Assembly (NCBI GenBank): GCA_937136395.1 | Contig: CAKZOI010000006.1 | Coordinates: forward strand, 1-58,115 | Reading direction: 5' to 3' | Length of the DNA stretch: 58,115 bases | Source of the DNA: an uncultured Opitutia bacterium | GTDB taxonomy: Bacteria; Verrucomicrobiota; Verrucomicrobiia; Opitutales; Coraliomargaritaceae | Shown here: piece by piece, positions 1 through 58,115 of the stretch | How positions within the stretch are numbered: position 1 is the stretch's first letter | Layout: the number at the start of each line of letters is the position of its first letter | Notes under the pieces: generated by a model | Databases searched by the model: none | What the model was told of the DNA's origin: nothing | The model's input: only the letters and a program-made list of their open reading frames with translations | Made by a program: the position numbers and the translations under genes

Positions 1-1399
1 CGATCCAGCCTTCCGCGAGGAGTGCATCGCGGAGCTCGTCTGCTTTGCCCCAGTCTTTGGCTTGCTTAGCGTCCCATCGTTGTTGCGCAAGGGCGATAAT
101 GGCTTCTGGAGCGTCGACGCTGGCCACTTCGGTTGTGAAGAGTTCCAAGCCGAGTGCGTAGAGCAAATTTCCGAAGGCTTTGAGCAGGGCGCGGGCACCT
201 TCAGCATCGAGGGCAGCAGCGGGATTGGAGCCAATGACTCCGAAAATCGCCCCGAGGCAGGCGGCGGTGTTTAAGTTGTTTCGAAGGGCGTCCCAAGCTT
301 TGGCAAGGCGTCCGAAGTCTTCGCAGGCATCTGCAGTGATATAGCTCGCGTTGAAATCTGTCGGGGATTCGCCCGTTTTCGTCAGAAGGGCCTCGGCAAA
401 TCGTTCGAGGCGGGTGAGGGCGCTTTGCGAGGCGTGGAGTCCGTCAAAAGTGAAGTTGAGCTGCTGGCGATAGCTGCCAGAGATCAAGGTATAACGGACC
501 GCCATTGGCTGTATCCCTTTGCCGCGGAGGTCGTCTAAGGTGTACAGGTTGCCGAGACTTTTCGACATTTTGGCACCTTCAACCATCAAATGAGCGCTGT
601 GAAACCAATGTTTGCAGAAGTCGTGTCCGTGCGCGCACTCTGACTGAGCAATTTCGTTTTCGTGGTGTGGAAAGCAAAGGTCGATGCCGCCGCCATGCAA
701 TTCGATGGTTTCACCGTCGAAGGCGCTGTCCACCATGGCTGAACATTCAAGGTGCCAGCCTGGACGACCCTCACCCCAAGGGCTGAGCCAGTAGTTATCG
801 CCGTCCTCAGGCTTGCGTGATTTCCACAATGCAAAGTCGGTGATTGATTCGCGGTCATACTCGTCGGCGTCGTTGACTTCGCCTGCTGAGTTCTCGTTTT
901 GAGTTTTGAGCTCGCGTTGCTTGAGCTTGGAGAGGCGACCGTAGTCTTCGAAAGAGCCGACTCGGAAATATACCGAACCATCTTCGGTTGCGTAAGCATG
1001 CCCTTTCTCGACGAGTTTTTCGACGAGTGCGATTTGCTGTGGAATGTGTGCCACGGCGCTGGGCTCGATGCTTGGTGCGAGCATATTGAGCGCTTCGCAG
1101 TCGGCGTGGAATTTATTTGTCCACTTTGCGGTAAAATCCGTGAGGGACATCCCTTCGGCCATGGATTGGCGAATGGTTTTATCGTCCAAGTCCGTGATAT
1201 TGCGGACGTGTTTGACCTCGGTGCCGTCGACTTCAAGGACGCGGCGGAGTGTATCTTGGATCAAAAAGGTGCGGAAGTTGCCGATGTGAGCGGGTCCATA
1301 GACAGTCGGGCCACAGCAGTAAAAACGCAGTGGCTGGCCGCTTTCAGTGCTGAGCGGTTGGACGGATCGGCTGAGAGTGTCGTATAATTGAACGGACAT
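1..1399 (-). CDS. cysS: cysteinyl-tRNA synthetase, C-terminus cut by window edge
   Basis: Charges tRNA-Cys with cysteine in the cytoplasm. The minus-strand frame is open from the ATG at 1399 to the window edge, about 466 codons, so only the end of the C-terminal tRNA-binding region is missing. Visible class I signatures are the HIGH-type motif HIGN at residues 38-41 and KMSKS at residues 277-281. Candidate zinc ligands are C29 (in CCGPTVYG), C219 (HLECS), and the H-H-E cluster at 245-247, all standard for CysRS. An AGGTGG lies just upstream of the start. The gene is transcribed away from hemB, and the space between them holds a long inverted repeat. Identification is from motifs and is secure. 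Confidence 0.96.
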
Positions 1400-1414
1400 G
1401 CTGCCACCTATGGC

Positions 1415-1582
1415 AGAGTGTAAATGAAAGTGAAGGTGAAAAAGACTTTATAGATAAAAGGGTTTAGTCGTTCAGGCTAAGGCTTGAAGCATGTTAAAGT
1501 GTGATGATGTCGAAATGGTCCGGTTGAGGGTTCGAGGCTTGGCTCCATGGCAAACTTTCACCTTCACTTTTACTTTCACTCT
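1415..1582. repeat. 28-bp imperfect inverted repeat in the cysS-hemB intergenic region
   Basis: The arms are 1415-1442 and 1555-1582 and match at 24 of 28 positions when one is reverse-complemented; the shared core is TTTCACCTTCACTTT. About 112 bp separate them. Each arm sits just upstream of one of the two divergent genes, so both 5' leaders carry the same purine-rich sequence. Read as protein, the hemB-side arm gives a low-complexity TFTFTFT stretch, which argues against the longer hemB start at 1491. Function is unknown. Confidence 0.7.
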
Positions 1583-1598
1583 GTCATCCATTACAGCC

Positions 1599-2609
1599 AT
1601 GTCAGATAGTTATCGTTTAGATCTCACACGTCGCCCGCGTCGCATGCGCCGCACTAGTGCTTTGCGTGAATTGGCCAATGAAACTGCGGTGCTGCCTCAA
1701 CATTTGATTCAACCCGTGTTTGTGATTGATGGCGAGGGCTCTGCGGAGCCGATTGAATCAATGCCAGGCATTGAGCGTTTGACGATCCCTTTGTTGATTG
1801 AGGAGTGCCAGAAGCTACTGAAGCTAGGGATTTCAGCAGTGGCACTTTTCCCCAAGTTGGATGCTCAGTGTAAGAGTGACGACGGTCGTGAAGCGACGAA
1901 TCCAGGCACTTTGGTGTTACGGGCGATTCGTGCGATTAAGCAGGAGATTCCAGGAATGGCTGTGATCACTGACTTAGCGTTAGACCCGTATACAACGCAC
2001 GGGCATGATGGTTTGCTAGATCTTTCAACAGGAGACCTAGCGAATGATGCCACCGTGGAGGTGCTCGCCGAGATGGCTGTGCTCGCTGCAGAAGCGGGTG
2101 CTGATCTTGTAGCGCCGTCAGATATGATGGATGGGCGAGTCGGCGCGATCCGAGAGGCTTTGGATGGCAATGGCCATGAGTTGACCGGTATTATGGCGTA
2201 TTCGGCGAAGTTTGCATCGGCGTTCTATGGTCCGTTTCGAGATGCGGTTGGCAGTTCGGCGAGCGCTGGGACGAAGAGTTTGGATAAACGGACCTATCAG
2301 TTAAACCCTGCGAATCGCCGCGAGGCGTTGATGGAGATCGCACTGGACGAGGAGGAAGGCGCGGACATCCTCATGGTGAAGCCTGCGGGGCCGTATTTGG
2401 ATATCATACGAGAGGTTCGCGAGGAGACGGAGCTTCCATTGGCGGCCTATCAAGTCTCAGGAGAATACGCCCAAATCATGGCTGCTGCTCAAAATGGCTG
2501 GTTGGATTTGGAAAAGTGCCGTGATGAGTCCTTGTTGGCAATACGCCGTGCGGGTGCAGATATGGTTTTAACGTATTTTGCCAAAGAATACGCGAAAAGC
2601 TTGGTTTAG
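1599..2609 (+). CDS. hemB: delta-aminolevulinic acid dehydratase (porphobilinogen synthase)
   Basis: Condenses two 5-aminolevulinates to porphobilinogen in heme synthesis; 336 aa, the usual family length. The two active-site lysines are visible as K204 (YSAKFASAFYG) and K261 (MVKPAGPYLD), together with APSDMMDGRVG at about 173-183. The metal loop reads LALDPYTTHGHDG, with Asp at 125, 129 and 137 where zinc-type enzymes have Cys, so this should be a magnesium or non-zinc type. The frame opens earlier, at 1491, but the ATG at 1599 starts the normal N-terminus (MSDSYRLDLT) and skips a low-complexity stretch made by an inverted repeat. It is convergent with the CBS-domain gene with only 1 bp between the stops. 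Confidence 0.96.
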   Translation: MSDSYRLDLTRRPRRMRRTSALRELANETAVLPQHLIQPVFVIDGEGSAEPIESMPGIERLTIPLLIEECQKLLKLGISAVALFPKLDAQCKSDDGREATNPGTLVLRAIRAIKQEIPGMAVITDLALDPYTTHGHDGLLDLSTGDLANDATVEVLAEMAVLAAEAGADLVAPSDMMDGRVGAIREALDGNGHELTGIMAYSAKFASAFYGPFRDAVGSSASAGTKSLDKRTYQLNPANRREALMEIALDEEEGADILMVKPAGPYLDIIREVREETELPLAAYQVSGEYAQIMAAAQNGWLDLEKCRDESLLAIRRAGADMVLTYFAKEYAKSLV

Positions 2610-2610
2610 T

Positions 2611-3657
2611 TTACCGGCGCGCTTTGTGTTTTTCGGCAAATTGCCGACGTCTTGCCAGTTCTCGCATATCCACTGCAGGGTCGTCATCTTCGAAAATTTC
2701 TTGGCCAATAATATGCTCAATCACGTCTTCCATTGTGATGACGCCAGACATCGAGCCGAATTCGTCAACCGCAAGTGCTAGTTGTTGTCTCGATTTTAAG
2801 AAAGTTTGCAGGGCATCGGATGCTGCCGCGTTATCTGGAACGAAGATTGCCTCGCCTGCGAGATCGGCGATGCGGATATGATCTTCATCTTTCGCTTTAG
2901 CGCTGAGTAGGTCGCGCCTGCGGACGATACCAGTGATATTATCTATTTGGTCATGATAGATGGGAATGCGAGCAAATGGCACATCGCTTGTCTTCTCGAA
3001 AAACGAGCCAATGGTTTCTTCTCCATCGATAGCATACACGACGGTGCGAGGGGTCATGATACCATTGACAAGTAATTCATCTAAACTGAGCGCATTGTTG
3101 ATCATGTCTCGCTCGTTTGTCGTGAGTGTTCCCTCTTTAGCGCTTTTTTCGGCGAGCAGTAAGATCTCCTCGTCACCATCTGCCACTGTATTTGTTGGGC
3201 GTAATAGGAATTTGACTAAAAAGCTAACAACCGAAGAGATCGGTTTCATTACTGCGCAGAGCCAGCAGAGTGGGAACACCAGTATTGGCTGAAGTGCGGG
3301 CCGATAAAGCACACCCATATTTTTAGGGATGATTTCGGAGAAAAATAAAATCGCGAGTGCCATAGCGCTGGAGATCTTGAGAAGTATATTGGCGTCTTCT
3401 GGCCAGATTTTGACCGCAAGGCCACCGACCATGGTCGCCCCAAGCGTATTTGCGATGGTATTTAAGCTCAGGATTGCCGAACTGGTTTCTTCGAGTTCTA
3501 CCTTGTATTTTTCAAGCATGGCTCCGCGCTTTGAGTGCGCTTTCTTTAATCCTTCGATTTCGGCCGTGGTCGTGCTGAGAATCATGGCTTCTAAGATCGA
3601 GCAGAGTGCGGATATACCGATGGTAAATGCTATGGCTATGATAAATGCAGGGATCAT
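2611..3657 (-). CDS. CNNM/CorC-type membrane protein with CBS pair
   Basis: 348 aa with an N-terminal CNNM-type membrane domain (about residues 1-150, several hydrophobic helices, FFSEIIPKNMG typical of the family), then a tandem CBS domain (about 185-320) ending at DEFGSMSGVITMEDVIEHIIG. The C-terminal CorC_HlyC domain seen in longer homologues is absent; the protein stops about 30 residues after the second CBS. Family members are inner-membrane proteins implicated in magnesium or cobalt transport and regulated by adenine nucleotides bound to CBS. Substrate cannot be read from the sequence. It is convergent with hemB. Confidence 0.88.
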   Translation of the reverse strand: MIPAFIIAIAFTIGISALCSILEAMILSTTTAEIEGLKKAHSKRGAMLEKYKVELEETSSAILSLNTIANTLGATMVGGLAVKIWPEDANILLKISSAMALAILFFSEIIPKNMGVLYRPALQPILVFPLCWLCAVMKPISSVVSFLVKFLLRPTNTVADGDEEILLLAEKSAKEGTLTTNERDMINNALSLDELLVNGIMTPRTVVYAIDGEETIGSFFEKTSDVPFARIPIYHDQIDNITGIVRRRDLLSAKAKDEDHIRIADLAGEAIFVPDNAAASDALQTFLKSRQQLALAVDEFGSMSGVITMEDVIEHIIGQEIFEDDDPAVDMRELARRRQFAEKHKARR

Positions 3658-3809
3658 TACAAGGGTGTTGGTCGAGGGCCTCCACAGAGTCGGGGCAGAA
3701 TGTTAGACGAGCAACACTTTGCTTAGTTGAGGAAACACGATAGCGTATTCAAGATATTTCACGTATTAATTTAGGCTGAAAAAGGTGGTAATCTTCGTCA
3801 CCTAAAGTC

Positions 3810-3839
3810 TTGACCGTAGCGATACGTAGAAACTACTGT
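3810..3839 (+). promoter_or_regulatory. possible sigma-70 promoter for the PEGA lipoprotein gene
   Basis: A TTGACC hexamer at 3810-3815 is followed after an 18-bp spacer by TACTGT at 3834-3839, about 35 bp upstream of the ATG at 3875. The -35 box is good and the -10 box is weak. This is a visual match only; consensus boxes for this lineage are not established. Confidence 0.3.
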
Positions 3840-3874
3840 GATATGAAATCTAATCTTCTAATATAGAATATTGT

Positions 3875-4390
3875 ATGAAAATCAAAACACTACTTCCCCT
3901 TTCTTGCGTATTTTTAGCGCTTATTTCACTATTTGCAGGTTGTGCATCGTTTAAGCGTGGTGTTCCGCAAGAAGTGATCATTCTTTCTTTTCCGAATGAA
4001 GCGAGTGTTTACATAAATGGGGAAGCTACGGGGATCACTCCAATGGTTGTGAAATTACCACGTAAAGTGACTCACGAAGTCCGCTTAGAGAAGCAGGGTT
4101 ACAATTCTGCAGTGAAATACTTTGTTCCTGTTCCTAATGAGAAGAGTAAGAACTTTATTCGATTTGGCCTTTCTCAAGATCTCGGTTATTATGTCGATCT
4201 AGAGCCAGGCACGATGCAGGCCGAGTTGAAGAGTGGCCTTGTGCCTAATTCAACGGGTGCAGATCCGTTTGAGAAAATGGCTCAGCAAGCTCTCGAAGCC
4301 GACCGCCAACTTGAAGCAGGAGAGATCACTCCGCTTGAGCATAAGGTGATAATCGAGCAAATTATCGAGTTCTTCGAGCAAAGTATCTAG
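3875..4390 (+). CDS. PEGA-domain lipoprotein
   Basis: 171 aa. A hydrophobic signal ends in the lipobox LFAGC with the lipidated Cys at residue 23, so the product is a lipoprotein of the cell envelope. Residues about 32-75 form a PEGA domain (ASVYINGEATGITP, then KVTHEVRLEKQGY), a small beta domain found in surface proteins. The rest carries no recognised domain and ends in an acidic helix. It stands alone between the CBS-domain gene and gcvH with a gene-free leader of over 200 bp. Function is unknown beyond envelope localisation. Confidence 0.8.
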   Translation: MKIKTLLPLSCVFLALISLFAGCASFKRGVPQEVIILSFPNEASVYINGEATGITPMVVKLPRKVTHEVRLEKQGYNSAVKYFVPVPNEKSKNFIRFGLSQDLGYYVDLEPGTMQAELKSGLVPNSTGADPFEKMAQQALEADRQLEAGEITPLEHKVIIEQIIEFFEQSI

Positions 4391-4435
4391 CTAATTGCTT
4401 GATTTGTAGCAATTCGCCCGAATTGATGTAAGCTC

Positions 4436-4816
4436 ATGAGCGAATTACCTAAAGATCTTCTATATACTAAGGATCACGAGTGGCTAAAGCTGCACGATGA
4501 TGGCACCGCAACTGTGGGTATCACCCACTATGCTCAAGAGAGTCTCGGTGACATTACTTTTGTCGAGTTCCCCGAAGTCGGCGACACGGTTGACGCTGGA
4601 GAAACATTTGGAGTCGTCGAGTCTGTGAAGGCAGCTTCCGATCTATATATGCCAGTCGACGCGGAAGTCCTTGAGATAAACGAAGAGGCTGATTCGGCTC
4701 CAGAATTACTCAATCAAGATGCCTTTGGAGCAGGGTGGTTACTTAAGCTCAAGGTGCTAGACGACTCACAACTCGCAGGTTTATTGAGGCCTGAGGCTTA
4801 TAACGAATTGATTTAG
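4436..4816 (+). CDS. gcvH: glycine cleavage system H protein
   Basis: 126 aa, the usual length. It carries the lipoyl arm that shuttles the aminomethyl group between the P, T and L proteins of the glycine cleavage complex. The lipoylated lysine is K65 in VVESVKAASDLYMPV, preceded by the classical GDITFVEFPEVGD segment. The gcvT and gcvP genes are not next to it here; neighbours are a lipoprotein and speA, so gcvH appears to be an isolated member of its pathway. No clear Shine-Dalgarno sequence precedes the ATG. Confidence 0.97.
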   Translation: MSELPKDLLYTKDHEWLKLHDDGTATVGITHYAQESLGDITFVEFPEVGDTVDAGETFGVVESVKAASDLYMPVDAEVLEINEEADSAPELLNQDAFGAGWLLKLKVLDDSQLAGLLRPEAYNELI

Positions 4817-4872
4817 TGAGTTGCCTATGAGCAGCGACAGTCGCTCGCAGCAAAATCTGTAAGAAACTGGAT

Positions 4873-6795
4873 ATGCCACCACAAGAGAATTTGTCAGCAC
4901 CATGGTCGGTTGCTGAAGCTGCCAACTATTATGGCTTCAAACGCTGGGGCGGCGGACATTTTTCGGTTGATGAGGATGGCTATGTATTGGTGCACCCAGA
5001 AGCCGACCAACGTGCGATTCGCTTACACGATATCGTTGAAGAAGCTAAGGGTAAGGGCCTTTCGCTGCCGTTAACGATTCGCATACAAGATCTGTTGCGC
5101 ACTCGTGTTGTTCAGCTCAATCGCATATTCGACCAAGCAATCATAGATGAGGGCTATCAAGGGCGTTACCGCGGAGTCTTTCCGATTAAGGTCAATCAGT
5201 TGCGTGAAGTGGTCGAAGAGATTCAAGACGCTGGTAAGTCCTATAATTATGGTCTAGAATGCGGAAGTAAGCCGGAGCTGATGATCGCCTTGGCGATGCA
5301 CAAAAATATGCAATCGTTGATCATTTGTAACGGTTACAAGGACGATGAGTTTATTCGTCTTGCTCTAAATGGGCGACGAATTGGTAAAGAGATTTATTTG
5401 GTTATTGAGCAGCTCAGCGAGGTGCAACGTATTATCCACATCTCTAAACAAGTTGGAGTGACGCCGCTCATCGGTTTCCGTATAAAACTGTCTACTGCGG
5501 GAGAGGGAAAGTGGGCCAGTTCTGCGGGTGAAGATGCGAAGTTTGGGCTCACGAGCCCAGAGATTATTGAGGCGATACGCCGGCTCAAGCGAGCGGGGTT
5601 AACTGATTCTGTTAGGCTTGTGCACTTCCATATTGGTTCTCAGGTGCCCAATATTCAGACCATCAAAAAGGCCGCAGTTGAAGCCTCGCGGTTCTTTTGT
5701 GAGTTGCATAAGCTGGGTCTGCCGATGCAAATCATTGATGTCGGCGGTGGTCTAGGCATCGACTACGATGGTTCGAGGAGTAATTACGAAAGCTCGATGA
5801 ATTATACGATGCGTGAGTATGCACGGGATGTGGTATATCATATTAAGAGCATTTGCGAAGCAGCGGATGTGCCCGTTCCCGATATTGTTACCGAAAGTGG
5901 CCGAGCTATTGTTGCGCCGCATTCGATCTTGATTACCGAAGTGTGCGATACGATTTCAAAGACATCCGTTGGCCCTAAGAAACCGACTAAAAAGCGTAAT
6001 CCATTGCTGCGCGATTTAGATGCGATTCTTGCAAACGAGCACGGCTCTTCATCGCTAGAGCGTTACCACGATGCTCAGCAGAAGAAGGAGGAGGCGCATA
6101 ATCTCTTCAATCTAGGATATTTAAAGCTTACTGAGCGTGCAGAGGCGGATGCGATATACTGGCAAATATGTAAGCAGCTCGCCGCCTTGACTAAGGGCGA
6201 CTCATACATTCCAGAGGATTTAGAGTCATTGCCGCAAATGATGGCAGAGCAATACGTTTGTAACTTTTCAGTGTTTCAGTCGCTGATTGATCATTGGGCC
6301 TGCGATCAATTATTCCCAATCGCCCCCTTGCAGCGCCTCAATGAATCGCCAGATGTGGATGCCACCTTGGTCGACATTACTTGTGACAGTGAGGGTAAAG
6401 TATCGAAGTTCACCGATGTGGAAGATGTGCGCAGCACCTTGCGCCTGCATGCGATTAAGCCTAAAGAGCCATACTATCTAGGGATCTTTCTGGTGGGTGC
6501 CTATCAGGATATCATGGGTGATTTGCACAATCTCTTTGGTCGTGTGAATGAAGTGCATGTCTTTCTCGAAGACGACGAAGATGATGGTTTTTATATTGAA
6601 GACAGTATTCATGGTTTCACTACAAACGATGTCTTAGGGTTCACTCAATACGATGGGCATATGATGACTCGTATGCTGAAGAAACAAATCGATGCAGCAA
6701 CTAAGGCCGATTTGATTAAGCCGCGTGAAGGCACTCGTATGCTGGATGAGTATGTCGAGATATTGCGTGGTTCGACTTACTTGAAGACTACGTAG
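4873..6795 (+). CDS. speA: biosynthetic arginine decarboxylase
   Basis: Decarboxylates arginine to agmatine, the entry to polyamine synthesis; 640 aa, a fold III PLP enzyme of the SpeA type. The PLP lysine is K106 in FPIKVNQ, the phosphate-binding glycine loop is DVGGGLGIDYDGS, and the catalytic Cys is C504 in DITCDSEGK. Full family length with no lesions. A second polyamine gene, nspC, is 30 kb away in the same window, which supports an agmatine to putrescine to carboxyspermidine to spermidine route. Its stop overlaps the end of the convergent rmuC by 8 bp. Confidence 0.97.
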   Translation: MPPQENLSAPWSVAEAANYYGFKRWGGGHFSVDEDGYVLVHPEADQRAIRLHDIVEEAKGKGLSLPLTIRIQDLLRTRVVQLNRIFDQAIIDEGYQGRYRGVFPIKVNQLREVVEEIQDAGKSYNYGLECGSKPELMIALAMHKNMQSLIICNGYKDDEFIRLALNGRRIGKEIYLVIEQLSEVQRIIHISKQVGVTPLIGFRIKLSTAGEGKWASSAGEDAKFGLTSPEIIEAIRRLKRAGLTDSVRLVHFHIGSQVPNIQTIKKAAVEASRFFCELHKLGLPMQIIDVGGGLGIDYDGSRSNYESSMNYTMREYARDVVYHIKSICEAADVPVPDIVTESGRAIVAPHSILITEVCDTISKTSVGPKKPTKKRNPLLRDLDAILANEHGSSSLERYHDAQQKKEEAHNLFNLGYLKLTERAEADAIYWQICKQLAALTKGDSYIPEDLESLPQMMAEQYVCNFSVFQSLIDHWACDQLFPIAPLQRLNESPDVDATLVDITCDSEGKVSKFTDVEDVRSTLRLHAIKPKEPYYLGIFLVGAYQDIMGDLHNLFGRVNEVHVFLEDDEDDGFYIEDSIHGFTTNDVLGFTQYDGHMMTRMLKKQIDAATKADLIKPREGTRMLDEYVEILRGSTYLKTT

Positions 6796-8104
6796 CGTTC
6801 TCTTCTTTGGGCAGCGTCGGAATTTTTTCGATGGCTTTGGTGTCGGGAAGCGGTTCGAGCGAGGAGCTGTCGAGATCTTCGAATTTCTTGGCGGTAACGA
6901 GTAGGCGACTTTCGACCGAACTAATCGCTTTGTTATAGTGTCCAACGGATTGATCGAGGCTTTTGCCGAGCTTAGCGAAGTGTCCAGCGACGACGCCTAT
7001 CCTCTCGTAGAGTTCTTTGCCGAGCTTGGCAATCTCCTTAGCTTCGCGGGCGATGGCTTCTTGCTGCCAGCCGTAGGCGATGGCTTTTAGGAGTGCGATG
7101 AGCGTGGTCGGTGTCGCGATGATGACTTGGTTCTCGACACCTTGCTCAATGAGTAGAGGGTCTTGTTCGAGGGCGGCACTGAAAATCGTTTCATTGGGAA
7201 TGAAGAGCACCACGAACTCGGGTGCGTTGTCGAATTGGTTCCAGTAGGCCTTAGCGGAGAGTCCTTTAATGTGCTCACGCACATGACGGGCGTGGGCTTT
7301 CATGCGCTCGGTTTGCACCTCAGGGTTGTCGGATTCAAGCGCATCGAGGTAAGCGGCAAGTGGCACTTTGGAGTCGACCACGACTTGGCGTCCATTGGGC
7401 AAGTGGATCAACATATCAGGGCGCTGACGTTGCCCGTCGTCGGTATCGACTGAGGCTTGCTCTTGGAAGTCAACACGGTTCAGCATGCCAGCCATTTCGA
7501 CGGTGCGGCGCAATTGCATCTCGCCCCATTGGCCTCGGACTTGAGGCGCGCGGAGAGCTTGCACGAGACTACCCGTGGTTTTGCTGAGTTGATTTTGGGA
7601 ACTGACTAGACTCTCTAGCTGTTGTTTCAAGCTGGCGTCAGTCGCGGCGCGGCGCTCTTCAATTTTGCCAACGCGCTCGTTGAAAATTTTGAGTGCCTCA
7701 CCGACAGGTTCGACCGTCTTGTTAATTGCTTGCTGGCGCTTCTCCAGATCTCCTTTCGCCCCTTCTTGATACTTTTCTAGGTTCTCTTTCGCCAGCTTTA
7801 GGAACGATTCGTTGTTTTTGGAGAGCGCTTCGGAAGAGAGTGCAGCAAAGCTTTCTTGCAGTTTGGTTTTAGCCTCTTCAAGTAACGTGAGTTTTTCGTT
7901 GGCAGCTTGGAGCTCTGCCTCGCGCTGTGCTTCGAGGCGCGCAAGTGTTTCGCGAGCTTCAGCGCATTGCGTGCGCAGAGTATCGCGTTCAGTTTCGATA
8001 TCGGCTGCCGTTTGCTGTCGACCTTTGTGTGCTTTGTTCAGGACAAAGAAAACGAGTCCGCCTCCAAGTATGACTCCGACGGTTACACTGATTAAAATCT
8101 CCAT
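6788..8104 (-). CDS. rmuC: DNA recombination protein RmuC
   Basis: 438 aa from the ATG at 8104, which begins with one membrane-spanning segment (about residues 5-22). A long coiled coil follows (about 30-190), then the RmuC nuclease-like domain with VRGQWGEMQLRR, PDMLIHLPNGRQVVVDSKVPL and EFVVLFIPNE. Family members limit recombination at inverted repeats in E. coli. The frame also opens 20 codons earlier at 8164, but the later ATG gives the normal membrane-anchor start. It overlaps the tail of speA by 8 bp. Confidence 0.93.
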   Translation of the reverse strand: MEILISVTVGVILGGGLVFFVLNKAHKGRQQTAADIETERDTLRTQCAEARETLARLEAQREAELQAANEKLTLLEEAKTKLQESFAALSSEALSKNNESFLKLAKENLEKYQEGAKGDLEKRQQAINKTVEPVGEALKIFNERVGKIEERRAATDASLKQQLESLVSSQNQLSKTTGSLVQALRAPQVRGQWGEMQLRRTVEMAGMLNRVDFQEQASVDTDDGQRQRPDMLIHLPNGRQVVVDSKVPLAAYLDALESDNPEVQTERMKAHARHVREHIKGLSAKAYWNQFDNAPEFVVLFIPNETIFSAALEQDPLLIEQGVENQVIIATPTTLIALLKAIAYGWQQEAIAREAKEIAKLGKELYERIGVVAGHFAKLGKSLDQSVGHYNKAISSVESRLLVTAKKFEDLDSSSLEPLPDTKAIEKIPTLPKEENAT

Positions 8105-8180
8105 GAGGCAATTGAGCACAATTTCTCGAAACTGGCAATGGTGGACTTGACGGACGATGAACACTGTGCACTGCTGATGC

Positions 8181-8555
8181 TTGATGTATTATCCTTATCA
8201 GCACAACCAGAGTATGACCCCGTGGTTTTCGGGGTTTATGGCTGTGTTGGTATTGCTCCTGTCTTTTGCTTCAGTGAGTCCTGCGTTACACCATGCGCTG
8301 CATGCTGACGAGAACAGCGAACACCAGTGCGTCGGTCACCATCATCATGATGAAGCGCCTGCCCAAGAAGAGGGTGCTCATATTTGTGCGGTAACGATTC
8401 TAGATATGGGTGCGACGGCTCCACTTTCAATCTCTGCGCTGTTACGTCTTGATGAGGTGTTGGATGAAGTGTCGATTGAGGCGCAGAGTATTTGGTGTGG
8501 TCAAGCGCCACTCCAGTTAAGTGCGCGAGCGCCTCCGATTGTAAAAATTGTTTAG
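8181..8555 (+). CDS. small His-rich exported protein of the metal-uptake locus
   Basis: 124 aa, or 113 aa from the second candidate ATG at 8214. A single hydrophobic segment (FMAVLVLLLSFASVSPA) looks like a signal peptide or membrane anchor. It is followed by a metal-binding-looking stretch with HHALH, a lone Cys and HHHHDEAP. The gene directly precedes a zinc-type TonB receptor with His-rich loops and a Fur-family regulator, so a periplasmic metal-handling role is likely. I do not recognise a named family with certainty; small DUF2946-like proteins have a comparable arrangement. Function is an inference from context. Confidence 0.65.
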   Translation: MMYYPYQHNQSMTPWFSGFMAVLVLLLSFASVSPALHHALHADENSEHQCVGHHHHDEAPAQEEGAHICAVTILDMGATAPLSISALLRLDEVLDEVSIEAQSIWCGQAPLQLSARAPPIVKIV

Positions 8556-8611
8556 TCACCTAAGCATCCGCGTGAGGCGGTTGTTTGAAACAATTTTTTA
8601 CAGTCAAAATA

Positions 8612-10728
8612 ATGAATAACTTTTTAATTAAGAGCAGCGCCATCGTTGGTGCTGCAATTCTTATATCCAATCTCCACGCGGACGAGGAAGGTCCAGTTTA
8701 TCAGCTCGAAAACTACCTTGTGTCAGTCGGGCCCATCGCTCGTCCACTGAGTGATTATGCGAGCCCGGTAACCTCGCTCGATGGTGATGCTATACAACGT
8801 TCTAATGCTGGCACGTTGGGACAGCTTCTCGAGGGTCAACCAGGTGTCGCATCCACAAGTTTTGGCGGCGGTGCCAGTCGCCCAATCATTCGCGGTTTTG
8901 ATGGACCGCGTGTGCGGATCCTTGAGTCGGGTCTTGGCTCGCAAGATGTATCTGAAACCAGTCCAGATCATGCGGTCGCTGTCGAACCACTGCTCATTGA
9001 TCGTGTAGAGGTTCTACGTGGTCCTTCGACTCTGCTCTATGGTAGTTCGGCTATTGATGGGGTCGTGAATGTGATGGGTAAGGAGATCCCCCGCCAGCCA
9101 GTCGACCCCAAGGGGTATGAGGGTGCCCTTGAATCACGCTACGATACTGTGTCCGATGGAGAGACCTATCTTGGCTATGGAACTGTCGGAGGTGAGAACT
9201 GGGCGCTTCGCGTCACAGGTTTGAGCCGTGAGTCCGACAACTATGAGATCCCAGGCGATGCCGAGATTCACCATGATGATGGGCATGAAGAAGAGTCAGG
9301 TGATAAGCTGAGCGATAGTTTCGTTGAGAATGATTATGTCTCCATTGGTGGCACTTGGTTCTTTGGTGAGCAAAACTTATTGGTGCGTCGTTCTCCGTCC
9401 TTGAATCTTACTACGGGGTGTCAGGGCATATGCATCACGAGGAAGCGCATGATGAAAAAGAGGGGGAAGAGGAGGAACATCATGAAGCGCACAGCGAGGG
9501 TGGTGTAGCGATCGATCTTGAGCGTCAGCGTTTTGATCTTGAGCTCGCACTCTTTGATGTGACCGACTGGATTGAAGCGGCCCGTGTGCGTTTCGCTTAT
9601 ACCGATTATGAGCATTCAGAGCTCGAGTTTGGTGAAGAGGAGACCCATGAAGAGTGGGCGGAAGCGGAAATGCATGGTCACGAGCCGACAAGCTTCAGTC
9701 GTGAGAGCTGGGAGTTGCGTGCGGAGGCCTCTCATGGAGACTTAGGCTTCATCGATGAAGGACTTTTGGGCATCAACATATCCGATAAGGACTTCGAAGT
9801 TGAGGGTGAGGAAGGTGCAGCCTTTGGTCCTGCAACGAATACACGTAGCCAAGCAATCTTCGTTTCAGAGCACGTTCACCAAGGCGACTGGCATTATGAA
9901 TTTGGAGGTCGCGTTGAAGCTCAGCAGATCAATGTCGAAGGCACTGCGTCCGATTATAGTGATGTGGCGCTTAGTCTCGCGGCTGGTATCATCTATAATA
10001 TTGATGAGTGAAATTCATTGGCATTGTCAATTCAGCGCTCTGAGCGTCATCCTGTTTCTTCCGAGCTTTATGCGAATGGGGAGCACCTCGCCACACGTCA
10101 ATTTGAAGTGGGCGATGACGACCTTGGATTGGAAACTGCTTATGGCTTAGACTTGAGTTATCGTCATCGGAGTGAACGTTGGGAATCCTCAGTGTCGGTC
10201 TTCTATGTCTATTTTGATGATTATATTCTTGCTGAAGCAGCGGGTGATGAGATCAGCGATTTGCCTGTTTATGCTTACGGTACGGTAGATACCACATTTT
10301 GGGGGCTTGAAGCTGAACTGGAGCACTTGCTTATCGATGAAAACGGATTCAAGGTTCGTGTTGCGATACTCGGCGATTTTGTGAACGCAGAAAATCGTGA
10401 CACTGGTGATCATCTTCCGTGTATTCCACCGGTGCGTATTGGAGGTAAGCTACGTGTCGGCTATGGTGACTGGGATGCAGGGTTGCTCGTTCGTCATGCT
10501 TTCTCGCAAAATGACACAAATCCACTTGAAACAGATACCGACAGTTATACTGAGCTTAAACTCGATCTTGGGTATACCTTCGAATTGGGCAATGGTGTCG
10601 ATTTAACCGTATTTGCACGTGCAGAGAACCTGCTCGACGAGGAGATTCGCCATCATACATCATTTTTAAAGGATCTGGCTCCACTCCCTGGGCGCAACTT
10701 TACTCTGGGTGCGCGTTTAGAGTTTTAA
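8612..10728 (+). pseudogene. zinc-type (ZnuD-like) TonB-dependent receptor, broken by a frameshift and a stop
   Basis: Outer-membrane receptor with signal peptide (MNNFLIKSSAIVGAAILI), plug domain (GTLGQLLEGQPGV, RPIIRGFDGPRV, LRGPSTLLYGSSAIDGVVNV) and a beta barrel ending in the C-terminal Phe motif (TLGARLEF). His/Glu-rich loops (HHDDGHEEE and HMHHEEAHDE) resemble zinc receptors. Two lesions split it. Near 9378 the frame shifts by one missing base: aac-tat-att-ggt appears as aac-ttattggt, which would restore EQNYIGASFS. At 10009-10011 a TGA sits where Trp would fit (IDE-W-NSLALS). Pieces are 8612-about 9378, then 9379-10011 and 10012-10728 in one frame. It is either a decaying receptor or a sequence error; see findings. 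Confidence 0.85.
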
Positions 10729-10757
10729 ACACCAAGTTCAAATTGAATACTTCACAC

Positions 10758-10790
10758 AAGGCGGGGCCATTAGTAGGCCTCGCCTTTTTA
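10758..10790 (+). terminator. rho-independent terminator after the TonB receptor
   Basis: A G+C-rich stem with arms AAGGCGGGGCC and GGCCTCGCCTT and a short loop is followed by a T run. It lies 30 bp after the receptor stop and about 45 bp before the Fur-family gene. Confidence 0.8.
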
Positions 10791-10834
10791 ATATGCGATT
10801 GATTATGGCATTAATGTGATCACCATTTGGAGCT

Positions 10835-11260
10835 GTGTCTGTTACCAATATCGATCCAGAAATTATACGTCTGCTGAAGGGGAGCGGAGCGCGCATGACT
10901 CAGAAGCGCCAACGGATTCTTGAGGCGTTAAGCAGCTTCGATCGTCCCGCTACTGCCGAAGAGGTTCGTGAACGTGCAGGGCTGGCCCCAAGTGATCTGG
11001 TCACAGTGTATCGGAATTTAGAGGCGTTTCAAAAGGTTCAAATTCTACAACGTCTACCACTTGAAAATGGAACACATCTCTTTGAACTGACTGCCCCTGG
11101 AGAGCATTATCATCATCTGATCTGTCGTCATTGTCACAAAGCAGAGCGATTGGATGTATGTCTTTCCAAAAGCATGGAAGCAAAAGCAAAAGCAAAGGGC
11201 TTCTCGCAAATCTCACATTTATTGGAGGTTTACGGAGTCTGTGAAGATTGCCGGGCGTAA
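10835..11260 (+). CDS. Fur-family metalloregulator (Zur-like by context)
   Basis: 141 aa from a GTG start. An N-terminal winged helix (about residues 10-85, with MTQKRQRILEAL and DLVTVYRNLEAF) is followed by a dimerisation domain with the HHLICRHC segment. The structural zinc site is complete: C97, C100, C136 and C139. Fur-family proteins repress metal-uptake genes when loaded with metal. A His-rich exported protein and a zinc-type receptor just upstream, and a MerC protein just downstream, make zinc the most likely effector, but the residues seen do not separate Zur from Fur. Its stop lies 3 bp from the end of the convergent MerC gene. Confidence 0.88.
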   Translation: MSVTNIDPEIIRLLKGSGARMTQKRQRILEALSSFDRPATAEEVRERAGLAPSDLVTVYRNLEAFQKVQILQRLPLENGTHLFELTAPGEHYHHLICRHCHKAERLDVCLSKSMEAKAKAKGFSQISHLLEVYGVCEDCRA

Positions 11261-11263
11261 GAA

Positions 11264-11749
11264 CTAATGTTTGTGCTGACAGCGAGCATTGCGGCAGAGG
11301 CGATAATTGCGTATGTGTCCGCATGCTAAGAACAAGCCCCCAAGGACATTGATCCACGCGCCAGCATGTAGGGACGCTTCAGTGATACTGCCAGTGCAGT
11401 GTGCACAAACAGTCGAGCAGGAATCGACGCTACTTTGCTGGGCAAATTGTGTTCGTTCGTGGATGACCGCTAGAATCAAAATGCTTAGGCCCATAAAACT
11501 GAAGATCGCCACCAGCTTATCCTTATGTTTTCGGCAGCCCATGAAAATAGCCATACCAGTTGTCGGGAAGACCAGAAAGAGCATCCACAAGTGGAAATCC
11601 TTATGCACAAAAAAGGAAGTCGCAAATATCGGTAGTAGCACGATCAAGACAGGCATGAGTAAGCAGTGAACTGCGCAAACTGCCGCCATGCTGATTGCGA
11701 TTTTATCGAGCCAAGCTCGTTTGTGGCATTCTGTATGTGTATGTATCAT
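11264..11749 (-). CDS. MerC-domain membrane protein
   Basis: 161 aa with four predicted membrane helices. The first carries the MerC signature region (DKIAISMAAVCAVHCLLMP) with the Cys-x-x-x-Cys pair embedded in the membrane. MerC proteins were described as mercuric-ion transporters, but chromosomal copies near Fur regulators and TonB receptors are probably involved in other metals. The N- and C-termini are His/Cys rich (HTHTECHK; CRNARCQHKH), which fits metal binding. Convergent with the Fur-family gene. Confidence 0.78.
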   Translation of the reverse strand: MIHTHTECHKRAWLDKIAISMAAVCAVHCLLMPVLIVLLPIFATSFFVHKDFHLWMLFLVFPTTGMAIFMGCRKHKDKLVAIFSFMGLSILILAVIHERTQFAQQSSVDSCSTVCAHCTGSITEASLHAGAWINVLGGLFLACGHIRNYRLCRNARCQHKH

Positions 11750-11911
11750 TTGATTAAGTAGCTATTATTGAAAGAGACTTTCAATAAGATCAACCTAGAT
11801 TCTCAGATTTTTTGAGACCTTCTGGGTGCGTCGTAACGGAAGTAAGCTCTCGTTTCGGAGTTCATACTATTCTATTGCATCCACATTTCTTCTTACTTTG
11901 ATGAAGCACTT

Positions 11912-12412
11912 ATGAGTGATGCTGATCTAGGACCTACTGGCGAAATTTGTTTCGATTTACCTTCACCTTATGAGCCGCATCCATGCGGACTGTTACACCT
12001 GCCGCGTTTCATTGCGAAATGTCGCAAGCATCTTGCGGGAGATTTGCCGAAGTCGTATCAGAAAAATTTCTGCCGCGGCTTTGATCGATTTTTGTCGATG
12101 CACTTAGGTGTGGACCCGAAGCAGCTCTTAGAGGCGGTTGAGGAGGCAGGCGACGATGAGATCGAGCTGGATCGTTTGCTTGGAGAGTTTTTTCCTGAGG
12201 ATTTGAAGATAGTGGAATGGAACCGAGAAGTGACTCATAAGGGGCAGACGGTTGCGGGACGTGAATTCCTCGCCGAGTCGCTCACGAATATGGGCACGCC
12301 AGAGATGATCGGCAAGATTGATTCAGTCATGGACATGATAGATTTTGACGAAGGGCGTATTCCTGGATTTTCCGATGAGCGCCGCCGTGAGTGGGAAGCT
12401 GCTCAAGCCTAG
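11912..12412 (+). CDS. DUF5069 domain protein
   Basis: 166 aa soluble protein matching the DUF5069 pattern: LLHLPRFIAKCRKHLAGDLP near residue 28, a GFDRFLSMHLGVDP segment, then an acidic helical half. No signal peptide or membrane helix. The family is common in Verrucomicrobiota and has no experimentally assigned function that I know of. It is a single-gene unit closed by a strong hairpin shared with the sigma factor gene. Confidence 0.72.
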   Translation: MSDADLGPTGEICFDLPSPYEPHPCGLLHLPRFIAKCRKHLAGDLPKSYQKNFCRGFDRFLSMHLGVDPKQLLEAVEEAGDDEIELDRLLGEFFPEDLKIVEWNREVTHKGQTVAGREFLAESLTNMGTPEMIGKIDSVMDMIDFDEGRIPGFSDERRREWEAAQA

Positions 12413-12425
12413 TCGATATGAAAAA

Positions 12426-12451
12426 GCCCCTCGGTCCGGAGACCGAAGGGC
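12426..12451. terminator. bidirectional terminator between DUF5069 gene and sigma factor gene
   Basis: Hairpin with a perfect TCGGTC/GACCGA core extended by GCCCC and GGGC arms around a CGGA loop. It lies between two convergent genes, with an A run on its left side that becomes a T run for the minus strand. Confidence 0.8.
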
Positions 12452-12480
12452 ATTACCTTTAAGAAACAACGTGGGTGAAA

Positions 12481-13506
12481 TCAGTTGTTCGCGCCTTGTG
12501 AGCTGAAGAACTCTTGGAGAACCTCCATTTTCTTTTGTTCAATACGCTCTTCGTGGACTTCCTCCTTGGAGCGTTGGCGTTCGTTTTCCGTCATGATGCG
12601 ACGCATTTTGTGGATCGCGATGTTCTGTATCTGGCGGACGCGCTCGCGCGTGATTTCAAATTTTTCTCCGACCTCTTCGAGTGTGAGTGGGCGGCTGCCA
12701 TCCAGTCCGAAACGGAGTTGAATAATTTCTCCTTCGCGCTCATCGAGTAAGCCGATTACGGAAGTGATATCATTGCTGATGGACTTGCCTTCGAGGTTTT
12801 CGAGAGGTGTGGCTTGGTTCTCGTCGCTGACGAGTTCACCGAAACTGGTATCGCCGTCTTCACCAACTGGAGCGTCGAGAGACGCAGGGCGCACGCTGAC
12901 GGACTTTAGGTGGGCAATCTTATTGACCGGAATGCCCATGGTGTAGCCGATTTCTTCGTCGGTTGGCTCGCGGTCGAGTTCGTCTGCGAGTTGAGCAGTG
13001 ACCTTGCGGATCTTGGCAATCTTATCGACGAGGTGCACGGGCAGGCGAATCGTTTTACTTTGATTGGCTAGTGCGCGCTTGATGGATTGTTTGATCCACC
13101 AAGCTGCGTAAGTGCTCAGCTTGCCTCCTTTGGAGGGATCAAAGCGCTCCACGGCTTTCACCAGACCTATGTTACCTTCGCTGATAAGATCAAGAAGTGG
13201 TAGACCGAAATTGTTGTAATCGTGTGCAATCTTCACGACCAAACGAAGATTCGCAGAAATCATGTGGTCGCGTGCGGCCTTGTCGCCTTTTTTGATACGT
13301 GCGGCGAGTTGAATTTCCTCTTTGGCAGTTAGCAGAGGTGTCTTTGCCATCTCTTGCATGTAGGTGCGCATTACGTTTCGATCCGCTGAGGGGAGCTCGC
13401 GCACATCTGTTACCGTTTCAGCACCTTCTGACTGAGAACGTGGGACACGTGAGCCCTTTGGCTCTTGTGGACGGCGGTGGTTTATTTTCTTTGCGGCCTG
13501 TGTCAT
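12481..13506 (-). CDS. RNA polymerase sigma factor, sigma-70 (RpoD/SigA-RpoS class)
   Basis: About 341 aa. It contains region 1.2 (RNVMRTYMQEMAKTPLLT), the region 2 core (ANLRLVVKIAHDY, GNIGLVKAVERFDPSKGGKLSTYAAWWIKQ), region 3 and region 4 with the -35 binding helix (LTLEEVGEKFEITRERVRQIQNIA). Region 1.1 and the large non-conserved insert of long RpoD proteins are absent; only a basic linker of about 45 residues precedes region 1.2. It may be the primary sigma or a group 2 factor. The ATG at 13506 is chosen; in-frame starts at 13545 and 13575 would add 13-23 residues. A +1 bp-scale choice is not decided by any Shine-Dalgarno. Confidence 0.92.
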   Translation of the reverse strand: MTQAAKKINHRRPQEPKGSRVPRSQSEGAETVTDVRELPSADRNVMRTYMQEMAKTPLLTAKEEIQLAARIKKGDKAARDHMISANLRLVVKIAHDYNNFGLPLLDLISEGNIGLVKAVERFDPSKGGKLSTYAAWWIKQSIKRALANQSKTIRLPVHLVDKIAKIRKVTAQLADELDREPTDEEIGYTMGIPVNKIAHLKSVSVRPASLDAPVGEDGDTSFGELVSDENQATPLENLEGKSISNDITSVIGLLDEREGEIIQLRFGLDGSRPLTLEEVGEKFEITRERVRQIQNIAIHKMRRIMTENERQRSKEEVHEERIEQKKMEVLQEFFSSQGANN

Positions 13507-13632
13507 GATTGATTCTTCGATTTGAAGGGCTGATGTGCTTTCCATTGTGAGTAGTGACACGGAAAAATATTCCATGTTTCATACACAATTATCGAAGTAA
13601 TCGTGGCAGCCTTACGAAAGATTCAGAAAATC

Positions 13633-15126
13633 TTAGTATTCGAACATTTTCTCGGCCAATGCGACCGCTTTTAACATTCCTTTAGCTTTGTTGATGGTCT
13701 CCATGAATTCGTTTTCTGGGACCGAGTCGGCGACTATGCCAGCGCCGGACTGTATGTAGATTTTGCCATCTTTGACGACTGCGGTGCGGATCCCGATGCA
13801 GGAATCGTGGTTACCGCCAAATCCGAAATAGCCCAAAGCACCTCCATAAACGCCCCGTTGGCTCTGTTCGAGTTCGGCAATGATCTGAAGTGCACGGACT
13901 TTAGGTGCTCCGCTGAGTGTGCCAGCGGGGAAAGTGGCCCGCATGAGATCGTATGCGGTCTTGCCCTTAGCAATTGTTCCCACGACTTGTGAGACAATGT
14001 GCATAACATGTGAATAACGCTCAATCGTCATGTAGTCGGGCACCGAAATGGAGCCATACTCACACACGCGGCCGATATCGTTGCGTGCTAGGTCAACAAG
14101 CATGAGGTGTTCGGCCTTTTCCTTCTCATCCGCTAGCAAATCTTCTTCCAGGGCGAGGTCTTCGGCCTCCGTTTTACCGCGGTGGCGGGTGCCGGCAATC
14201 GGGCGAATCTCTACCTTGCCATCCGTGAGGCGAACATGCACCTCAGGAGAGGCTCCGACGACTGAAAACTCGGCATCCTCCATTAGGAACATGTAGGGCG
14301 ATGGGTTTACGGTGCGCAAGGCGCGATAGAGGTCGATTGGCGCAGGCTTGAATTCCTTTTCAAAGCGTTGCGATAGAACGGTTTGTATGACATCTCCCGC
14401 GCGGACATACTCCTTGACGCTATCGACAGCCGCTTCAAATCGTTCTTTGGTGAAATTGCCTGCCGGAACGGTGATTTCACCAGGTTCGCTGATCGGGCGG
14501 TGAGCGAATGGGAGTGGCTGGTCCAACTGGTCGCAAATACGTTCGATTTCGCTAACTGCTAGGTTGTATGCAGCCTCTGAATTTCCGTCCTCTGAATGAG
14601 CATGCACGCATATGCGAAGAACTTGTCGCACATGGTCAAAAATGAGGACCGAATCGGTGATCAAATAGTATAGAATCGGCACATTGAGCGGATTTTCCTC
14701 TGGTTTGGGGACAGTGGGCTCAATGGTGTGAATAAACTCGTGTCCGACGAAGCCTACCGCGCCTCCCGTGAAGGGTGGCATACCCGGAATTTCGACCGGT
14801 TGGTAGCGCTCCATCTCTTTTTCGATCACCTTCAGCGGATCGCTAGGAGTCGCTTGGGTTTCGGTCGTGCCGTTTTTGTGCGAGATGGTGATTTCGTCTT
14901 CGAACACCCGAATTACCTTGCGCGGGTTCGACCCAAGAAATGAAAAGCGGCTGATGTTTTCTCCGCCAACGATGGATTCGAATAGGAAGGCTGGGCCGTC
15001 GCCCTTGATCTTGGAGTATGCGCCGAGGGGTGTTTCGCAGTCAGCCGTGAGGTCCAAATACACCGGCACGGTATTACCCTGTTTGCATAGGGCATCGAAT
15101 TCGGATCTGGAGGGCTGAATTTTCAT
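13633..15126 (-). CDS. trpE: anthranilate synthase component I
   Basis: Makes anthranilate from chorismate in tryptophan synthesis; 497 aa from the ATG at 15126. The chorismate-binding domain is complete: GTRHRGKTEAEDLALEEDL, LVDLARNDIGRV, PAGTLSGAPKVRALQII and YGGALGYFGFGG. The N-terminal region has the FLFESIVGGENISRFSFLG segment near the feedback site. An upstream in-frame ATG at 15141 lies inside a dispersed repeat, so the later start is preferred. No trpG follows; the next gene downstream is the sigma factor. It could in principle be a PabB, but the N-terminal LxES region and length favour TrpE. Confidence 0.93.
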   Translation of the reverse strand: MKIQPSRSEFDALCKQGNTVPVYLDLTADCETPLGAYSKIKGDGPAFLFESIVGGENISRFSFLGSNPRKVIRVFEDEITISHKNGTTETQATPSDPLKVIEKEMERYQPVEIPGMPPFTGGAVGFVGHEFIHTIEPTVPKPEENPLNVPILYYLITDSVLIFDHVRQVLRICVHAHSEDGNSEAAYNLAVSEIERICDQLDQPLPFAHRPISEPGEITVPAGNFTKERFEAAVDSVKEYVRAGDVIQTVLSQRFEKEFKPAPIDLYRALRTVNPSPYMFLMEDAEFSVVGASPEVHVRLTDGKVEIRPIAGTRHRGKTEAEDLALEEDLLADEKEKAEHLMLVDLARNDIGRVCEYGSISVPDYMTIERYSHVMHIVSQVVGTIAKGKTAYDLMRATFPAGTLSGAPKVRALQIIAELEQSQRGVYGGALGYFGFGGNHDSCIGIRTAVVKDGKIYIQSGAGIVADSVPENEFMETINKAKGMLKAVALAEKMFEY

Positions 15127-15133
15127 GAGAACT

Positions 15134-15167
15134 TTGAACATCGAACGTCCAACACTGAACGTCGAAT
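15134..15167. repeat. dispersed repeat of GAACGT/ACGTTC words upstream of trpE
   Basis: A run built from TTGAACATCGAACGTCC and ACTGAACGTCGAAT, ending 8 bp before the trpE start. Related runs occur at 32632-32676 and 51851-51870. The words GAACGT and CGAAC recur in both orientations, so the array is partly self-complementary. Origin and function unknown. Confidence 0.7.
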
Positions 15168-15182
15168 AAAAATTTAAAATAT

Positions 15183-15210
15183 GTAGAAGCGACAGGAGTG
15201 TCGCTTCTAC
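15183..15210. repeat. REP-like palindrome, AAGCGACA class
   Basis: Perfect 12-bp stem GTAGAAGCGACA / TGTCGCTTCTAC around a GGAG loop. It starts with GTAG on both strands and lies in the gap between the purK stop and the trpE start. A related copy is at 48526-48549. It may also act as a weak transcription stop, but no T run follows. Confidence 0.8.
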
Positions 15211-15217
15211 GAGTGGT

Positions 15218-16360
15218 TTAATTTTCGCTCAACTTCTTGAAGTGTGCTTCTGCAGCTTCGAGGGTGCTGTCGACATCGTCACCGATGACACAGAAGTGCC
15301 CCATCTTGCGACCGGGGCGGGCATCGCCTTTATCGTAGAGGTGGAGTTTCACGTTCGGATCACTGAGTAGGCCGGACCAGTCGGGTTCACCGCCTTGCCA
15401 CACATCGCCGAGAAGGTTAATCATCACTGTGGCGTGCTTGAGATCGGTGGAGCCGAATGGCAGATCCGTGACTGCGCGCACGTGTTGCTCGAACTGGGAG
15501 GTGATACAGCCGTCGATGGTATAGTGCCCTGAATTGTGTGGGCGCGGTGCCATCTCATTGACGATCAAGCTGCCGTCCTCATTGAGGAAGAGTTCGACGG
15601 CAATGAGACCAACAACGTCGAGCTTGTCTGCGATATCGCGAGCAAGTTTCTCACCTGCTTGTGCTGTGCTTTCGGTGATGCGTGCGGGAACTATCGATGC
15701 GTGCAAGATGTGATGCACGTGAATGTTTTCCGACACTGGAAAAGTGATTTTACTGCCGTCAGCTTTACGGGCACACACTACTGAGAACTCGCCTATGTGG
15801 TGAATCCACTTTTCAACGACCACACGTGGCGGTCGTTCTAGGAAGTTCCAGAGGTAATTGCAATTTTCGGCTTCATCGGGCTTGTTGAGCTTGATTTGAC
15901 CTTTGCCGTCGTAACCGAAGGCCGCGGTTTTGATCACACAAGGGAAGCCGACGTTCTCGATTGCCATTTTCAGGCTTTCTGGAGAGTCTGCATACTCAAA
16001 GAGCACGCAGGGGAAGCCGCTTGCCTTTAGGAAGTCCTTTTCGCGTTGGCGGTGCTGGCAAATGTGCAGGGCTTGCTTGCCAGGCATGACTGGCTTAATT
16101 GCACTGATAAAGTCGATCACGTCCGCGGGAATATTTTCGAATTCAAGCGTGATGATGTCGACGCCTTCAGCGAAGGCCTTCAATGCTGCTTCATCGGAAT
16201 AGGGTGCATTGACCTCGTGGTCGGCTACCATGCCAGCGGGTGAGGGGCCGCCCGGTTCAAATATGTGAAAGCGGTAGCCGAGTGAGCGGCCTGCTAGAGT
16301 GAGCATACGGCCGAGTTGTCCGCCGCCGAGTATGCCAATGGTGCTGCCAGGTGTGATCAT
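15218..16360 (-). CDS. purK: N5-carboxyaminoimidazole ribonucleotide synthase
   Basis: ATP-dependent carboxylation of AIR to N5-CAIR in purine synthesis; 380 aa ATP-grasp enzyme. The N-terminus has the typical IGILGGGQLGRMLTLAG, followed by the ATP-grasp core (FPCVIKTAAFGYDGKGQ), VVVEKWI and the metal-binding NEMAPRPHNSGHYTIDG segment. The start overlaps the purE stop by one base (TAATG), which indicates a coupled purE-purK operon. Confidence 0.97.
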   Translation of the reverse strand: MITPGSTIGILGGGQLGRMLTLAGRSLGYRFHIFEPGGPSPAGMVADHEVNAPYSDEAALKAFAEGVDIITLEFENIPADVIDFISAIKPVMPGKQALHICQHRQREKDFLKASGFPCVLFEYADSPESLKMAIENVGFPCVIKTAAFGYDGKGQIKLNKPDEAENCNYLWNFLERPPRVVVEKWIHHIGEFSVVCARKADGSKITFPVSENIHVHHILHASIVPARITESTAQAGEKLARDIADKLDVVGLIAVELFLNEDGSLIVNEMAPRPHNSGHYTIDGCITSQFEQHVRAVTDLPFGSTDLKHATVMINLLGDVWQGGEPDWSGLLSDPNVKLHLYDKGDARPGRKMGHFCVIGDDVDSTLEAAEAHFKKLSEN

Positions 16361-16863
16361 TAGGCTTCAGGAAGTTCGGTGCCGAGCACGGTGTTGGTTT
16401 GGTTCTCACGAAACGCCTTTAGGCGATCGCGCACGCCATCATTATTGAGCGAAAGGATTGACGCTGCAGAGAGCGCCGCGTTTTTCGCGCCGGCAACACC
16501 GATTGCCAGTGTCATGACTGGAATGCCTGCGGGCATTTGCACGATGGAAAGCAGCGAGTCTTGTCCGCTGAGTGCTTTGGATTGCACGGGCACGCCGAGA
16601 ACTGGAAGATGTGTCATGGCAGCGGTCATGCCCGGGAGGTGGGCCGCGCCACCCGCACCGGCAATGATGACTTGGATGCCGCGTGCTTCAGCTTCTTCAG
16701 CATAGATGTAGAGGAGCTTCGGTGTGCGGTGTGCACTCACGATTTTTGTCTCGAAAGGGATTTCGAGCTGCTTGAGTAAGGCAGCGGCTTCACCCATGGT
16801 GCTCCAGTCTGATTGACTGCCCATGATGATTCCGACGACGGCGTTGTTTGCATTGGCTTCCAT
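16360..16863 (-). CDS. purE: N5-carboxyaminoimidazole ribonucleotide mutase
   Basis: Converts N5-CAIR to CAIR, the step after PurK; 167 aa. Class I PurE motifs are present: [13 protein letters not shown] at the N-terminus, [16 protein letters not shown], and [28 protein letters not shown]. The start at 16863 ([11 protein letters not shown]) is preferred over one 5 codons upstream. It is translationally coupled to purK by a one-base overlap and lies just downstream of glpD on the same strand. Confidence 0.97.
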
Positions 16864-16901
16864 ATTGCAGCTAAGCAAACGGATTTCATTGGGGAATTCA
16901 A

Positions 16902-18506
16902 CTACGTAAGCAGATAGCCTTGGGCTAATTTTCGGAATGCTTCAGCTTCGTTGGTGGCCCACTCGGGTGAGTGGCCGAGTTCATCCGCTAGCATTTGTGC
17001 GATGAGCGCGGCGCTGTCGTGTGCGGCTTGGGCATTGAGAAAGAGCATGCGCGTGCGGCGCGCGAGGATGTCTTCGACGCGTCGTGGCATTTCGTGGCGT
17101 ATCGACCAGAGGGCTTCGGCATGTGTGTAGGGGAGCGAGGGGTGGATGCGCTCCGCGAGGGACGAGTCTGCATGGATGATGTCTTGAATGCGTGTCGAGT
17201 CGGAACCGTATAGTGAAAAGTGGGTAGGGATGGTTGCCTCTAGCCGTCCGTTCATTTCAGCTGCGAACGCCTGAGGGAGGGCGTCCCTACCTGCGCCGTG
17301 GACTTTTAGTTCGACCGTCAGGCACGGTTTTGAATCTAAGCCGCCGAGGGTTTCGGCTTGGTTGATGACGTCTTCGGCCATTTGGCGGTAGGTGGTCCAC
17401 TTGCCGCCGGCGATCGTTAGTAGACCGCTGTCGGAGATGACGATGGTGTGATCACGCGAAATTTCGGAAGTATCATCGCCGCCGTTGGATTGCACGAGGG
17501 GGCGTAGCCCGGCAAAGACGGACTGCACATCGCTGCGCGAGAGGTCTTTGGCTAAGTATTGGGCGGCGTTCTTCAGGATGAATTCAATTTCCTCTTCGAG
17601 GGCAACAGGTTCGAGGTCGATGCTTTCGACTGGGGTGTCGGTGGTGCCGACTATGACGTGGTCGTGCCAAGGCACGGCAAAAAGGACGCGTCCATCAGTT
17701 GTTTGGGGGACCATCATGGCGGCTTCCTTTGGCACAAATTCCTTAGGCAGGACTAGGTGCACGCCTTGACTCGCGGCGATCATCTTATGTGTATCCGGAT
17801 TGTCCATACGGCGCACGGAGTCAGTGAAGACGCCCGTGGCGTTGATAATGGTTTTGGCTCGGATGGAGAATGTGTGTCCGCTTTCGATGTCCTCGCAGTT
17901 GACTGCTTGGATGAGGCCGTTTCCCTTTACGAAGCCAGTCGCCTGGACGTAGTTAACCGCAATGCCGTCATGATCGAACACGGTCTGGGCTAAGTTGATG
18001 GCAAGGCGAGAGTCATCGAACTGTCCATCGTAATAGATGACGCCGCCCTGTAGGCCATCTGTTTCGAGGGTAGGGATGTGCTCGAGTGTTTCTTCTTTGC
18101 TGAGTTGCTTGGAGGGTTTCAGTCCGAGTTTGCCCGCGAGCATATCGTAGACTTTGAGTCCAATCCCGTAAAACGGGCCATCCCACCATTTATAGATGGG
18201 GACGATAAAGGATTGGTGGGTAACGAGGTGTGGAGCGTTCAGGCAGAGTCGTCCGCGCTCTTTGAGTGCTTTGAGCACGAGTGCGATGTTGCCCTGTTTG
18301 AGGTAGCGCACGCCGCCATGGACGAGTTTGGTGCTGCGACTTGAGGTGCCTTTGGCGAAGTCCGCTTGCTCGATGAGTGCGACGGTATGCCCACGACTTG
18401 CCGCGTCGACCGCGCAACCTAAACCTGTCGCACCGCCACCTATAATTAGGATGTCAAATGGGTCTTGTTTTGAGCGAAGCTTAGTTAGTGCAACTTCTCG
18501 ATTCAT
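16902..18506 (-). CDS. glpD: aerobic glycerol-3-phosphate dehydrogenase with an in-frame repeat insertion
   Basis: Oxidises glycerol-3-phosphate to dihydroxyacetone phosphate and feeds electrons to quinone at the inner membrane. The FAD-binding loop is [21 protein letters not shown], followed by [15 protein letters not shown] and the substrate/FAD core through [12 protein letters not shown]. About 534 aa from the ATG at 18506; a GTG two codons upstream is possible. Residues about 406-428 (starting GRDALPQAF, ending EATIPT) are exactly the translation of a 69-bp palindromic repeat at 17223-17291, placed between KVHGA and HFSLYGSD. The rest of the C-terminal domain reads through normally, so the enzyme is probably intact. 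It is flanked by mqo, another quinone-linked FAD enzyme. Confidence 0.94.
17223..17291. repeat. 69-bp REP pair inserted in frame inside glpD
   Basis: Terminal inverted repeats GGTAGGGA at 17223-17230 and TCCCTACC at 17284-17291 bound exactly 69 bp, which is 23 codons. On the glpD strand it begins GGTAGGGACGCCCTCC, giving a GTAG head followed by an imperfect GGACGCC/GGCGTTC stem, as in the intergenic repeats of this window. Its limits coincide with codon boundaries of glpD. Confidence 0.75.
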
Positions 18507-18567
18507 ACTCACGAGTATGTCAACTATCTGCTTCGTTTACCAGAGTAAATGGCAAACGTGGAATAGC

Positions 18568-20100
18568 TTAGCTTGTAGCTTGCTGAGTCGAGTCGATCTT
18601 CAATAGGCAGTCGGCTTTGCTTCGTAACTGATGGTAGAGCTCAAAATCTTCGGAGAGGTTTTCTCCGAAAGCGGGTAGCATTGCCTTCAGCTCATTTTGC
18701 CAGGCGTCTGATTTTATGTCTTCAGGGAAGCATTTGTGTAATACTTCGACTATAATTGAGATGGATGTCGACGCACCTGGGGATGCTCCGAGCAGCGCGG
18801 CGATGCTACCATCTTTCGCGGCGACGACTTCGGTTCCAAATTCAAGCTTACCTGTTTTGTCTGCGCTCTTTTTGATGATTTGCACGCGTTGTCCTGCGGT
18901 GACGAGTTTCCAGGTCTCTTCTGTTGCATCAGGGAAAAATTCACGTAAGCCTTCGACGCGATCTGCGTGCGATTTACGCACTTCATTGATCAGGTATTGA
19001 GTGAGGTCCATGTTGTCGCGACCGACTGCGAGTAATGGCAAGATGTTGTCGAGCTTCACCGATTTGATCAGGTCGAGCATCGAGCCTTCTTTGAGGAATT
19101 TTGGAGAGAAGCCTGCGTAGGGTCCAAAGAGTAGCGCTTTCTTACCATCGATCATGCGTGTGTCGAGGTGAGGGACTGACATTGGAGGTGCCCCTACGGC
19201 TGCCTTGCCGTAAACTTTGGCAGCGTGTTTTTCGATGATGTCATGATCGGTGCAGACGAGAAATTGTCCGCTGACGGGGAAGCCGCCAAAGCCAAGGCCT
19301 TCCTGGATGCCGGACTTCTGCAGTAGGTGTAGCGATCCGCCACCTGCGCCGATGAAGGCGAACTTGGCGCGCAGCTTACATTTACCGTCTTCTTTACTTT
19401 CCATTCTTAAGCGCCAGCGCCCATCGCTTTTTTGGTCGATCTCGGTGACGCGGGTTTGCATCGCGAGTTCAACACCGTCGAGTGAGATGAGGTGGTCTAT
19501 CAGTTGCTGAGTGAGCGCACCGAAATTGATGTCGGTTCCGGATTCAACTCGTGTCGCGGCGATCTTCTCGTCGCTTGGGCGTCCAGCATTGAGTAGGGGT
19601 GCCCAGCGCTCGATTACTTCGGCGTCTTCTGAATAGACCATCTCGCCGAAGAGGTGCTGTTTACGCATTGCAGCAAAACGGTTGCGCAAAAATTGCTGGT
19701 CGTCTTCACCGCGAACAAAACTCATGTGTGGGACGCGCTTGATGAATGTGGACGGGTCTTTGATGACGCCTTCTTCAACCAAGCTAGCCCAAAAGTGTTT
19801 TGAATTTTCGAACTGCTCGTTGATCGTGACCGCTTTGGAAATGTCGACGCTACCGTCAGCTTTCTGTGAGGTATAGTTGAGCTCGCAGAGGGCAGCGTGT
19901 CCAGTGCCGGCGTTGTTCCATGCGTGGGAACTCTCGAGTGCCACGCGCGGGAGTGACTCGACAATTTGAATCGTAAAGTCGGGGTTCAAGCGCTTGAGCA
20001 TGATGCCTAGTGTGGCGCTCATGATGCCGCCTCCGATCAAGACAATGTCTGGATTCTCGAGAATGGGCCCTGTGGATGGACGAACGGTGCGTGTGCTCAT
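18568..20100 (-). CDS. mqo: malate:quinone oxidoreductase
   Basis: Membrane-associated FAD enzyme that oxidises malate to oxaloacetate and reduces quinone; 510 aa. The N-terminal dinucleotide-binding motif DIVLIGGGIMSATLGIML is followed by the Mqo signature ALESSHAWNNAGTGHAALCELNYT. The C-terminal GASPGAS segment (IAALLGASPGASTSI) is also typical. Same strand and close to glpD (55 bp), so the two quinone-linked dehydrogenases may be co-transcribed. Full length with no lesions. Confidence 0.97.
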   Translation of the reverse strand: MSTRTVRPSTGPILENPDIVLIGGGIMSATLGIMLKRLNPDFTIQIVESLPRVALESSHAWNNAGTGHAALCELNYTSQKADGSVDISKAVTINEQFENSKHFWASLVEEGVIKDPSTFIKRVPHMSFVRGEDDQQFLRNRFAAMRKQHLFGEMVYSEDAEVIERWAPLLNAGRPSDEKIAATRVESGTDINFGALTQQLIDHLISLDGVELAMQTRVTEIDQKSDGRWRLRMESKEDGKCKLRAKFAFIGAGGGSLHLLQKSGIQEGLGFGGFPVSGQFLVCTDHDIIEKHAAKVYGKAAVGAPPMSVPHLDTRMIDGKKALLFGPYAGFSPKFLKEGSMLDLIKSVKLDNILPLLAVGRDNMDLTQYLINEVRKSHADRVEGLREFFPDATEETWKLVTAGQRVQIIKKSADKTGKLEFGTEVVAAKDGSIAALLGASPGASTSISIIVEVLHKCFPEDIKSDAWQNELKAMLPAFGENLSEDFELYHQLRSKADCLLKIDSTQQATS

Positions 20101-20289
20101 TGGTAGTAGTCTCTGCTTGGTAGTCTTCGCATTCGCCTGAAAATGGGTAGTTTCCGTATTGGCTCCTGCCGTTAGAAGGCGCGACGAAGTATGTTACTTC
20201 GACCTATGCGTCAAACTAATAGCGCAATATATCAATAAGAAGGCTTGCTAATGAATAGGTGGAGGCGCGCTAATCGACATAGCAATTGA

Positions 20290-20309
20290 GTCAGGCAAGA
20301 GCGCCTGAC
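20290..20309. repeat. hairpin at the 3' end of the PIG-L gene
   Basis: Perfect 7-bp stem GTCAGGC / GCCTGAC around AAGAGC, ending 2 bp after the stop of the minus-strand deacetylase gene. On that strand it is preceded by GTAAT rather than GTAG, so it is only doubtfully a member of the REP set. It has no T run and is a weak terminator candidate. Confidence 0.4.
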
Positions 20310-20310
20310 A

Positions 20311-21147
20311 TTACAGATGTTTGTTTACCGATTCTTTGAAACGGCTCAGCTTGGCGTTCACAAAGTCCTTGATGGAAACTTCCTCGTTTTCGGCTAGCTC
20401 GGTGAGGTCCATCGCAAACCAGAGTTGGTCGACGGTGTCGGCGCTGTGCGAATCATGGAAGGTGGCGTTGGCTTTGCGGCGGCCGATGACTGCATCGCCG
20501 TAATTCTTACCGCCTGCGATTTGCGAGTCGAAGCAAGCATTGAGTTGTTTGGCTAATTCGGGGTGGCCACTCACATCGAGGGCGATTTTGTCTTCATCGC
20601 AGAGCCAATCCAAATCGCGCCAGACTTCGCAGCCATAGACTTTTTTTGGACGTGAAAACGGCGGCACTCGGCGGATCGCTTCTATGACTGCGAGAAAGAC
20701 TCCGATGTGTGTTGCGTGTCTGTCGGCGGGATTATGGGTATAAATGATTTCGGGCTGCGTTGTGAGCAGGAGCACTTCGAGTTCGTCAACGAGTGCCTTG
20801 CGCTGCTCTGGATCTTTAACGGCGGTGCTGGAGTAGCCGAGTTGAGCGACGAAGCTATACTGTCCAATCTCTGCGGCTTTGCGCTGTTCATTCATGCGGA
20901 TGACCTTCATGTCTTCGTCTGAAGTCTTCGCATACTTTCCTTTTCGTGAGCTACCTCCACCATCGGTGCAGGTCACTCCGCTGAACCAATGTGCTTGCTG
21001 TTCGTAGCATGAGCTAATCCCGTGAAACGCCATAAACTCCAAATCATCTTGGTGTGCGCCAATCGCAAGGTGGGATGTGCGTGCCTGTGCTTCGGGTGCG
21101 ATGACGCCGTCTGGTATGAAAAAGTCGTAGTGTGCATTTTTGGCCAT
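20311..21147 (-). CDS. PIG-L (LmbE-like) deacetylase
   Basis: 278 aa from the ATG at 21147. It has the zinc-binding motif of the PIG-L fold, AIGAHQDDLEFMAFHG, and the second cluster THNPADRHATHIGVFLAV. Such enzymes remove N-acetyl groups from sugar or sugar-conjugate substrates. No signal peptide is seen, so it should act in the cytoplasm. The substrate cannot be inferred: no glycan or thiol-synthesis genes adjoin it. An upstream in-frame start at 21189 would add 14 residues that do not resemble the family. Confidence 0.85.
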   Translation of the reverse strand: MAKNAHYDFFIPDGVIAPEAQARTSHLAIGAHQDDLEFMAFHGISSCYEQQAHWFSGVTCTDGGGSSRKGKYAKTSDEDMKVIRMNEQRKAAEIGQYSFVAQLGYSSTAVKDPEQRKALVDELEVLLLTTQPEIIYTHNPADRHATHIGVFLAVIEAIRRVPPFSRPKKVYGCEVWRDLDWLCDEDKIALDVSGHPELAKQLNACFDSQIAGGKNYGDAVIGRRKANATFHDSHSADTVDQLWFAMDLTELAENEEVSIKDFVNAKLSRFKESVNKHL

Positions 21148-21394
21148 ATAGATACTAGGAGGGGTATTGTAGGTTGATCGCAAGCACAAGAAAGCTTCTC
21201 TTTGTTTTAGGGCTAAGGAATAGCACGTAGAGCTCGATTCTGCTGACCTTACGTGGTCTCGGGTGTTTCATTTGGATAGCGTTAGTAAGGCGTTAAACGT
21301 CGTTAAAAGGATGCTTCAGAGTGGTCATTTTTCTCAATTTATAAACCGTTGATATGGGGCGCTTGTGTGCTCTGTAATTTAACCCCATTGCCAT

Positions 21395-21883
21395 ATGAAT
21401 GTTTCTTTTGAGGACTTAGCGAATGCAGGATTACCGGATGAATTTCCAGAGCCTAAAAGACATTGGCCACGACGCCTTTGTTTAGTCGGGGTTGTGTTGT
21501 TTGTGGCTTGGGCTGGGATGTCTTTGCATTTTAAACAAGCGGATGCGCCGAGACCGTTGCCTGAATCTGCGAAGCGTCTTTTAGTGCTTGAGGGGGACGT
21601 TCCAGCTGATGGAGTTTTGCCGCATCAAATTGACGATGCCACTGAGTTTGAAGCCTCATTTGGGAATCTAAAGGAGGGCTTTGAAGCGCCGAAATTTCGT
21701 GAGGCTGTTTTGGTCGGGAATGGCGAAGAGATTGCTACAACTTCAGCGGCTGAAAGTGTTCCTGATGTAGTGGCACCCTTTAGGTTTCGCCAAGGAATGA
21801 TACCTGCGAAAGGTGCTCTAGATGTCTATTATGTTTCACCGCGTGATGGTGTGGACTCGTATATACTAATGGTGAAGCAGTGA
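21395..21883 (+). CDS. unknown single-pass membrane protein
   Basis: 162 aa, not recognised. A basic stretch (PKRHWPRRL) precedes one membrane helix at about residues 28-44 (CLVGVVLFVAWAGMSL), suggesting an N-in signal anchor with a periplasmic C-terminal domain of about 115 residues. That domain has no cysteines and no motif I can name. It ends close (11 bp) to the convergent RecO-like gene. Coding potential looks real: codon usage resembles its neighbours and the frame is uninterrupted. Function unknown. Confidence 0.6.
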   Translation: MNVSFEDLANAGLPDEFPEPKRHWPRRLCLVGVVLFVAWAGMSLHFKQADAPRPLPESAKRLLVLEGDVPADGVLPHQIDDATEFEASFGNLKEGFEAPKFREAVLVGNGEEIATTSAAESVPDVVAPFRFRQGMIPAKGALDVYYVSPRDGVDSYILMVKQ

Positions 21884-21894
21884 TCTAGTTACAC

Positions 21895-22494
21895 CTAAAG
21901 AGATAAATCCGTTTCGCGTTCGAGCCAGCGATAGAGGTTTTGTAGCACAGTCTTGCAATCGTTTTTTTCTGTTTCTGAAATGGTTTTAGGTGCTGGCTCG
22001 TTGATCAAAACCTGTGTAGTTGCTTGAAGTGTTTTTGTTAGTTCGGGCCACCAAGATTCACGGATGGGGTAACCTTCGTTTTTTAGCAGCAGGTAGATCG
22101 CCTTAAGGTGAACGATTTCGGGCACTTTGTGTTCGGCAAAGGCATTGAGAGTGCGTTCTGCAAGCTGATAAAGCGCTTCGGGCTCTGCCATATGCGGGGC
22201 ATTACGTGCTAAAAGGGCCGTGAAGTCGGAAGCGTGTTGAAGACTGCGGTAAGATGCGCCGATCGCTTCACGTCGTTGGATGAGTTGATACTCGCGAACG
22301 AACTTCGCAGTGCCCTGCTTAGAGGTCTCTAGCTGGATGTCTGCGGTGTCGAAAAGGTCGGGTGCTGCCTGCTGTTGGCTTTGTTTAGAGATTCGTTTCA
22401 GGCATAGAAAGCCGCCGTGCTCTGGGCTTAAGATATCGAGCTTTAGAAACGATTCTCCCGAAGGGGCGAGGCGCAATATCAAGGCTCGATCCAC
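21895..22494 (-). CDS. RecO-like DNA repair protein
   Basis: 199 aa from a GTG start. The N-terminus (ALILRLAPSGESFLKLDILSPEHG) resembles the OB fold of RecO (ALVLRxxxxGESxxLLxLLTxEHG). The remaining helical part (REYQLIQRREAIGASYRSLQ, ALYQLAERTLNAFAEHK, HLKAIYLLLKNEGYP) matches the RecO C-terminal layout. The Cys cluster found in many RecO proteins is absent and the protein is shorter than usual (about 240 aa). RecO helps load RecA at gaps with RecF and RecR. The assignment is plausible but rests on pattern similarity. Confidence 0.6.
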   Translation of the reverse strand: MDRALILRLAPSGESFLKLDILSPEHGGFLCLKRISKQSQQQAAPDLFDTADIQLETSKQGTAKFVREYQLIQRREAIGASYRSLQHASDFTALLARNAPHMAEPEALYQLAERTLNAFAEHKVPEIVHLKAIYLLLKNEGYPIRESWWPELTKTLQATTQVLINEPAPKTISETEKNDCKTVLQNLYRWLERETDLSL

Positions 22495-22522
22495 AATTAT
22501 GCTGAGATGTGACTGAATGCTC

Positions 22523-22595
22523 GTAGGGGCTTCACTTGTGAAGCCCGCAGTGCTCTAGGCCTATGCTCGGCGGTCTTCACAAGTGAAGCCTCTAC
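22523..22595. repeat. 73-bp paired REP (BIME-like), GGGCTTCA class
   Basis: Two GTAG-headed palindromes in inverted orientation: GTAGGGGCTTCACTTGTGAA from 22523, and its near mirror ending TTCACAAGTGAAGCCTCTAC at 22595. The spacer is about 25 bp. The copy at 49974-50046 has the same length; its inner stem pair is T-A where this copy has C-G, a compensatory change that supports a selected hairpin. Confidence 0.85.
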
Positions 22596-22627
22596 ACACT
22601 CGGCCAAGTGGTTTCTATCAATCATCG

Positions 22628-22942
22628 TCATAGCTTAGTTTTACCTTCATAGGGTTTAAGAAGTTTCGCATCGGCGACGAAGGGCCCCGCTGGCACAATG
22701 CTCGCGACGAGTAGCCAAGCAGTCAGTTTCCAAGACCACTTGTAGTCCATCTGCCCAAGAAAAGCGAAGACGACGTAGATCATCCATAAGACGCCGTGCG
22801 CCATACCGATTGGGCGGATGAGCATATCATTGCCCCAAATGTATTTGAGCGGCATGGCGACGCCGAACAGTAGGATGGATGAAATAGCTTCCCAAGTGCC
22901 CACACTACGTAGGCGGTGTAAGGTTGAATCAAATCTAAACAT
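22628..22942 (-). CDS. DUF3817 small membrane protein
   Basis: 104 aa from the ATG at 22942. The sequence opens with LHRLRSVGTWEAISSILLFGVAMPLKYIWG, then IGMAHGVLWMIYVVFAF and a third helix, which matches the three-helix DUF3817 pattern (E-x-x-S, MPLKY, G-x-x-HG). Members are integral inner-membrane proteins of unknown role. Two longer in-frame starts exist at 22963 and 22993. Same strand as rlmJ, 64 bp downstream of it. Confidence 0.78.
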   Translation of the reverse strand: MFRFDSTLHRLRSVGTWEAISSILLFGVAMPLKYIWGNDMLIRPIGMAHGVLWMIYVVFAFLGQMDYKWSWKLTAWLLVASIVPAGPFVADAKLLKPYEGKTKL

Positions 22943-23006
22943 GTTTGCTTTGAGATGGCGCTTCATGGAAATAAGGCAAGTCGAAGCGCTCAAAACTGTT
23001 CAATCC

Positions 23007-23846
23007 TCATTCGTCGACTAAGCGTTCGCTACGACTAAATCCACCACCCTTACCCAGTCTTTCGACTAGGTAGTTGATTCCTGAGTCGATGCGCTTTTGA
23101 AGGGTCCAAGGTGGATTGATGACGATCATACCGCTCGAAGTCATGCCGCGTCCGTCGGTATCTGCTTCGATGCCGAGCTCAAATAAGACGATGTTGCGAA
23201 TGCCGCTTCGTTGGAGTGCGTCCTCTAGTTTCTCGATGCGGTCTCGGTCGACCACTGGATACCAGAGCGCGTAGATACCTTGGGCAAATTTTCGATGCGC
23301 CGCGGCGAGAAACTCGACGACGCGTTCGTAATCCGCTTTAAGCTCGTAGGGTGGGTCGATTAAAATGAGTGCTCGTCGTTCATTGGGCGGTAGCCGTTTG
23401 AGTGTGCGATTAAAGCCATCCTCTTTCCAGACCTCAGTGCGCTTGTCGTGGGCGAAGTTTTCGCTGAGCGCTGCATGCTCGGTGCTGTGGAGCTCGCTTA
23501 GGATTAAGCGGTCGGTTTCGCGAAGCTGCCATTTGGCGATGCCTGGCGAACCCGGATATTGAAGTAGCGACTGCGCGTCGTTTAGCGACTTCACCAGTTC
23601 GCAATATGCTTGGAGCGCCTCTGGCAAATCTGGGTCGTTCCAAATCTGAGCGATGCCTGTTTCGAACTCTTGCGTCTTTTGTGCAAATTCAGAATCCAGC
23701 GAATACATCCCGGGCCCCGCATGCGTATCGTAGTAAACGAAGGGTTTATCTTTGAGCTTTAAATATTCGATGCACTCGATCAACACCCAATGTTTGAGCA
23801 CGTCGGCAAAATTGCCTGCATGAAAGGCGTGTCGGTAGCTGAGCAT
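23007..23846 (-). CDS. rlmJ: 23S rRNA (adenine-2030-N6)-methyltransferase
   Basis: 279 aa. The N-terminus MLSYRHAFHAGNFADVLKH is the RlmJ hallmark, followed by YYDTHAGPGMYSL for cofactor binding. The catalytic N6-adenine motif is DPPY in ALILIDPPYELKADYE. It methylates N6 of A2030 of 23S rRNA in the E. coli family. Full length; a single-gene unit or co-transcribed with the downstream DUF3817 gene. Confidence 0.95.
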   Translation of the reverse strand: MLSYRHAFHAGNFADVLKHWVLIECIEYLKLKDKPFVYYDTHAGPGMYSLDSEFAQKTQEFETGIAQIWNDPDLPEALQAYCELVKSLNDAQSLLQYPGSPGIAKWQLRETDRLILSELHSTEHAALSENFAHDKRTEVWKEDGFNRTLKRLPPNERRALILIDPPYELKADYERVVEFLAAAHRKFAQGIYALWYPVVDRDRIEKLEDALQRSGIRNIVLFELGIEADTDGRGMTSSGMIVINPPWTLQKRIDSGINYLVERLGKGGGFSRSERLVDE

Positions 23847-24024
23847 AATGTGTAGGAGTGAATGTTAGGGCCCCTTCGAAGGCTATGAATCATGGATGTA
23901 GTTGAAATGGTGATTTTCGAATTGTCGATCAATTCTGCGCTTTGTTGCACTTGATTTCGTGCGGTCAGCGTGCAACGAATCTCTTTTCTTGCTAACAGAA
24001 GCTACTTACTAAAGGTTAGCCATT

Positions 24025-24898
24025 ATGACTATTGATCCGGAAGATAATGATGCGCCCAGCATCTACTGGGACTATATCAAATTAGATCATCTGCTAGGCT
24101 TGCAAGAGATGAAGACATCGATTGCTGATGAGAAAATTTTCCTTACCTACCATCAAATTGTAGAGCTTTATTATTCTTTGGTGCTTCATGAACTCAACCG
24201 GTTAATCTATTCTGAAGCCGATGTGGATGCTGCTTTTTTTTGCTGAACGTGTGCAGCGGATGAATCGCTATATGTGTCATATCATAAATGCGTTCGATGT
24301 GTTGACGTATGGTATGGATACGGACTAGTTTCTTGCTTTTCGACGGCTTTTAGGGAACGCGTCTGGTTTTCAAAGTGTGCAGCACCGAAAGATTGAAATA
24401 GGTGCGACTGATTTAACGGTGTTATCGGGGCGCGAATCACTGCGGGCAAGGAATGCTCCAGATGGTTCCCTATTAAGTGCTTATCAATCCATTTATTGGC
24501 GGTGTATTTCTGATTTTTCTTCGGATGATTACGCAAAGCAGATGCTGAATGCCTTTGAGGCGCGCTATCGTGAAGAGCTGATTGAATTCGCAAGTGCCGC
24601 GCGGACGCAAAATTTATGGCAAATCTTTAATCGAGAGTTCAATACGAACGACGAGATTCGAGAATTGTTGAAGCGTTTTGACCGACTCTTTAATCTTGAT
24701 TGGAAGGAAGCTCATCTGCGCACGGCGATTCATCACATGTCTGGAATACGCCGAATCGAACGGGCAACTGGTGGCAGTGACTGGCGTCGATACCTCGTGA
24801 AGGGAAAGCGTGTGCATCCAGTATTTTATCCCGAGTTGTGGGACGCCTCTGAACTAAAGGCTTTCGAGGAGCGCTGTATGGCGCTCGTTTCAAACTGA
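24025..24898 (+). pseudogene. tryptophan 2,3-dioxygenase family gene, broken by frameshift and stop
   Basis: The joined product would be about 290 aa. It has the heme-dioxygenase N-terminal pattern YWDYIKLDHLLGLQ, YHQIVELYYSLVLHELNRLIY and, after the break, FLAFRRLLGNASGFQSVQHRKIE, with the C-terminal ATGGSDWRRYL and FYPELWD. Two lesions are seen. A run of eight T at 24234-24241 has one base too many: seven would give DAAFFAERVQRMNRY. In the restored frame a TAG at about 24329-24331 stands where Gln is expected (MDTD-Q-FLAFRR). Members open the indole ring of tryptophan in the kynurenine route. No kyn genes adjoin it. It may be a true pseudogene or carry sequence errors. Confidence 0.8.
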
Positions 24899-24900
24899 TG

Positions 24901-25473
24901 TTAACTGCCAGGTTTAACTGCTTCGCTAGCTTGTAGTTCAGGTGGAAGCTTGTCGGCTTCGTAGGTCGGAAAGCTAAGTTCGGCGAGGCTGTGGTGTGGC
25001 ACGTCAAAAGAGGTGGCGCCATTACTGCGATCGACAATCACACCGACGGCAACTGGCTCGGCGCCGTGCGCACGGCATTGCTCAAGTGCCTCGACAACGC
25101 GACCACCCCGAGTGATCACATCTTCGATGATGAGCACCTTTTCATCGGGCTTGAATTTGAAATTACGACGGAGCGCGAGCTTGTCGTCGACTTTTTCAAG
25201 GAACACAAAACGCAGGCCGAGTTGGCGAGCGACTTCCTGCCCGATCACGAGTCCACCCATTGCTGGGCCGACGACTGTGGTGGCACCATACTCTTTGAGC
25301 ATGGGGAGCATGATTTCAGCAAGACGGGTGACCTTATCCATATACTGGCATACCTGTGCGCACTGAAAAAAGTGAGCGCTGTGCAGGCCAGAGCGAAGTA
25401 GGAAGTGCCCCTCAAGAAGGGCACCACTATCGCGGAAAATTTGAATAACTTCGTCGTGTAGCTTTGAATCCAT
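24901..25473 (-). CDS. pyrE: orotate phosphoribosyltransferase
   Basis: Makes orotidine monophosphate from orotate and PRPP in pyrimidine synthesis; 190 aa from the ATG at 25473. The PRPP-binding loop VLIIEDVITRGGRVVEAL and the ARQLGLRFVFLEKVD segment are typical of bacterial PyrE, as is VVGPAMGGLVIGQEVARQ. An upstream in-frame start at 25485 would add four residues. Its stop lies 2 bp from the end of the convergent, broken tryptophan dioxygenase gene. Confidence 0.95.
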   Translation of the reverse strand: MDSKLHDEVIQIFRDSGALLEGHFLLRSGLHSAHFFQCAQVCQYMDKVTRLAEIMLPMLKEYGATTVVGPAMGGLVIGQEVARQLGLRFVFLEKVDDKLALRRNFKFKPDEKVLIIEDVITRGGRVVEALEQCRAHGAEPVAVGVIVDRSNGATSFDVPHHSLAELSFPTYEADKLPPELQASEAVKPGS

Positions 25474-25542
25474 GAGACAGAGCATGGACGCTGGGCTACC
25501 GCTGAAAAGGGGAAAATTGGAATGACGGCGAATTTGTTCAGC

Positions 25543-26304
25543 TTATTCGGAAGCGGACTCCGAGGCTTTGCTCCAGGGAGGTGCGTTTTCGTATTGCAGA
25601 TCCCATTCGGTGAAGGGCGTCCCTAGCGTGCCTTCGGGCCAGCGGTCTGCCTGCCATGTTTCAGGGAAGTGTTTGCGAACGCGGGCATCGATGCGGCCAT
25701 TCTTTACCTTGCGGTCGATAAAGTCGGTGAGGCTTAGCAGCTCTTGCTCGATATGTGTGCAAAATGCGTCGAAGGTTTCGCTGTCGCACTTTGGATCGAT
25801 CCAATACGGTCCGAGTGCATAGGTATCGATACGATTAAAAGGCAGCGGCACCGCAGTCTCGTCCCAGCTCGGCGCATAGAGGCAGTGGCGAGCACGTGTG
25901 CTTACAGCACAGAGTGGGGCGCCGCTACCTTTGGCGAGCAGGCAAGAGCCTCGCTTCATTCTGCGGGCGGGGCCACGTGAGCCATCAACGGTGATACCAT
26001 AGACGACGTCGGGGTTTTGGTGCAGGTAGCGTATCATGTCTTTGAGCACAATGCGTTTGCGGCGTCCGCCTCGGAAGACTCGGAAGTCATGATTCTCTAA
26101 TAGCGCGGTGATGAGTCGCCCCATCGTGTTGAGGCTGGCCAGTGTGTGCACCTTTCTGCCTCGAAAGATGTGTGGTGCCGTGACGACTTCCTGGTGCCAG
26201 ATCATCGCAACCAGTCCGCCAAATTTTTGGGTGAAAGGATCGTAGCGTTCTGCATAGTTATCGGTGGTGCGAGAAGTGCTCCAGACGATGAAGATATATA
26301 GCAT
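25543..26304 (-). CDS. DUF374 lysophospholipid acyltransferase-like protein, N-terminus probably displaced by a frameshift
   Basis: 253 aa in the frame given. The DUF374 pattern is clear: AMIWHQEVV (the acyltransferase H block), then GRLITALLENHDFRVFRGGRR, YGITVDGSRGPARRMKRGSCLLA and PLCAVSTRAR. Family members are thought to move acyl chains, some as lipid A myristoyl- or Kdo-dependent acyltransferases. The listed start at 26304 cuts off the usual basic N-terminus and membrane helix. A second frame, 26202-26456, encodes a fitting one (RRVKRVINNGLEAFGCLVLPLLYRCY). The frames meet at a TATATA run at about 26293-26300, so a 2-bp slip would join them into about 300 codons. Confidence 0.72.
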   Translation of the reverse strand: MLYIFIVWSTSRTTDNYAERYDPFTQKFGGLVAMIWHQEVVTAPHIFRGRKVHTLASLNTMGRLITALLENHDFRVFRGGRRKRIVLKDMIRYLHQNPDVVYGITVDGSRGPARRMKRGSCLLAKGSGAPLCAVSTRARHCLYAPSWDETAVPLPFNRIDTYALGPYWIDPKCDSETFDAFCTHIEQELLSLTDFIDRKVKNGRIDARVRKHFPETWQADRWPEGTLGTPFTEWDLQYENAPPWSKASESASE

Positions 26305-26591
26305 CGGTAAAGTAGCGGTAGCACTAAGCAGCCGAATGCTTCCAAGCCATTATTGATCACACGCTTCACCCGTCGTGCGCGCGTGCTGGGTGCACGGCGT
26401 TGTGTGGTTTTCTCGTATTGCGAGCCGCTAGGCTCATTGGTTTTGGTTATTGGCATGGTTAGGTGTATGGTGATTAAAGCGGTTTACCGCTTTAATTGCA
26501 ATCTGGGAACAGTGAGTCGACTCGCTTACTTTTGTGTCAATCTGGTGAGTCTTCCTTGCGTATATGCCGGAGAACTCGCGTAGTAGGGCGT

Positions 26592-27170
26592 ATGGAAAAT
26601 TTACACCACGACTTCGATGGGTTAATCTTTGATATGGATGGCACGCTGGCGGATACGATGCCGACGCACTTCATTGCTTGGTCACAATCGATGGCAGAGC
26701 ATGGCCTCGAACTGACTGAAGAGCGTTTCTATGCGCTCGGAGGTGTGCCTGCAAATAAGATTATCGCACTCTTGGCAAAGGAGCAGGGGAAAGTGGTCGA
26801 TGCCGATGCGGTTGCCGAGGCGAAGGAGGACTTGTTCTTAGAGCTGTTGAAAGACGTGCAGCCCGTGTTGCCGGTTAAGGCGATTGCAGAATTTCATCGC
26901 GAGCACATGCCGATGGCGATCGCCACGGGCAGTCCGAAGTGGGTGGCAGAAAAGATTCTGAAAGCCTTAGGGATACGTGATTGGTTTGGCGCTGTGGTGG
27001 GGGCCGAGTGTGTCGAGAATTCGAAGCCCGCGCCAGATGTTTATTTGAAAGCCGCAGAGTTAATTGGAGTGGACCCAAAGCGCTGCCATGCGTTTGAAGA
27101 TACACAACTAGGTGTCGAGGCCGCCAAGAATGCTGGAATGCTCGTTGTGGATATTCATACGCTGCGCTAG
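26592..27170 (+). CDS. HAD-superfamily hydrolase, beta-phosphoglucomutase/YqaB type
   Basis: 192 aa from the ATG at 26592. HAD motif I is FDMDGTLADTMPTHF, with two catalytic Asp. Motif II is AIATGSPKW, motif III lysine lies in ENSKPAPDVYLKAAELI, and motif IV is AFEDTQLGVEAAKNAG. The helical cap after motif I is the small cap of subfamily I (EERFYALGGVPANKII). Substrate is probably a sugar phosphate, as for fructose-1-phosphatase YqaB, but this is not shown. The frame opens 32 codons earlier; that stretch does not resemble the family. Confidence 0.88.
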   Translation: MENLHHDFDGLIFDMDGTLADTMPTHFIAWSQSMAEHGLELTEERFYALGGVPANKIIALLAKEQGKVVDADAVAEAKEDLFLELLKDVQPVLPVKAIAEFHREHMPMAIATGSPKWVAEKILKALGIRDWFGAVVGAECVENSKPAPDVYLKAAELIGVDPKRCHAFEDTQLGVEAAKNAGMLVVDIHTLR

Positions 27171-27238
27171 AGAGACTTTAGAGATATCCTAATACTTATT
27201 TGCAAGAGATGAGAATTTGGTATTCCCGCTTGCGATAA

Positions 27239-29503
27239 ATGTTCAGCGGCGAGATGCTCTATGCATCGCTTATGTCAATCGAATCAAAAGATAGCCTAGA
27301 AGATAATTGGGCTGTTGGTCTTGCGGCTTTCTTGCAATCAAACAACGAGGTCGAAGCCTTGCGTGTGGATGCGACGCATCGAAAAGTTGAAATTGCGACG
27401 CTCGGCCCAATTGACCTAGACCTGCTGGAGGCGCGATTGAGTGAGACGATCCGCAGGATTGAGGCAGGCCGATCAGAGGCGGTCCCTATTGGGGTTAGCG
27501 TGGAAACCGCTGATGATGGTGAGCTTCGTTTGCAAAAGCCGACGTGTATAACCGCCCCAAGATTATGGCAGTGGCGGGAAATCGAATGGCCTGTTTCTGA
27601 AGAAGCTGAGGCGCATGAAGATTGGCGGGTGCTCAGTGTGCTGGCAGGTATTTGTGCGATTTTAGGCGTTGCGGCATGGGGTATCGAAACGGTTGGCACC
27701 GCTCCATTTTGGGTGTCGATTGCATTGTATGTGGCTGCGATGCTTGCTGGTGGTTGGGATGCGATCGGTGATGTTAAAGAAGGGCTGCCCAAAGGAGAAT
27801 TGGATATTCATTTCCTGATGTTGGCGGTGGCTGTCGGCGCTGCTTCGATCGGTGCATGGGCAGAAGGTGCTCTATTGTTATTTCTCTTTTCATTTTCCGC
27901 AGCATTGGAGGCATTCGCCTTGCACCGAACACGTAGTGAAATTGATAGTTTGTATGACGCTGCGCCGAAAACAGCGACGGTCCTGTTACCTGATGGAGAT
28001 GAGCAACTGGTTCCTGTTGAGCAGGTAGCGGTTGGGCAAATCGTGGTTGTTAAGCCGGGCGAACTCTTTCCGGTCGATGCGGAAATCCTGAATGGTAAAA
28101 CGGCGGCAGATGAGTCGAACCTAACAGGAGAGGCAAATCCTGTCTCGAAGTTAAAGGGCGACAGTGTGTATAGTGGCACGATTAATTTGTGGGGATCTGT
28201 TGAGGTCCGTGTGCTCCGCATGGCGAGTGAAAGTTCATTGCAAAAAGTCATTCGTTTGATTCGAGAGGCCGAACATCTGAAAGCTCCAAGTCAGCGGTTT
28301 ACTGATAAGTTTGGCACGCGTTATACGATCGGGATCCTTGGTCTCACGGCGTTAATGTTTTTTGTGTGGTGGTTGATTTTTGGCATTCGGCCTTTTGCGA
28401 ATACGGAAGAAGGGTTTTCTGCATTTTACCGTGCCATGACATTACTGGTGGTGGCGAGTCCGTGCGCCTTAGTCCTTTCGATTCCATCTGCCATACTTGC
28501 AGCGATCGCATGGGGCGCGCGTCATGGGATTTTATTCCGAGGAGGCGCCGCGATTGAGAAGCTTGCCGAGGTCGATTTGGTCGCCTTGGATAAAACGGGA
28601 ACACTGACTACGGGCGGTATGGAAGTATATGCGGTGGAAAGTTTCCCGCCAGGACGCGAGAAGGAAGCTGTCGAACTGGCATATTCTTTAGAGGCGCATG
28701 GCTCGCATCCGATAGGTCGTGCAATTCAAAAATATGGTAAAGCGCAAGGTCTGAAAGTTCGGGAGATTGAAGACTTTCAGGCGATGAGTGGGCAAGGCGT
28801 GCAGGGGCGTGATGGTGAGACGCTCTGTGTGCTCGGTAGGCGAGAGTTGCTAGAGAATGGCCCACTTGCTGATTGGATACATGACGTGCCTGAGCCATCA
28901 GCTGAGTTTACTGAGAACTGGATCTTTAAGGGTGATTTGATTGCGCGTATATTGCTCAAGGATCAAATACGCCGCGAATCGAAGCCGATTTTAGAGAAGA
29001 TGAAGTCGCGTGGTATTCGCACAGTCATGTTGACTGGGGATCGTCGTGGAGCCGCTGAGTCGGTCGGTGCTGAGATCGGAATCGACGAAGTTCGTTCGGG
29101 GCTAAAGCCGGAAGACAAGGTGGCGCTGATTCGTGAGTATTCTAATTCTGGATACAAAGTGGCTATGGTTGGTGATGGTGTTAATGATGCGCCAAGTTTA
29201 GCGGCCGCGTATGTTTCTGTGGCCATGGGAGCACGTGGAAGTGATGCGGCATTAGAGCAAAGCGAGGTCGTGCTCATGAAAGATCGAATTGATAATTTTC
29301 TAGCAGCCACGGATTTGAGTCACCGTGCACGAGTGATTATTCGCCAAAATCTAGCCATTGCGCTTGGCACGGTTGTGCTGATGGCCGGCGCGGCGATTCT
29401 GGGGTGGATCCCATTAAGTATCGGTGTGTTTGCGCATGAAGGCAGCACCGTGGTGGTCTGTTTGAATAGCCTGCGGCTATTGTTTCATCGTAGCGCAGTG
29501 TAA
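27239..29503 (+). CDS. P1B-type heavy-metal ATPase with SPC motif
   Basis: 754 aa inner-membrane metal exporter or transporter. The transmembrane metal motif is SPC (residues 407-409), the phosphorylated Asp is D451 in DKTGTLTT, the actuator motif is the TGEAN loop, and the hinge is MVGDGVNDAPSLAAA. HEGST in the last helix (H733), together with SPC, is the hallmark of the P1B-4 group (cobalt, iron or zinc), not the CPC copper group. The first 90 residues look like a metal-binding fold but lack CxxC. The true start may be the ATG at 27272. No metal regulator adjoins it. Substrate is inferred from motifs only. Confidence 0.92.
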   Translation: MFSGEMLYASLMSIESKDSLEDNWAVGLAAFLQSNNEVEALRVDATHRKVEIATLGPIDLDLLEARLSETIRRIEAGRSEAVPIGVSVETADDGELRLQKPTCITAPRLWQWREIEWPVSEEAEAHEDWRVLSVLAGICAILGVAAWGIETVGTAPFWVSIALYVAAMLAGGWDAIGDVKEGLPKGELDIHFLMLAVAVGAASIGAWAEGALLLFLFSFSAALEAFALHRTRSEIDSLYDAAPKTATVLLPDGDEQLVPVEQVAVGQIVVVKPGELFPVDAEILNGKTAADESNLTGEANPVSKLKGDSVYSGTINLWGSVEVRVLRMASESSLQKVIRLIREAEHLKAPSQRFTDKFGTRYTIGILGLTALMFFVWWLIFGIRPFANTEEGFSAFYRAMTLLVVASPCALVLSIPSAILAAIAWGARHGILFRGGAAIEKLAEVDLVALDKTGTLTTGGMEVYAVESFPPGREKEAVELAYSLEAHGSHPIGRAIQKYGKAQGLKVREIEDFQAMSGQGVQGRDGETLCVLGRRELLENGPLADWIHDVPEPSAEFTENWIFKGDLIARILLKDQIRRESKPILEKMKSRGIRTVMLTGDRRGAAESVGAEIGIDEVRSGLKPEDKVALIREYSNSGYKVAMVGDGVNDAPSLAAAYVSVAMGARGSDAALEQSEVVLMKDRIDNFLAATDLSHRARVIIRQNLAIALGTVVLMAGAAILGWIPLSIGVFAHEGSTVVVCLNSLRLLFHRSAV

Positions 29504-29593
29504 GCACCTAATCTCTACAGTCTTGCATTTACTCGGACGGTGTCGTTTATAGGCAGGGTTCTACTGCTTGTCTTAATTGCCCCTCCCTCCAAT

Positions 29594-29860
29594 ATGGAAA
29601 ATAATCACCCTCGTGCTCATCGTCGTGCATGTTTACGCATTGTAATCGCACTGCTCTCTATCTGGTTTTTTGTTAGCTTTGGCTGCGCCATTTTATTTCG
29701 AGATTGGCTCGATGCGAATGCGCCGCAAGTCGGGAGCGCCCCATTCGGGTTCTGGATGGCTCAGCAGGGCGCGATTATTTGCTTTGTGTTATTGCTAATT
29801 GTTTACGCCTTTTTGATGAACCGATTGGATGCAAAACACGGCTATACTGAAGCTAAGTAG
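29594..29860 (+). CDS. DUF4212 small subunit of sodium:solute symporter
   Basis: 88 aa from the ATG at 29594. Two membrane helices carry the DUF4212 pattern: LLSIWFFVSFGCAILF, then APFGFWMAQQGAIICFVLLLIVYAFLMNRLD. The family is always found just upstream of a large solute:sodium symporter, as here (12 bp apart), and is regarded as its small subunit. An upstream in-frame start at 29540 would add 18 residues of low similarity. Confidence 0.9.
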   Translation: MENNHPRAHRRACLRIVIALLSIWFFVSFGCAILFRDWLDANAPQVGSAPFGFWMAQQGAIICFVLLLIVYAFLMNRLDAKHGYTEAK

Positions 29861-29872
29861 AGGGGCTAAGCT

Positions 29873-31696
29873 ATGACGCAAGATCATCTGAATTTTATAT
29901 TTATCGGAATCAGTTTTGCGATTTACATTGGAATCGCAGTCAAGTCGCGAGCGGCTTCAACAAAAGAGTATTACACTGCAGGTGGTGGTGTCTCGTCGTT
30001 TGCAAATGGTATGGCTACGGCGGCAGATTGGATGTCGGCCGCGACCTTTATCTCGATGGCAGGAACGGTGGCGATTAGTGGTTATGACGCTTCGCGTTTC
30101 TTGATGGGATGGACAGGCGGATTCGTGCTTTTGACGATTCTCATGGTGCCGTATCTACGTAAGTTCGGCAAAGCAACCGTGCCGGACTTTATTGGTGACC
30201 GTTACTACTCAAAACTTGCGCGCGGTGTGGCGGTAGTTTGTGCGATCTTTATTTGCATGACCTATATCATGGGGCAAATGCGTGGGGTGGGTGTGGTCTT
30301 TTCACAGTTGTTTGGAATTGGAGTTCCCGCAGGTGTCTTGATCGGAGCGAGTATCGTTTTCTTTTATGCAGGTCTTGGTGGAATGAAAGGGATCACTTAC
30401 ACTCAAGTGGCTCAGTATTGCGTGATGGCTTTTGCCTATACAATCCCAGCTATCTTTATCGCGATTGCGATGACTGGGCATGTGATACCGCAACTTGGCC
30501 TCATTGGTGATTTTACTGCTAGCAGTGAGCCAGTGGTGCCATTCCTGCAGAAGCTTAATAATATAAATACTGAATTAGGATTTGCGGAATACACCTCGGG
30601 GAAGCTCTCGACGATGAATATGTTTTGTATCACAGCTGCGCTGATGTGTGGCACTGCGGGATTGCCGCATGTGATCGTGCGCTTCTTTACCGTGAAGAAT
30701 GTTGCAGCTGTGCGTAAGTCTGCTTGTTGGACGCTCTTGTTTATCGCGGTGATCTATTTAACTGCACCAGCGATCGGTGCGTTTGCTCGGGTGAACTTAG
30801 TCGAAAAGTTGCATAACACTCCATATTCCGAAGTGCCTGGATGGTTTCAGGAATTTGAACTTACGGGGCAGATGGCTTGGGTAGATAAAAATGGCGATGG
30901 TAAGATTCAATATTTTGGCCCAGCAAAATCTGAGCTTGGCAGTGCCAGCGTTTTCCAAGGAGCTAAGCCAAGCTATCCAGGATATGATGCCCCGGAGAAT
31001 CAGCGTATTGGACGTCACGGTGAACGCCTGCTTGCGAATAAGGCAGATGACTCCAATCCAAATGAGCTTTGGTTTGGTAATGATATTATGGTGATGGCAA
31101 ATCCGCATATGGCAGGTTTGCCGATGTGGGTGATCGCGCTCTTGATGGCAGGCTGTATTGCCGCAGCGCTTTCGACTGCAGCGGGTTTGCTGTTGGTGCT
31201 CTCGACGTCGATTTCGCACGATTTAATGAAGAAGATCATTAAGCCGGATTTAACCGATGAAGAGGAGGTCAACTACGCACGATTTGCCTCATTTGCAGCA
31301 CTGATCGTGGCGGCCTATTTTGGCATTAATCCGCCGTCGGCCTTCATTGCGAAAACGGTGGCCTTTGCTTTCGGTCTCGCGGCATCGTCGTTTTTTCCCA
31401 CCTTACTTATCGGGATCTTTTCTAAACGTATGAATCGTGAGGGTGCGATTGCGGGGATGCTTTCTGGTATCTCCTTCACGATCGGATACATCGTTTACTT
31501 TCAATTTTTAGGTGGGCATGCCGACCAATATTTCCTCGGGATCACTCCAGAGGGTATCGGTTTTGTTGGAATGCTGATTAATTTTGGCGTTTCATTTTTA
31601 GTGAGTGCATTCACTCCAGCTCCGCCCCAAGAAGTTCAAGACATGGTGGAAAATATCCACATCCCGTCAGGTGCAGGTGATGCGTCGGAGCATTAA
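29873..31696 (+). CDS. sodium:solute symporter, acetate/organic-acid type (VC_2705 subfamily)
   Basis: 607 aa with about 13 membrane helices. The N-terminal half ([30 protein letters not shown]) is the SSS core and matches the acetate permease-like subfamily paired with DUF4212. A large loop of about 90 residues between helices contains [12 protein letters not shown] (338-349), the pattern of a calcium-binding EF-hand loop except that position 12 is Gly. Substrate is inferred to be acetate or a related short acid. It is preceded by its small subunit and followed at once by a REP-like palindrome. Confidence 0.92.
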
Positions 31697-31735
31697 GTAG
31701 CTGCAGAGCGTGCGTCGGCAGAGCGACGCGGCTAC
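31697..31735. repeat. REP-like palindrome after the symporter
   Basis: Ends GTAGC at 31697 and GCTAC at 31735, with an imperfect internal stem around GTGCGTCGGCAGAGCGACGC. It begins on the base after the symporter stop codon and reads GTAG from both strands. Confidence 0.7.
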
Positions 31736-31778
31736 CTATTAGTTGTGTAGCAACGGCGCTCTGTCGATTAGTCGGATG

Positions 31779-32621
31779 TTACATAGTCGTCCAGCGTGCC
31801 CATGTGCCGCTGGGCACGGGAAAGGCTTCGGGTTCACCAGTTAGCAGCATTTCTCCATGCTCTACTTTGCCGCCTGGTATGAGCTGGCGGAGTAGGTTGT
31901 TGAGCACGATGGGTGTAAATCCTGGAGTGTGACTGGTGAGATAAACGAATAGCGGTCGGTCGCTGAGCACACCTTTTACGAGCTTGAGTGTGTCGAGCAG
32001 CGCTTGCTCGATTTTGTAGAGCTCGCCGCCTTTGCCTCGCCCAAAAGACGGCGGGTCGAGGAGAATGCCGTCGTAGCGGTTGCCGCGTTTGATTTCGCGC
32101 TGAAGAAATTTATTGCAGTCATCGACGATCCATCGGATCGGGTGGTCGGAGAGTTTGTTGAGCTCTGCATTTTGTCGTGCCCATTGCACCATACCCTTGG
32201 AGGCGTCGACGTGGCAACAGTGTGCCCCGCCTTTGGCTCCGGCGAGTGTGGCACCGCCGGAATAAGCAAAAAGATTGAGGAACTTAAGTGGTGTTTTACG
32301 CTTTGGGGCTTCAATCTTGAGCGTGTCGGTGATCCAGTCCCACATGTCACGCGTCTCTGGGAAGACGCCGAGATGTCCGAAGTCAGTCGTGGAAAGCTTC
32401 ATCTTGATCCCGTTAACGTGGGCATGCCAGACGTCTGGGAGCTTTTCACGGTTCTTCCACTGTAGGCCGTCCTTACGGGAGAATGAGGCGTCGGCCTGTT
32501 TCCAGAGTTTGGGGTTGGCAGGGCTCCATACGGCTTGCGCGCAAGGGCGGGCAAGAATGACCTTGCCAAAGCGTTCGAGTTTCCGGCCGTGGCCGCTGTC
32601 GATGAGAGCGTATTCGTTCAT
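31779..32621 (-). CDS. SAM-dependent methyltransferase, RlmI/RlmK-like
   Basis: 280 aa. A Rossmann-fold methyltransferase with the SAM motif [19 protein letters not shown], the acidic [19 protein letters not shown], and the [14 protein letters not shown] catalytic loop of 23S rRNA cytosine/guanine methyltransferases. It lacks the N-terminal PUA domain of full RlmI. A 23S rRNA target is the likely role, but the base is not determined. A dispersed GAACGT repeat ends 10 bp upstream of the start. Confidence 0.82.
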
Positions 32622-32631
32622 TGTGGAGTGG

Positions 32632-32676
32632 GACGTTGAACATCGAACATCGAACGTTCAACGTCCAATGTTGAAT
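32632..32676. repeat. dispersed repeat of GAACGT/ACGTTC words upstream of the methyltransferase
   Basis: Runs from GACGTTGAACATCGAACA to GTCCAATGTTGAAT and includes the self-complementary core CGAACGTTCAACG. It lies 11 bp before the start of the minus-strand methyltransferase. Related runs occur at 15134-15167 and 51851-51870. Confidence 0.7.
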
Positions 32677-32749
32677 GGAAACAAATGTAAGGGTGCGCAT
32701 TGTGGCTTGTTTGCACGCTTGGGGGCAGTGTGCGTGTTCGATGTTCGCC

Positions 32750-33325
32750 TCACGCCATCGCTTCGGTGAAATGTTTACGGCACATCGCTATGTAGCGCTC
32801 GTTGCCGCCGATTTCGACTTGTTCGCCTTCTTTGATCGCTTTGCCATCTGGGCCTTGGCGTAGGTTCATGGTCGCTTTGCGTCCGCAATGGCAGATTGTT
32901 TTGAGTTCGATCAAATTGTCAGCCCAACCGAGTAGGGCGGCGCTGCCGGCAAAAAGATTGCCCTGAAAGTCGGTGCGTAGCCCATAGCAGAGGACGGGTA
33001 TGCCGATTTCGTCGCAGACTCGACTGAGTTGTTCGACTTGTGGGCGATTGAGGAATTGTGCTTCGTCGATGAGCACGCAGGCAATCGGCTCCTGTTCGTG
33101 CGCCGCACATACAATTGAAAACAGGTTATCACTAGGCTGAAATGATCTGGCGCCTGCAGTCAGTCCGATGCGGGACGCGATCGTATTTACACCTGCGCGT
33201 TGGTCGACCTGAGGTGTGAGTAGCAGAGTCTGCATGCCGCGTTCTTGATAGTTGTGGCTCGATTGCAGGAGGACGGTGCTTTTACCTGCATTCATTGCGG
33301 AATAGTAGAAGTAGAGTTTTGCCAT
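32750..33325 (-). CDS. tdk: thymidine kinase
   Basis: Phosphorylates thymidine with ATP in the salvage pathway; 191 aa type II kinase. The P-loop is SAMNAGKST (residues 9-17). The Walker B/lid region is [19 protein letters not shown], followed by [15 protein letters not shown]. The zinc-binding Cys pair CHCGRKA and the later Cys in AMCRKHF are present. Full family length. Divergent from the LysM protein gene with 64 bp to its start. Confidence 0.96.
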
Positions 33326-33389
33326 TCTTCGGGTGGAGTTGCTTCTTGTTTTGACTTTTACTGGCGCGGTTGAATCTTCGATAGGTATT

Positions 33390-33995
33390 ATGTTTAAGTC
33401 ACGGTTGCAGCTATTATTTTTATTATCGATTATTCTATTTATGACTCAATCTGTTTCCGCTCAGTCGGATATGCGAGTCGCTGTGGCGAATATGAGTCAA
33501 GATGTGAAACTTCTTGTGCAGGAGGTGAAATCGCTACGGCTTGAGGTCGAAAGTGTGAAGCGTGAGAATGCGCAGCTTAAAGCGCAAGTTGTTGCATCGA
33601 GCTCAAATCGAGACACTGAGGCGCAAATTACCAACCTTTCCAGTGCGATCGATGCACTTCGTCGAGATTACCGTCAGGCGGATGAGGTGCAGAAGCAGCA
33701 GATTATAGCGGAGGTTTCGCGACAGATTGATGCCTTAGCTAAGCAAACTGAAGGTGCGTTGAATTCCGTCGCTAAGGCGGTCGAAAGTCAGCCTAGCGTG
33801 CCAGTTACAGTGAATTTTTCCGACGACTATCCTAAGACTGGTAAGCCCTACACGGTGCGTTCAGGGGATACTTTGAGCGGAATCGCGAGGGCGCACGGTT
33901 CTACGGTGAAGTATATTCAGAATGCCAATAAGATCGCCAACCCGGCGAAGGACCTGCAAATTGGCCAAACTATCTTTATCCCAATCTCCGAATAA
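33390..33995 (+). CDS. exported coiled-coil LysM protein
   Basis: 201 aa from the ATG at 33390. A signal peptide ([19 protein letters not shown]) is followed by a coiled coil of about 100 residues ([19 protein letters not shown]) and a C-terminal LysM domain ([27 protein letters not shown]). LysM binds peptidoglycan, so this is a periplasmic wall-binding protein. It lies 2 bp upstream of parB and is probably co-transcribed with it; the partner role is unknown. A longer reading frame from 33333 adds a stretch without family likeness. Confidence 0.85.
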
Positions 33996-33997
33996 TT

Positions 33998-34960
33998 ATG
34001 GCAAATTCAAAAACTAGACTAGGTCGCGGTCTTGGCGGTCTCATCTCTGGGGCGAGCAGTGCTTCGAAGCAGTCCACCTCGATGCCTGCGAAAAAAACGC
34101 CTACACGGAAAGCCGCAAAAAAAGCTGCACCCACAAAAACGATCCCGACCTCGACGCCCTCGGCTTCAGGTTATCGTGAGATTGAGGTGAAAGCGATCGT
34201 TGCCAACCCCTATCAACCTCGCCGCGAAATCAATCCGCAGCATGTGGAAGAACTTGCAAAGAGCATCCAATCTGAAGGGCTTTTGCAGCCAGTTGTGGTG
34301 CGCGCAAAGGGAAATAGTTTTGAACTGATTGCCGGAGAGCGTCGTTTGCATGCGTTTAGGCATCTCGGCAACAAGACCATTCCTGCTCGAATCATCGAGG
34401 CCAGTGATGCGTCATCGGCGACGCTCGCCCTGATTGAAAATTTACAACGTGAAAACCTGAACCCGATTGATGAAGCACTCGGTTATGCAAGTTTGGTCCG
34501 TGATTTTGATCTCACCCAAGAGGCGGCTGCGGATCGCGTGGGTAAGGGGCGTGCAACGGTTGCCAATGCGATGCGCCTGCTTGGACTTAATGATGAAATT
34601 CGCGGCTACTTAAGCCGTCGCTTGCTGTCAACGGGGCACGCCAAGGTTTTACTCAGTCTAGAGCAGGAAGATTATCGCACCCTTCTTGCACGACGTATCA
34701 TCGAGACGGGCATGAGCGTGCGCGAAGCCGAACAGCAGGTGCGCCGACTGAAAGAGTCTAGTGGCGGTGCTTCCAAGGGCCGTTCAAAGAGCGCGGAAGC
34801 GCAAGAAACTGCGATTCGTGATTTGGAAAAGCGTATTGGCGAGCATTTCAGCACCCGGGTGTCGTTGAAGCATTCCGCGAAAAAGGGGAAGCTGACAATA
34901 GAGTATTACGGCAATGACGATCTCGACCGTATTTTAGAAAAGCTCGGCGTGAGCAGCTAA
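33998..34960 (+). CDS. parB: chromosome partitioning protein ParB
   Basis: 320 aa CTP-dependent centromere-binding protein. A basic Ser/Lys/Ala-rich tail (about residues 1-60) precedes the ParB nuclease-like CTPase domain: IVANPYQPRREINPQHVEELA, LLQPVVVRAKGNSFELIAGERRL and LIENLQRENLNPIDEA. The helix-turn-helix lies at about 170-215 (LTQEAAADRVGKGRATVANAMRLL). parA is not adjacent here: the upstream gene is a LysM protein and the downstream one an EVE protein. No parS site was picked out by eye. Confidence 0.96.
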   Translation: MANSKTRLGRGLGGLISGASSASKQSTSMPAKKTPTRKAAKKAAPTKTIPTSTPSASGYREIEVKAIVANPYQPRREINPQHVEELAKSIQSEGLLQPVVVRAKGNSFELIAGERRLHAFRHLGNKTIPARIIEASDASSATLALIENLQRENLNPIDEALGYASLVRDFDLTQEAAADRVGKGRATVANAMRLLGLNDEIRGYLSRRLLSTGHAKVLLSLEQEDYRTLLARRIIETGMSVREAEQQVRRLKESSGGASKGRSKSAEAQETAIRDLEKRIGEHFSTRVSLKHSAKKGKLTIEYYGNDDLDRILEKLGVSS

Positions 34961-34968
34961 TTTATCGA

Positions 34969-35430
34969 GTGAACTATTGGTTGATGAAGTCCGAGCCGGA
35001 CGTTTTTTCGTTCGATGATTTAAAGTCGCGCCCTCGGCAAACGGAGCCATGGGATGGTGTGCGTAACTACCAAGCACGTAACTTCATGCGCGATGACATG
35101 CAGGTCGGTGATTTGATCTTGTTCTATCATTCCAATACGAACCCGCCGGGCGTCGCGGGTATCGCAGAGGTAGCGAGTGCGCCCTATCCAGACCCCACCG
35201 CGTTCGACGCGAAATCGAAATACTACGACCCTAAAAGCGATCCTGACAACCCTTGCTGGGTATTGGTCGACGTGAAGTATCATGCCGAGTTTAAGCGCTT
35301 CGTTTCTTTGGAAGCGATGAAAGCGCTGGAGGCACTTTCTGAGATGCGCATTTTACAACGTGGTAATCGCTTATCGATCTCACCGGTTACGAAACAGGAG
35401 TTTACTGCGATTTGTAAGGCGGCAGGCTAG
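34969..35430 (+). CDS. EVE-domain protein
   Basis: 153 aa from a GTG start (34969), 8 bp after parB. The EVE (PUA-like) pattern is clear: NYWLMKSEPDVFSFDDL, WDGVRNYQARNFMRDDMQVGD and FYHSNTNPPGVAGIAEVAS, then CWVLVDVKYHAEF. Such domains bind modified bases in nucleic acid. The physiological role of the free-standing bacterial proteins is not settled. Probably the last gene of the LysM-parB-EVE unit. Confidence 0.9.
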   Translation: MNYWLMKSEPDVFSFDDLKSRPRQTEPWDGVRNYQARNFMRDDMQVGDLILFYHSNTNPPGVAGIAEVASAPYPDPTAFDAKSKYYDPKSDPDNPCWVLVDVKYHAEFKRFVSLEAMKALEALSEMRILQRGNRLSISPVTKQEFTAICKAAG

Positions 35431-35489
35431 CTGGTGAGTGCCGGCCTTGGTTCCCAAGTGACTCGTGGCCCAGTTGTTCAAGCTGACAG

Positions 35490-36443
35490 CTAGTGGCTCT
35501 TTGGAAGGCAGATATTGAAGCTCGTGCCTTTAGGGCTACTATCAAAGTCGATGCTACCGTTGTGCGCATCGATTATGGATTTCACGATTGCCGTGCTGAG
35601 TCCAGTGCCCCCCGTCTTGCCGTATGTCACAAACGGATCGAAAAAGTTATTCACGATTGCTTCCGTGATGCCGGGGCCGTTGTCACGAATTGTGATTAAG
35701 GTGTTAGCGCCCATATCAGAGGCGATGACTTGGACGATGCCGTCAGCTTGGCTTGGGCGAATGGCTTCGATCGAATTGCCAATCAAATTTTGTAAAACGC
35801 GCAACAGTTTGCCTGCATCACCATGAACCGAGGTGCCGTTGGCATTCATCTCTAGTTTGATGGATTTGTGATTAAAGTATGGCTCATTGAGCTCCTTGAA
35901 GTGTGCAAAGAGCTGATCAAGCGAGACCTTGGAGGTGTTGATCTGCTGATCGCCCCTCGCAAATGCGGCGAGATCGTTTGCCATGTTGGTCATTCTCACA
36001 ATCTGCGAATCGATGTTCCGGCATAAGCTCACGGCTTTCGGGTCGTCGGCAAACCTTTGCTCGAGGAGCATTGTGGCAAGACTGATTGTTGAAAATGGAT
36101 TTTTAAAGTCGTGTAGGATAGAAGACATCATCGTGCCAACGAGTGCCAGTTTCTCGGTTCGAAGCACTTCGTCCATATAGTGGCTCGTGGTGCTTTTGAG
36201 ATGATGGACCATGCCTTCCAAGATCAGTCGCACGGGTTCAGTCTCTGCGACGATCTTTTTAACGGCTGACTCTGGTAAGCGACCGATCGTGGTCGGCGCT
36301 TCTGCATACGCCCCGAGTGCGCGCAGTTCGCCTGTGAATACGCCCACTTCGCCAAAAAAATTACCAGCAGATGAAAGACTGATCGTGTGGTGGCTGCCGT
36401 CAGGGCGTTTTTTAGTGAAGGCCACCGAGCCGTCTAGAATCAA
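35490..36443 (-). CDS. sensor histidine kinase with N-terminal cyclic-nucleotide-binding-like domain, 5' end probably frameshifted
   Basis: 317 aa in the listed frame from a TTG, but homology runs further upstream. The listed part starts inside a CNB-like domain (SSAGNFFGEVGVFTGE) and continues with a DHp box (LVGTMMSSILHDFKNPFST, phospho-acceptor His) and a HATPase (NLIGNSIEAI, IRDNGPGI, GGTGLSTAIVKSI). The upstream codons 36444-36578 continue the CNB domain (HPFIESIHDD, then APDALY) but hold no ATG, GTG or TTG. An ATG at 36583, overlapping the stop of a small upstream ORF as ATGA, would join this frame if one A were added to the AAA after it (giving MKTEQHPFI). No response regulator adjoins it. 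Confidence 0.75.
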   Translation of the reverse strand: MILDGSVAFTKKRPDGSHHTISLSSAGNFFGEVGVFTGELRALGAYAEAPTTIGRLPESAVKKIVAETEPVRLILEGMVHHLKSTTSHYMDEVLRTEKLALVGTMMSSILHDFKNPFSTISLATMLLEQRFADDPKAVSLCRNIDSQIVRMTNMANDLAAFARGDQQINTSKVSLDQLFAHFKELNEPYFNHKSIKLEMNANGTSVHGDAGKLLRVLQNLIGNSIEAIRPSQADGIVQVIASDMGANTLITIRDNGPGITEAIVNNFFDPFVTYGKTGGTGLSTAIVKSIIDAHNGSIDFDSSPKGTSFNICLPKSH

Positions 36444-36579
36444 ATAGAGCGCGTCGGGCGCGCTGCCTTCTTCAAAAATAGGCGTCTGCTCATCAAAGGC
36501 GAGCAGTTCGATTTCATTGAGGATCTCACTACGGCGAGAATCGTCATGGATGCTCTCAATGAAAGGATGTTGCTCAGTT

Positions 36580-36714
36580 TCATTCGGCTTCTGCAGCGGG
36601 GGATTCCTTGTTAGCGTCTTTCTGTTGTAAATCCTGAACCACTATCGTTGAAATGACTGCGAGAGCGAGTAAAACGATTCCCAGGAGTATGCCTTTTAAA
36701 GTGAGTGGTTTCAT
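36580..36714 (-). CDS. 44-residue membrane peptide upstream of the histidine kinase
   Basis: Encodes 44 aa beginning MKPLTLKGILLGIVLLAL, a single membrane helix followed by a short charged tail ending AAEAE. Its TGA overlaps an ATG as ATGA, the usual arrangement for translational coupling with the kinase gene downstream. No homologue is recognised. Coding is inferred from the intact frame, the membrane helix and the overlap. Confidence 0.5.
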   Translation of the reverse strand: MKPLTLKGILLGIVLLALAVISTIVVQDLQQKDANKESPAAEAE

Positions 36715-36760
36715 GGATCGTTACGGATTTTGTAAAAAAATGTAATAGATCAACACTCGA

Positions 36761-37969
36761 TTAAGAGAGTCGATTGCGGTAGTCTTCGTAGCCAAAAGTG
36801 CGCACGACATCGAGTCCAGTGTCCTCATGATAGAGGCTGATCGCGGGAAGCGGCACCCCGTTGAAGGTCGTATTCTTCACCATTGTGTAGTGCGACATGT
36901 CCATGAAGACGATTCGCTGGCCTATGGAGAGCGGTTCTGCAAAGGAGTAGTCGCCGACGACGTCGCCCGCGAGGCAGGACATGCCCCCCAGTCGATAGGT
37001 ATGTGCGTATTCGCCGGCTTGGCCTGCGCCAAGGACGCTTGGGCGATAGGGCATTTCCAGCACGTCAGGCATGTGGCAGGTGGCGGATGTATCGAGGATG
37101 GCGATTTGGTGGCCGCCAGCCTCGATGATGTCCAGAACAGAGGTAGCCAAGACTCCAGTATGAAGTGCGACTGCTTCGCCAGGCTCAAGGTAGACTTCGA
37201 CATTGTAGCGCTTGCGGAAGTGTTGCACAGTTCGACAGAGGCGATCGATGTCATAGCCAGGGCGGGTGATATGGTGGCCGCCACCAAAATTGAGCCATCT
37301 AAGGCCTGGTATGAGATCGCCGAATGTTTGCTCGAAGGCTTCTGCGGTATGCTCAAGTGCATCCGCATCCTGTTCACAGAGCGCATGGAAATGGAGCCCA
37401 TCAAGCTGGCTTAGCAGGTCGCTAGGTAGGTCTTCTAGGCTACGGTCAAGTGCCTCACGGGTAGTGCCGAGCCTCGAAGCAGGCGCACACGGGTCGTATA
37501 GTTCGGTTTCGACCTCCGAGTATTCGGGGTTCACGCGAAGGCCGAGCTCAGGCAGATTTGTGCCGTCGAGCGTGTTGATGCCCTTTGCTAACTGATGAGC
37601 CGAGTTGAAGACCAAGCTGTGGGCAAAGCCACTGAGCTGGATGAGTTCCTTGGTTTTATAGGCAGCGGAGTAGACGTGGACTTCTTTGCCAAAGAGCTCA
37701 TGGGCGAGTAAGCCCTCGTGTAGGCCGCTAGAGGTGGTGCCGCTCAAGTAGCGACGAACCATCGGGAACGTGCTGTGGCAAGCGAAGCCCTTTAGCGCCA
37801 GTAGGATCTTTGCGCCGCTGCGTTTTGCAACGTCCTGCAGTAGTTGGCAGTTCTCCTCAAGGCGTCCCATATGGATCACATAGCTCGGCGACGGGGCATC
37901 CTCGTATGGAATCGCGCTAAGTGCCTGCAGGCGCTCGGGGGTGAGTGGTGGTGTCGGGTCCTGTGCCAT
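36761..37969 (-). CDS. nspC: carboxynorspermidine decarboxylase
   Basis: 402 aa fold III PLP enzyme. It decarboxylates carboxynorspermidine or carboxyspermidine to norspermidine or spermidine in the cytoplasm. The PLP lysine is K60 in ILLALKGFACH. Other landmarks are SSGLHEGLLAHE, the phosphate-binding LNFGGGHHITRPGYD, the EPGEAVALHTG segment and the catalytic SCLAGDVVGDY. With speA at 4.9 kb this supports spermidine synthesis through carboxyspermidine. A carboxyspermidine dehydrogenase is not in the window. Confidence 0.95.
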   Translation of the reverse strand: MAQDPTPPLTPERLQALSAIPYEDAPSPSYVIHMGRLEENCQLLQDVAKRSGAKILLALKGFACHSTFPMVRRYLSGTTSSGLHEGLLAHELFGKEVHVYSAAYKTKELIQLSGFAHSLVFNSAHQLAKGINTLDGTNLPELGLRVNPEYSEVETELYDPCAPASRLGTTREALDRSLEDLPSDLLSQLDGLHFHALCEQDADALEHTAEAFEQTFGDLIPGLRWLNFGGGHHITRPGYDIDRLCRTVQHFRKRYNVEVYLEPGEAVALHTGVLATSVLDIIEAGGHQIAILDTSATCHMPDVLEMPYRPSVLGAGQAGEYAHTYRLGGMSCLAGDVVGDYSFAEPLSIGQRIVFMDMSHYTMVKNTTFNGVPLPAISLYHEDTGLDVVRTFGYEDYRNRLS

Positions 37970-38161
37970 ATCAAAATGTCAGATAAAGATTGCGAGAGTC
38001 GTGGAATTAGCGAGCCGTTTCTGTGGGAGATCTGTGCTGTTTGAGAAAGGCTAAAAATTCGGCAAACTTAGGGTTGCTTTTCGTATTGGTTATTTTACTC
38101 TGCGCGGTTTTCTCATCTTCCGAGCTTCCGAAAGGTGGCTTCAATTCTGCAAATTTTAGAC

Positions 38162-38824
38162 ATGCAACAGTTCAAACTTAATATCGTAAACCGTGAAAAC
38201 TCCGGCCGTGGCGTCGCTCGTCGCCTCCGTGCGGAAGGTAAAATTCCTGCTTCTCTATATGGGCAAGGCAAGGCTCGCTCCATCACTGTATCTGCAGTGG
38301 ACTTTCGTAATCTAAATCGCGAGCTAGCAGGCGGTTCCGCAATCGTAGAGCTCACCGATGAAAAGGGTGATACCGCTTTGACACTGGTCCAAGACGTGCA
38401 GCGTAATGCGATTAAAGGCAGCGTGGATCACATCGACTTTCAAGAAGTTGAGCGTGGCCATAGCTTCACTACTCACGTGCCTGTGCAACTCGTTGGTGAA
38501 GCAGATTGCATCGGCGTGAAAAACGACGGTGGCGTGATTGATCACAAAACACACCAAATCGACATTCGCTGCCGCCCATCGAAGCTACCTGAAGGCGTTG
38601 AAGTCGATGTTTCCGGCCTCGCTGTTGGCGATGCGATCCATATCAGCGACCTCGCTGCGATCGAAGGTGTGGAGTTCCTCGGTGAGCCTGCACAAGTCCT
38701 TGTTTCTGTTCAGCCTCCAACGGTTGCTGCCGTAGCTGACACAGCCGAAGCCGCCGCTGACGAAGTGGCTGCTGACGAAGTGCCTGCAACTAAGGTTAAG
38801 GAAGAAGACGCTTCCGAAGACTAA
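38162..38824 (+). CDS. rplY: 50S ribosomal protein L25, general stress (CTC/TL5) type
   Basis: 220 aa from the ATG at 38162. Binds 5S rRNA in the large subunit. The N-terminal L25 domain (NRENSGRGVARRLRAEGKIPASLYG) is followed by the beta-rich TL5 C-terminal domain and an acidic Ala/Glu tail. The frame is open 9 codons further upstream, to 38135, without family likeness. Head of the block rplY-pth-rpsF-ssb-rplI, a common order. No Shine-Dalgarno is visible. Confidence 0.95.
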   Translation: MQQFKLNIVNRENSGRGVARRLRAEGKIPASLYGQGKARSITVSAVDFRNLNRELAGGSAIVELTDEKGDTALTLVQDVQRNAIKGSVDHIDFQEVERGHSFTTHVPVQLVGEADCIGVKNDGGVIDHKTHQIDIRCRPSKLPEGVEVDVSGLAVGDAIHISDLAAIEGVEFLGEPAQVLVSVQPPTVAAVADTAEAAADEVAADEVPATKVKEEDASED

Positions 38825-38881
38825 TATTCATTTTAACCGAAACGACGATTCCTTCGCCGCTTTCACCTCTGTTCTTTCAAA

Positions 38882-39481
38882 ATGTCCATTACGGTCATTG
38901 CTGGCCTCGGAAACCCCGGAGCTAAATACCGTAATACCCGGCACAACATCGGATTTTCCGTTGTTGATAAACTTGCCTCGCAACTCGGTGGCGTGTGGAA
39001 ACACGAAGCCAAGTTCGAAGCGGAGACCGCGATCGTTACCTACGACGATCGCAAGCTCATGCTCGTAAAGCCACAAACCTTTATGAATGCGAGCGGACGC
39101 GCACTGGGCGCCATTCTCCGTTACCGCAAGCTAGCACCTTCTTCGCTACTAGTGGTCTACGACGATATCACGCTTGATATTGGTCGACCGAAACTAAGCC
39201 ACAACGGCAGCGGCGGGGGGCACAACGGGATCGCCGACTTATTAGAACAGGTCGGGGCTGGCTTTCTTCGCTACCGTATCGGTATTGGAGCCAAGCCGCA
39301 CAAAGAAATGGACCTCGCAGATTATGTCCTGAGTCAATTCACTCAAGGCGATCAAACCCTTTTGGCTGACCTCATGCCCACGTATATCGAGCACATTCGC
39401 CTCGTGATTGACAACGGTAGTGAGCCAGCCATGAACTTCATCAACCAACGCACAGCAACGAAGCATGAGCGCAACGACTAA
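38882..39481 (+). CDS. pth: peptidyl-tRNA hydrolase
   Basis: Releases peptides from drop-off peptidyl-tRNA; 199 aa. The motifs are intact: GLGNPGAKYRNTRHNIGF with the catalytic His, LVKPQTFMNASGRAL, VVYDDITLDIG and SGGGHNGIADLLEQVG. It lies 57 bp after rplY, and its last 17 bp overlap the start of rpsF. Confidence 0.97.
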   Translation: MSITVIAGLGNPGAKYRNTRHNIGFSVVDKLASQLGGVWKHEAKFEAETAIVTYDDRKLMLVKPQTFMNASGRALGAILRYRKLAPSSLLVVYDDITLDIGRPKLSHNGSGGGHNGIADLLEQVGAGFLRYRIGIGAKPHKEMDLADYVLSQFTQGDQTLLADLMPTYIEHIRLVIDNGSEPAMNFINQRTATKHERND

Positions 39482-39764
39482 GAACACATACAAAACTACA
39501 TTCATCCTGGACCTCCGCTCGACAGACGACGACGCGGCTAAGGTAACGGCTGACCTCTCTGAACTCCTCGGTAGCCTTGGCGCCGAAGTTTCTTCAACTG
39601 ATGATCTCGGTGTGCGTGATTTCGCACGTGCTGCTGACCGCCGTTTCGCGCAAGGCCACTATATCGAGATCTACTTCAGCAGCGAAAGCTCTGTGCCTGC
39701 TCAGTTGCAGGAAAAACTTCGCCTCGACAAGCGCGTTAATCGTATCTTCGTTCAATCCAACTAA
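39465..39764 (+). CDS. rpsF: 30S ribosomal protein S6
   Basis: 99 aa. The S6 ferredoxin-like fold is seen in YKTTFILDLRSTDDDAAKVT at the N-terminus and GHYIEIYFSSESSVP later. It is shorter than most S6 proteins and lacks the extended acidic tail. The start overlaps the end of pth by 17 bp. No rpsR (S18) follows within the ssb-rplI block, although it is usual there. Confidence 0.88.
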   Translation: MSATTKNTYKTTFILDLRSTDDDAAKVTADLSELLGSLGAEVSSTDDLGVRDFARAADRRFAQGHYIEIYFSSESSVPAQLQEKLRLDKRVNRIFVQSN

Positions 39765-39797
39765 TTTGCAAACAGCGCGACCAAGCGCATCCAGACT

Positions 39798-40256
39798 ATG
39801 GCATCCTTCAATAAAGTTATTTTAATGGGAAACCTGACTCGCGATCCAGAAACGCGTGTCACTGCCACGGGTCTGACAATTTGCAAACTAAGTCTAGCTG
39901 TATCCCGCGTCTATTCGACCAAGGACGGTGAGCGCAAAGAAGAGACGACATTTGTCGATATCGACGCCTTTGGCAAGCAAGCCGAAGTCATCACCAAGTA
40001 TTTCCGCAAGGGTAAGCCGATTCTCATCGAGGGTCGTCTAAAACTCGATCAATGGGAAAGTCAAGACGGGCAAAAGCGCAGTAAAATGGGCGTTGTCATG
40101 GAGACGTTCCAATTCGTTGGATCACGCGACGATGGTGACAGTAACGGCGGAGGTGCTTACGACCGTAGCTCTCCTCCAGCTCGCGAAGGCAAACCTGCCG
40201 CCGAAAGTAATTTCAATAGCAGCGACGACACACTCGACGAAGACGTCCCTTTCTAA
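39798..40256 (+). CDS. ssb: single-stranded DNA-binding protein
   Basis: 152 aa. The OB fold carries the SSB pattern: FNKVILMGNLTRDPETRVTA, FVDIDAFGKQAEVI and KGKPILIEGRLKLDQW. The tail is Gly/Ser/Asp-rich and ends in DEDVPF, the partner-binding acidic tip. Binds and protects single-stranded DNA in replication and repair. It sits between rpsF and rplI. Confidence 0.97.
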   Translation: MASFNKVILMGNLTRDPETRVTATGLTICKLSLAVSRVYSTKDGERKEETTFVDIDAFGKQAEVITKYFRKGKPILIEGRLKLDQWESQDGQKRSKMGVVMETFQFVGSRDDGDSNGGGAYDRSSPPAREGKPAAESNFNSSDDTLDEDVPF

Positions 40257-40300
40257 ACTCTTATACTTCCAAACAACACTTTTAAACAACAGAACGTATC

Positions 40301-40798
40301 ATGGCCAACAATCAGGTTCTCCTCCTTCAACCCATCAAAGGCCTCGGCGCCGAGGGTGACACAGTAACAGTCCGTGCAGGATATGCGCGCAACTTCTTGC
40401 TTCCGCGCAAGCTCGCTTTGCCGATCACTCAGGCAAACAAGAAGCACGTTGAATCGCTTCTTAAAGCACGTGAAGCCCGCGAGCAAAAAGAATTCGAAGA
40501 TGCACGCACATTGGGCGAGAAGATCGCTTCCACAAACATCGCAATTGCCGTGAAAACTGGCGAAGGCGGTAAGATGTTTGGTGCCGTTACAGCCAACGAT
40601 TTGATCGAGCGCCTCAAAGAAGAAGGCATCGAGCTCGTCAAGAAGCAGCTTGGTCTTCCCGCTCCGATCAAGGAACTTGGCTCACACACAGCTGCAGTGA
40701 AGCTTCACGGAGATGTTGAGTGCGAACTTAAATTTGAAGTCGTTTCGGAGAATCCAATTGAGGAAACTACCGAAGAGACTGAAGAAGACGAAGATTAA
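40301..40798 (+). CDS. rplI: 50S ribosomal protein L9
   Basis: 165 aa. The N-terminal L9 domain (VLLLQPIKGLGAEGDTVTVRAGYARNFLLP) is followed by the long helix and the C-terminal domain. The end carries an extra acidic tail (EETTEETEEDED) of about 15 residues beyond the usual 150 aa. Binds 23S rRNA at the L1 side of the large subunit. Confidence 0.97.
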   Translation: MANNQVLLLQPIKGLGAEGDTVTVRAGYARNFLLPRKLALPITQANKKHVESLLKAREAREQKEFEDARTLGEKIASTNIAIAVKTGEGGKMFGAVTANDLIERLKEEGIELVKKQLGLPAPIKELGSHTAAVKLHGDVECELKFEVVSENPIEETTEETEEDED

Positions 40799-40835
40799 TT
40801 CGCGTCACGCGGTCGTATAGACAGCATTCAGCACT

Positions 40836-42278
40836 ATGCCGCCCGAATCCACGTCGTCAGGAGATTTCCGCAAAGGTAGTCGCAAATTTAGCGACCGGAA
40901 AAAACGTGAAAACGCTGACGACGGGGTTCGAGTGCAGCCGCACAGCATCGAGGCCGAAGAGGGCCTCATCGCCGCCTGCTTGATTGACGGGGGGAGGGAA
41001 ATTCTCACCGAGTGCATCGAAGCAAAGATCGCTCCCGAGTATTTCTATAAAACCGCGCACCAAGAAATTTTCCGCGCACTCATTGCGCTCTATCAAACGG
41101 GTGATCCGGTTGATGAGATTCTGCTCTTCGATTATTTGCAGAAAAATGGCCAGGCCGAAGAGGTCGGCGGTATCGCCGCAATTTACGCCATTCAAGACCG
41201 CATTGAAACTGCGGCACACGCTCGATACTTTACCAAAATTGTTCACGAGAAGTATCTCCTGCGACGTTTGATTCGCACCTCTCGCGAGGCAATTGAGGCC
41301 TGCTATGAGCAGCAAGAAGACATGTCTGCCTTCATCGAGAAGATTGAGCAGGACATTTTCGAAATTAGCCGCGACCGCGTCACCGACGCCGCGGTGCCTA
41401 TCAGCGTCTCGCTGGATGAGGCTGTCTCTGACATTCATGCTTTGCTCAACGGTAAGGATGATGCCGATGGCGTGCTTTCGGGTTACCGCGACTTGGATGG
41501 CATGACATATGGCTTCCATCCCGGTCAAATGATCGTATTAGCCGCTCGTCCCTCAGTAGGTAAGACCTCCCTGGCGATGAATTTTGCCGAACATGCCATG
41601 CTTCCCGATGGCGGCCGCAAATCTGCGGGTGTGCTCGTCTTTAGTTTGGAAATGACTGCGGCCCAACTTGCGATGCGCCTCATCTGCAGCCGTGCACGGG
41701 TCGATATGAAGCGTATTCGTGACCGAGTGATTTCGAAGCAAGACTCTGCAGATATCGCCACCACGGTGAAAGAGCTTAAGACCGCGCCACTTTGGATCGA
41801 TGATGCGTCGAGTTCTTCGATTCTTGATATCCGCGCCAAAGCACGACGGCTCCACACCAAGAACCCGCTTGGCCTTGTCGTGGTTGACTACCTTCAGCTG
41901 ATTCGGGGCACGGATAACCGAGTCCAGCGTGAGCAGCAGATCGCTGAAATTTCACGCGGCATGAAAGGCATGGCCAAAGAGCTCAATGTCCCAGTCGTGG
42001 TGCTTTCCCAATTAAATCGCGAATCTGAAAAAGAAAACCGCGACCCACGTATTTCTGACCTCCGCGAGTCTGGTTCCATCGAGCAGGACGCCGACGTGGT
42101 TCTCCTGCTCCATCGCCCCAAGAAACGGGACGACGATGATGGAGTGGAAGAGGGCGCCATGCCAGGCGATGTGGAGCATATTAAGCTGATTATCGCCAAG
42201 CAACGGAATGGTCCAATTGGCGATATCGATTTGACCTTCATCCGTCGTTACACCAGATACGAGAACTTCCATCGCTAG
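40836..42278 (+). CDS. dnaB: replicative DNA helicase
   Basis: 480 aa. N-terminal domain starts after a basic leader of about 30 residues ([18 protein letters not shown]). The RecA-like core has Walker [11 protein letters not shown] (residues 236-245) and the DNA-binding/Walker B stretch [13 protein letters not shown]. The arginine-finger region is [19 protein letters not shown]. Hexameric 5'-3' helicase that unwinds DNA at the fork. It lies 38 bp after rplI. Confidence 0.97.
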
Positions 42279-42305
42279 TTTACGTCTTTTAGCACACTTA
42301 TCTAC

Positions 42306-44687
42306 ATGCGTTTCTTAAACATATCACTCTGCCTCGCGCTTTCGCTAGGTGCCTTTTCGATCCCTACTGCCATCACTGCGCAAGAACAGGCGGAAACGTA
42401 TTCGGTCGTTAATAAGATCGAAACAAAATTTGCCGGTTTCCGTTCGGTCAGTGACCAGTTCGTGTTTAGCAACGTCCAGCTACGCTCTGGTATGAACTAC
42501 AACCCAGCCTTGGTCGACCAATCGATTCGGGTGCTCTACAATACCGGTTATTTCGAATTTGTTGAAGTAGAGGTCAACAGCGCTGGCGAAGGTAAAGTCG
42601 ACGTGCTGTTTAACTTGGTCTCTAAATATACAATTCAATCGATCCGCTATGTCGGAAACGATCAGTATACCGACAGCCGATTGGCTTCGAAGGCCGAAAT
42701 CGATACGGGGATTCCACTCGATGAGTATCAAGTCAGCCAAGCTGCCGACAAATTACAGGCTTACTATATAGAGAAGGGCTTCCCCGACGTGTCTATCGAT
42801 TATCGTATCGATCGCGACGACGAGACAGGCCTCGCATCCGTATATTTTGACATCAACGAAGGCGGTGAAGTCCATATCGACAAAATCCGTTTTGTCGGTA
42901 ACGAAGCGATTAAGGATAAAGTCCTTCGCAAACAACTCGAGACCTCCGAGCATGGCTGGTTGTCGTGGATTACCGGTTCTGGTAAGTTCGATGAGACACT
43001 TTTCAAAGAAGACTTAGGCATTATCCGTAACTACTACCGCGATCAGGGCTACCTCGATGTGGTCGTCGACGAAGATTTGGTCGAGCTCGACTTTATCAGC
43101 GATGATAAGCTCGATATCTCGATTACCGTTGAGGAGGGACGCCAATATTTCATCGGTGAATTTTCGGTCGATGGTGCAACGATTTACACCAGTGACGAGC
43201 TACTTGCCTTTGTAGGCATTGAGCCCGGTGAAGTCTTTTCTCCTTCGAAAGTAGATGAGGCGGCAACCACCATCCGCGACTACTATTACTCTCAGGGTTA
43301 TTTGGAGACATCCGTGCGTGCCGAGCGCGTGCCGAACATGCAGTCTGGAAACATTGATGTGGTCTTTCGCATTCGCGAAAGTGAAAAGTTCTACCTTGAA
43401 TCGATCAAAGTAGAGGGCAACACCAAGACCAAAGCCAAAGTCATTATTCGTGAGTTAGCGCTTCGTCCAGGCGATGTTTTTGATCGCAATCGTATGGATG
43501 TCAGTGAGCGCCGCTTAACGAATACCAGCTTCTTCGATGATGTTCGCCTAAACCCTGAAGATACGAATATCCCAGGCCGTAAAGATTTGAGTGTGACTGT
43601 CCGCGAAGGCCGCACAGGTAACTTTACCTTCGGCGCTGGTTTTGGCTCCGTTGAAAGTGCGGTGGTTTATTTTGAAATGTCGCAGGGTAATTTCGACCTG
43701 TTTAACTGGCGCTCTGGTTTCCAAGGGGATGGACAGAAATTCCGTTTCCGGGCTTCGCTCGGCACCAACAGTAATCAAATCTTGATCGCATTTGAGGAGC
43801 CGTGGCTCTTTGAGCAACGCCTAGCTTTTGGTGTCGAACTCTACCGCACCGAGTCCGACTACAATAGTGCAGATTACAATGAGCTGCGCACTGGGTTTGA
43901 GCTATATCTCCGCCGCCGTCTCTTTGAGCTCGTCGAAGCTCGTCTATCGTATCGCCTAGAGCTGGTTGAAATTTTCGATGTGGATCGCAATCCGGGCCCT
44001 GGCACCATTGAAAACCCAGACGGTTCGCTCGGTAACGACGGAATCGCAGATGTCTTCCAGGCAGCCGAAGGCGAGCAACTGGTTTCCAAAGTAGGCCTTA
44101 CCTTTTTACGCGATAACCGTAAAACACTGCTGTTCACTCGCGAGGGTAACCGCACGACTATCGCGAATGAATTGGCCGGTCTTGGTGGCGATGTGAGCTA
44201 TTGGAAGGCCGAGGCACGCACGGCTCACTTTATCCCGACTTGGGATACGATGGAGCAATCACTCTCAATTGTCGCACGTGCAGGCACCGTCACTCCGTGG
44301 GGGAATAGCGATGAAGTTCCATTCTACGACCGTTTCTACCTCGGTGGTCCCGAAACGCTCCGTGGTTTCGACTATCGCGATATCGGCCCTCGTGACTCAG
44401 ATGACGACGAAGAGTCCGTAGGTGGCAACACATACACGATGTTCTCCTTGGAATATATGTTCCGCATTGCGGAACCTTTAGGCCTCGTTGTTTTCTACGA
44501 TTGGGGTGTGGTTAATGAAAATGACTTTGATTTTGGTATGACCGATTACGCAGACAACTGGGGTGTCGGTGCGCGCATCATGTTGATGGGTTCTCCACTC
44601 AAGCTCGATCTGGGTATCCCCATCACCGATCCTACCGGCGAAGCCAATGGCACACAGTTTAACTTTTCCTTTGGCACGCGCTTCTAG
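42306..44687 (+). CDS. bamA: outer-membrane protein assembly factor BamA
   Basis: 793 aa. A signal peptide ([18 protein letters not shown]) is followed by five POTRA repeats in the first 400 residues (for example [20 protein letters not shown] and [19 protein letters not shown]). The C-terminal 16-strand barrel has the [11 protein letters not shown] lock motif and ends in FSFGTRF. It is the central component of the BAM complex, inserting beta-barrel proteins in the outer membrane. Followed by skp, as in many Gram-negatives. Confidence 0.96.
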
Positions 44688-44733
44688 TGCTGCTTGCCTT
44701 TATTCACTAAATACGATCTAAATAGACCATCTT

Positions 44734-45273
44734 ATGAAAAAACTAACTACTGTTATCCTTGCTTCTGTATTCATCGCAGCAGGCCTTTTTGCTCAAAAAA
44801 CACCCGTCATCGCCACTGTCGATGTGCAACGTGTATTGAATGATTATACTGCATTTCAAGCTGCAGTTGAAAAAGTGAAAGGCTCCGTTGCTCCTGTAGA
44901 AGAAGAGATGAAGAAGATGCAAGCCAGCCTCCAAGCAATCATCACAGAAGGCCGTGAGGCTGAAGCGATGGCGAAGAACCCAGCAGCTAGCGACGAAGCA
45001 AAAGCTGAAGCGCAAGCTAAGGTAGCCGAGCTTCAAAAGAAGCTTCAAGGCGAGCAAGCTCAGCTGCAACAGTTCCAGCAGCAAGCACAAGCACTGGCGA
45101 AACAAGGTCAACAAACAGACCTCGCGCCGCTTCAAGAAAAAGCGCTCGAAGCGGTGAAGACAGTGGCCGCTGATAAAGGCATCGACCTCGTTCTCGCTAA
45201 GAACGCGGTGATCTTCTCAGACGATTCGCTCGAAATCACAGATTCTGTGATCGCTGTGTTGAACGCTGAGTAA
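44734..45273 (+). CDS. skp: periplasmic chaperone of the OmpH/Skp family
   Basis: 179 aa. Signal peptide (LTTVILASVFIAAGLFAQ) followed by the OmpH pattern (IATVDVQRVLNDYTAFQAAVE) and a long Gln/Lys/Ala-rich coiled coil (about residues 50-140), then the short C-terminal strand (ADKGIDLVLAKNAVIF). Skp holds unfolded outer-membrane proteins in the periplasm. Placement between bamA and lpxD supports this. Confidence 0.9.
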   Translation: MKKLTTVILASVFIAAGLFAQKTPVIATVDVQRVLNDYTAFQAAVEKVKGSVAPVEEEMKKMQASLQAIITEGREAEAMAKNPAASDEAKAEAQAKVAELQKKLQGEQAQLQQFQQQAQALAKQGQQTDLAPLQEKALEAVKTVAADKGIDLVLAKNAVIFSDDSLEITDSVIAVLNAE

Positions 45274-45296
45274 GTCACTTACTTATTTAAATTTTC

Positions 45297-45330
<34 letters not shown>

Positions 45331-45343
45331 ATCTCTATTCATT

Positions 45344-46405
45344 ATGGCTTTTACATACTCCACACAACGCATCCTTCAAATTGTCGGCGAATCCGCTGAA
45401 TGTGTCGGTGCCTACGAAGGCGATATCGTTGGTATCAGTTCCCTAAAGGAAGCAAGCTCAGGCGACCTGTCCTTCCTCGGGAATCCGAAATATCGCGCCG
45501 AAGTTGAGCCGTCTCAAGCATCTGTGTTGTTGTTGCCACTCGACTATGAAGGCACGCCCAAGACTGGCCAGTTGTTCATTAAATTAGAAAATCCATCGTT
45601 TGCTTTAGCACTCATCTGTCGCGATATCGAAGGCACGCTCTTGCCAAAGCCGGTGCCGGGGATACACCCCTCAGCGGTTGTGCACCCTGAAGCCGTGGTC
45701 TCACCACTGGCAAGCGTCGGCCCGCTCTGCGTGGTCGGGCAGGGCGCAAAAATTGGTGCTGCGGTCTTGGAGAGTCATGTATCAGTCGGTCGCTATGCAC
45801 GCATTGCAGACGATGCCTATCTCTTCCCTCGTGTGGTGGTCGCGGATTATTGTGAGATCGGTCAGCGTAACCGTATTGCTGCGGGTGCGGTGATCGGTTC
45901 CGACGGCTACGGCTACGAATTTCACGAAGGTGCCCACCAGCGCGTGCCGCAGATCGGTAAAGTGATTTTAGAAGATGATGTCGATGTCGGCGCCAATAGC
46001 TCGCTCGATCGCGCACGTTTTGGATCCACCATTATCGGAGCGGGCACTAAAATCGACAATCAGGTGCAGATTGCGCACAATGTTCGTGTGGGTAAGCATT
46101 GCCTCATTGTTGCACAGGTTGGTATCAGCGGTAGCACGGTGCTTGGCGACGGTGTTATCGTTGCGGGGCAAGCCGGCGTCGCCGGGCACTTAGAGATTGG
46201 TTCGGGGGCCATGATTGCCGGAGGCACAGCCATCACTGCGTCCGTGGAACCCCAAGCAAAAATGCGCGGTTTTCCTGCGCTGCCAATGATGCAGTTCAAT
46301 CGAATCTCTATTTTACAACGTAAATTGCCAGATCTTTTCAAAAGGTTTGATCAACTTGAAAAAACTGTCGAATCTCTCGGCTCATCAGAAGTTATCTCCG
46401 AATAA
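45344..46405 (+). CDS. lpxD: UDP-3-O-acylglucosamine N-acyltransferase
   Basis: Adds the N-linked acyl chain in lipid A synthesis; 353 aa. An N-terminal UDP-binding domain (about 1-105, SGDLSFLGNPKY) is followed by a left-handed beta helix of hexapeptide repeats (IHPSAVVHPEAVVSPLASVG). The catalytic His region is SDGYGYEFHEGAHQRVPQIG, followed by the helical C-terminal end. Downstream of the skp terminator and 6 bp before prs. Confidence 0.97.
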   Translation: MAFTYSTQRILQIVGESAECVGAYEGDIVGISSLKEASSGDLSFLGNPKYRAEVEPSQASVLLLPLDYEGTPKTGQLFIKLENPSFALALICRDIEGTLLPKPVPGIHPSAVVHPEAVVSPLASVGPLCVVGQGAKIGAAVLESHVSVGRYARIADDAYLFPRVVVADYCEIGQRNRIAAGAVIGSDGYGYEFHEGAHQRVPQIGKVILEDDVDVGANSSLDRARFGSTIIGAGTKIDNQVQIAHNVRVGKHCLIVAQVGISGSTVLGDGVIVAGQAGVAGHLEIGSGAMIAGGTAITASVEPQAKMRGFPALPMMQFNRISILQRKLPDLFKRFDQLEKTVESLGSSEVISE

Positions 46406-46411
46406 AAGTAT

Positions 46412-47362
46412 ATGAATCCTAGTTCCATGAAAATTTTCTGCGGAAATTCAAATCCCGCGCTTGCTAACGAAATATGCGATTATATCGGGGTGGAACTCGG
46501 TAAGGCTGATGTTGTCAGCTTCCCAGACGGAGAGAGCTTCGTGCGTATCAACGAAAATATTCGTGGCGCCGACGTCTTTATCATCCAGTCCACCTGCAAT
46601 CCCGCGAATCAGAACTTGATGGAGCTATTCATCATGATCGATGCCGCGCGGCGTGCCTCGGCTGCACGCATCACCGCCGTCATTCCGTTTTACGGCTATG
46701 CGCGTCAAGACCGTAAAGACCAACCACGTGTGCCGATTACATCCAAGCTCGTCGCCAACTTGCTCGTTTCCGCAGGTGCCAACCGTGTGCTCACAGTGGA
46801 TCTCCACGCACAACAAATTCAAGGCTTCTTCGACATTCCGGTCGACCATCTCTATGCCTCGCCGGTGCTCTTTCAGTATTTGAAAGACATCGATACCAAG
46901 AACCTCACACTCTTTTCCCCAGACGTCGGTGGTATGAAGATGGCGTCTGCCTATGCGAGTATGCTCGATGTGCCACTCGGCTTTATCGCCAAGCGCCGCA
47001 CCTCCGCAGAGACGGTTGAAGCCGTTTCCCTCGTCGGTGAGACCGAAGGGCGCGACATTCTCTTAATCGACGATATGACAGAGACCGCGGGCACTCTCTG
47101 TGCCGCCGCAAAACTGCTTAAAGAAAATGGCGCCAAAAGTGTCATGGCTGCCGTCAGTCACGGTGTTTTGAACGATCTCGGTTACGAACGTCTCGCTTCA
47201 GGAGCGATTGATCAATTGATCACCACCAACACCACACCCGTTGAGCAACGTGAAGGCTTGCCGATCACTGTGCTTAGCGTCGCCGGACTCCTCGGTGAAG
47301 GTATTAAACGGATCCATAACAACGCCTCCGTTACTGGACTCTTCGAAATCAAAGGATTTTAG
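46412..47362 (+). CDS. prs: ribose-phosphate pyrophosphokinase
   Basis: Makes PRPP for purine, pyrimidine, NAD, His and Trp synthesis; 316 aa. Visible motifs are FPDGESFVRINENIRG, YARQDRKDQPRVPITSKLVA (ATP flexible loop), TVDLHAQQIQGFFDIPVDH and the PRPP loop LLIDDMTETAGTL. Class I enzyme at full length. An ATG five codons in is an equally good start. It closes the lpxD-prs unit; repeat DNA begins about 95 bp downstream. Confidence 0.97.
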   Translation: MNPSSMKIFCGNSNPALANEICDYIGVELGKADVVSFPDGESFVRINENIRGADVFIIQSTCNPANQNLMELFIMIDAARRASAARITAVIPFYGYARQDRKDQPRVPITSKLVANLLVSAGANRVLTVDLHAQQIQGFFDIPVDHLYASPVLFQYLKDIDTKNLTLFSPDVGGMKMASAYASMLDVPLGFIAKRRTSAETVEAVSLVGETEGRDILLIDDMTETAGTLCAAAKLLKENGAKSVMAAVSHGVLNDLGYERLASGAIDQLITTNTTPVEQREGLPITVLSVAGLLGEGIKRIHNNASVTGLFEIKGF

Positions 47363-47457
47363 CAGCGCAAAGCGCCGTAGTGAGTCGTTTGGTGTAGCCG
47401 AAATCGGGAGATTTTGGACCGATCCGTATAGTGAGTGGCAATCACGAGCCATAAAAG

Positions 47458-47635
47458 GTAGCGGCGCGCGTCCCTGCGCGCCATCTGCGCCAGAGCCTAC
47501 CAATTTACTAAGGCAGACAATTATCTTCTGGAGGGACGCGCTCCGTCGCGTCCGCCGTATCTGTGCCAGAGCCTACGAATTTACTAAGGCAGACAATCAT
47601 TTCCTGGAGGGACGCGCTCCGTCACGTCCGCCGTA
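47458..47635. repeat. repeat cluster: one REP plus a 76-bp unit in tandem
   Basis: A GTAG-headed palindrome (GTAGCGGCGCGCGTCCCTGC) at 47458 is followed by two tandem 76-bp units, 47484-47559 and 47560-47635, that differ at only a few positions. Each unit runs from TCTGYGCCAGAGCCTAC to CGTCCGCCGTA. Each contains a GGAG-headed hairpin, GGACGCG-ctccgt-CGCGTCC. The gene-free stretch 47363-47690 holds only this cluster and flanks without visible genes. Confidence 0.85.
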
Positions 47636-47690
47636 TCGAGGAAGTGCTTGCTACGCCATCCCCGTAAGCGCTCCGATGGTTACATTGATA

Positions 47691-48137
47691 TCATTCCTCG
47701 CCGAGACCTTCGAGGTCTGCCAAGTCGCGTAAACGGCCACTCGCACGTTTGTTTTTGACTAGATCCGCATAGCCAATGAATGGGATCTCAATGCCGTCGG
47801 CATCGATGGTTACTTTGTTTGGATAGCTGGCGTCAAAGTCGATCCCGCTGGCTTCCGTAATAATTTCGATTCGAAGCGGAGGCGTTCCCATTCGAAATGC
47901 ATTGCCGTTTTCTTTGAAAAACTCTCGATCAATGCCACCAGGCACTCCAAACGCTTTGAGGGCAGCAAGGAGGGCATTAATATTGGTATCTGATTGCCCG
48001 ATCCAAATATCCATGTCTCCGGTTGCACGAACGTATCCATGGACTCCGAGCGCCCAGCCGCCGACGATCAAGTATTCAACTTTGTGCTCGTTTAAGAGAC
48101 ACAACAGATCTTTGAAGTCTTCCGGTAGCTGCTGCAT
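47691..48137 (-). CDS. small nucleotidyltransferase-like protein, second gene of a possible toxin-antitoxin-like pair
   Basis: 148 aa with a minimal nucleotidyltransferase fold: EYLIVGGWALGVHGYVRATGDMDIWI holds the GG-(x)-W-A and D-M-D metal motif. A later LRIEIITEASGIDF has Glu where the third acidic residue (usually RIDIL) is expected. The family includes DUF6036/MNT-type partners of small proteins. The upstream small ORF overlaps it by 62 bp. The substrate (NTP transfer to protein or tRNA) is unknown and no activity is inferred beyond the fold. Confidence 0.75.
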   Translation of the reverse strand: MQQLPEDFKDLLCLLNEHKVEYLIVGGWALGVHGYVRATGDMDIWIGQSDTNINALLAALKAFGVPGGIDREFFKENGNAFRMGTPPLRIEIITEASGIDFDASYPNKVTIDADGIEIPFIGYADLVKNKRASGRLRDLADLEGLGEE

Positions 48138-48270
48138 CGCCCCAAAATGCGATGCGTAGTTTCTGAATGCAAGCCAGCCTTTCTGCAGGGCTCAGTTTTA
48201 AGCAATCCTCGCGGTAGTCCTTAGTGGATTCGGACTGTTTGCCATAGCTGAATTCGATAGGAGGCTTCAT
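48076..48270 (-). CDS. small protein paired with the nucleotidyltransferase
   Basis: 64 aa from the ATG at 48270. It carries LSPAERLACIQKLR and FWGDAAATGRLQRSV, a pattern (WGxxAxTGRLQR) I recognise from small proteins coded directly before minimal nucleotidyltransferases. The stop lies 62 bp inside the partner gene, so the two are read from overlapping frames. The order small protein, then nucleotidyltransferase, is the usual two-gene arrangement of toxin-antitoxin-like modules. A longer frame starts at 48324. Confidence 0.6.
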   Translation of the reverse strand: MKPPIEFSYGKQSESTKDYREDCLKLSPAERLACIQKLRIAFWGDAAATGRLQRSVVSLKRAQS

Positions 48271-48383
48271 TGACTCGAATGATTCACGAATATGCAGAAA
48301 AGTCGATACTAGGTATGGCCACAAAACGTATTATTTTAAAACGCTTATTGACGTATACCATCACGGATCGACTCAGAGGTAAG

Positions 48384-48604
48384 AGGTCTAAATGCTCATA
48401 AAGGTAGCGGCACGCGTCCCTGCGCGCCATCTGTGTCAGAGCCTACGAATTAGTTGAGGCAAAATCATTGTAGGCAAAATCATACGACTCTGACGCATTG
48501 TTTGAACCGCCGCTTCGCACTCCGCGTAGAAGCGACACTCCTGTCGCTTTCCTTTTTACTGAGGCAAACAAATATCTTCTGGAGGGACGCGCTCCGTCGC
48601 GTCC
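48384..48604. repeat. composite repeat cluster upstream of the glycosyltransferase
   Basis: Positions 48384-48475 match, inverted, the copy at 50689-50781; both contain AGGTCTAAATGCTCATAA followed by the GTAGCGGC hairpin and the CAGAGCCTAC box. A different GTAG palindrome (GTAGAAGCGACACTCC) follows at 48526-48549, and a GGAG-headed GGACGCG hairpin at 48581-48604. The 405-bp gene-free stretch 48325-48729 consists mostly of this composite; the last 110 bp before 48730 should carry the glycosyltransferase promoter. Confidence 0.85.
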
Positions 48605-48729
48605 GCCGTATCTGTAGAATTAATTTAAACGGTGAATAAAAACGTTCACGTTACGTTTGCGTCACACCTCACTCTGGCGTTGATTCTTGGTCATATTCAG
48701 CCACAGGCTATCCCGTATCCTGAATACCT

Positions 48730-49977
48730 ATGCGCGTCCTGCTCACATCACACGGTTCCACCGGCGACATCTACCCAGTGATTCGCCTCGGCCGCGCGCT
48801 AGTTGAAGCGGGCCACCAGGTCCGCTTCGCCACAGTCTCGCTCTTTCGTGAGGAAATTGAGTCGGCTGGTATCGACTTCGTTTATTTACCACCGGATTGG
48901 GATCAAAGCGGCTTCGCCGAAGCCATGCGCGATTTGACACATGCCAAAAACCCGCTCGATCTCATGCGGATCATCTACTCCGAGTCGCTACCATACCTCG
49001 ACGAGATTCTGGACACCCTCGACCGTGAATTGCAGCAGGCCGATGTCTTTGTCAGTAGCTATCTTTTTGCCAATCTCTGTGCCTTAGCGCGTAAGCATGG
49101 CGTGCCCTCCGCGGTGACGACCTTTGCGCACAATGTCGTGCCTTCACCGAGTTATCCACCCGACGAGTTGCCACGACTCTTACCCGCACCTCCACGACTT
49201 CGTCGTCTGTGGAACCGTATGCTGTGGAAGTTGACCGACCGAGTGCTCTGCTGGAATATCAACCGTGTTGTGGGCGAGATCATGCTCAAGCATGGCATGG
49301 ATCGGGCGGCAAGCTTTGCCATCGAGCCAGCCGATAAGGTGCTCGTCACCGTGTCGCCCGGTCTCTTCCAGCCGCAGCGCCTCTGGAGTGATCGTTTTAA
49401 CTTCACTGGCTACTTGCGCTGGCAGTCACCCGAAGACCCCACGCTCGATGCCGCAGTTCGCGCGTTCTGTGGCGACGAGAAGGTGCCCATCCTTACCTTT
49501 GGCAGTGTCACCTTCGATGAAGCTCGCAAGATCATGACGCGCTTCATGCGCGCTTGGCCGGAAGGAAAGAAAATCATTATCCAGTCCGGCTGGGCAGGAC
49601 TTACCATTGAACGCCCTCACTCTGGTATGTTACGCGTGGATCGCGTCTCGCACGACCAACTGTTTCGCTACGCCTCGATGGTCATACATCACGGCGGTGC
49701 TGGCACCACCGCCAGCGTCCTACACGCGGGTGTGCCCAATATCATTATCCCACATATCGGAGATCAATGGTTCTTTGCAAGTGAAATGAGGCGTATCGGC
49801 TGCGGGCTCGAAGTCAAACGCAAGAGCTGGCCCGAAGATCTACCCAAAGCGGTTTTAAAGGTCGAAAAGAACCAAAAGATGCAGGCGCGTGCCAAAGAAA
49901 TCGCCCAATTGCTAGCCCAGGAAGATGGCCCCGGCAAGGCCGTCAAAACGCTCGAAGCGCTCGCCGTATGTTCGTAG
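48730..49977 (+). CDS. GT1-family glycosyltransferase
   Basis: 415 aa. The GT-B fold starts with ILLTSHGSTGDIYPVIRLGRAL-like MRVLLTSHGSTGDIYP and ends with the nucleotide-sugar signature SHDQLFRYASMVIHHGGAGTT, then GVPNIIIPHIGDQWFFA, as in UDP-glucosyltransferases of the sterol/macrolide/rhamnosyl type. Acceptor and donor cannot be read. It stands alone in a repeat-rich patch. The stop codon TAG at 49975-49977 lies inside the GTAG head of a REP pair. Confidence 0.85.
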   Translation: MRVLLTSHGSTGDIYPVIRLGRALVEAGHQVRFATVSLFREEIESAGIDFVYLPPDWDQSGFAEAMRDLTHAKNPLDLMRIIYSESLPYLDEILDTLDRELQQADVFVSSYLFANLCALARKHGVPSAVTTFAHNVVPSPSYPPDELPRLLPAPPRLRRLWNRMLWKLTDRVLCWNINRVVGEIMLKHGMDRAASFAIEPADKVLVTVSPGLFQPQRLWSDRFNFTGYLRWQSPEDPTLDAAVRAFCGDEKVPILTFGSVTFDEARKIMTRFMRAWPEGKKIIIQSGWAGLTIERPHSGMLRVDRVSHDQLFRYASMVIHHGGAGTTASVLHAGVPNIIIPHIGDQWFFASEMRRIGCGLEVKRKSWPEDLPKAVLKVEKNQKMQARAKEIAQLLAQEDGPGKAVKTLEALAVCS

Positions 49978-50046
49978 GGGCTTCATTTATGAAGACCGCT
50001 GAGCCAAAGCCTGAACCGCCGCGGTCTTCATAAATGAAGCCCCTAC
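49974..50046. repeat. 73-bp paired REP (BIME-like) with perfect 26-bp inverted arms
   Basis: Left arm 49974-49999 starts GTAGGGGCTTCATTTATGAA; the right arm 50021-50046 is its exact reverse complement. The spacer is 21 bp. Each arm is itself a hairpin (CTTCA-tt-ta-TGAAG). It overlaps the glycosyltransferase stop codon and lies 30 bp from the end of the convergent MEKHLA gene. Confidence 0.9.
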
Positions 50047-50076
50047 GACTGATCAGTCATTAGCCATTAAAAATTT

Positions 50077-50499
50077 TCAAAGCATATACCACTGCGAGAA
50101 CGTAGCGGCTTGCCCGACGATCTCGCCCTCGGCATCGAGTAGCATCCAGATCTTTGCCGAATCGATATAGAAGCGCTTGCCCGAAGCGCTCACGCGGATA
50201 CCGTGATACTTCTCTGAGAAACCATGCCGACGCACATCCTCCAGCAGAGCGGCCCGTTCATTACGATGCAGCGGCTCCGCCGAGTATCGGGAGGGTAACT
50301 TGGTCAGAGTCGCCCAATCCATCTCGAACAAATCCTGCGCACAGCAATTTCCGTAGCTAAAAATAGGATCCTCTTGAACCCCATGCGAAAGCACCACAAA
50401 CGGTGCCACCATCAAACGTTCCGCTTCATCCGCACCACGCACAATCAAATCCTCACCAAAACAGCGGTGATAATTATCAAGGAGCAGCGTAGTGTGCAT
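50077..50499 (-). CDS. stand-alone MEKHLA-domain protein
   Basis: 140 aa from the ATG at 50499. Almost the whole protein is a MEKHLA domain: LLLDNYHRCFGEDLI, APFVVLSHGVQEDPIFSYGN, LFEMDWATLTKLPSRYSAEP, GIRVSASGKRFYIDSAKIWML and GQAATFSQW. The domain is related to PAS domains and occurs in plant HD-ZIP III proteins and as short bacterial proteins, where the ligand is not established. A frame from 50619 would add 40 unlike residues. Convergent with the glycosyltransferase. Confidence 0.85.
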   Translation of the reverse strand: MHTTLLLDNYHRCFGEDLIVRGADEAERLMVAPFVVLSHGVQEDPIFSYGNCCAQDLFEMDWATLTKLPSRYSAEPLHRNERAALLEDVRRHGFSEKYHGIRVSASGKRFYIDSAKIWMLLDAEGEIVGQAATFSQWYML

Positions 50500-50640
50500 G
50501 GTAAGTGGGCTTAGTCGCAGGTGGAAAGCGATACAATCCAATACGGATTTCAAAGTATCGCCAACCACAAACACGCACACAAGCCCCGCAGAGCTATTGT
50601 TGGGCCCACGAATCGACACGAGGAAGATGGCGTAGCAATG

Positions 50641-50781
50641 ATCTCCTGAAGGGACGCGCTCTGTCGCGTCCGCCGCATCTGTGCCAGAGCCTACAATGAT
50701 TTTGCCTCAGTAAATTCGTAGGCTCTGGCACAGATGGCGCGCAGGGACGCGCGCCGCTACCTCTTATGAGCATTTAGACCT
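50641..50781. repeat. repeat cluster with an 18-bp perfect inverted repeat
   Basis: The arms ATCTGTGCCAGAGCCTAC (50677-50694) and GTAGGCTCTGGCACAGAT (50718-50735) are perfect complements around a 23-bp loop. Flanking them are a degenerate GGGACGCG hairpin on the left and a GGCGCGC hairpin on the right, ending at CTAC 50760. Positions 50689-50781 are an inverted copy of 48384-48475. The gene-free stretch 50500-50911 is otherwise without visible genes. Confidence 0.85.
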
Positions 50782-50911
50782 CCTACGTCAGATTCGATCT
50801 GTGTGCATTCGCGGTGCTTACACTCCCTTTCCACGTCTGAAAAGATTCGCGTTTGTCGCGCGTTGAGAAACGACTCGCCATTGGGCGGAACACTCTACTT
50901 TTTAAGCTTGT

Positions 50912-51844
50912 ATGGCAGACTCCTGGGAAACCCTCAAATTATTGGCTGATTCGACTCGTGTGCGTATTCTTTCTTTATTGGAGAAAGAGGAGCTCTCTGT
51001 TGCGGAGCTTCAGGAGGTTTTGGATATGGGGCAGTCACGGATTTCGTCACACTTAGGGCTGCTGCGCCAGGGAGAACTGGTGCATGATCGTCGCGAGGGT
51101 AAGAAGACGTTCTATGCAATTAACGAGCGCTATGAGTCGACTGGTTTGGCTTTGATGCAGGCCGCGTGCAAGGCAGTCGAGGCGACTGAGCAAATCGTCG
51201 AAGACGGCAGGAACTTGAAGCGTATTCTTGAGAAGCGAAAGCAGCAGTCGGAGCAGTATTTTAATTCCGTGGCGGGGCGCTTGGGCAAGAATTACTGCCC
51301 TGGTCGTAATTGGGAAGCGATTGGTCACTTTTTGTTGCACCTCGTCCCGAAGATTAAGGTTGCTGATTTAGGCGCGGGCGAAGGGTTGATTTCTCAATTG
51401 CTCGCGCGCCGTGCCGACGAAGTCGTCTGTATCGATAATTCGCCAAAGATGGTTGAGTTCGGTAGCGATTTGGCGGCGAAGAACGGTTTCACCAATTTAG
51501 TGTATAAGCTCGGCGACATTGAGGAAGTGCCGCTAAAGGATAGTAGCTTCGACCTTGTGTTGTTGAGCCAAGCCTTGCACCACGCTCAACATCCAGAGCG
51601 TGCGATCGCGGAGGCGTATCGTATTTTAAAGCCTGGTGGAAAGGTTATCATCATTGACCTCTTGGAGCATCAGTTTGAGAAAGCTCATGACTTGTATGCC
51701 GATGTGTGGCTCGGGTTTTCGGAGAACAAACTGTATCAGTTTTTAAAGGACGCCGGCTTTCGTAAGCCAGAGGTCAATGTGGTCGCACGCGAAGTGGAAG
51801 CGCCTAATTTTCAAACGGTTCTTGCTAGCGGAGTGAAATCGTAG
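50912..51844 (+). CDS. ArsR-type regulator fused to a SAM-dependent methyltransferase
   Basis: 310 aa. An N-terminal ArsR winged helix (about 1-90: LLADSTRVRILSLLEKEELSVAELQEVLDMGQSRI, SHLGLLRQGELV) is fused to a class I methyltransferase (about 130-300: VADLGAGEGLISQLLARRA, FDLVLLSQALHHAQHPERAI and LKPGGKVIIIDLLEH). The ArsR metal-binding Cys pattern is absent. Fusions of this kind are widespread and are often found beside S-adenosylmethionine-cycle genes, but none adjoins it here. Role in regulation is inferred from domain content only. Confidence 0.85.
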   Translation: MADSWETLKLLADSTRVRILSLLEKEELSVAELQEVLDMGQSRISSHLGLLRQGELVHDRREGKKTFYAINERYESTGLALMQAACKAVEATEQIVEDGRNLKRILEKRKQQSEQYFNSVAGRLGKNYCPGRNWEAIGHFLLHLVPKIKVADLGAGEGLISQLLARRADEVVCIDNSPKMVEFGSDLAAKNGFTNLVYKLGDIEEVPLKDSSFDLVLLSQALHHAQHPERAIAEAYRILKPGGKVIIIDLLEHQFEKAHDLYADVWLGFSENKLYQFLKDAGFRKPEVNVVAREVEAPNFQTVLASGVKS

Positions 51845-51850
51845 GCGCAA

Positions 51851-51870
51851 GTTGAACGTCGAACGTTGAG
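51851..51870. repeat. dispersed GAACGT/ACGTTG repeat after the ArsR-methyltransferase gene
   Basis: GTTGAACGTCGAACGTTGAG lies 6 bp after the stop codon. It is the shortest copy of the family seen at 15134-15167 and 32632-32676. Confidence 0.6.
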
Positions 51871-51880
51871 CAACCATAAA

Positions 51881-51908
51881 AAAGGACGCTCCGTGAAGAG
51901 CGTCCTTT
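51881..51908. terminator. rho-independent terminator between the ArsR-methyltransferase gene and serC
   Basis: Stem AAAGGACGCTC / GAGCGTCCTTT around a short CGTGAA loop. It lies between two convergent genes and can serve both. Confidence 0.8.
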
Positions 51909-51930
51909 GAGTTGTAAATACTTGCTGCGG

Positions 51931-53076
51931 TTAAGCTTGGATTTCGCTAAAGGCCCAGTCCAACCAGGGGAGGAGGGCTTCGATGTCGGCCGTGTCGACG
52001 GTGGCACCGCCCCAGATCCGAAGGCCTGCAGGTGCATCGCGGTAGCTGCCGAAGTCGTAGCCGACTCCTTCGTTGTCGAGTAGGCTGACGAGCTGTTTTG
52101 CCTTGGCGGCTTGCTTGTCGGCTGGCAGTGCCTGATACCAATCGGCGGTAATCTTTAGGCAGATGGATGTATTGGAGATCGTTGCGGGGTCTTTCGCGAG
52201 AAAGTCGATCCAGTCCGTCTTAGCTACCCAATCTGCGATTGCTTTAAGATTGGCTTCGGAGCGCTCGATGAGGGCTGGTAAGCCACCGATGCTCTCTGCC
52301 CAACGGAGGCCGTCGACGGCGTCTTCGACGCAAAGCATGGAAACAGTGTTGATCGTGGCGCCAGTGAAGATGCCATCGATGAGCTTGCCGCCTTTGGTCA
52401 TACGGAAGATTTTCGGCAGTGGCCAAGCAGGTGTGTAGGATTCGAGACGGGCAATCGCGCGCGGGCTGAGCACGATCATGCCGTGGGCACCTTCGCCGCC
52501 CATGACTTTTTGCCAAGACCATGTGACCACGTCGAGCTTGTTGAAATCGATATCCATCGCAAATACCGCAGAGGTCGCATCACAAATAGTGAGGCCTTTA
52601 CGGTCGGCAGGGATGAAGTCGAGGTTCGGAACTTTGACGCCGGAAGTGGTGCCATTGTAAGTGAAGACCACGTCGTTGTTGAAATTCACCTTCGAAAAGT
52701 CAGGCAGCAGGCCGTAGTCCGCTTCGTGCTTAGTGACATCGTCAAGCTTGAGCTGCTTGATCACATCAGTGACCCAACCCGAGCCAAATGATTCCCAGGC
52801 GCACATTTCGACGCCACGCTCGCCGAGAAGCGACCAGAGCGCCATTTCGACCGCACCCGTGTCGGACGCTGGGACGATGCCGCAGACGTAACCCTCGGGC
52901 AGCCCAAGGATCGAGGAAGACTTGTCGATGACTTCTTCGATGCGCGCCTTTGCCGGCTTTGCGCGGTGGGAACGGCCAACAAGTGCTTCGTTGAGCGCTT
53001 CAAGCGACCAACCTGGGCGCTTGCTGCAAGGGCCGGATGAGAAATAAGGGCGTGCTGGTTTTACGGACGGTTTCAT
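51931..53076 (-). CDS. serC: phosphoserine transaminase
   Basis: 381 aa. It interconverts 3-phosphohydroxypyruvate and phosphoserine in serine synthesis. The sequence resembles the alphaproteobacterial/archaeal subfamily: [22 protein letters not shown] at the N-terminus, [13 protein letters not shown], and the PLP lysine in [16 protein letters not shown] typical class V aminotransferase fold. It lies 51 bp downstream of topB on the same strand. Confidence 0.9.
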
Positions 53077-53127
53077 GACTTATAAAGGGCTAATCAGTAA
53101 TTGCTAATCGCTGAGTGTCGAGAAAGC

Positions 53128-55683
53128 TTAATCTTCTTTTTTAGCAGCTACCTTTTTCTTGGTTGCTTTCTTAGCTGGGCGTGGAGCGAACTCGAAGCCG
53201 ATCTTACCTTTCTCGAAATCGAGGGTGAGGTGTGCTTTGAAGGGACGCTTGGTGCGCTTTGAGATGAAGCCATCGAGCAGTGGCGTCTTGCCCTCTGTGA
53301 AGAGCTTTTCGACTGCGTCGGCTGAGAGTTCTTTTTGGAGAATGGTTTTACCGAGGCGGAAACCGTCGGGTGAGTCCTTTGTTTTGAAATCAGGGACGTG
53401 ATAGGCTTTGTCCGTGGCGTAGAACTTAGCTTCGAGACCGTTCTTTAATGTGAGGGTTTTAAGCAGTTGGTCATCGGTGAGTTCGTCGGCCGAGTCGAGA
53501 TCGTCGTCGAAGACGAAGTTGGTTTTCCATTTGCCGATCTTGCCAGTTTTGGTGACGTTTTGCACCAGCTCGAGTCCTGCGCTGAAAGGTTTATTGAAGC
53601 GCGACATAAAGCCTTCGCGCTCGTCGAGTTTCTTCGTGGTGAAGAGCTCAATCGCTTCTTCATCGCTGAGTCGACGACCAGCAATATGCTTTGAGACTCG
53701 GAAGTCGCACTCCATTTCGCGGCACTCGTAAGTGGCGTCGGTTTGCTTGAGGCGTGCGGCGCCACAGGCAGGGCAGGCGCATTCGAGATCAGGGAACGTG
53801 CGATTGACGAGCATCTCCATATGGCCACGAGCTTTGTCGACGACGTCTGCGGTGAAAGTCGTAATCTCTTGCATAAACTCGCCGCGTTTGATTTCGCCAC
53901 GCTCCATCTTGTTGAGTTTGGCTTCCCAGTCTCCTGTCATGGACGGTGAGCTGAGTGCTTTGATGTTCATTTCTTCGCAGAGCTCGATCAAGCGCAGGCC
54001 TTTGCCAGTAACGTTGAGGTCGCGTCCTTCTCGGGCGATGTATTTCTGACGAAGGAGACCTTCGATCGTGGCGGCGCGTGTGGCAGGTGTGCCGAGTCCA
54101 CGTTCGGACATGGCTTCGCGTAATTCGTCGTCCTCGATCAGTTTTCCCGCACCTTCCATTGCAGCAAGGAGCGTGGATTCTGTATAACGTGCGGGTGGCT
54201 TCGTCTCTTTGTCGAGCACATCGATGGCTTCGGTGTGGGCGCTTTCACCCTGGTCGACGCCGACGAGTTCGTCGGTGTTCGCTGCGACGCCGGCGACGCG
54301 TCCATAAACGGCGAGGTAGCCTGGAGTGACGAGTGTTTTACCATTGGTTGCAAACACATCGGACTCGGCGCCATGGTTGATCGTGGTGAGGCGTTTGGTT
54401 ACTTCATACTCGGCGTGCGGGAAGAAAACTGCGACGAAGCGTTTCACGACCATATCGTAAAGTTTGGACTCCTGCTCGTTGAGTTTCACGACGCGTCCCG
54501 TTGGGATGATCGCAAAGTGATCCGAGACTTTGGCGTTGTTGAACACACGCTTCGTAAATTGCACGCGGTCGTTTTCGATGGCGTCAGCTGCCCATTTGGC
54601 AACTGCGTGCCCGGAGCCGGCGAGATCGCGGAGGGTTTCGTAGACCTTGCCCATGTAGTCCTCTGGCAGGTAGCGGGAGTCGGTTCGTGGGTAAGTGAGC
54701 ATCTTGTGGCGCTCATAAAGTGCTTGGGCGAGGCCCAGTGTGTTTTTGGCGGTGAAGGGTGCTTCGCGTTGCAGAGTGGTGAGGTCGTAGAGTTGAGGCG
54801 CGATCTGTTTGCTTGGCTTGGTCTCTTCGCTCACGGTGCCAGTCTTGCCCTTGCAGCGTGTGCGAATGGTGTCTGCGGTGGTTTTGTCCCAAAGGCGCTC
54901 GGCACGAGCGTGTGGTTTCACTTTATCTTTCTTGAAAGTCGTATCGATCCACTTGCCTGGATATTGACCTTTCGCTACGGAAAATTCTGCGTGCACTTCC
55001 CAGTAATCTTCAGATTTGAATGCTTTGATCTCGCGTTCACGTTTGGCGAGGATCGCGAGTGTCGGTGTTTGCACACGACCAGCAGCAGTGATGTTGAATC
55101 CGCCGTGCCGTGAGCGGAAGCAGGTGAGTGCGCGTGTGGAGTTGAGTCCGACGAGCCAATCGGACTCGGAGCGGCATTTTGCGGCATCGGCTAGATTTTG
55201 CATTTCCTCGCCTTCGCGTAGCGCTGTCCAGGCTTCTTGAATCGCAGCTGTGGTCATTGATTGCATCCAGAGGCGTTTGACTGGCTTCTGGATTTTACCG
55301 ATGTCCATTATATATTGGAAGATGAGCTCACCTTCACGGCCGGCGTCACATGCGTTGATGATGACGTCGTATTCCTTCTTTTTCGCGAGGCTAAGCACAT
55401 GCTTGAGGCGATTCGCGGTCTGTTCAATCGGTTGTAGCTCGAATTTTTTAGGAATCGCTGGCAGCACCTTAAAGTTCCAAGGTAGATTTTTACCATTTGG
55501 ACCTGTTGGCATTTTAAGTTCGACCAGATGACCTACAGCCGAGGTGATCGCCGCATTTTCATTGACGAAATACTGTGCGTCGCGGGACTTTCCCTTTTTT
55601 TCGAATTTACCCAGGGTCTTTGCGAGTGCCTTTGAAAGATCGGTGGCTACAGAAGGTTTCTCGGCTATGATCAAATATTTCAT
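53128..55683 (-). CDS. topB: DNA topoisomerase III
   Basis: 851 aa type IA topoisomerase. The TOPRIM domain starts at the N-terminus ([14 protein letters not shown]) and continues with [18 protein letters not shown]. The catalytic tyrosine is Y331 in [12 protein letters not shown]. The C-terminal region has one Cys-rich zinc ribbon ([11 protein letters not shown], then CREMEC) and two repeats of the topoisomerase C-terminal type ([13 protein letters not shown] and [12 protein letters not shown]). It ends in a Lys/Ala tail. It decatenates and relaxes DNA. Confidence 0.93.
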
Positions 55684-55720
55684 CTATATATATAATATGG
55701 TGTCGTTCTGAATACTGGTA

Positions 55721-55743
55721 AGCCTCCGTGGTGTCCGGAGGCT
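55721..55743. other. hairpin in the topB-lpxK divergent region
   Basis: AGCCTCCG / CGGAGGCT, an 8-bp perfect stem around TGGTGTC, followed on the plus strand by CTTTAAA. It lies between two divergent genes, where a terminator is unexpected. It may stop antisense transcription from topB or belong to an unannotated short RNA. Only the stem is shown by the sequence. Confidence 0.35.
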
Positions 55744-55916
55744 CTTTAAAAATGGTGATAACGCTTTAAGTCGAGGCGTGAAAATGGTGAGTATGATTGG
55801 TTTCTGTCGAAGTCGCTTGTTTTCGGTAAAAAGAGGCGATTAAATCTGGCGTCAATCCTCTTTCTGGTTTTTGAGATTCGTTTTACAAGCAATCAACGAC
55901 CCTATCACCCTTCCTT

Positions 55917-57107
55917 ATGTTCCGCCGACAACGCTATAAACTCGTTCGCAAAGCCAATGAATTTGCGCAGTTTACCGCCGATGTGATTTATGATCGTCGT
56001 CACGGGCGCGCGGCTGAGGTGATGTCGTCCTTCCTTTATGGCTTGTCGTTTATCTTTAGCGCACTGGTTCAGTTGCGCTGGTATCTATATGAAAGGCGGT
56101 TCCTTCGAAATAAACCGCTGGGCTGCTTAGTGGTGGTGGTCGGAAATTTGACCGTTGGTGGAACTGGTAAGACGCCTGTGGTGGAAAAATTTGCACGCAC
56201 CTTACATGATCGTGGGCGTAAAGTGGCGATTCTAAGTCGTGGGTATAAGAGTAAGAAAGAGCCCTTGGCTAAAAAGTTGTGGCGTAAGTTGACGCATGGT
56301 GAGGAAGCGCCCCCTCGAATTGTGAGCGACGGTAAAAATGTTTTATTAGATTCGGATGTGGCGGGAGATGAACCTTTCATGCTCGCGAAGAATTTACCTG
56401 GGGTCGTTGTTTTGACAGATAAGAACCGAGTGAAGGCAGGCTCGTTTGCAATTCGCAAGTTTGGCTGTGATACCTTGATTCTCGATGACGGCTTTCAGTA
56501 TCTGCCATTGAAGGGGCGGTTAAATTTGTTGCTCGTCGATAAAACCAATCCCTTTGGGAATCAGCACCTCTTACCGCGCGGTATTTTGCGTGAGCCAATT
56601 AAGCACCTATCTCGGGCCAGCTACATTTTTCTCACGAAGTCGGATGGTCAGCGCGATGAAGCATTGCTAGAGATGATTCGCGAGCACAACGCAGATGCGG
56701 AAATTATTGAGTGCGCGCACCAACCGCAGTTTTTGCAATGTGTGGAAACAGGTAAGCGTTTACCGCTGGACACTTTGCAGGGAGCCAAGATCGCAGCCTT
56801 TAGTGGAATCGCTTCACCTGAGAGTTTTGAAAATATGCTACGCGGCTACGGAGCCGAGATACGATACAATCAGCGCTTCCTGGATCACCATAAATTTACG
56901 CGATATGAAATTCAGCACCTCTACAAGAAGGCTGGAGCGGCAGATTTGGATATGATTGTCACCACCGAAAAAGATGCGGTTCGCCTCTTTGAAGATATCA
57001 AAGCACCGATCCCGATTTACTACCTGCGTTTGGAGATTGATATCCTTTCTGGTGAAGAAGATTTTGATGCGGCAGCGGCACGTATTTGTTTACCACGTAA
57101 TAAATAG
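55917..57107 (+). CDS. lpxK: tetraacyldisaccharide 4'-kinase
   Basis: Phosphorylates the 4' position of the lipid A precursor on the inner membrane; 396 aa. A membrane-anchor helix at about 38-57 precedes the P-loop [11 protein letters not shown] (residues 76-86). [20 protein letters not shown] is the LpxK DDGFQ signature, and [10 protein letters not shown] follows near the end. With lpxD at 45.3 kb this confirms lipid A synthesis. Confidence 0.95.
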
Positions 57108-57346
57108 TTGTCCTCGCGATTGTAACAGCGCGGTTACATTACTCGGTATCGATTGCAGTTTCGAATCCTTGCTTGCTTTTAACCGGAAATAGTCCACAAG
57201 CAGTCATCACTATAGCGCATGTTAGGATTCAGAGCGTGGGTAGGCATCAGTTGGATAAAGTTGTATTCATTCAGGTATCGCAGTTCATTTCAGGACACTC
57301 AAAGCAAAGAAGCAGGCGTTGTAGCCTCAAAGAGATAAAGAACAAT

Positions 57347-57739
57347 ATGAATACAAAGATGTATGTAGGCAATCTGTCCTACGACGCCAACGATGGCGAT
57401 ATTCGTGAGCTTTTCGAAGCACACGGCAGTGTAACCGACGTTTTCATCGTCAAAGATCGTGAGTCTGGCCGCCCTCGTGGCTTCGCTTTCGTATCGATGG
57501 GAACACCTGAAGAAATGAATGCGGCAATCGAAGCACTGAATGGTGCAGAGTTCATGGGTCGTAATCTAACGATCAATGAAGCACGCCCACGCGAAGAGCG
57601 CCCGCAAGGCGGCGGTTACGGCGGCGGTGGTCGTGGCGGTTACGGTGGCGGAGGTCGCGGTGGTGATCGTCGTGGCGGTGGCGGCAATGATCGTCGTGGC
57701 GGTGGTGGTTATGACCGTGGTGGTCGTGACTCCTACTAA
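57347..57739 (+). CDS. RRM RNA-binding protein with glycine-rich tail
   Basis: 130 aa from the ATG at 57347. One RRM: RNP2 MYVGNL (residues 5-10) and RNP1 RGFAFVSM (44-51), with [18 protein letters not shown] between them. The tail (about 85-130) is almost all Gly, Arg, Tyr and Asp ([20 protein letters not shown]), like cyanobacterial and other bacterial cold-responsive Rbp proteins. It should bind single-stranded RNA. A leader of about 239 bp separates it from lpxK. The longer frame from 57173 reads through this leader without family likeness. Confidence 0.92.
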
Positions 57740-57763
57740 GCTCTACGCTTAATAAACACTTTC

Positions 57764-57797
57764 GAAAGAGGGCTCAGTGATGAGCCCTCTTTTTTTG
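57764..57797 (+). terminator. rho-independent terminator after the RRM gene
   Basis: Stem AAGAGGGCTCA / TGAGCCCTCTT around GTGA, followed by a T run, 25 bp after the RRM stop codon. Confidence 0.9.
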
Positions 57798-58053
57798 TTA
57801 TGGGCAGACTGAATGCATTTTTAGAAGTGGCTTTATGTTATATTAGAAAACGTTAGTATAGATGTGAGGGTTTTCAAATTTGGTGTAAGCGTGTGCTTTT
57901 GTGGGTATAATCTTGATCAAAGGGTTCGGGCATATCGGTCAAGTGAGGGAATGGTTGCTGGGCGTTTCAATGAACAGAATAGTAAGACCGTGAAGTCAAT
58001 GAATCTGCTAATGAATCTGCTACTAGATAGAGCGGTTTTTTCGCGCTCGCGGT
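57798..58053. other. gene-free stretch after the RRM terminator
   Basis: No convincing gene, RNA or REP-type repeat is seen. It contains a tandem 12-bp duplication, ATGAATCTGCTA, at 57999-58022. A plus-strand frame of 79 codons (57864-58103, GTG start) has no recognisable features and overlaps the possible gene end listed next. Confidence 0.5.
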
Positions 58054-58113
58054 TCAGAGTAAATCCTGGAGGCTTCCAAGCTCTTCGGGCGATTCGGAAC
58101 TGAGGCGTTCGAG
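58054..58113 (-). CDS. possible C-terminal end of a minus-strand gene running off the window
   Basis: The last 19 codons before a TGA at 58054-58056 read LERLSSESPEELGSLQDLL, a charged helical C-terminus that looks coding. The rest lies outside the window. This is a guess from composition and the open frame; two other frames are also open over this short piece. Confidence 0.3.
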   Translation of the reverse strand, partial: LERLSSESPEELGSLQDLL

Positions 58114-58115
58114 GG

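Follow-up and report, generated by a model that had tools for sequence, protein, structure and literature searches.

What is a palindrome of a class usually called extragenic doing in frame inside the gene of a central enzyme, and how did it come to lie there? The window (the whole stretch of DNA analysed here, 58,115 nt from an uncultured Opitutia bacterium of the family Coraliomargaritaceae) raises this question at glpD, which encodes an aerobic glycerol-3-phosphate dehydrogenase. For the glpD product, Pfam DAO and DAO_C both score higher than their cut-offs; the NCBIfam GlpD equivalog models match with an E value of 9e-92, yet below cut-off. A first-pass annotation placed a 69-bp palindromic element at 17223–17291 in the glpD frame, and its ends (GGTAGGGA and TCCCTACC), its length and its boundaries, both of which fall on glpD codon boundaries, are as described there. 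We find it to consist of two GTAG-tagged REP units in inverted orientation, an arrangement like that of a REPIN. The reading that we favour, at a probability of roughly 0.85, is that this small non-autonomous pair sits in frame in a naturally length-variable loop of GlpD and is tolerated there, with recent insertion in each lineage that carries it as the likelier history. The features of the locus are as follows.

16902–18512, minus strand: glpD, aerobic glycerol-3-phosphate dehydrogenase, 536 aa, frame open through the element
17223–17291, no strand assigned: inverted REP pair (REPIN-like GTAG-type dimer), 69 bp, 23 codons, GlpD residues 408–430
17264–17291, minus strand: REP unit A, the more 5′ of the two along glpD, GGTAGGGACGCCCTCCCTCAGGCGTTCG, scoring 39.1 bits and showing some decay
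17251–17263, no strand assigned: 13-nt spacer between units A and B, 11/13 identical in the glpD copy of a congener (G002)
17223–17250, plus strand: REP unit B, in the opposite orientation, GGTAGGGATGGTTGCCTCTAGCCGTCCG, scoring 37.0 bits

In the 3.18-Mb draft genome from which the window comes (G000), the pattern GTAGGGA-N38..68-TCCCTAC occurs at two places, the glpD element and C21:174105–174171, and a reversed-pattern control occurs at none; the element is therefore beyond chance. The RNA fold of its coding strand is better than 199 of 200 shuffles (z = −3.0), and the plus strand taken as single-stranded DNA is less striking (z = −1.85, with 9 of 200 shuffles equally good). A further match to the octamer GGTAGGGA in glpD, at 18069, stands isolated with no element around it and was rejected as a second element.

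Each 28-nt unit (consensus GGTAGGGACGNCTGCCCTCAGNCGTCCG) forms a small hairpin with a 9-bp stem and a 4-nt loop, and the two units are inverted in the element with their GGTAG ends pointing outward. In a gapless alignment of 22 units, for which we specified the structure and which leaves out three units because of indels or wrong ends, standard pairs fill 95.5% of the pair cells, and the stem pair 11–22 shows clear covariation (CG 8, GC 8, UA 3, UG 2). The tag occupies unit positions 2–5, unpaired, with the stem beginning at position 6, and reads GTAG in 20 of the 22 units and GTCG in two. GTAG REPs as defined in PMC3733652 have stems of 5–13 bp and loops of 2–20 nt, carry their tag unpaired at one end beside the stem, and are dispersed and mostly intergenic, all of which holds for the family described here. 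The resemblance is one of described features and extends to GTAG abutting a 9-bp stem, a short loop, inverted dimers and heterodimers. Two inverted REPs around a spacer, the arrangement of a REPIN, recur in 12 full copies, and occupancy by the pair differs between the three species of the genus (G000 and its congeners G001 and G002). The spacer of the glpD copies differs from that of most other pair copies. All 12 full pairs (L023–L036) are heterodimers whose units have unlike bases at stem position 11, which keeps every one of them from being a perfect long palindrome; heterodimers are reported to be preferred in most GTAG and CGTC families (PMC3733652). The REPINs described for Pseudomonas fluorescens similarly comprise two REPs inverted around a spacer that can form one hairpin, and are nearly all extragenic (PMC3116915). 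In contrast to these, the pairs here have far fewer copies and spacers that vary by copy, and we found no linked RAYT.

The family is unevenly represented across the genus. At E ≤ 1, the unit model has 17 matches in G000, 2 in G001 and 61 in G002; at E ≤ 0.001, the counts are 10 (the glpD element's own two included), 2 and 54. Under stricter filters, any unit-model match is found in 10 of 43 family genomes; the 11 matches in another family member (G026), each 27 nt long, may belong to another family. The presence of other G000 copies disposes of the case in which the element would be unique in its genome, and agrees with the earlier description of a mobile-type palindrome in glpD: it is a REP pair with copies elsewhere and, we infer, a history of movement. 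The G002 matches fall in 35 places, or 31 after four weak ones (E > 0.1) are dropped. Four of these 31 lie in conserved genes (glpD, a gene for a carotenoid-desaturase-like FAD oxidoreductase, uvrA and purL), and at the other 27 no conserved gene was seen across the element; six frames of at least 100 aa that span an element, at five G002 loci, have no Pfam match. A G000 copy at C22:37909, considered as intragenic because a 228-aa frame that matches ArsC contains it, lies upstream of the ArsC region (residues 112–220) and is read as extragenic. In this Opitutales genus, the element's REP family is mostly outside recognised genes.

GlpD was found in 12 of the 43 family genomes, and the insert is present in two of these, G000 and G002. 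The proteins of G001 and nine other family members are without it, the absence that the first-pass annotation had proposed to look for in close relatives, and the G002 insert, at the same place in glpD, forms an even better palindrome than that of G000, the reverse of a relative that keeps the segment without palindromic DNA. The 23 residues do lie between KVHGA and HFSLYGSD; a simple addition of 23 residues does not hold. From CxT to Y, the segment measures 39 residues in G000, 38 in G002, 22 in G001 and 24 in the nine other family members, a comparison that excludes 30 of 80 related loci, which gave no frame under the motif filter. The net gain in G000 relative to relatives is about 15–17 residues, less than 23 because native loop residues are missing (6–8 in G000 and 7–9 in G002). 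Under another search pattern, 83 of 89 loci of relatives, with some genomes listed twice, gave an ordinary loop of 5–16 residues at this site, the remaining six, the G002 record L052 among them, falling outside the pattern. Long segments occur at the site in 3da1 (B. halodurans) and 2rgh (Streptococcus) by sequence alignment, and the GlpD of Pontibacter ramchanderi (L114) has 40 residues there. On these alignments, the insertion site is length-variable in general. In an AlphaFold model of the glpD product (mean pLDDT 88.1), which matches GlpD/GlpO structures at Z scores of 36.5–41.7, the only run of at least three residues with pLDDT below 50 is 412–428, within the insert at 408–430. The insert probably makes a floppy surface loop, in keeping with the surface position first proposed.

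Comparison of the two glpD copies bears on age and constraint. Outside the insert, the G000 and G002 proteins are 78% identical, and identity at the fourfold sites of glpD is 38% (79/210), near saturation; the codons that flank the insert diverge at once. Within it, 60 of 69 nt are identical (unit A 23/28, spacer 11/13, unit B 26/28), as are 22 of 23 third codon positions, against a maximum of 18 in 488 equal windows of 23 codons along glpD. Of the nine nucleotide differences, eight affect the first or second position of a codon; 16 of the 23 residues are identical and seven are changed; the 174 windows with at most 16 identical residues have at most 52 identical nt, compared with 60 in the insert. 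The DNA of the insert is more alike than its surroundings and the protein is not, which is the opposite of coding constraint. We see no sign, in these sequences, of protein-level constraint on the insert, and it looks younger than the split between the G000 and G002 species. This codon-position test is one way to tell REP inserts from evolved protein sequence. The notion that the 23 residues are a functional GlpD segment under selection draws on a frame that is open in two species and on the long segments at the site in homologues of other phyla, but with seven of 23 residues changed, differences concentrated at first and second positions, and 10 of 12 family GlpDs managing without the insert, we regard it as very unlikely.

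The sequence evidence favours separate recent events in the G000 and G002 lineages, each an insertion or replacement at this one spot, over a single old inherited insertion. In the latter account, one insertion in the genus ancestor would have passed down to G000 and G002, with G001 losing it, and gene conversion between REP copies or hairpin constraint would have kept the DNA similar. We consider this doubtful, although it is still alive because the spacer is common to both copies and native residues are missing in both. Had the insertion been clean, the native loop would still be there, and the lack of loop residues in both copies counts against the explanation that we prefer; together with the common site and the 11/13 identity of the spacers, it fits an ancestral insertion at least as well. 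The ancestral account also needs one loss under the species order (G000,G001),G002, given by a syntenic block in which 12 of 15 ORFs (one of the 15 nearly tied and one an antisense frame) place G000 nearer G001 than G002, and gene conversion would hold the arms near consensus. Set against it are the 22 of 23 identical third positions beside near-saturated fourfold sites, and the units themselves, near consensus in G002 (48.6 and 44.4 bits) and less so in G000 (39.1 and 37.0 bits). The spacer, which lies outside any conversion of the arms, is conserved like the arms (49/56), and the G001 loop is no convincing remnant. Two related ideas were not supported. In the first, the REPs bracket the original loop and the spacer is native: 12 of 18 nt agree between the G001 loop and the G000 insert, a level of at least 12 being reached by 3 of 82 other loops and equalled by 1.8% of shuffles, and the desaturase-like copy retains native residues outside its element. 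In the second, the element was lost from G001 and left a remnant, which rests on the same weak 12/18 similarity.

The strong RNA fold and the conserved third positions would also suit a hairpin retained for a role in glpD mRNA or DNA (attenuation, RNA processing or a gyrase site). We judge such a role improbable, given that the hairpin is absent from G001 and nine other family GlpDs, that an Rfam search of 16800–17800 returned no match at E ≤ 1, and that the G000 copy shows partial decay. Each of the three genus genomes is a draft of 70–110 contigs and two are MAG records, which could invite an explanation by assembly or binning artefact; the two genomes carry differing versions of the insert between flanks that are divergent but syntenic, and make this scarcely credible.

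The element would have entered glpD in single-stranded form, copied by a REP-associated (Y1/HUH) transposase; RAYT (Y1/HUH) transposases are believed to mobilise REP pairs as single strands (PMC3116915, PMC8266576). The insertion may have survived through the open frame and the tolerant loop, and the element would be translated as a floppy loop of a working GlpD enzyme. GTAG REPs frequently occur close to the gene for their cognate tyrosine (Y1) transposase (PMC3733652). Matches to Y1_Tnp number 6 in G000 and 13 in G001; G002 has the most REP copies of the three genus genomes, yet no match at E ≤ 0.001. The glpD-element family is absent, by three tag patterns, from the 1.5 kb on each side of 12 Y1_Tnp loci (11 genes; all six G000 rows and 6 of the 13 G001 rows), a result that, with the lack of a G002 match, weighs against the reading that we favour. 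At one G000 locus (L048, contig C70), two inverted REP pairs of another GTAG family, GTAGGGGCTTCAYTTRTGAAG, at 1360–1436 and 1995–2071, flank a Y1_Tnp match, the upstream pair lying within an open stop-to-stop frame; from this arrangement, the locus is likely a REPtron of the same genome. The GTAGGGGCTTCAYTTRTGAAG family is also present in the window, as pairs at 22517–22595 and 49968–50046, the latter overlapping the 3′ end of an ORF.

Elements of the glpD family lie in frame in other G002 genes as well: a 66-nt copy in the carotenoid-desaturase-like gene, whose product gives matches to family models below cut-offs; a 49-nt pair with a truncated first unit in uvrA; and a single unit beside a second palindrome in purL. 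All four G002 in-frame sites share the phase GGT AGG GAC, although the common phase is weak evidence of anything because two phases are open. A genome of another genus (G012, 81% complete) has a single unit in its desaturase-like gene, where the flanks indicate the same codon position as in G002; the unit is identical to a consensus unit at 26 of 28 positions and is the only unit-model match there at E ≤ 0.001. The desaturase-like gene occurs in 38 genomes, of which 12 were aligned or read (L132, outside the motif filter, was read separately), and ten other aligned relatives carry it without a REP.

The PurL and UvrA loops vary widely in length across the family and, by eye, hold other repeat-like DNA in many genomes. 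GGAGGGC-type pairs occur in the uvrA loops of G000, G011 and G016, GAACATCGAAC repeats in the purL loops of G025 and G033, a GTAGGGGCGCGAC unit in the purL loop of G026 and a 59-nt palindrome in that of G032; the minimal PurL loop, of nine residues, is found in G021, G034 and G036. Among the matches listed, six of nine loop inserts picked by eye as repetitive-looking have further copies in their own genome, and the one control piece matches only itself. The pieces from purL of G000 and from uvrA of G025 and G026 have no own-genome copies among the matches listed, the G026 uvrA piece having one match in G025. The longest exact inverted repeat failed as a general proof that the loops are palindromic: measured in 18 loci for each gene (43 genomes having some match), 6 of 31 loops of at least 18 residues stand out, 4 of 14 in purL and 2 of 17 in uvrA, at a level reached by at most 2% of control windows. 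Repeat copies are better evidence than inverted-repeat length for these inserts. Some repeat-rich loops are very long with their frames intact, at 58 residues in G026 purL (L238) and 47 in G017 uvrA (L255).

A few variable loops of housekeeping enzymes in this family could be recurrent landing pads, where unrelated REP families insert and displace each other at matching codon positions across genera, so that essential proteins are steadily supplied with new loop sequence. We hold this at about even odds because the repeat copies in six of nine inserts stand against the six of 31 loops and against PMC3733652, where different REPs lie at about the same recB site in two Xanthomonas and inserts in other genes lie at different sites. 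If landing pads are real, the rates at which REPs insert and are swapped could be obtained by comparing close strains, as could the way in which mobile DNA contributes to protein loop evolution. A literature search covering few subscription papers returned no report of the same loop being re-used across a family.

The first-pass annotation held that REPs inside ORFs are rarely noticed, and this did not stand. Intragenic GTAG and CGTC REPs are reported in several species, the GTAG ones most in Opitutus terrae of the Verrucomicrobia, both of whose uvrA genes have REP inserts (PMC3733652). An in-frame GTAG REP is thus a known kind in the same phylum, mostly intergenic there as here, with some copies in genes including uvrA. 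The same study suggested that inserts are tolerated in flexible linkers or loops, and speculated that inserts in repair genes alter their activity. New here are glpD, the codon-position evidence and the candidate recurrent loops; for glpD and purL, the novelty is relative to the main text of PMC3733652, which does not mention glpD, glycerol, phytoene or purL. Rickettsia RPE-1, RPE-4 and RPE-6 are likewise palindromes in protein genes (cited in PMC3733652); that source classes RPE-4 and RPE-6 with the CGTC repeats and gives RPE-1 as longer, in contrast to the GTAG tag of the glpD element. The enterobacterial RU-1/2/3 repeats are also small mobile repeats within genes, but are MITE-like and 103–168 bp long (PMC2759123).

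The window holds further repeats. Repeats of the GGAGGGACGCGCTCCGTCGCGTCCGCC type, belonging to families D1, D3 and D4, are clustered at 47454–50694, outside the larger ORFs except at 47454–47652, where they overlap a 163-aa ORF; a relative of these repeats is in frame in G002 purL. Repeats of the GAACATCGAACGTCCAAC type lie at 15129–15172 and 32638–32681, and their relatives are in frame in purL of G025 and G033.
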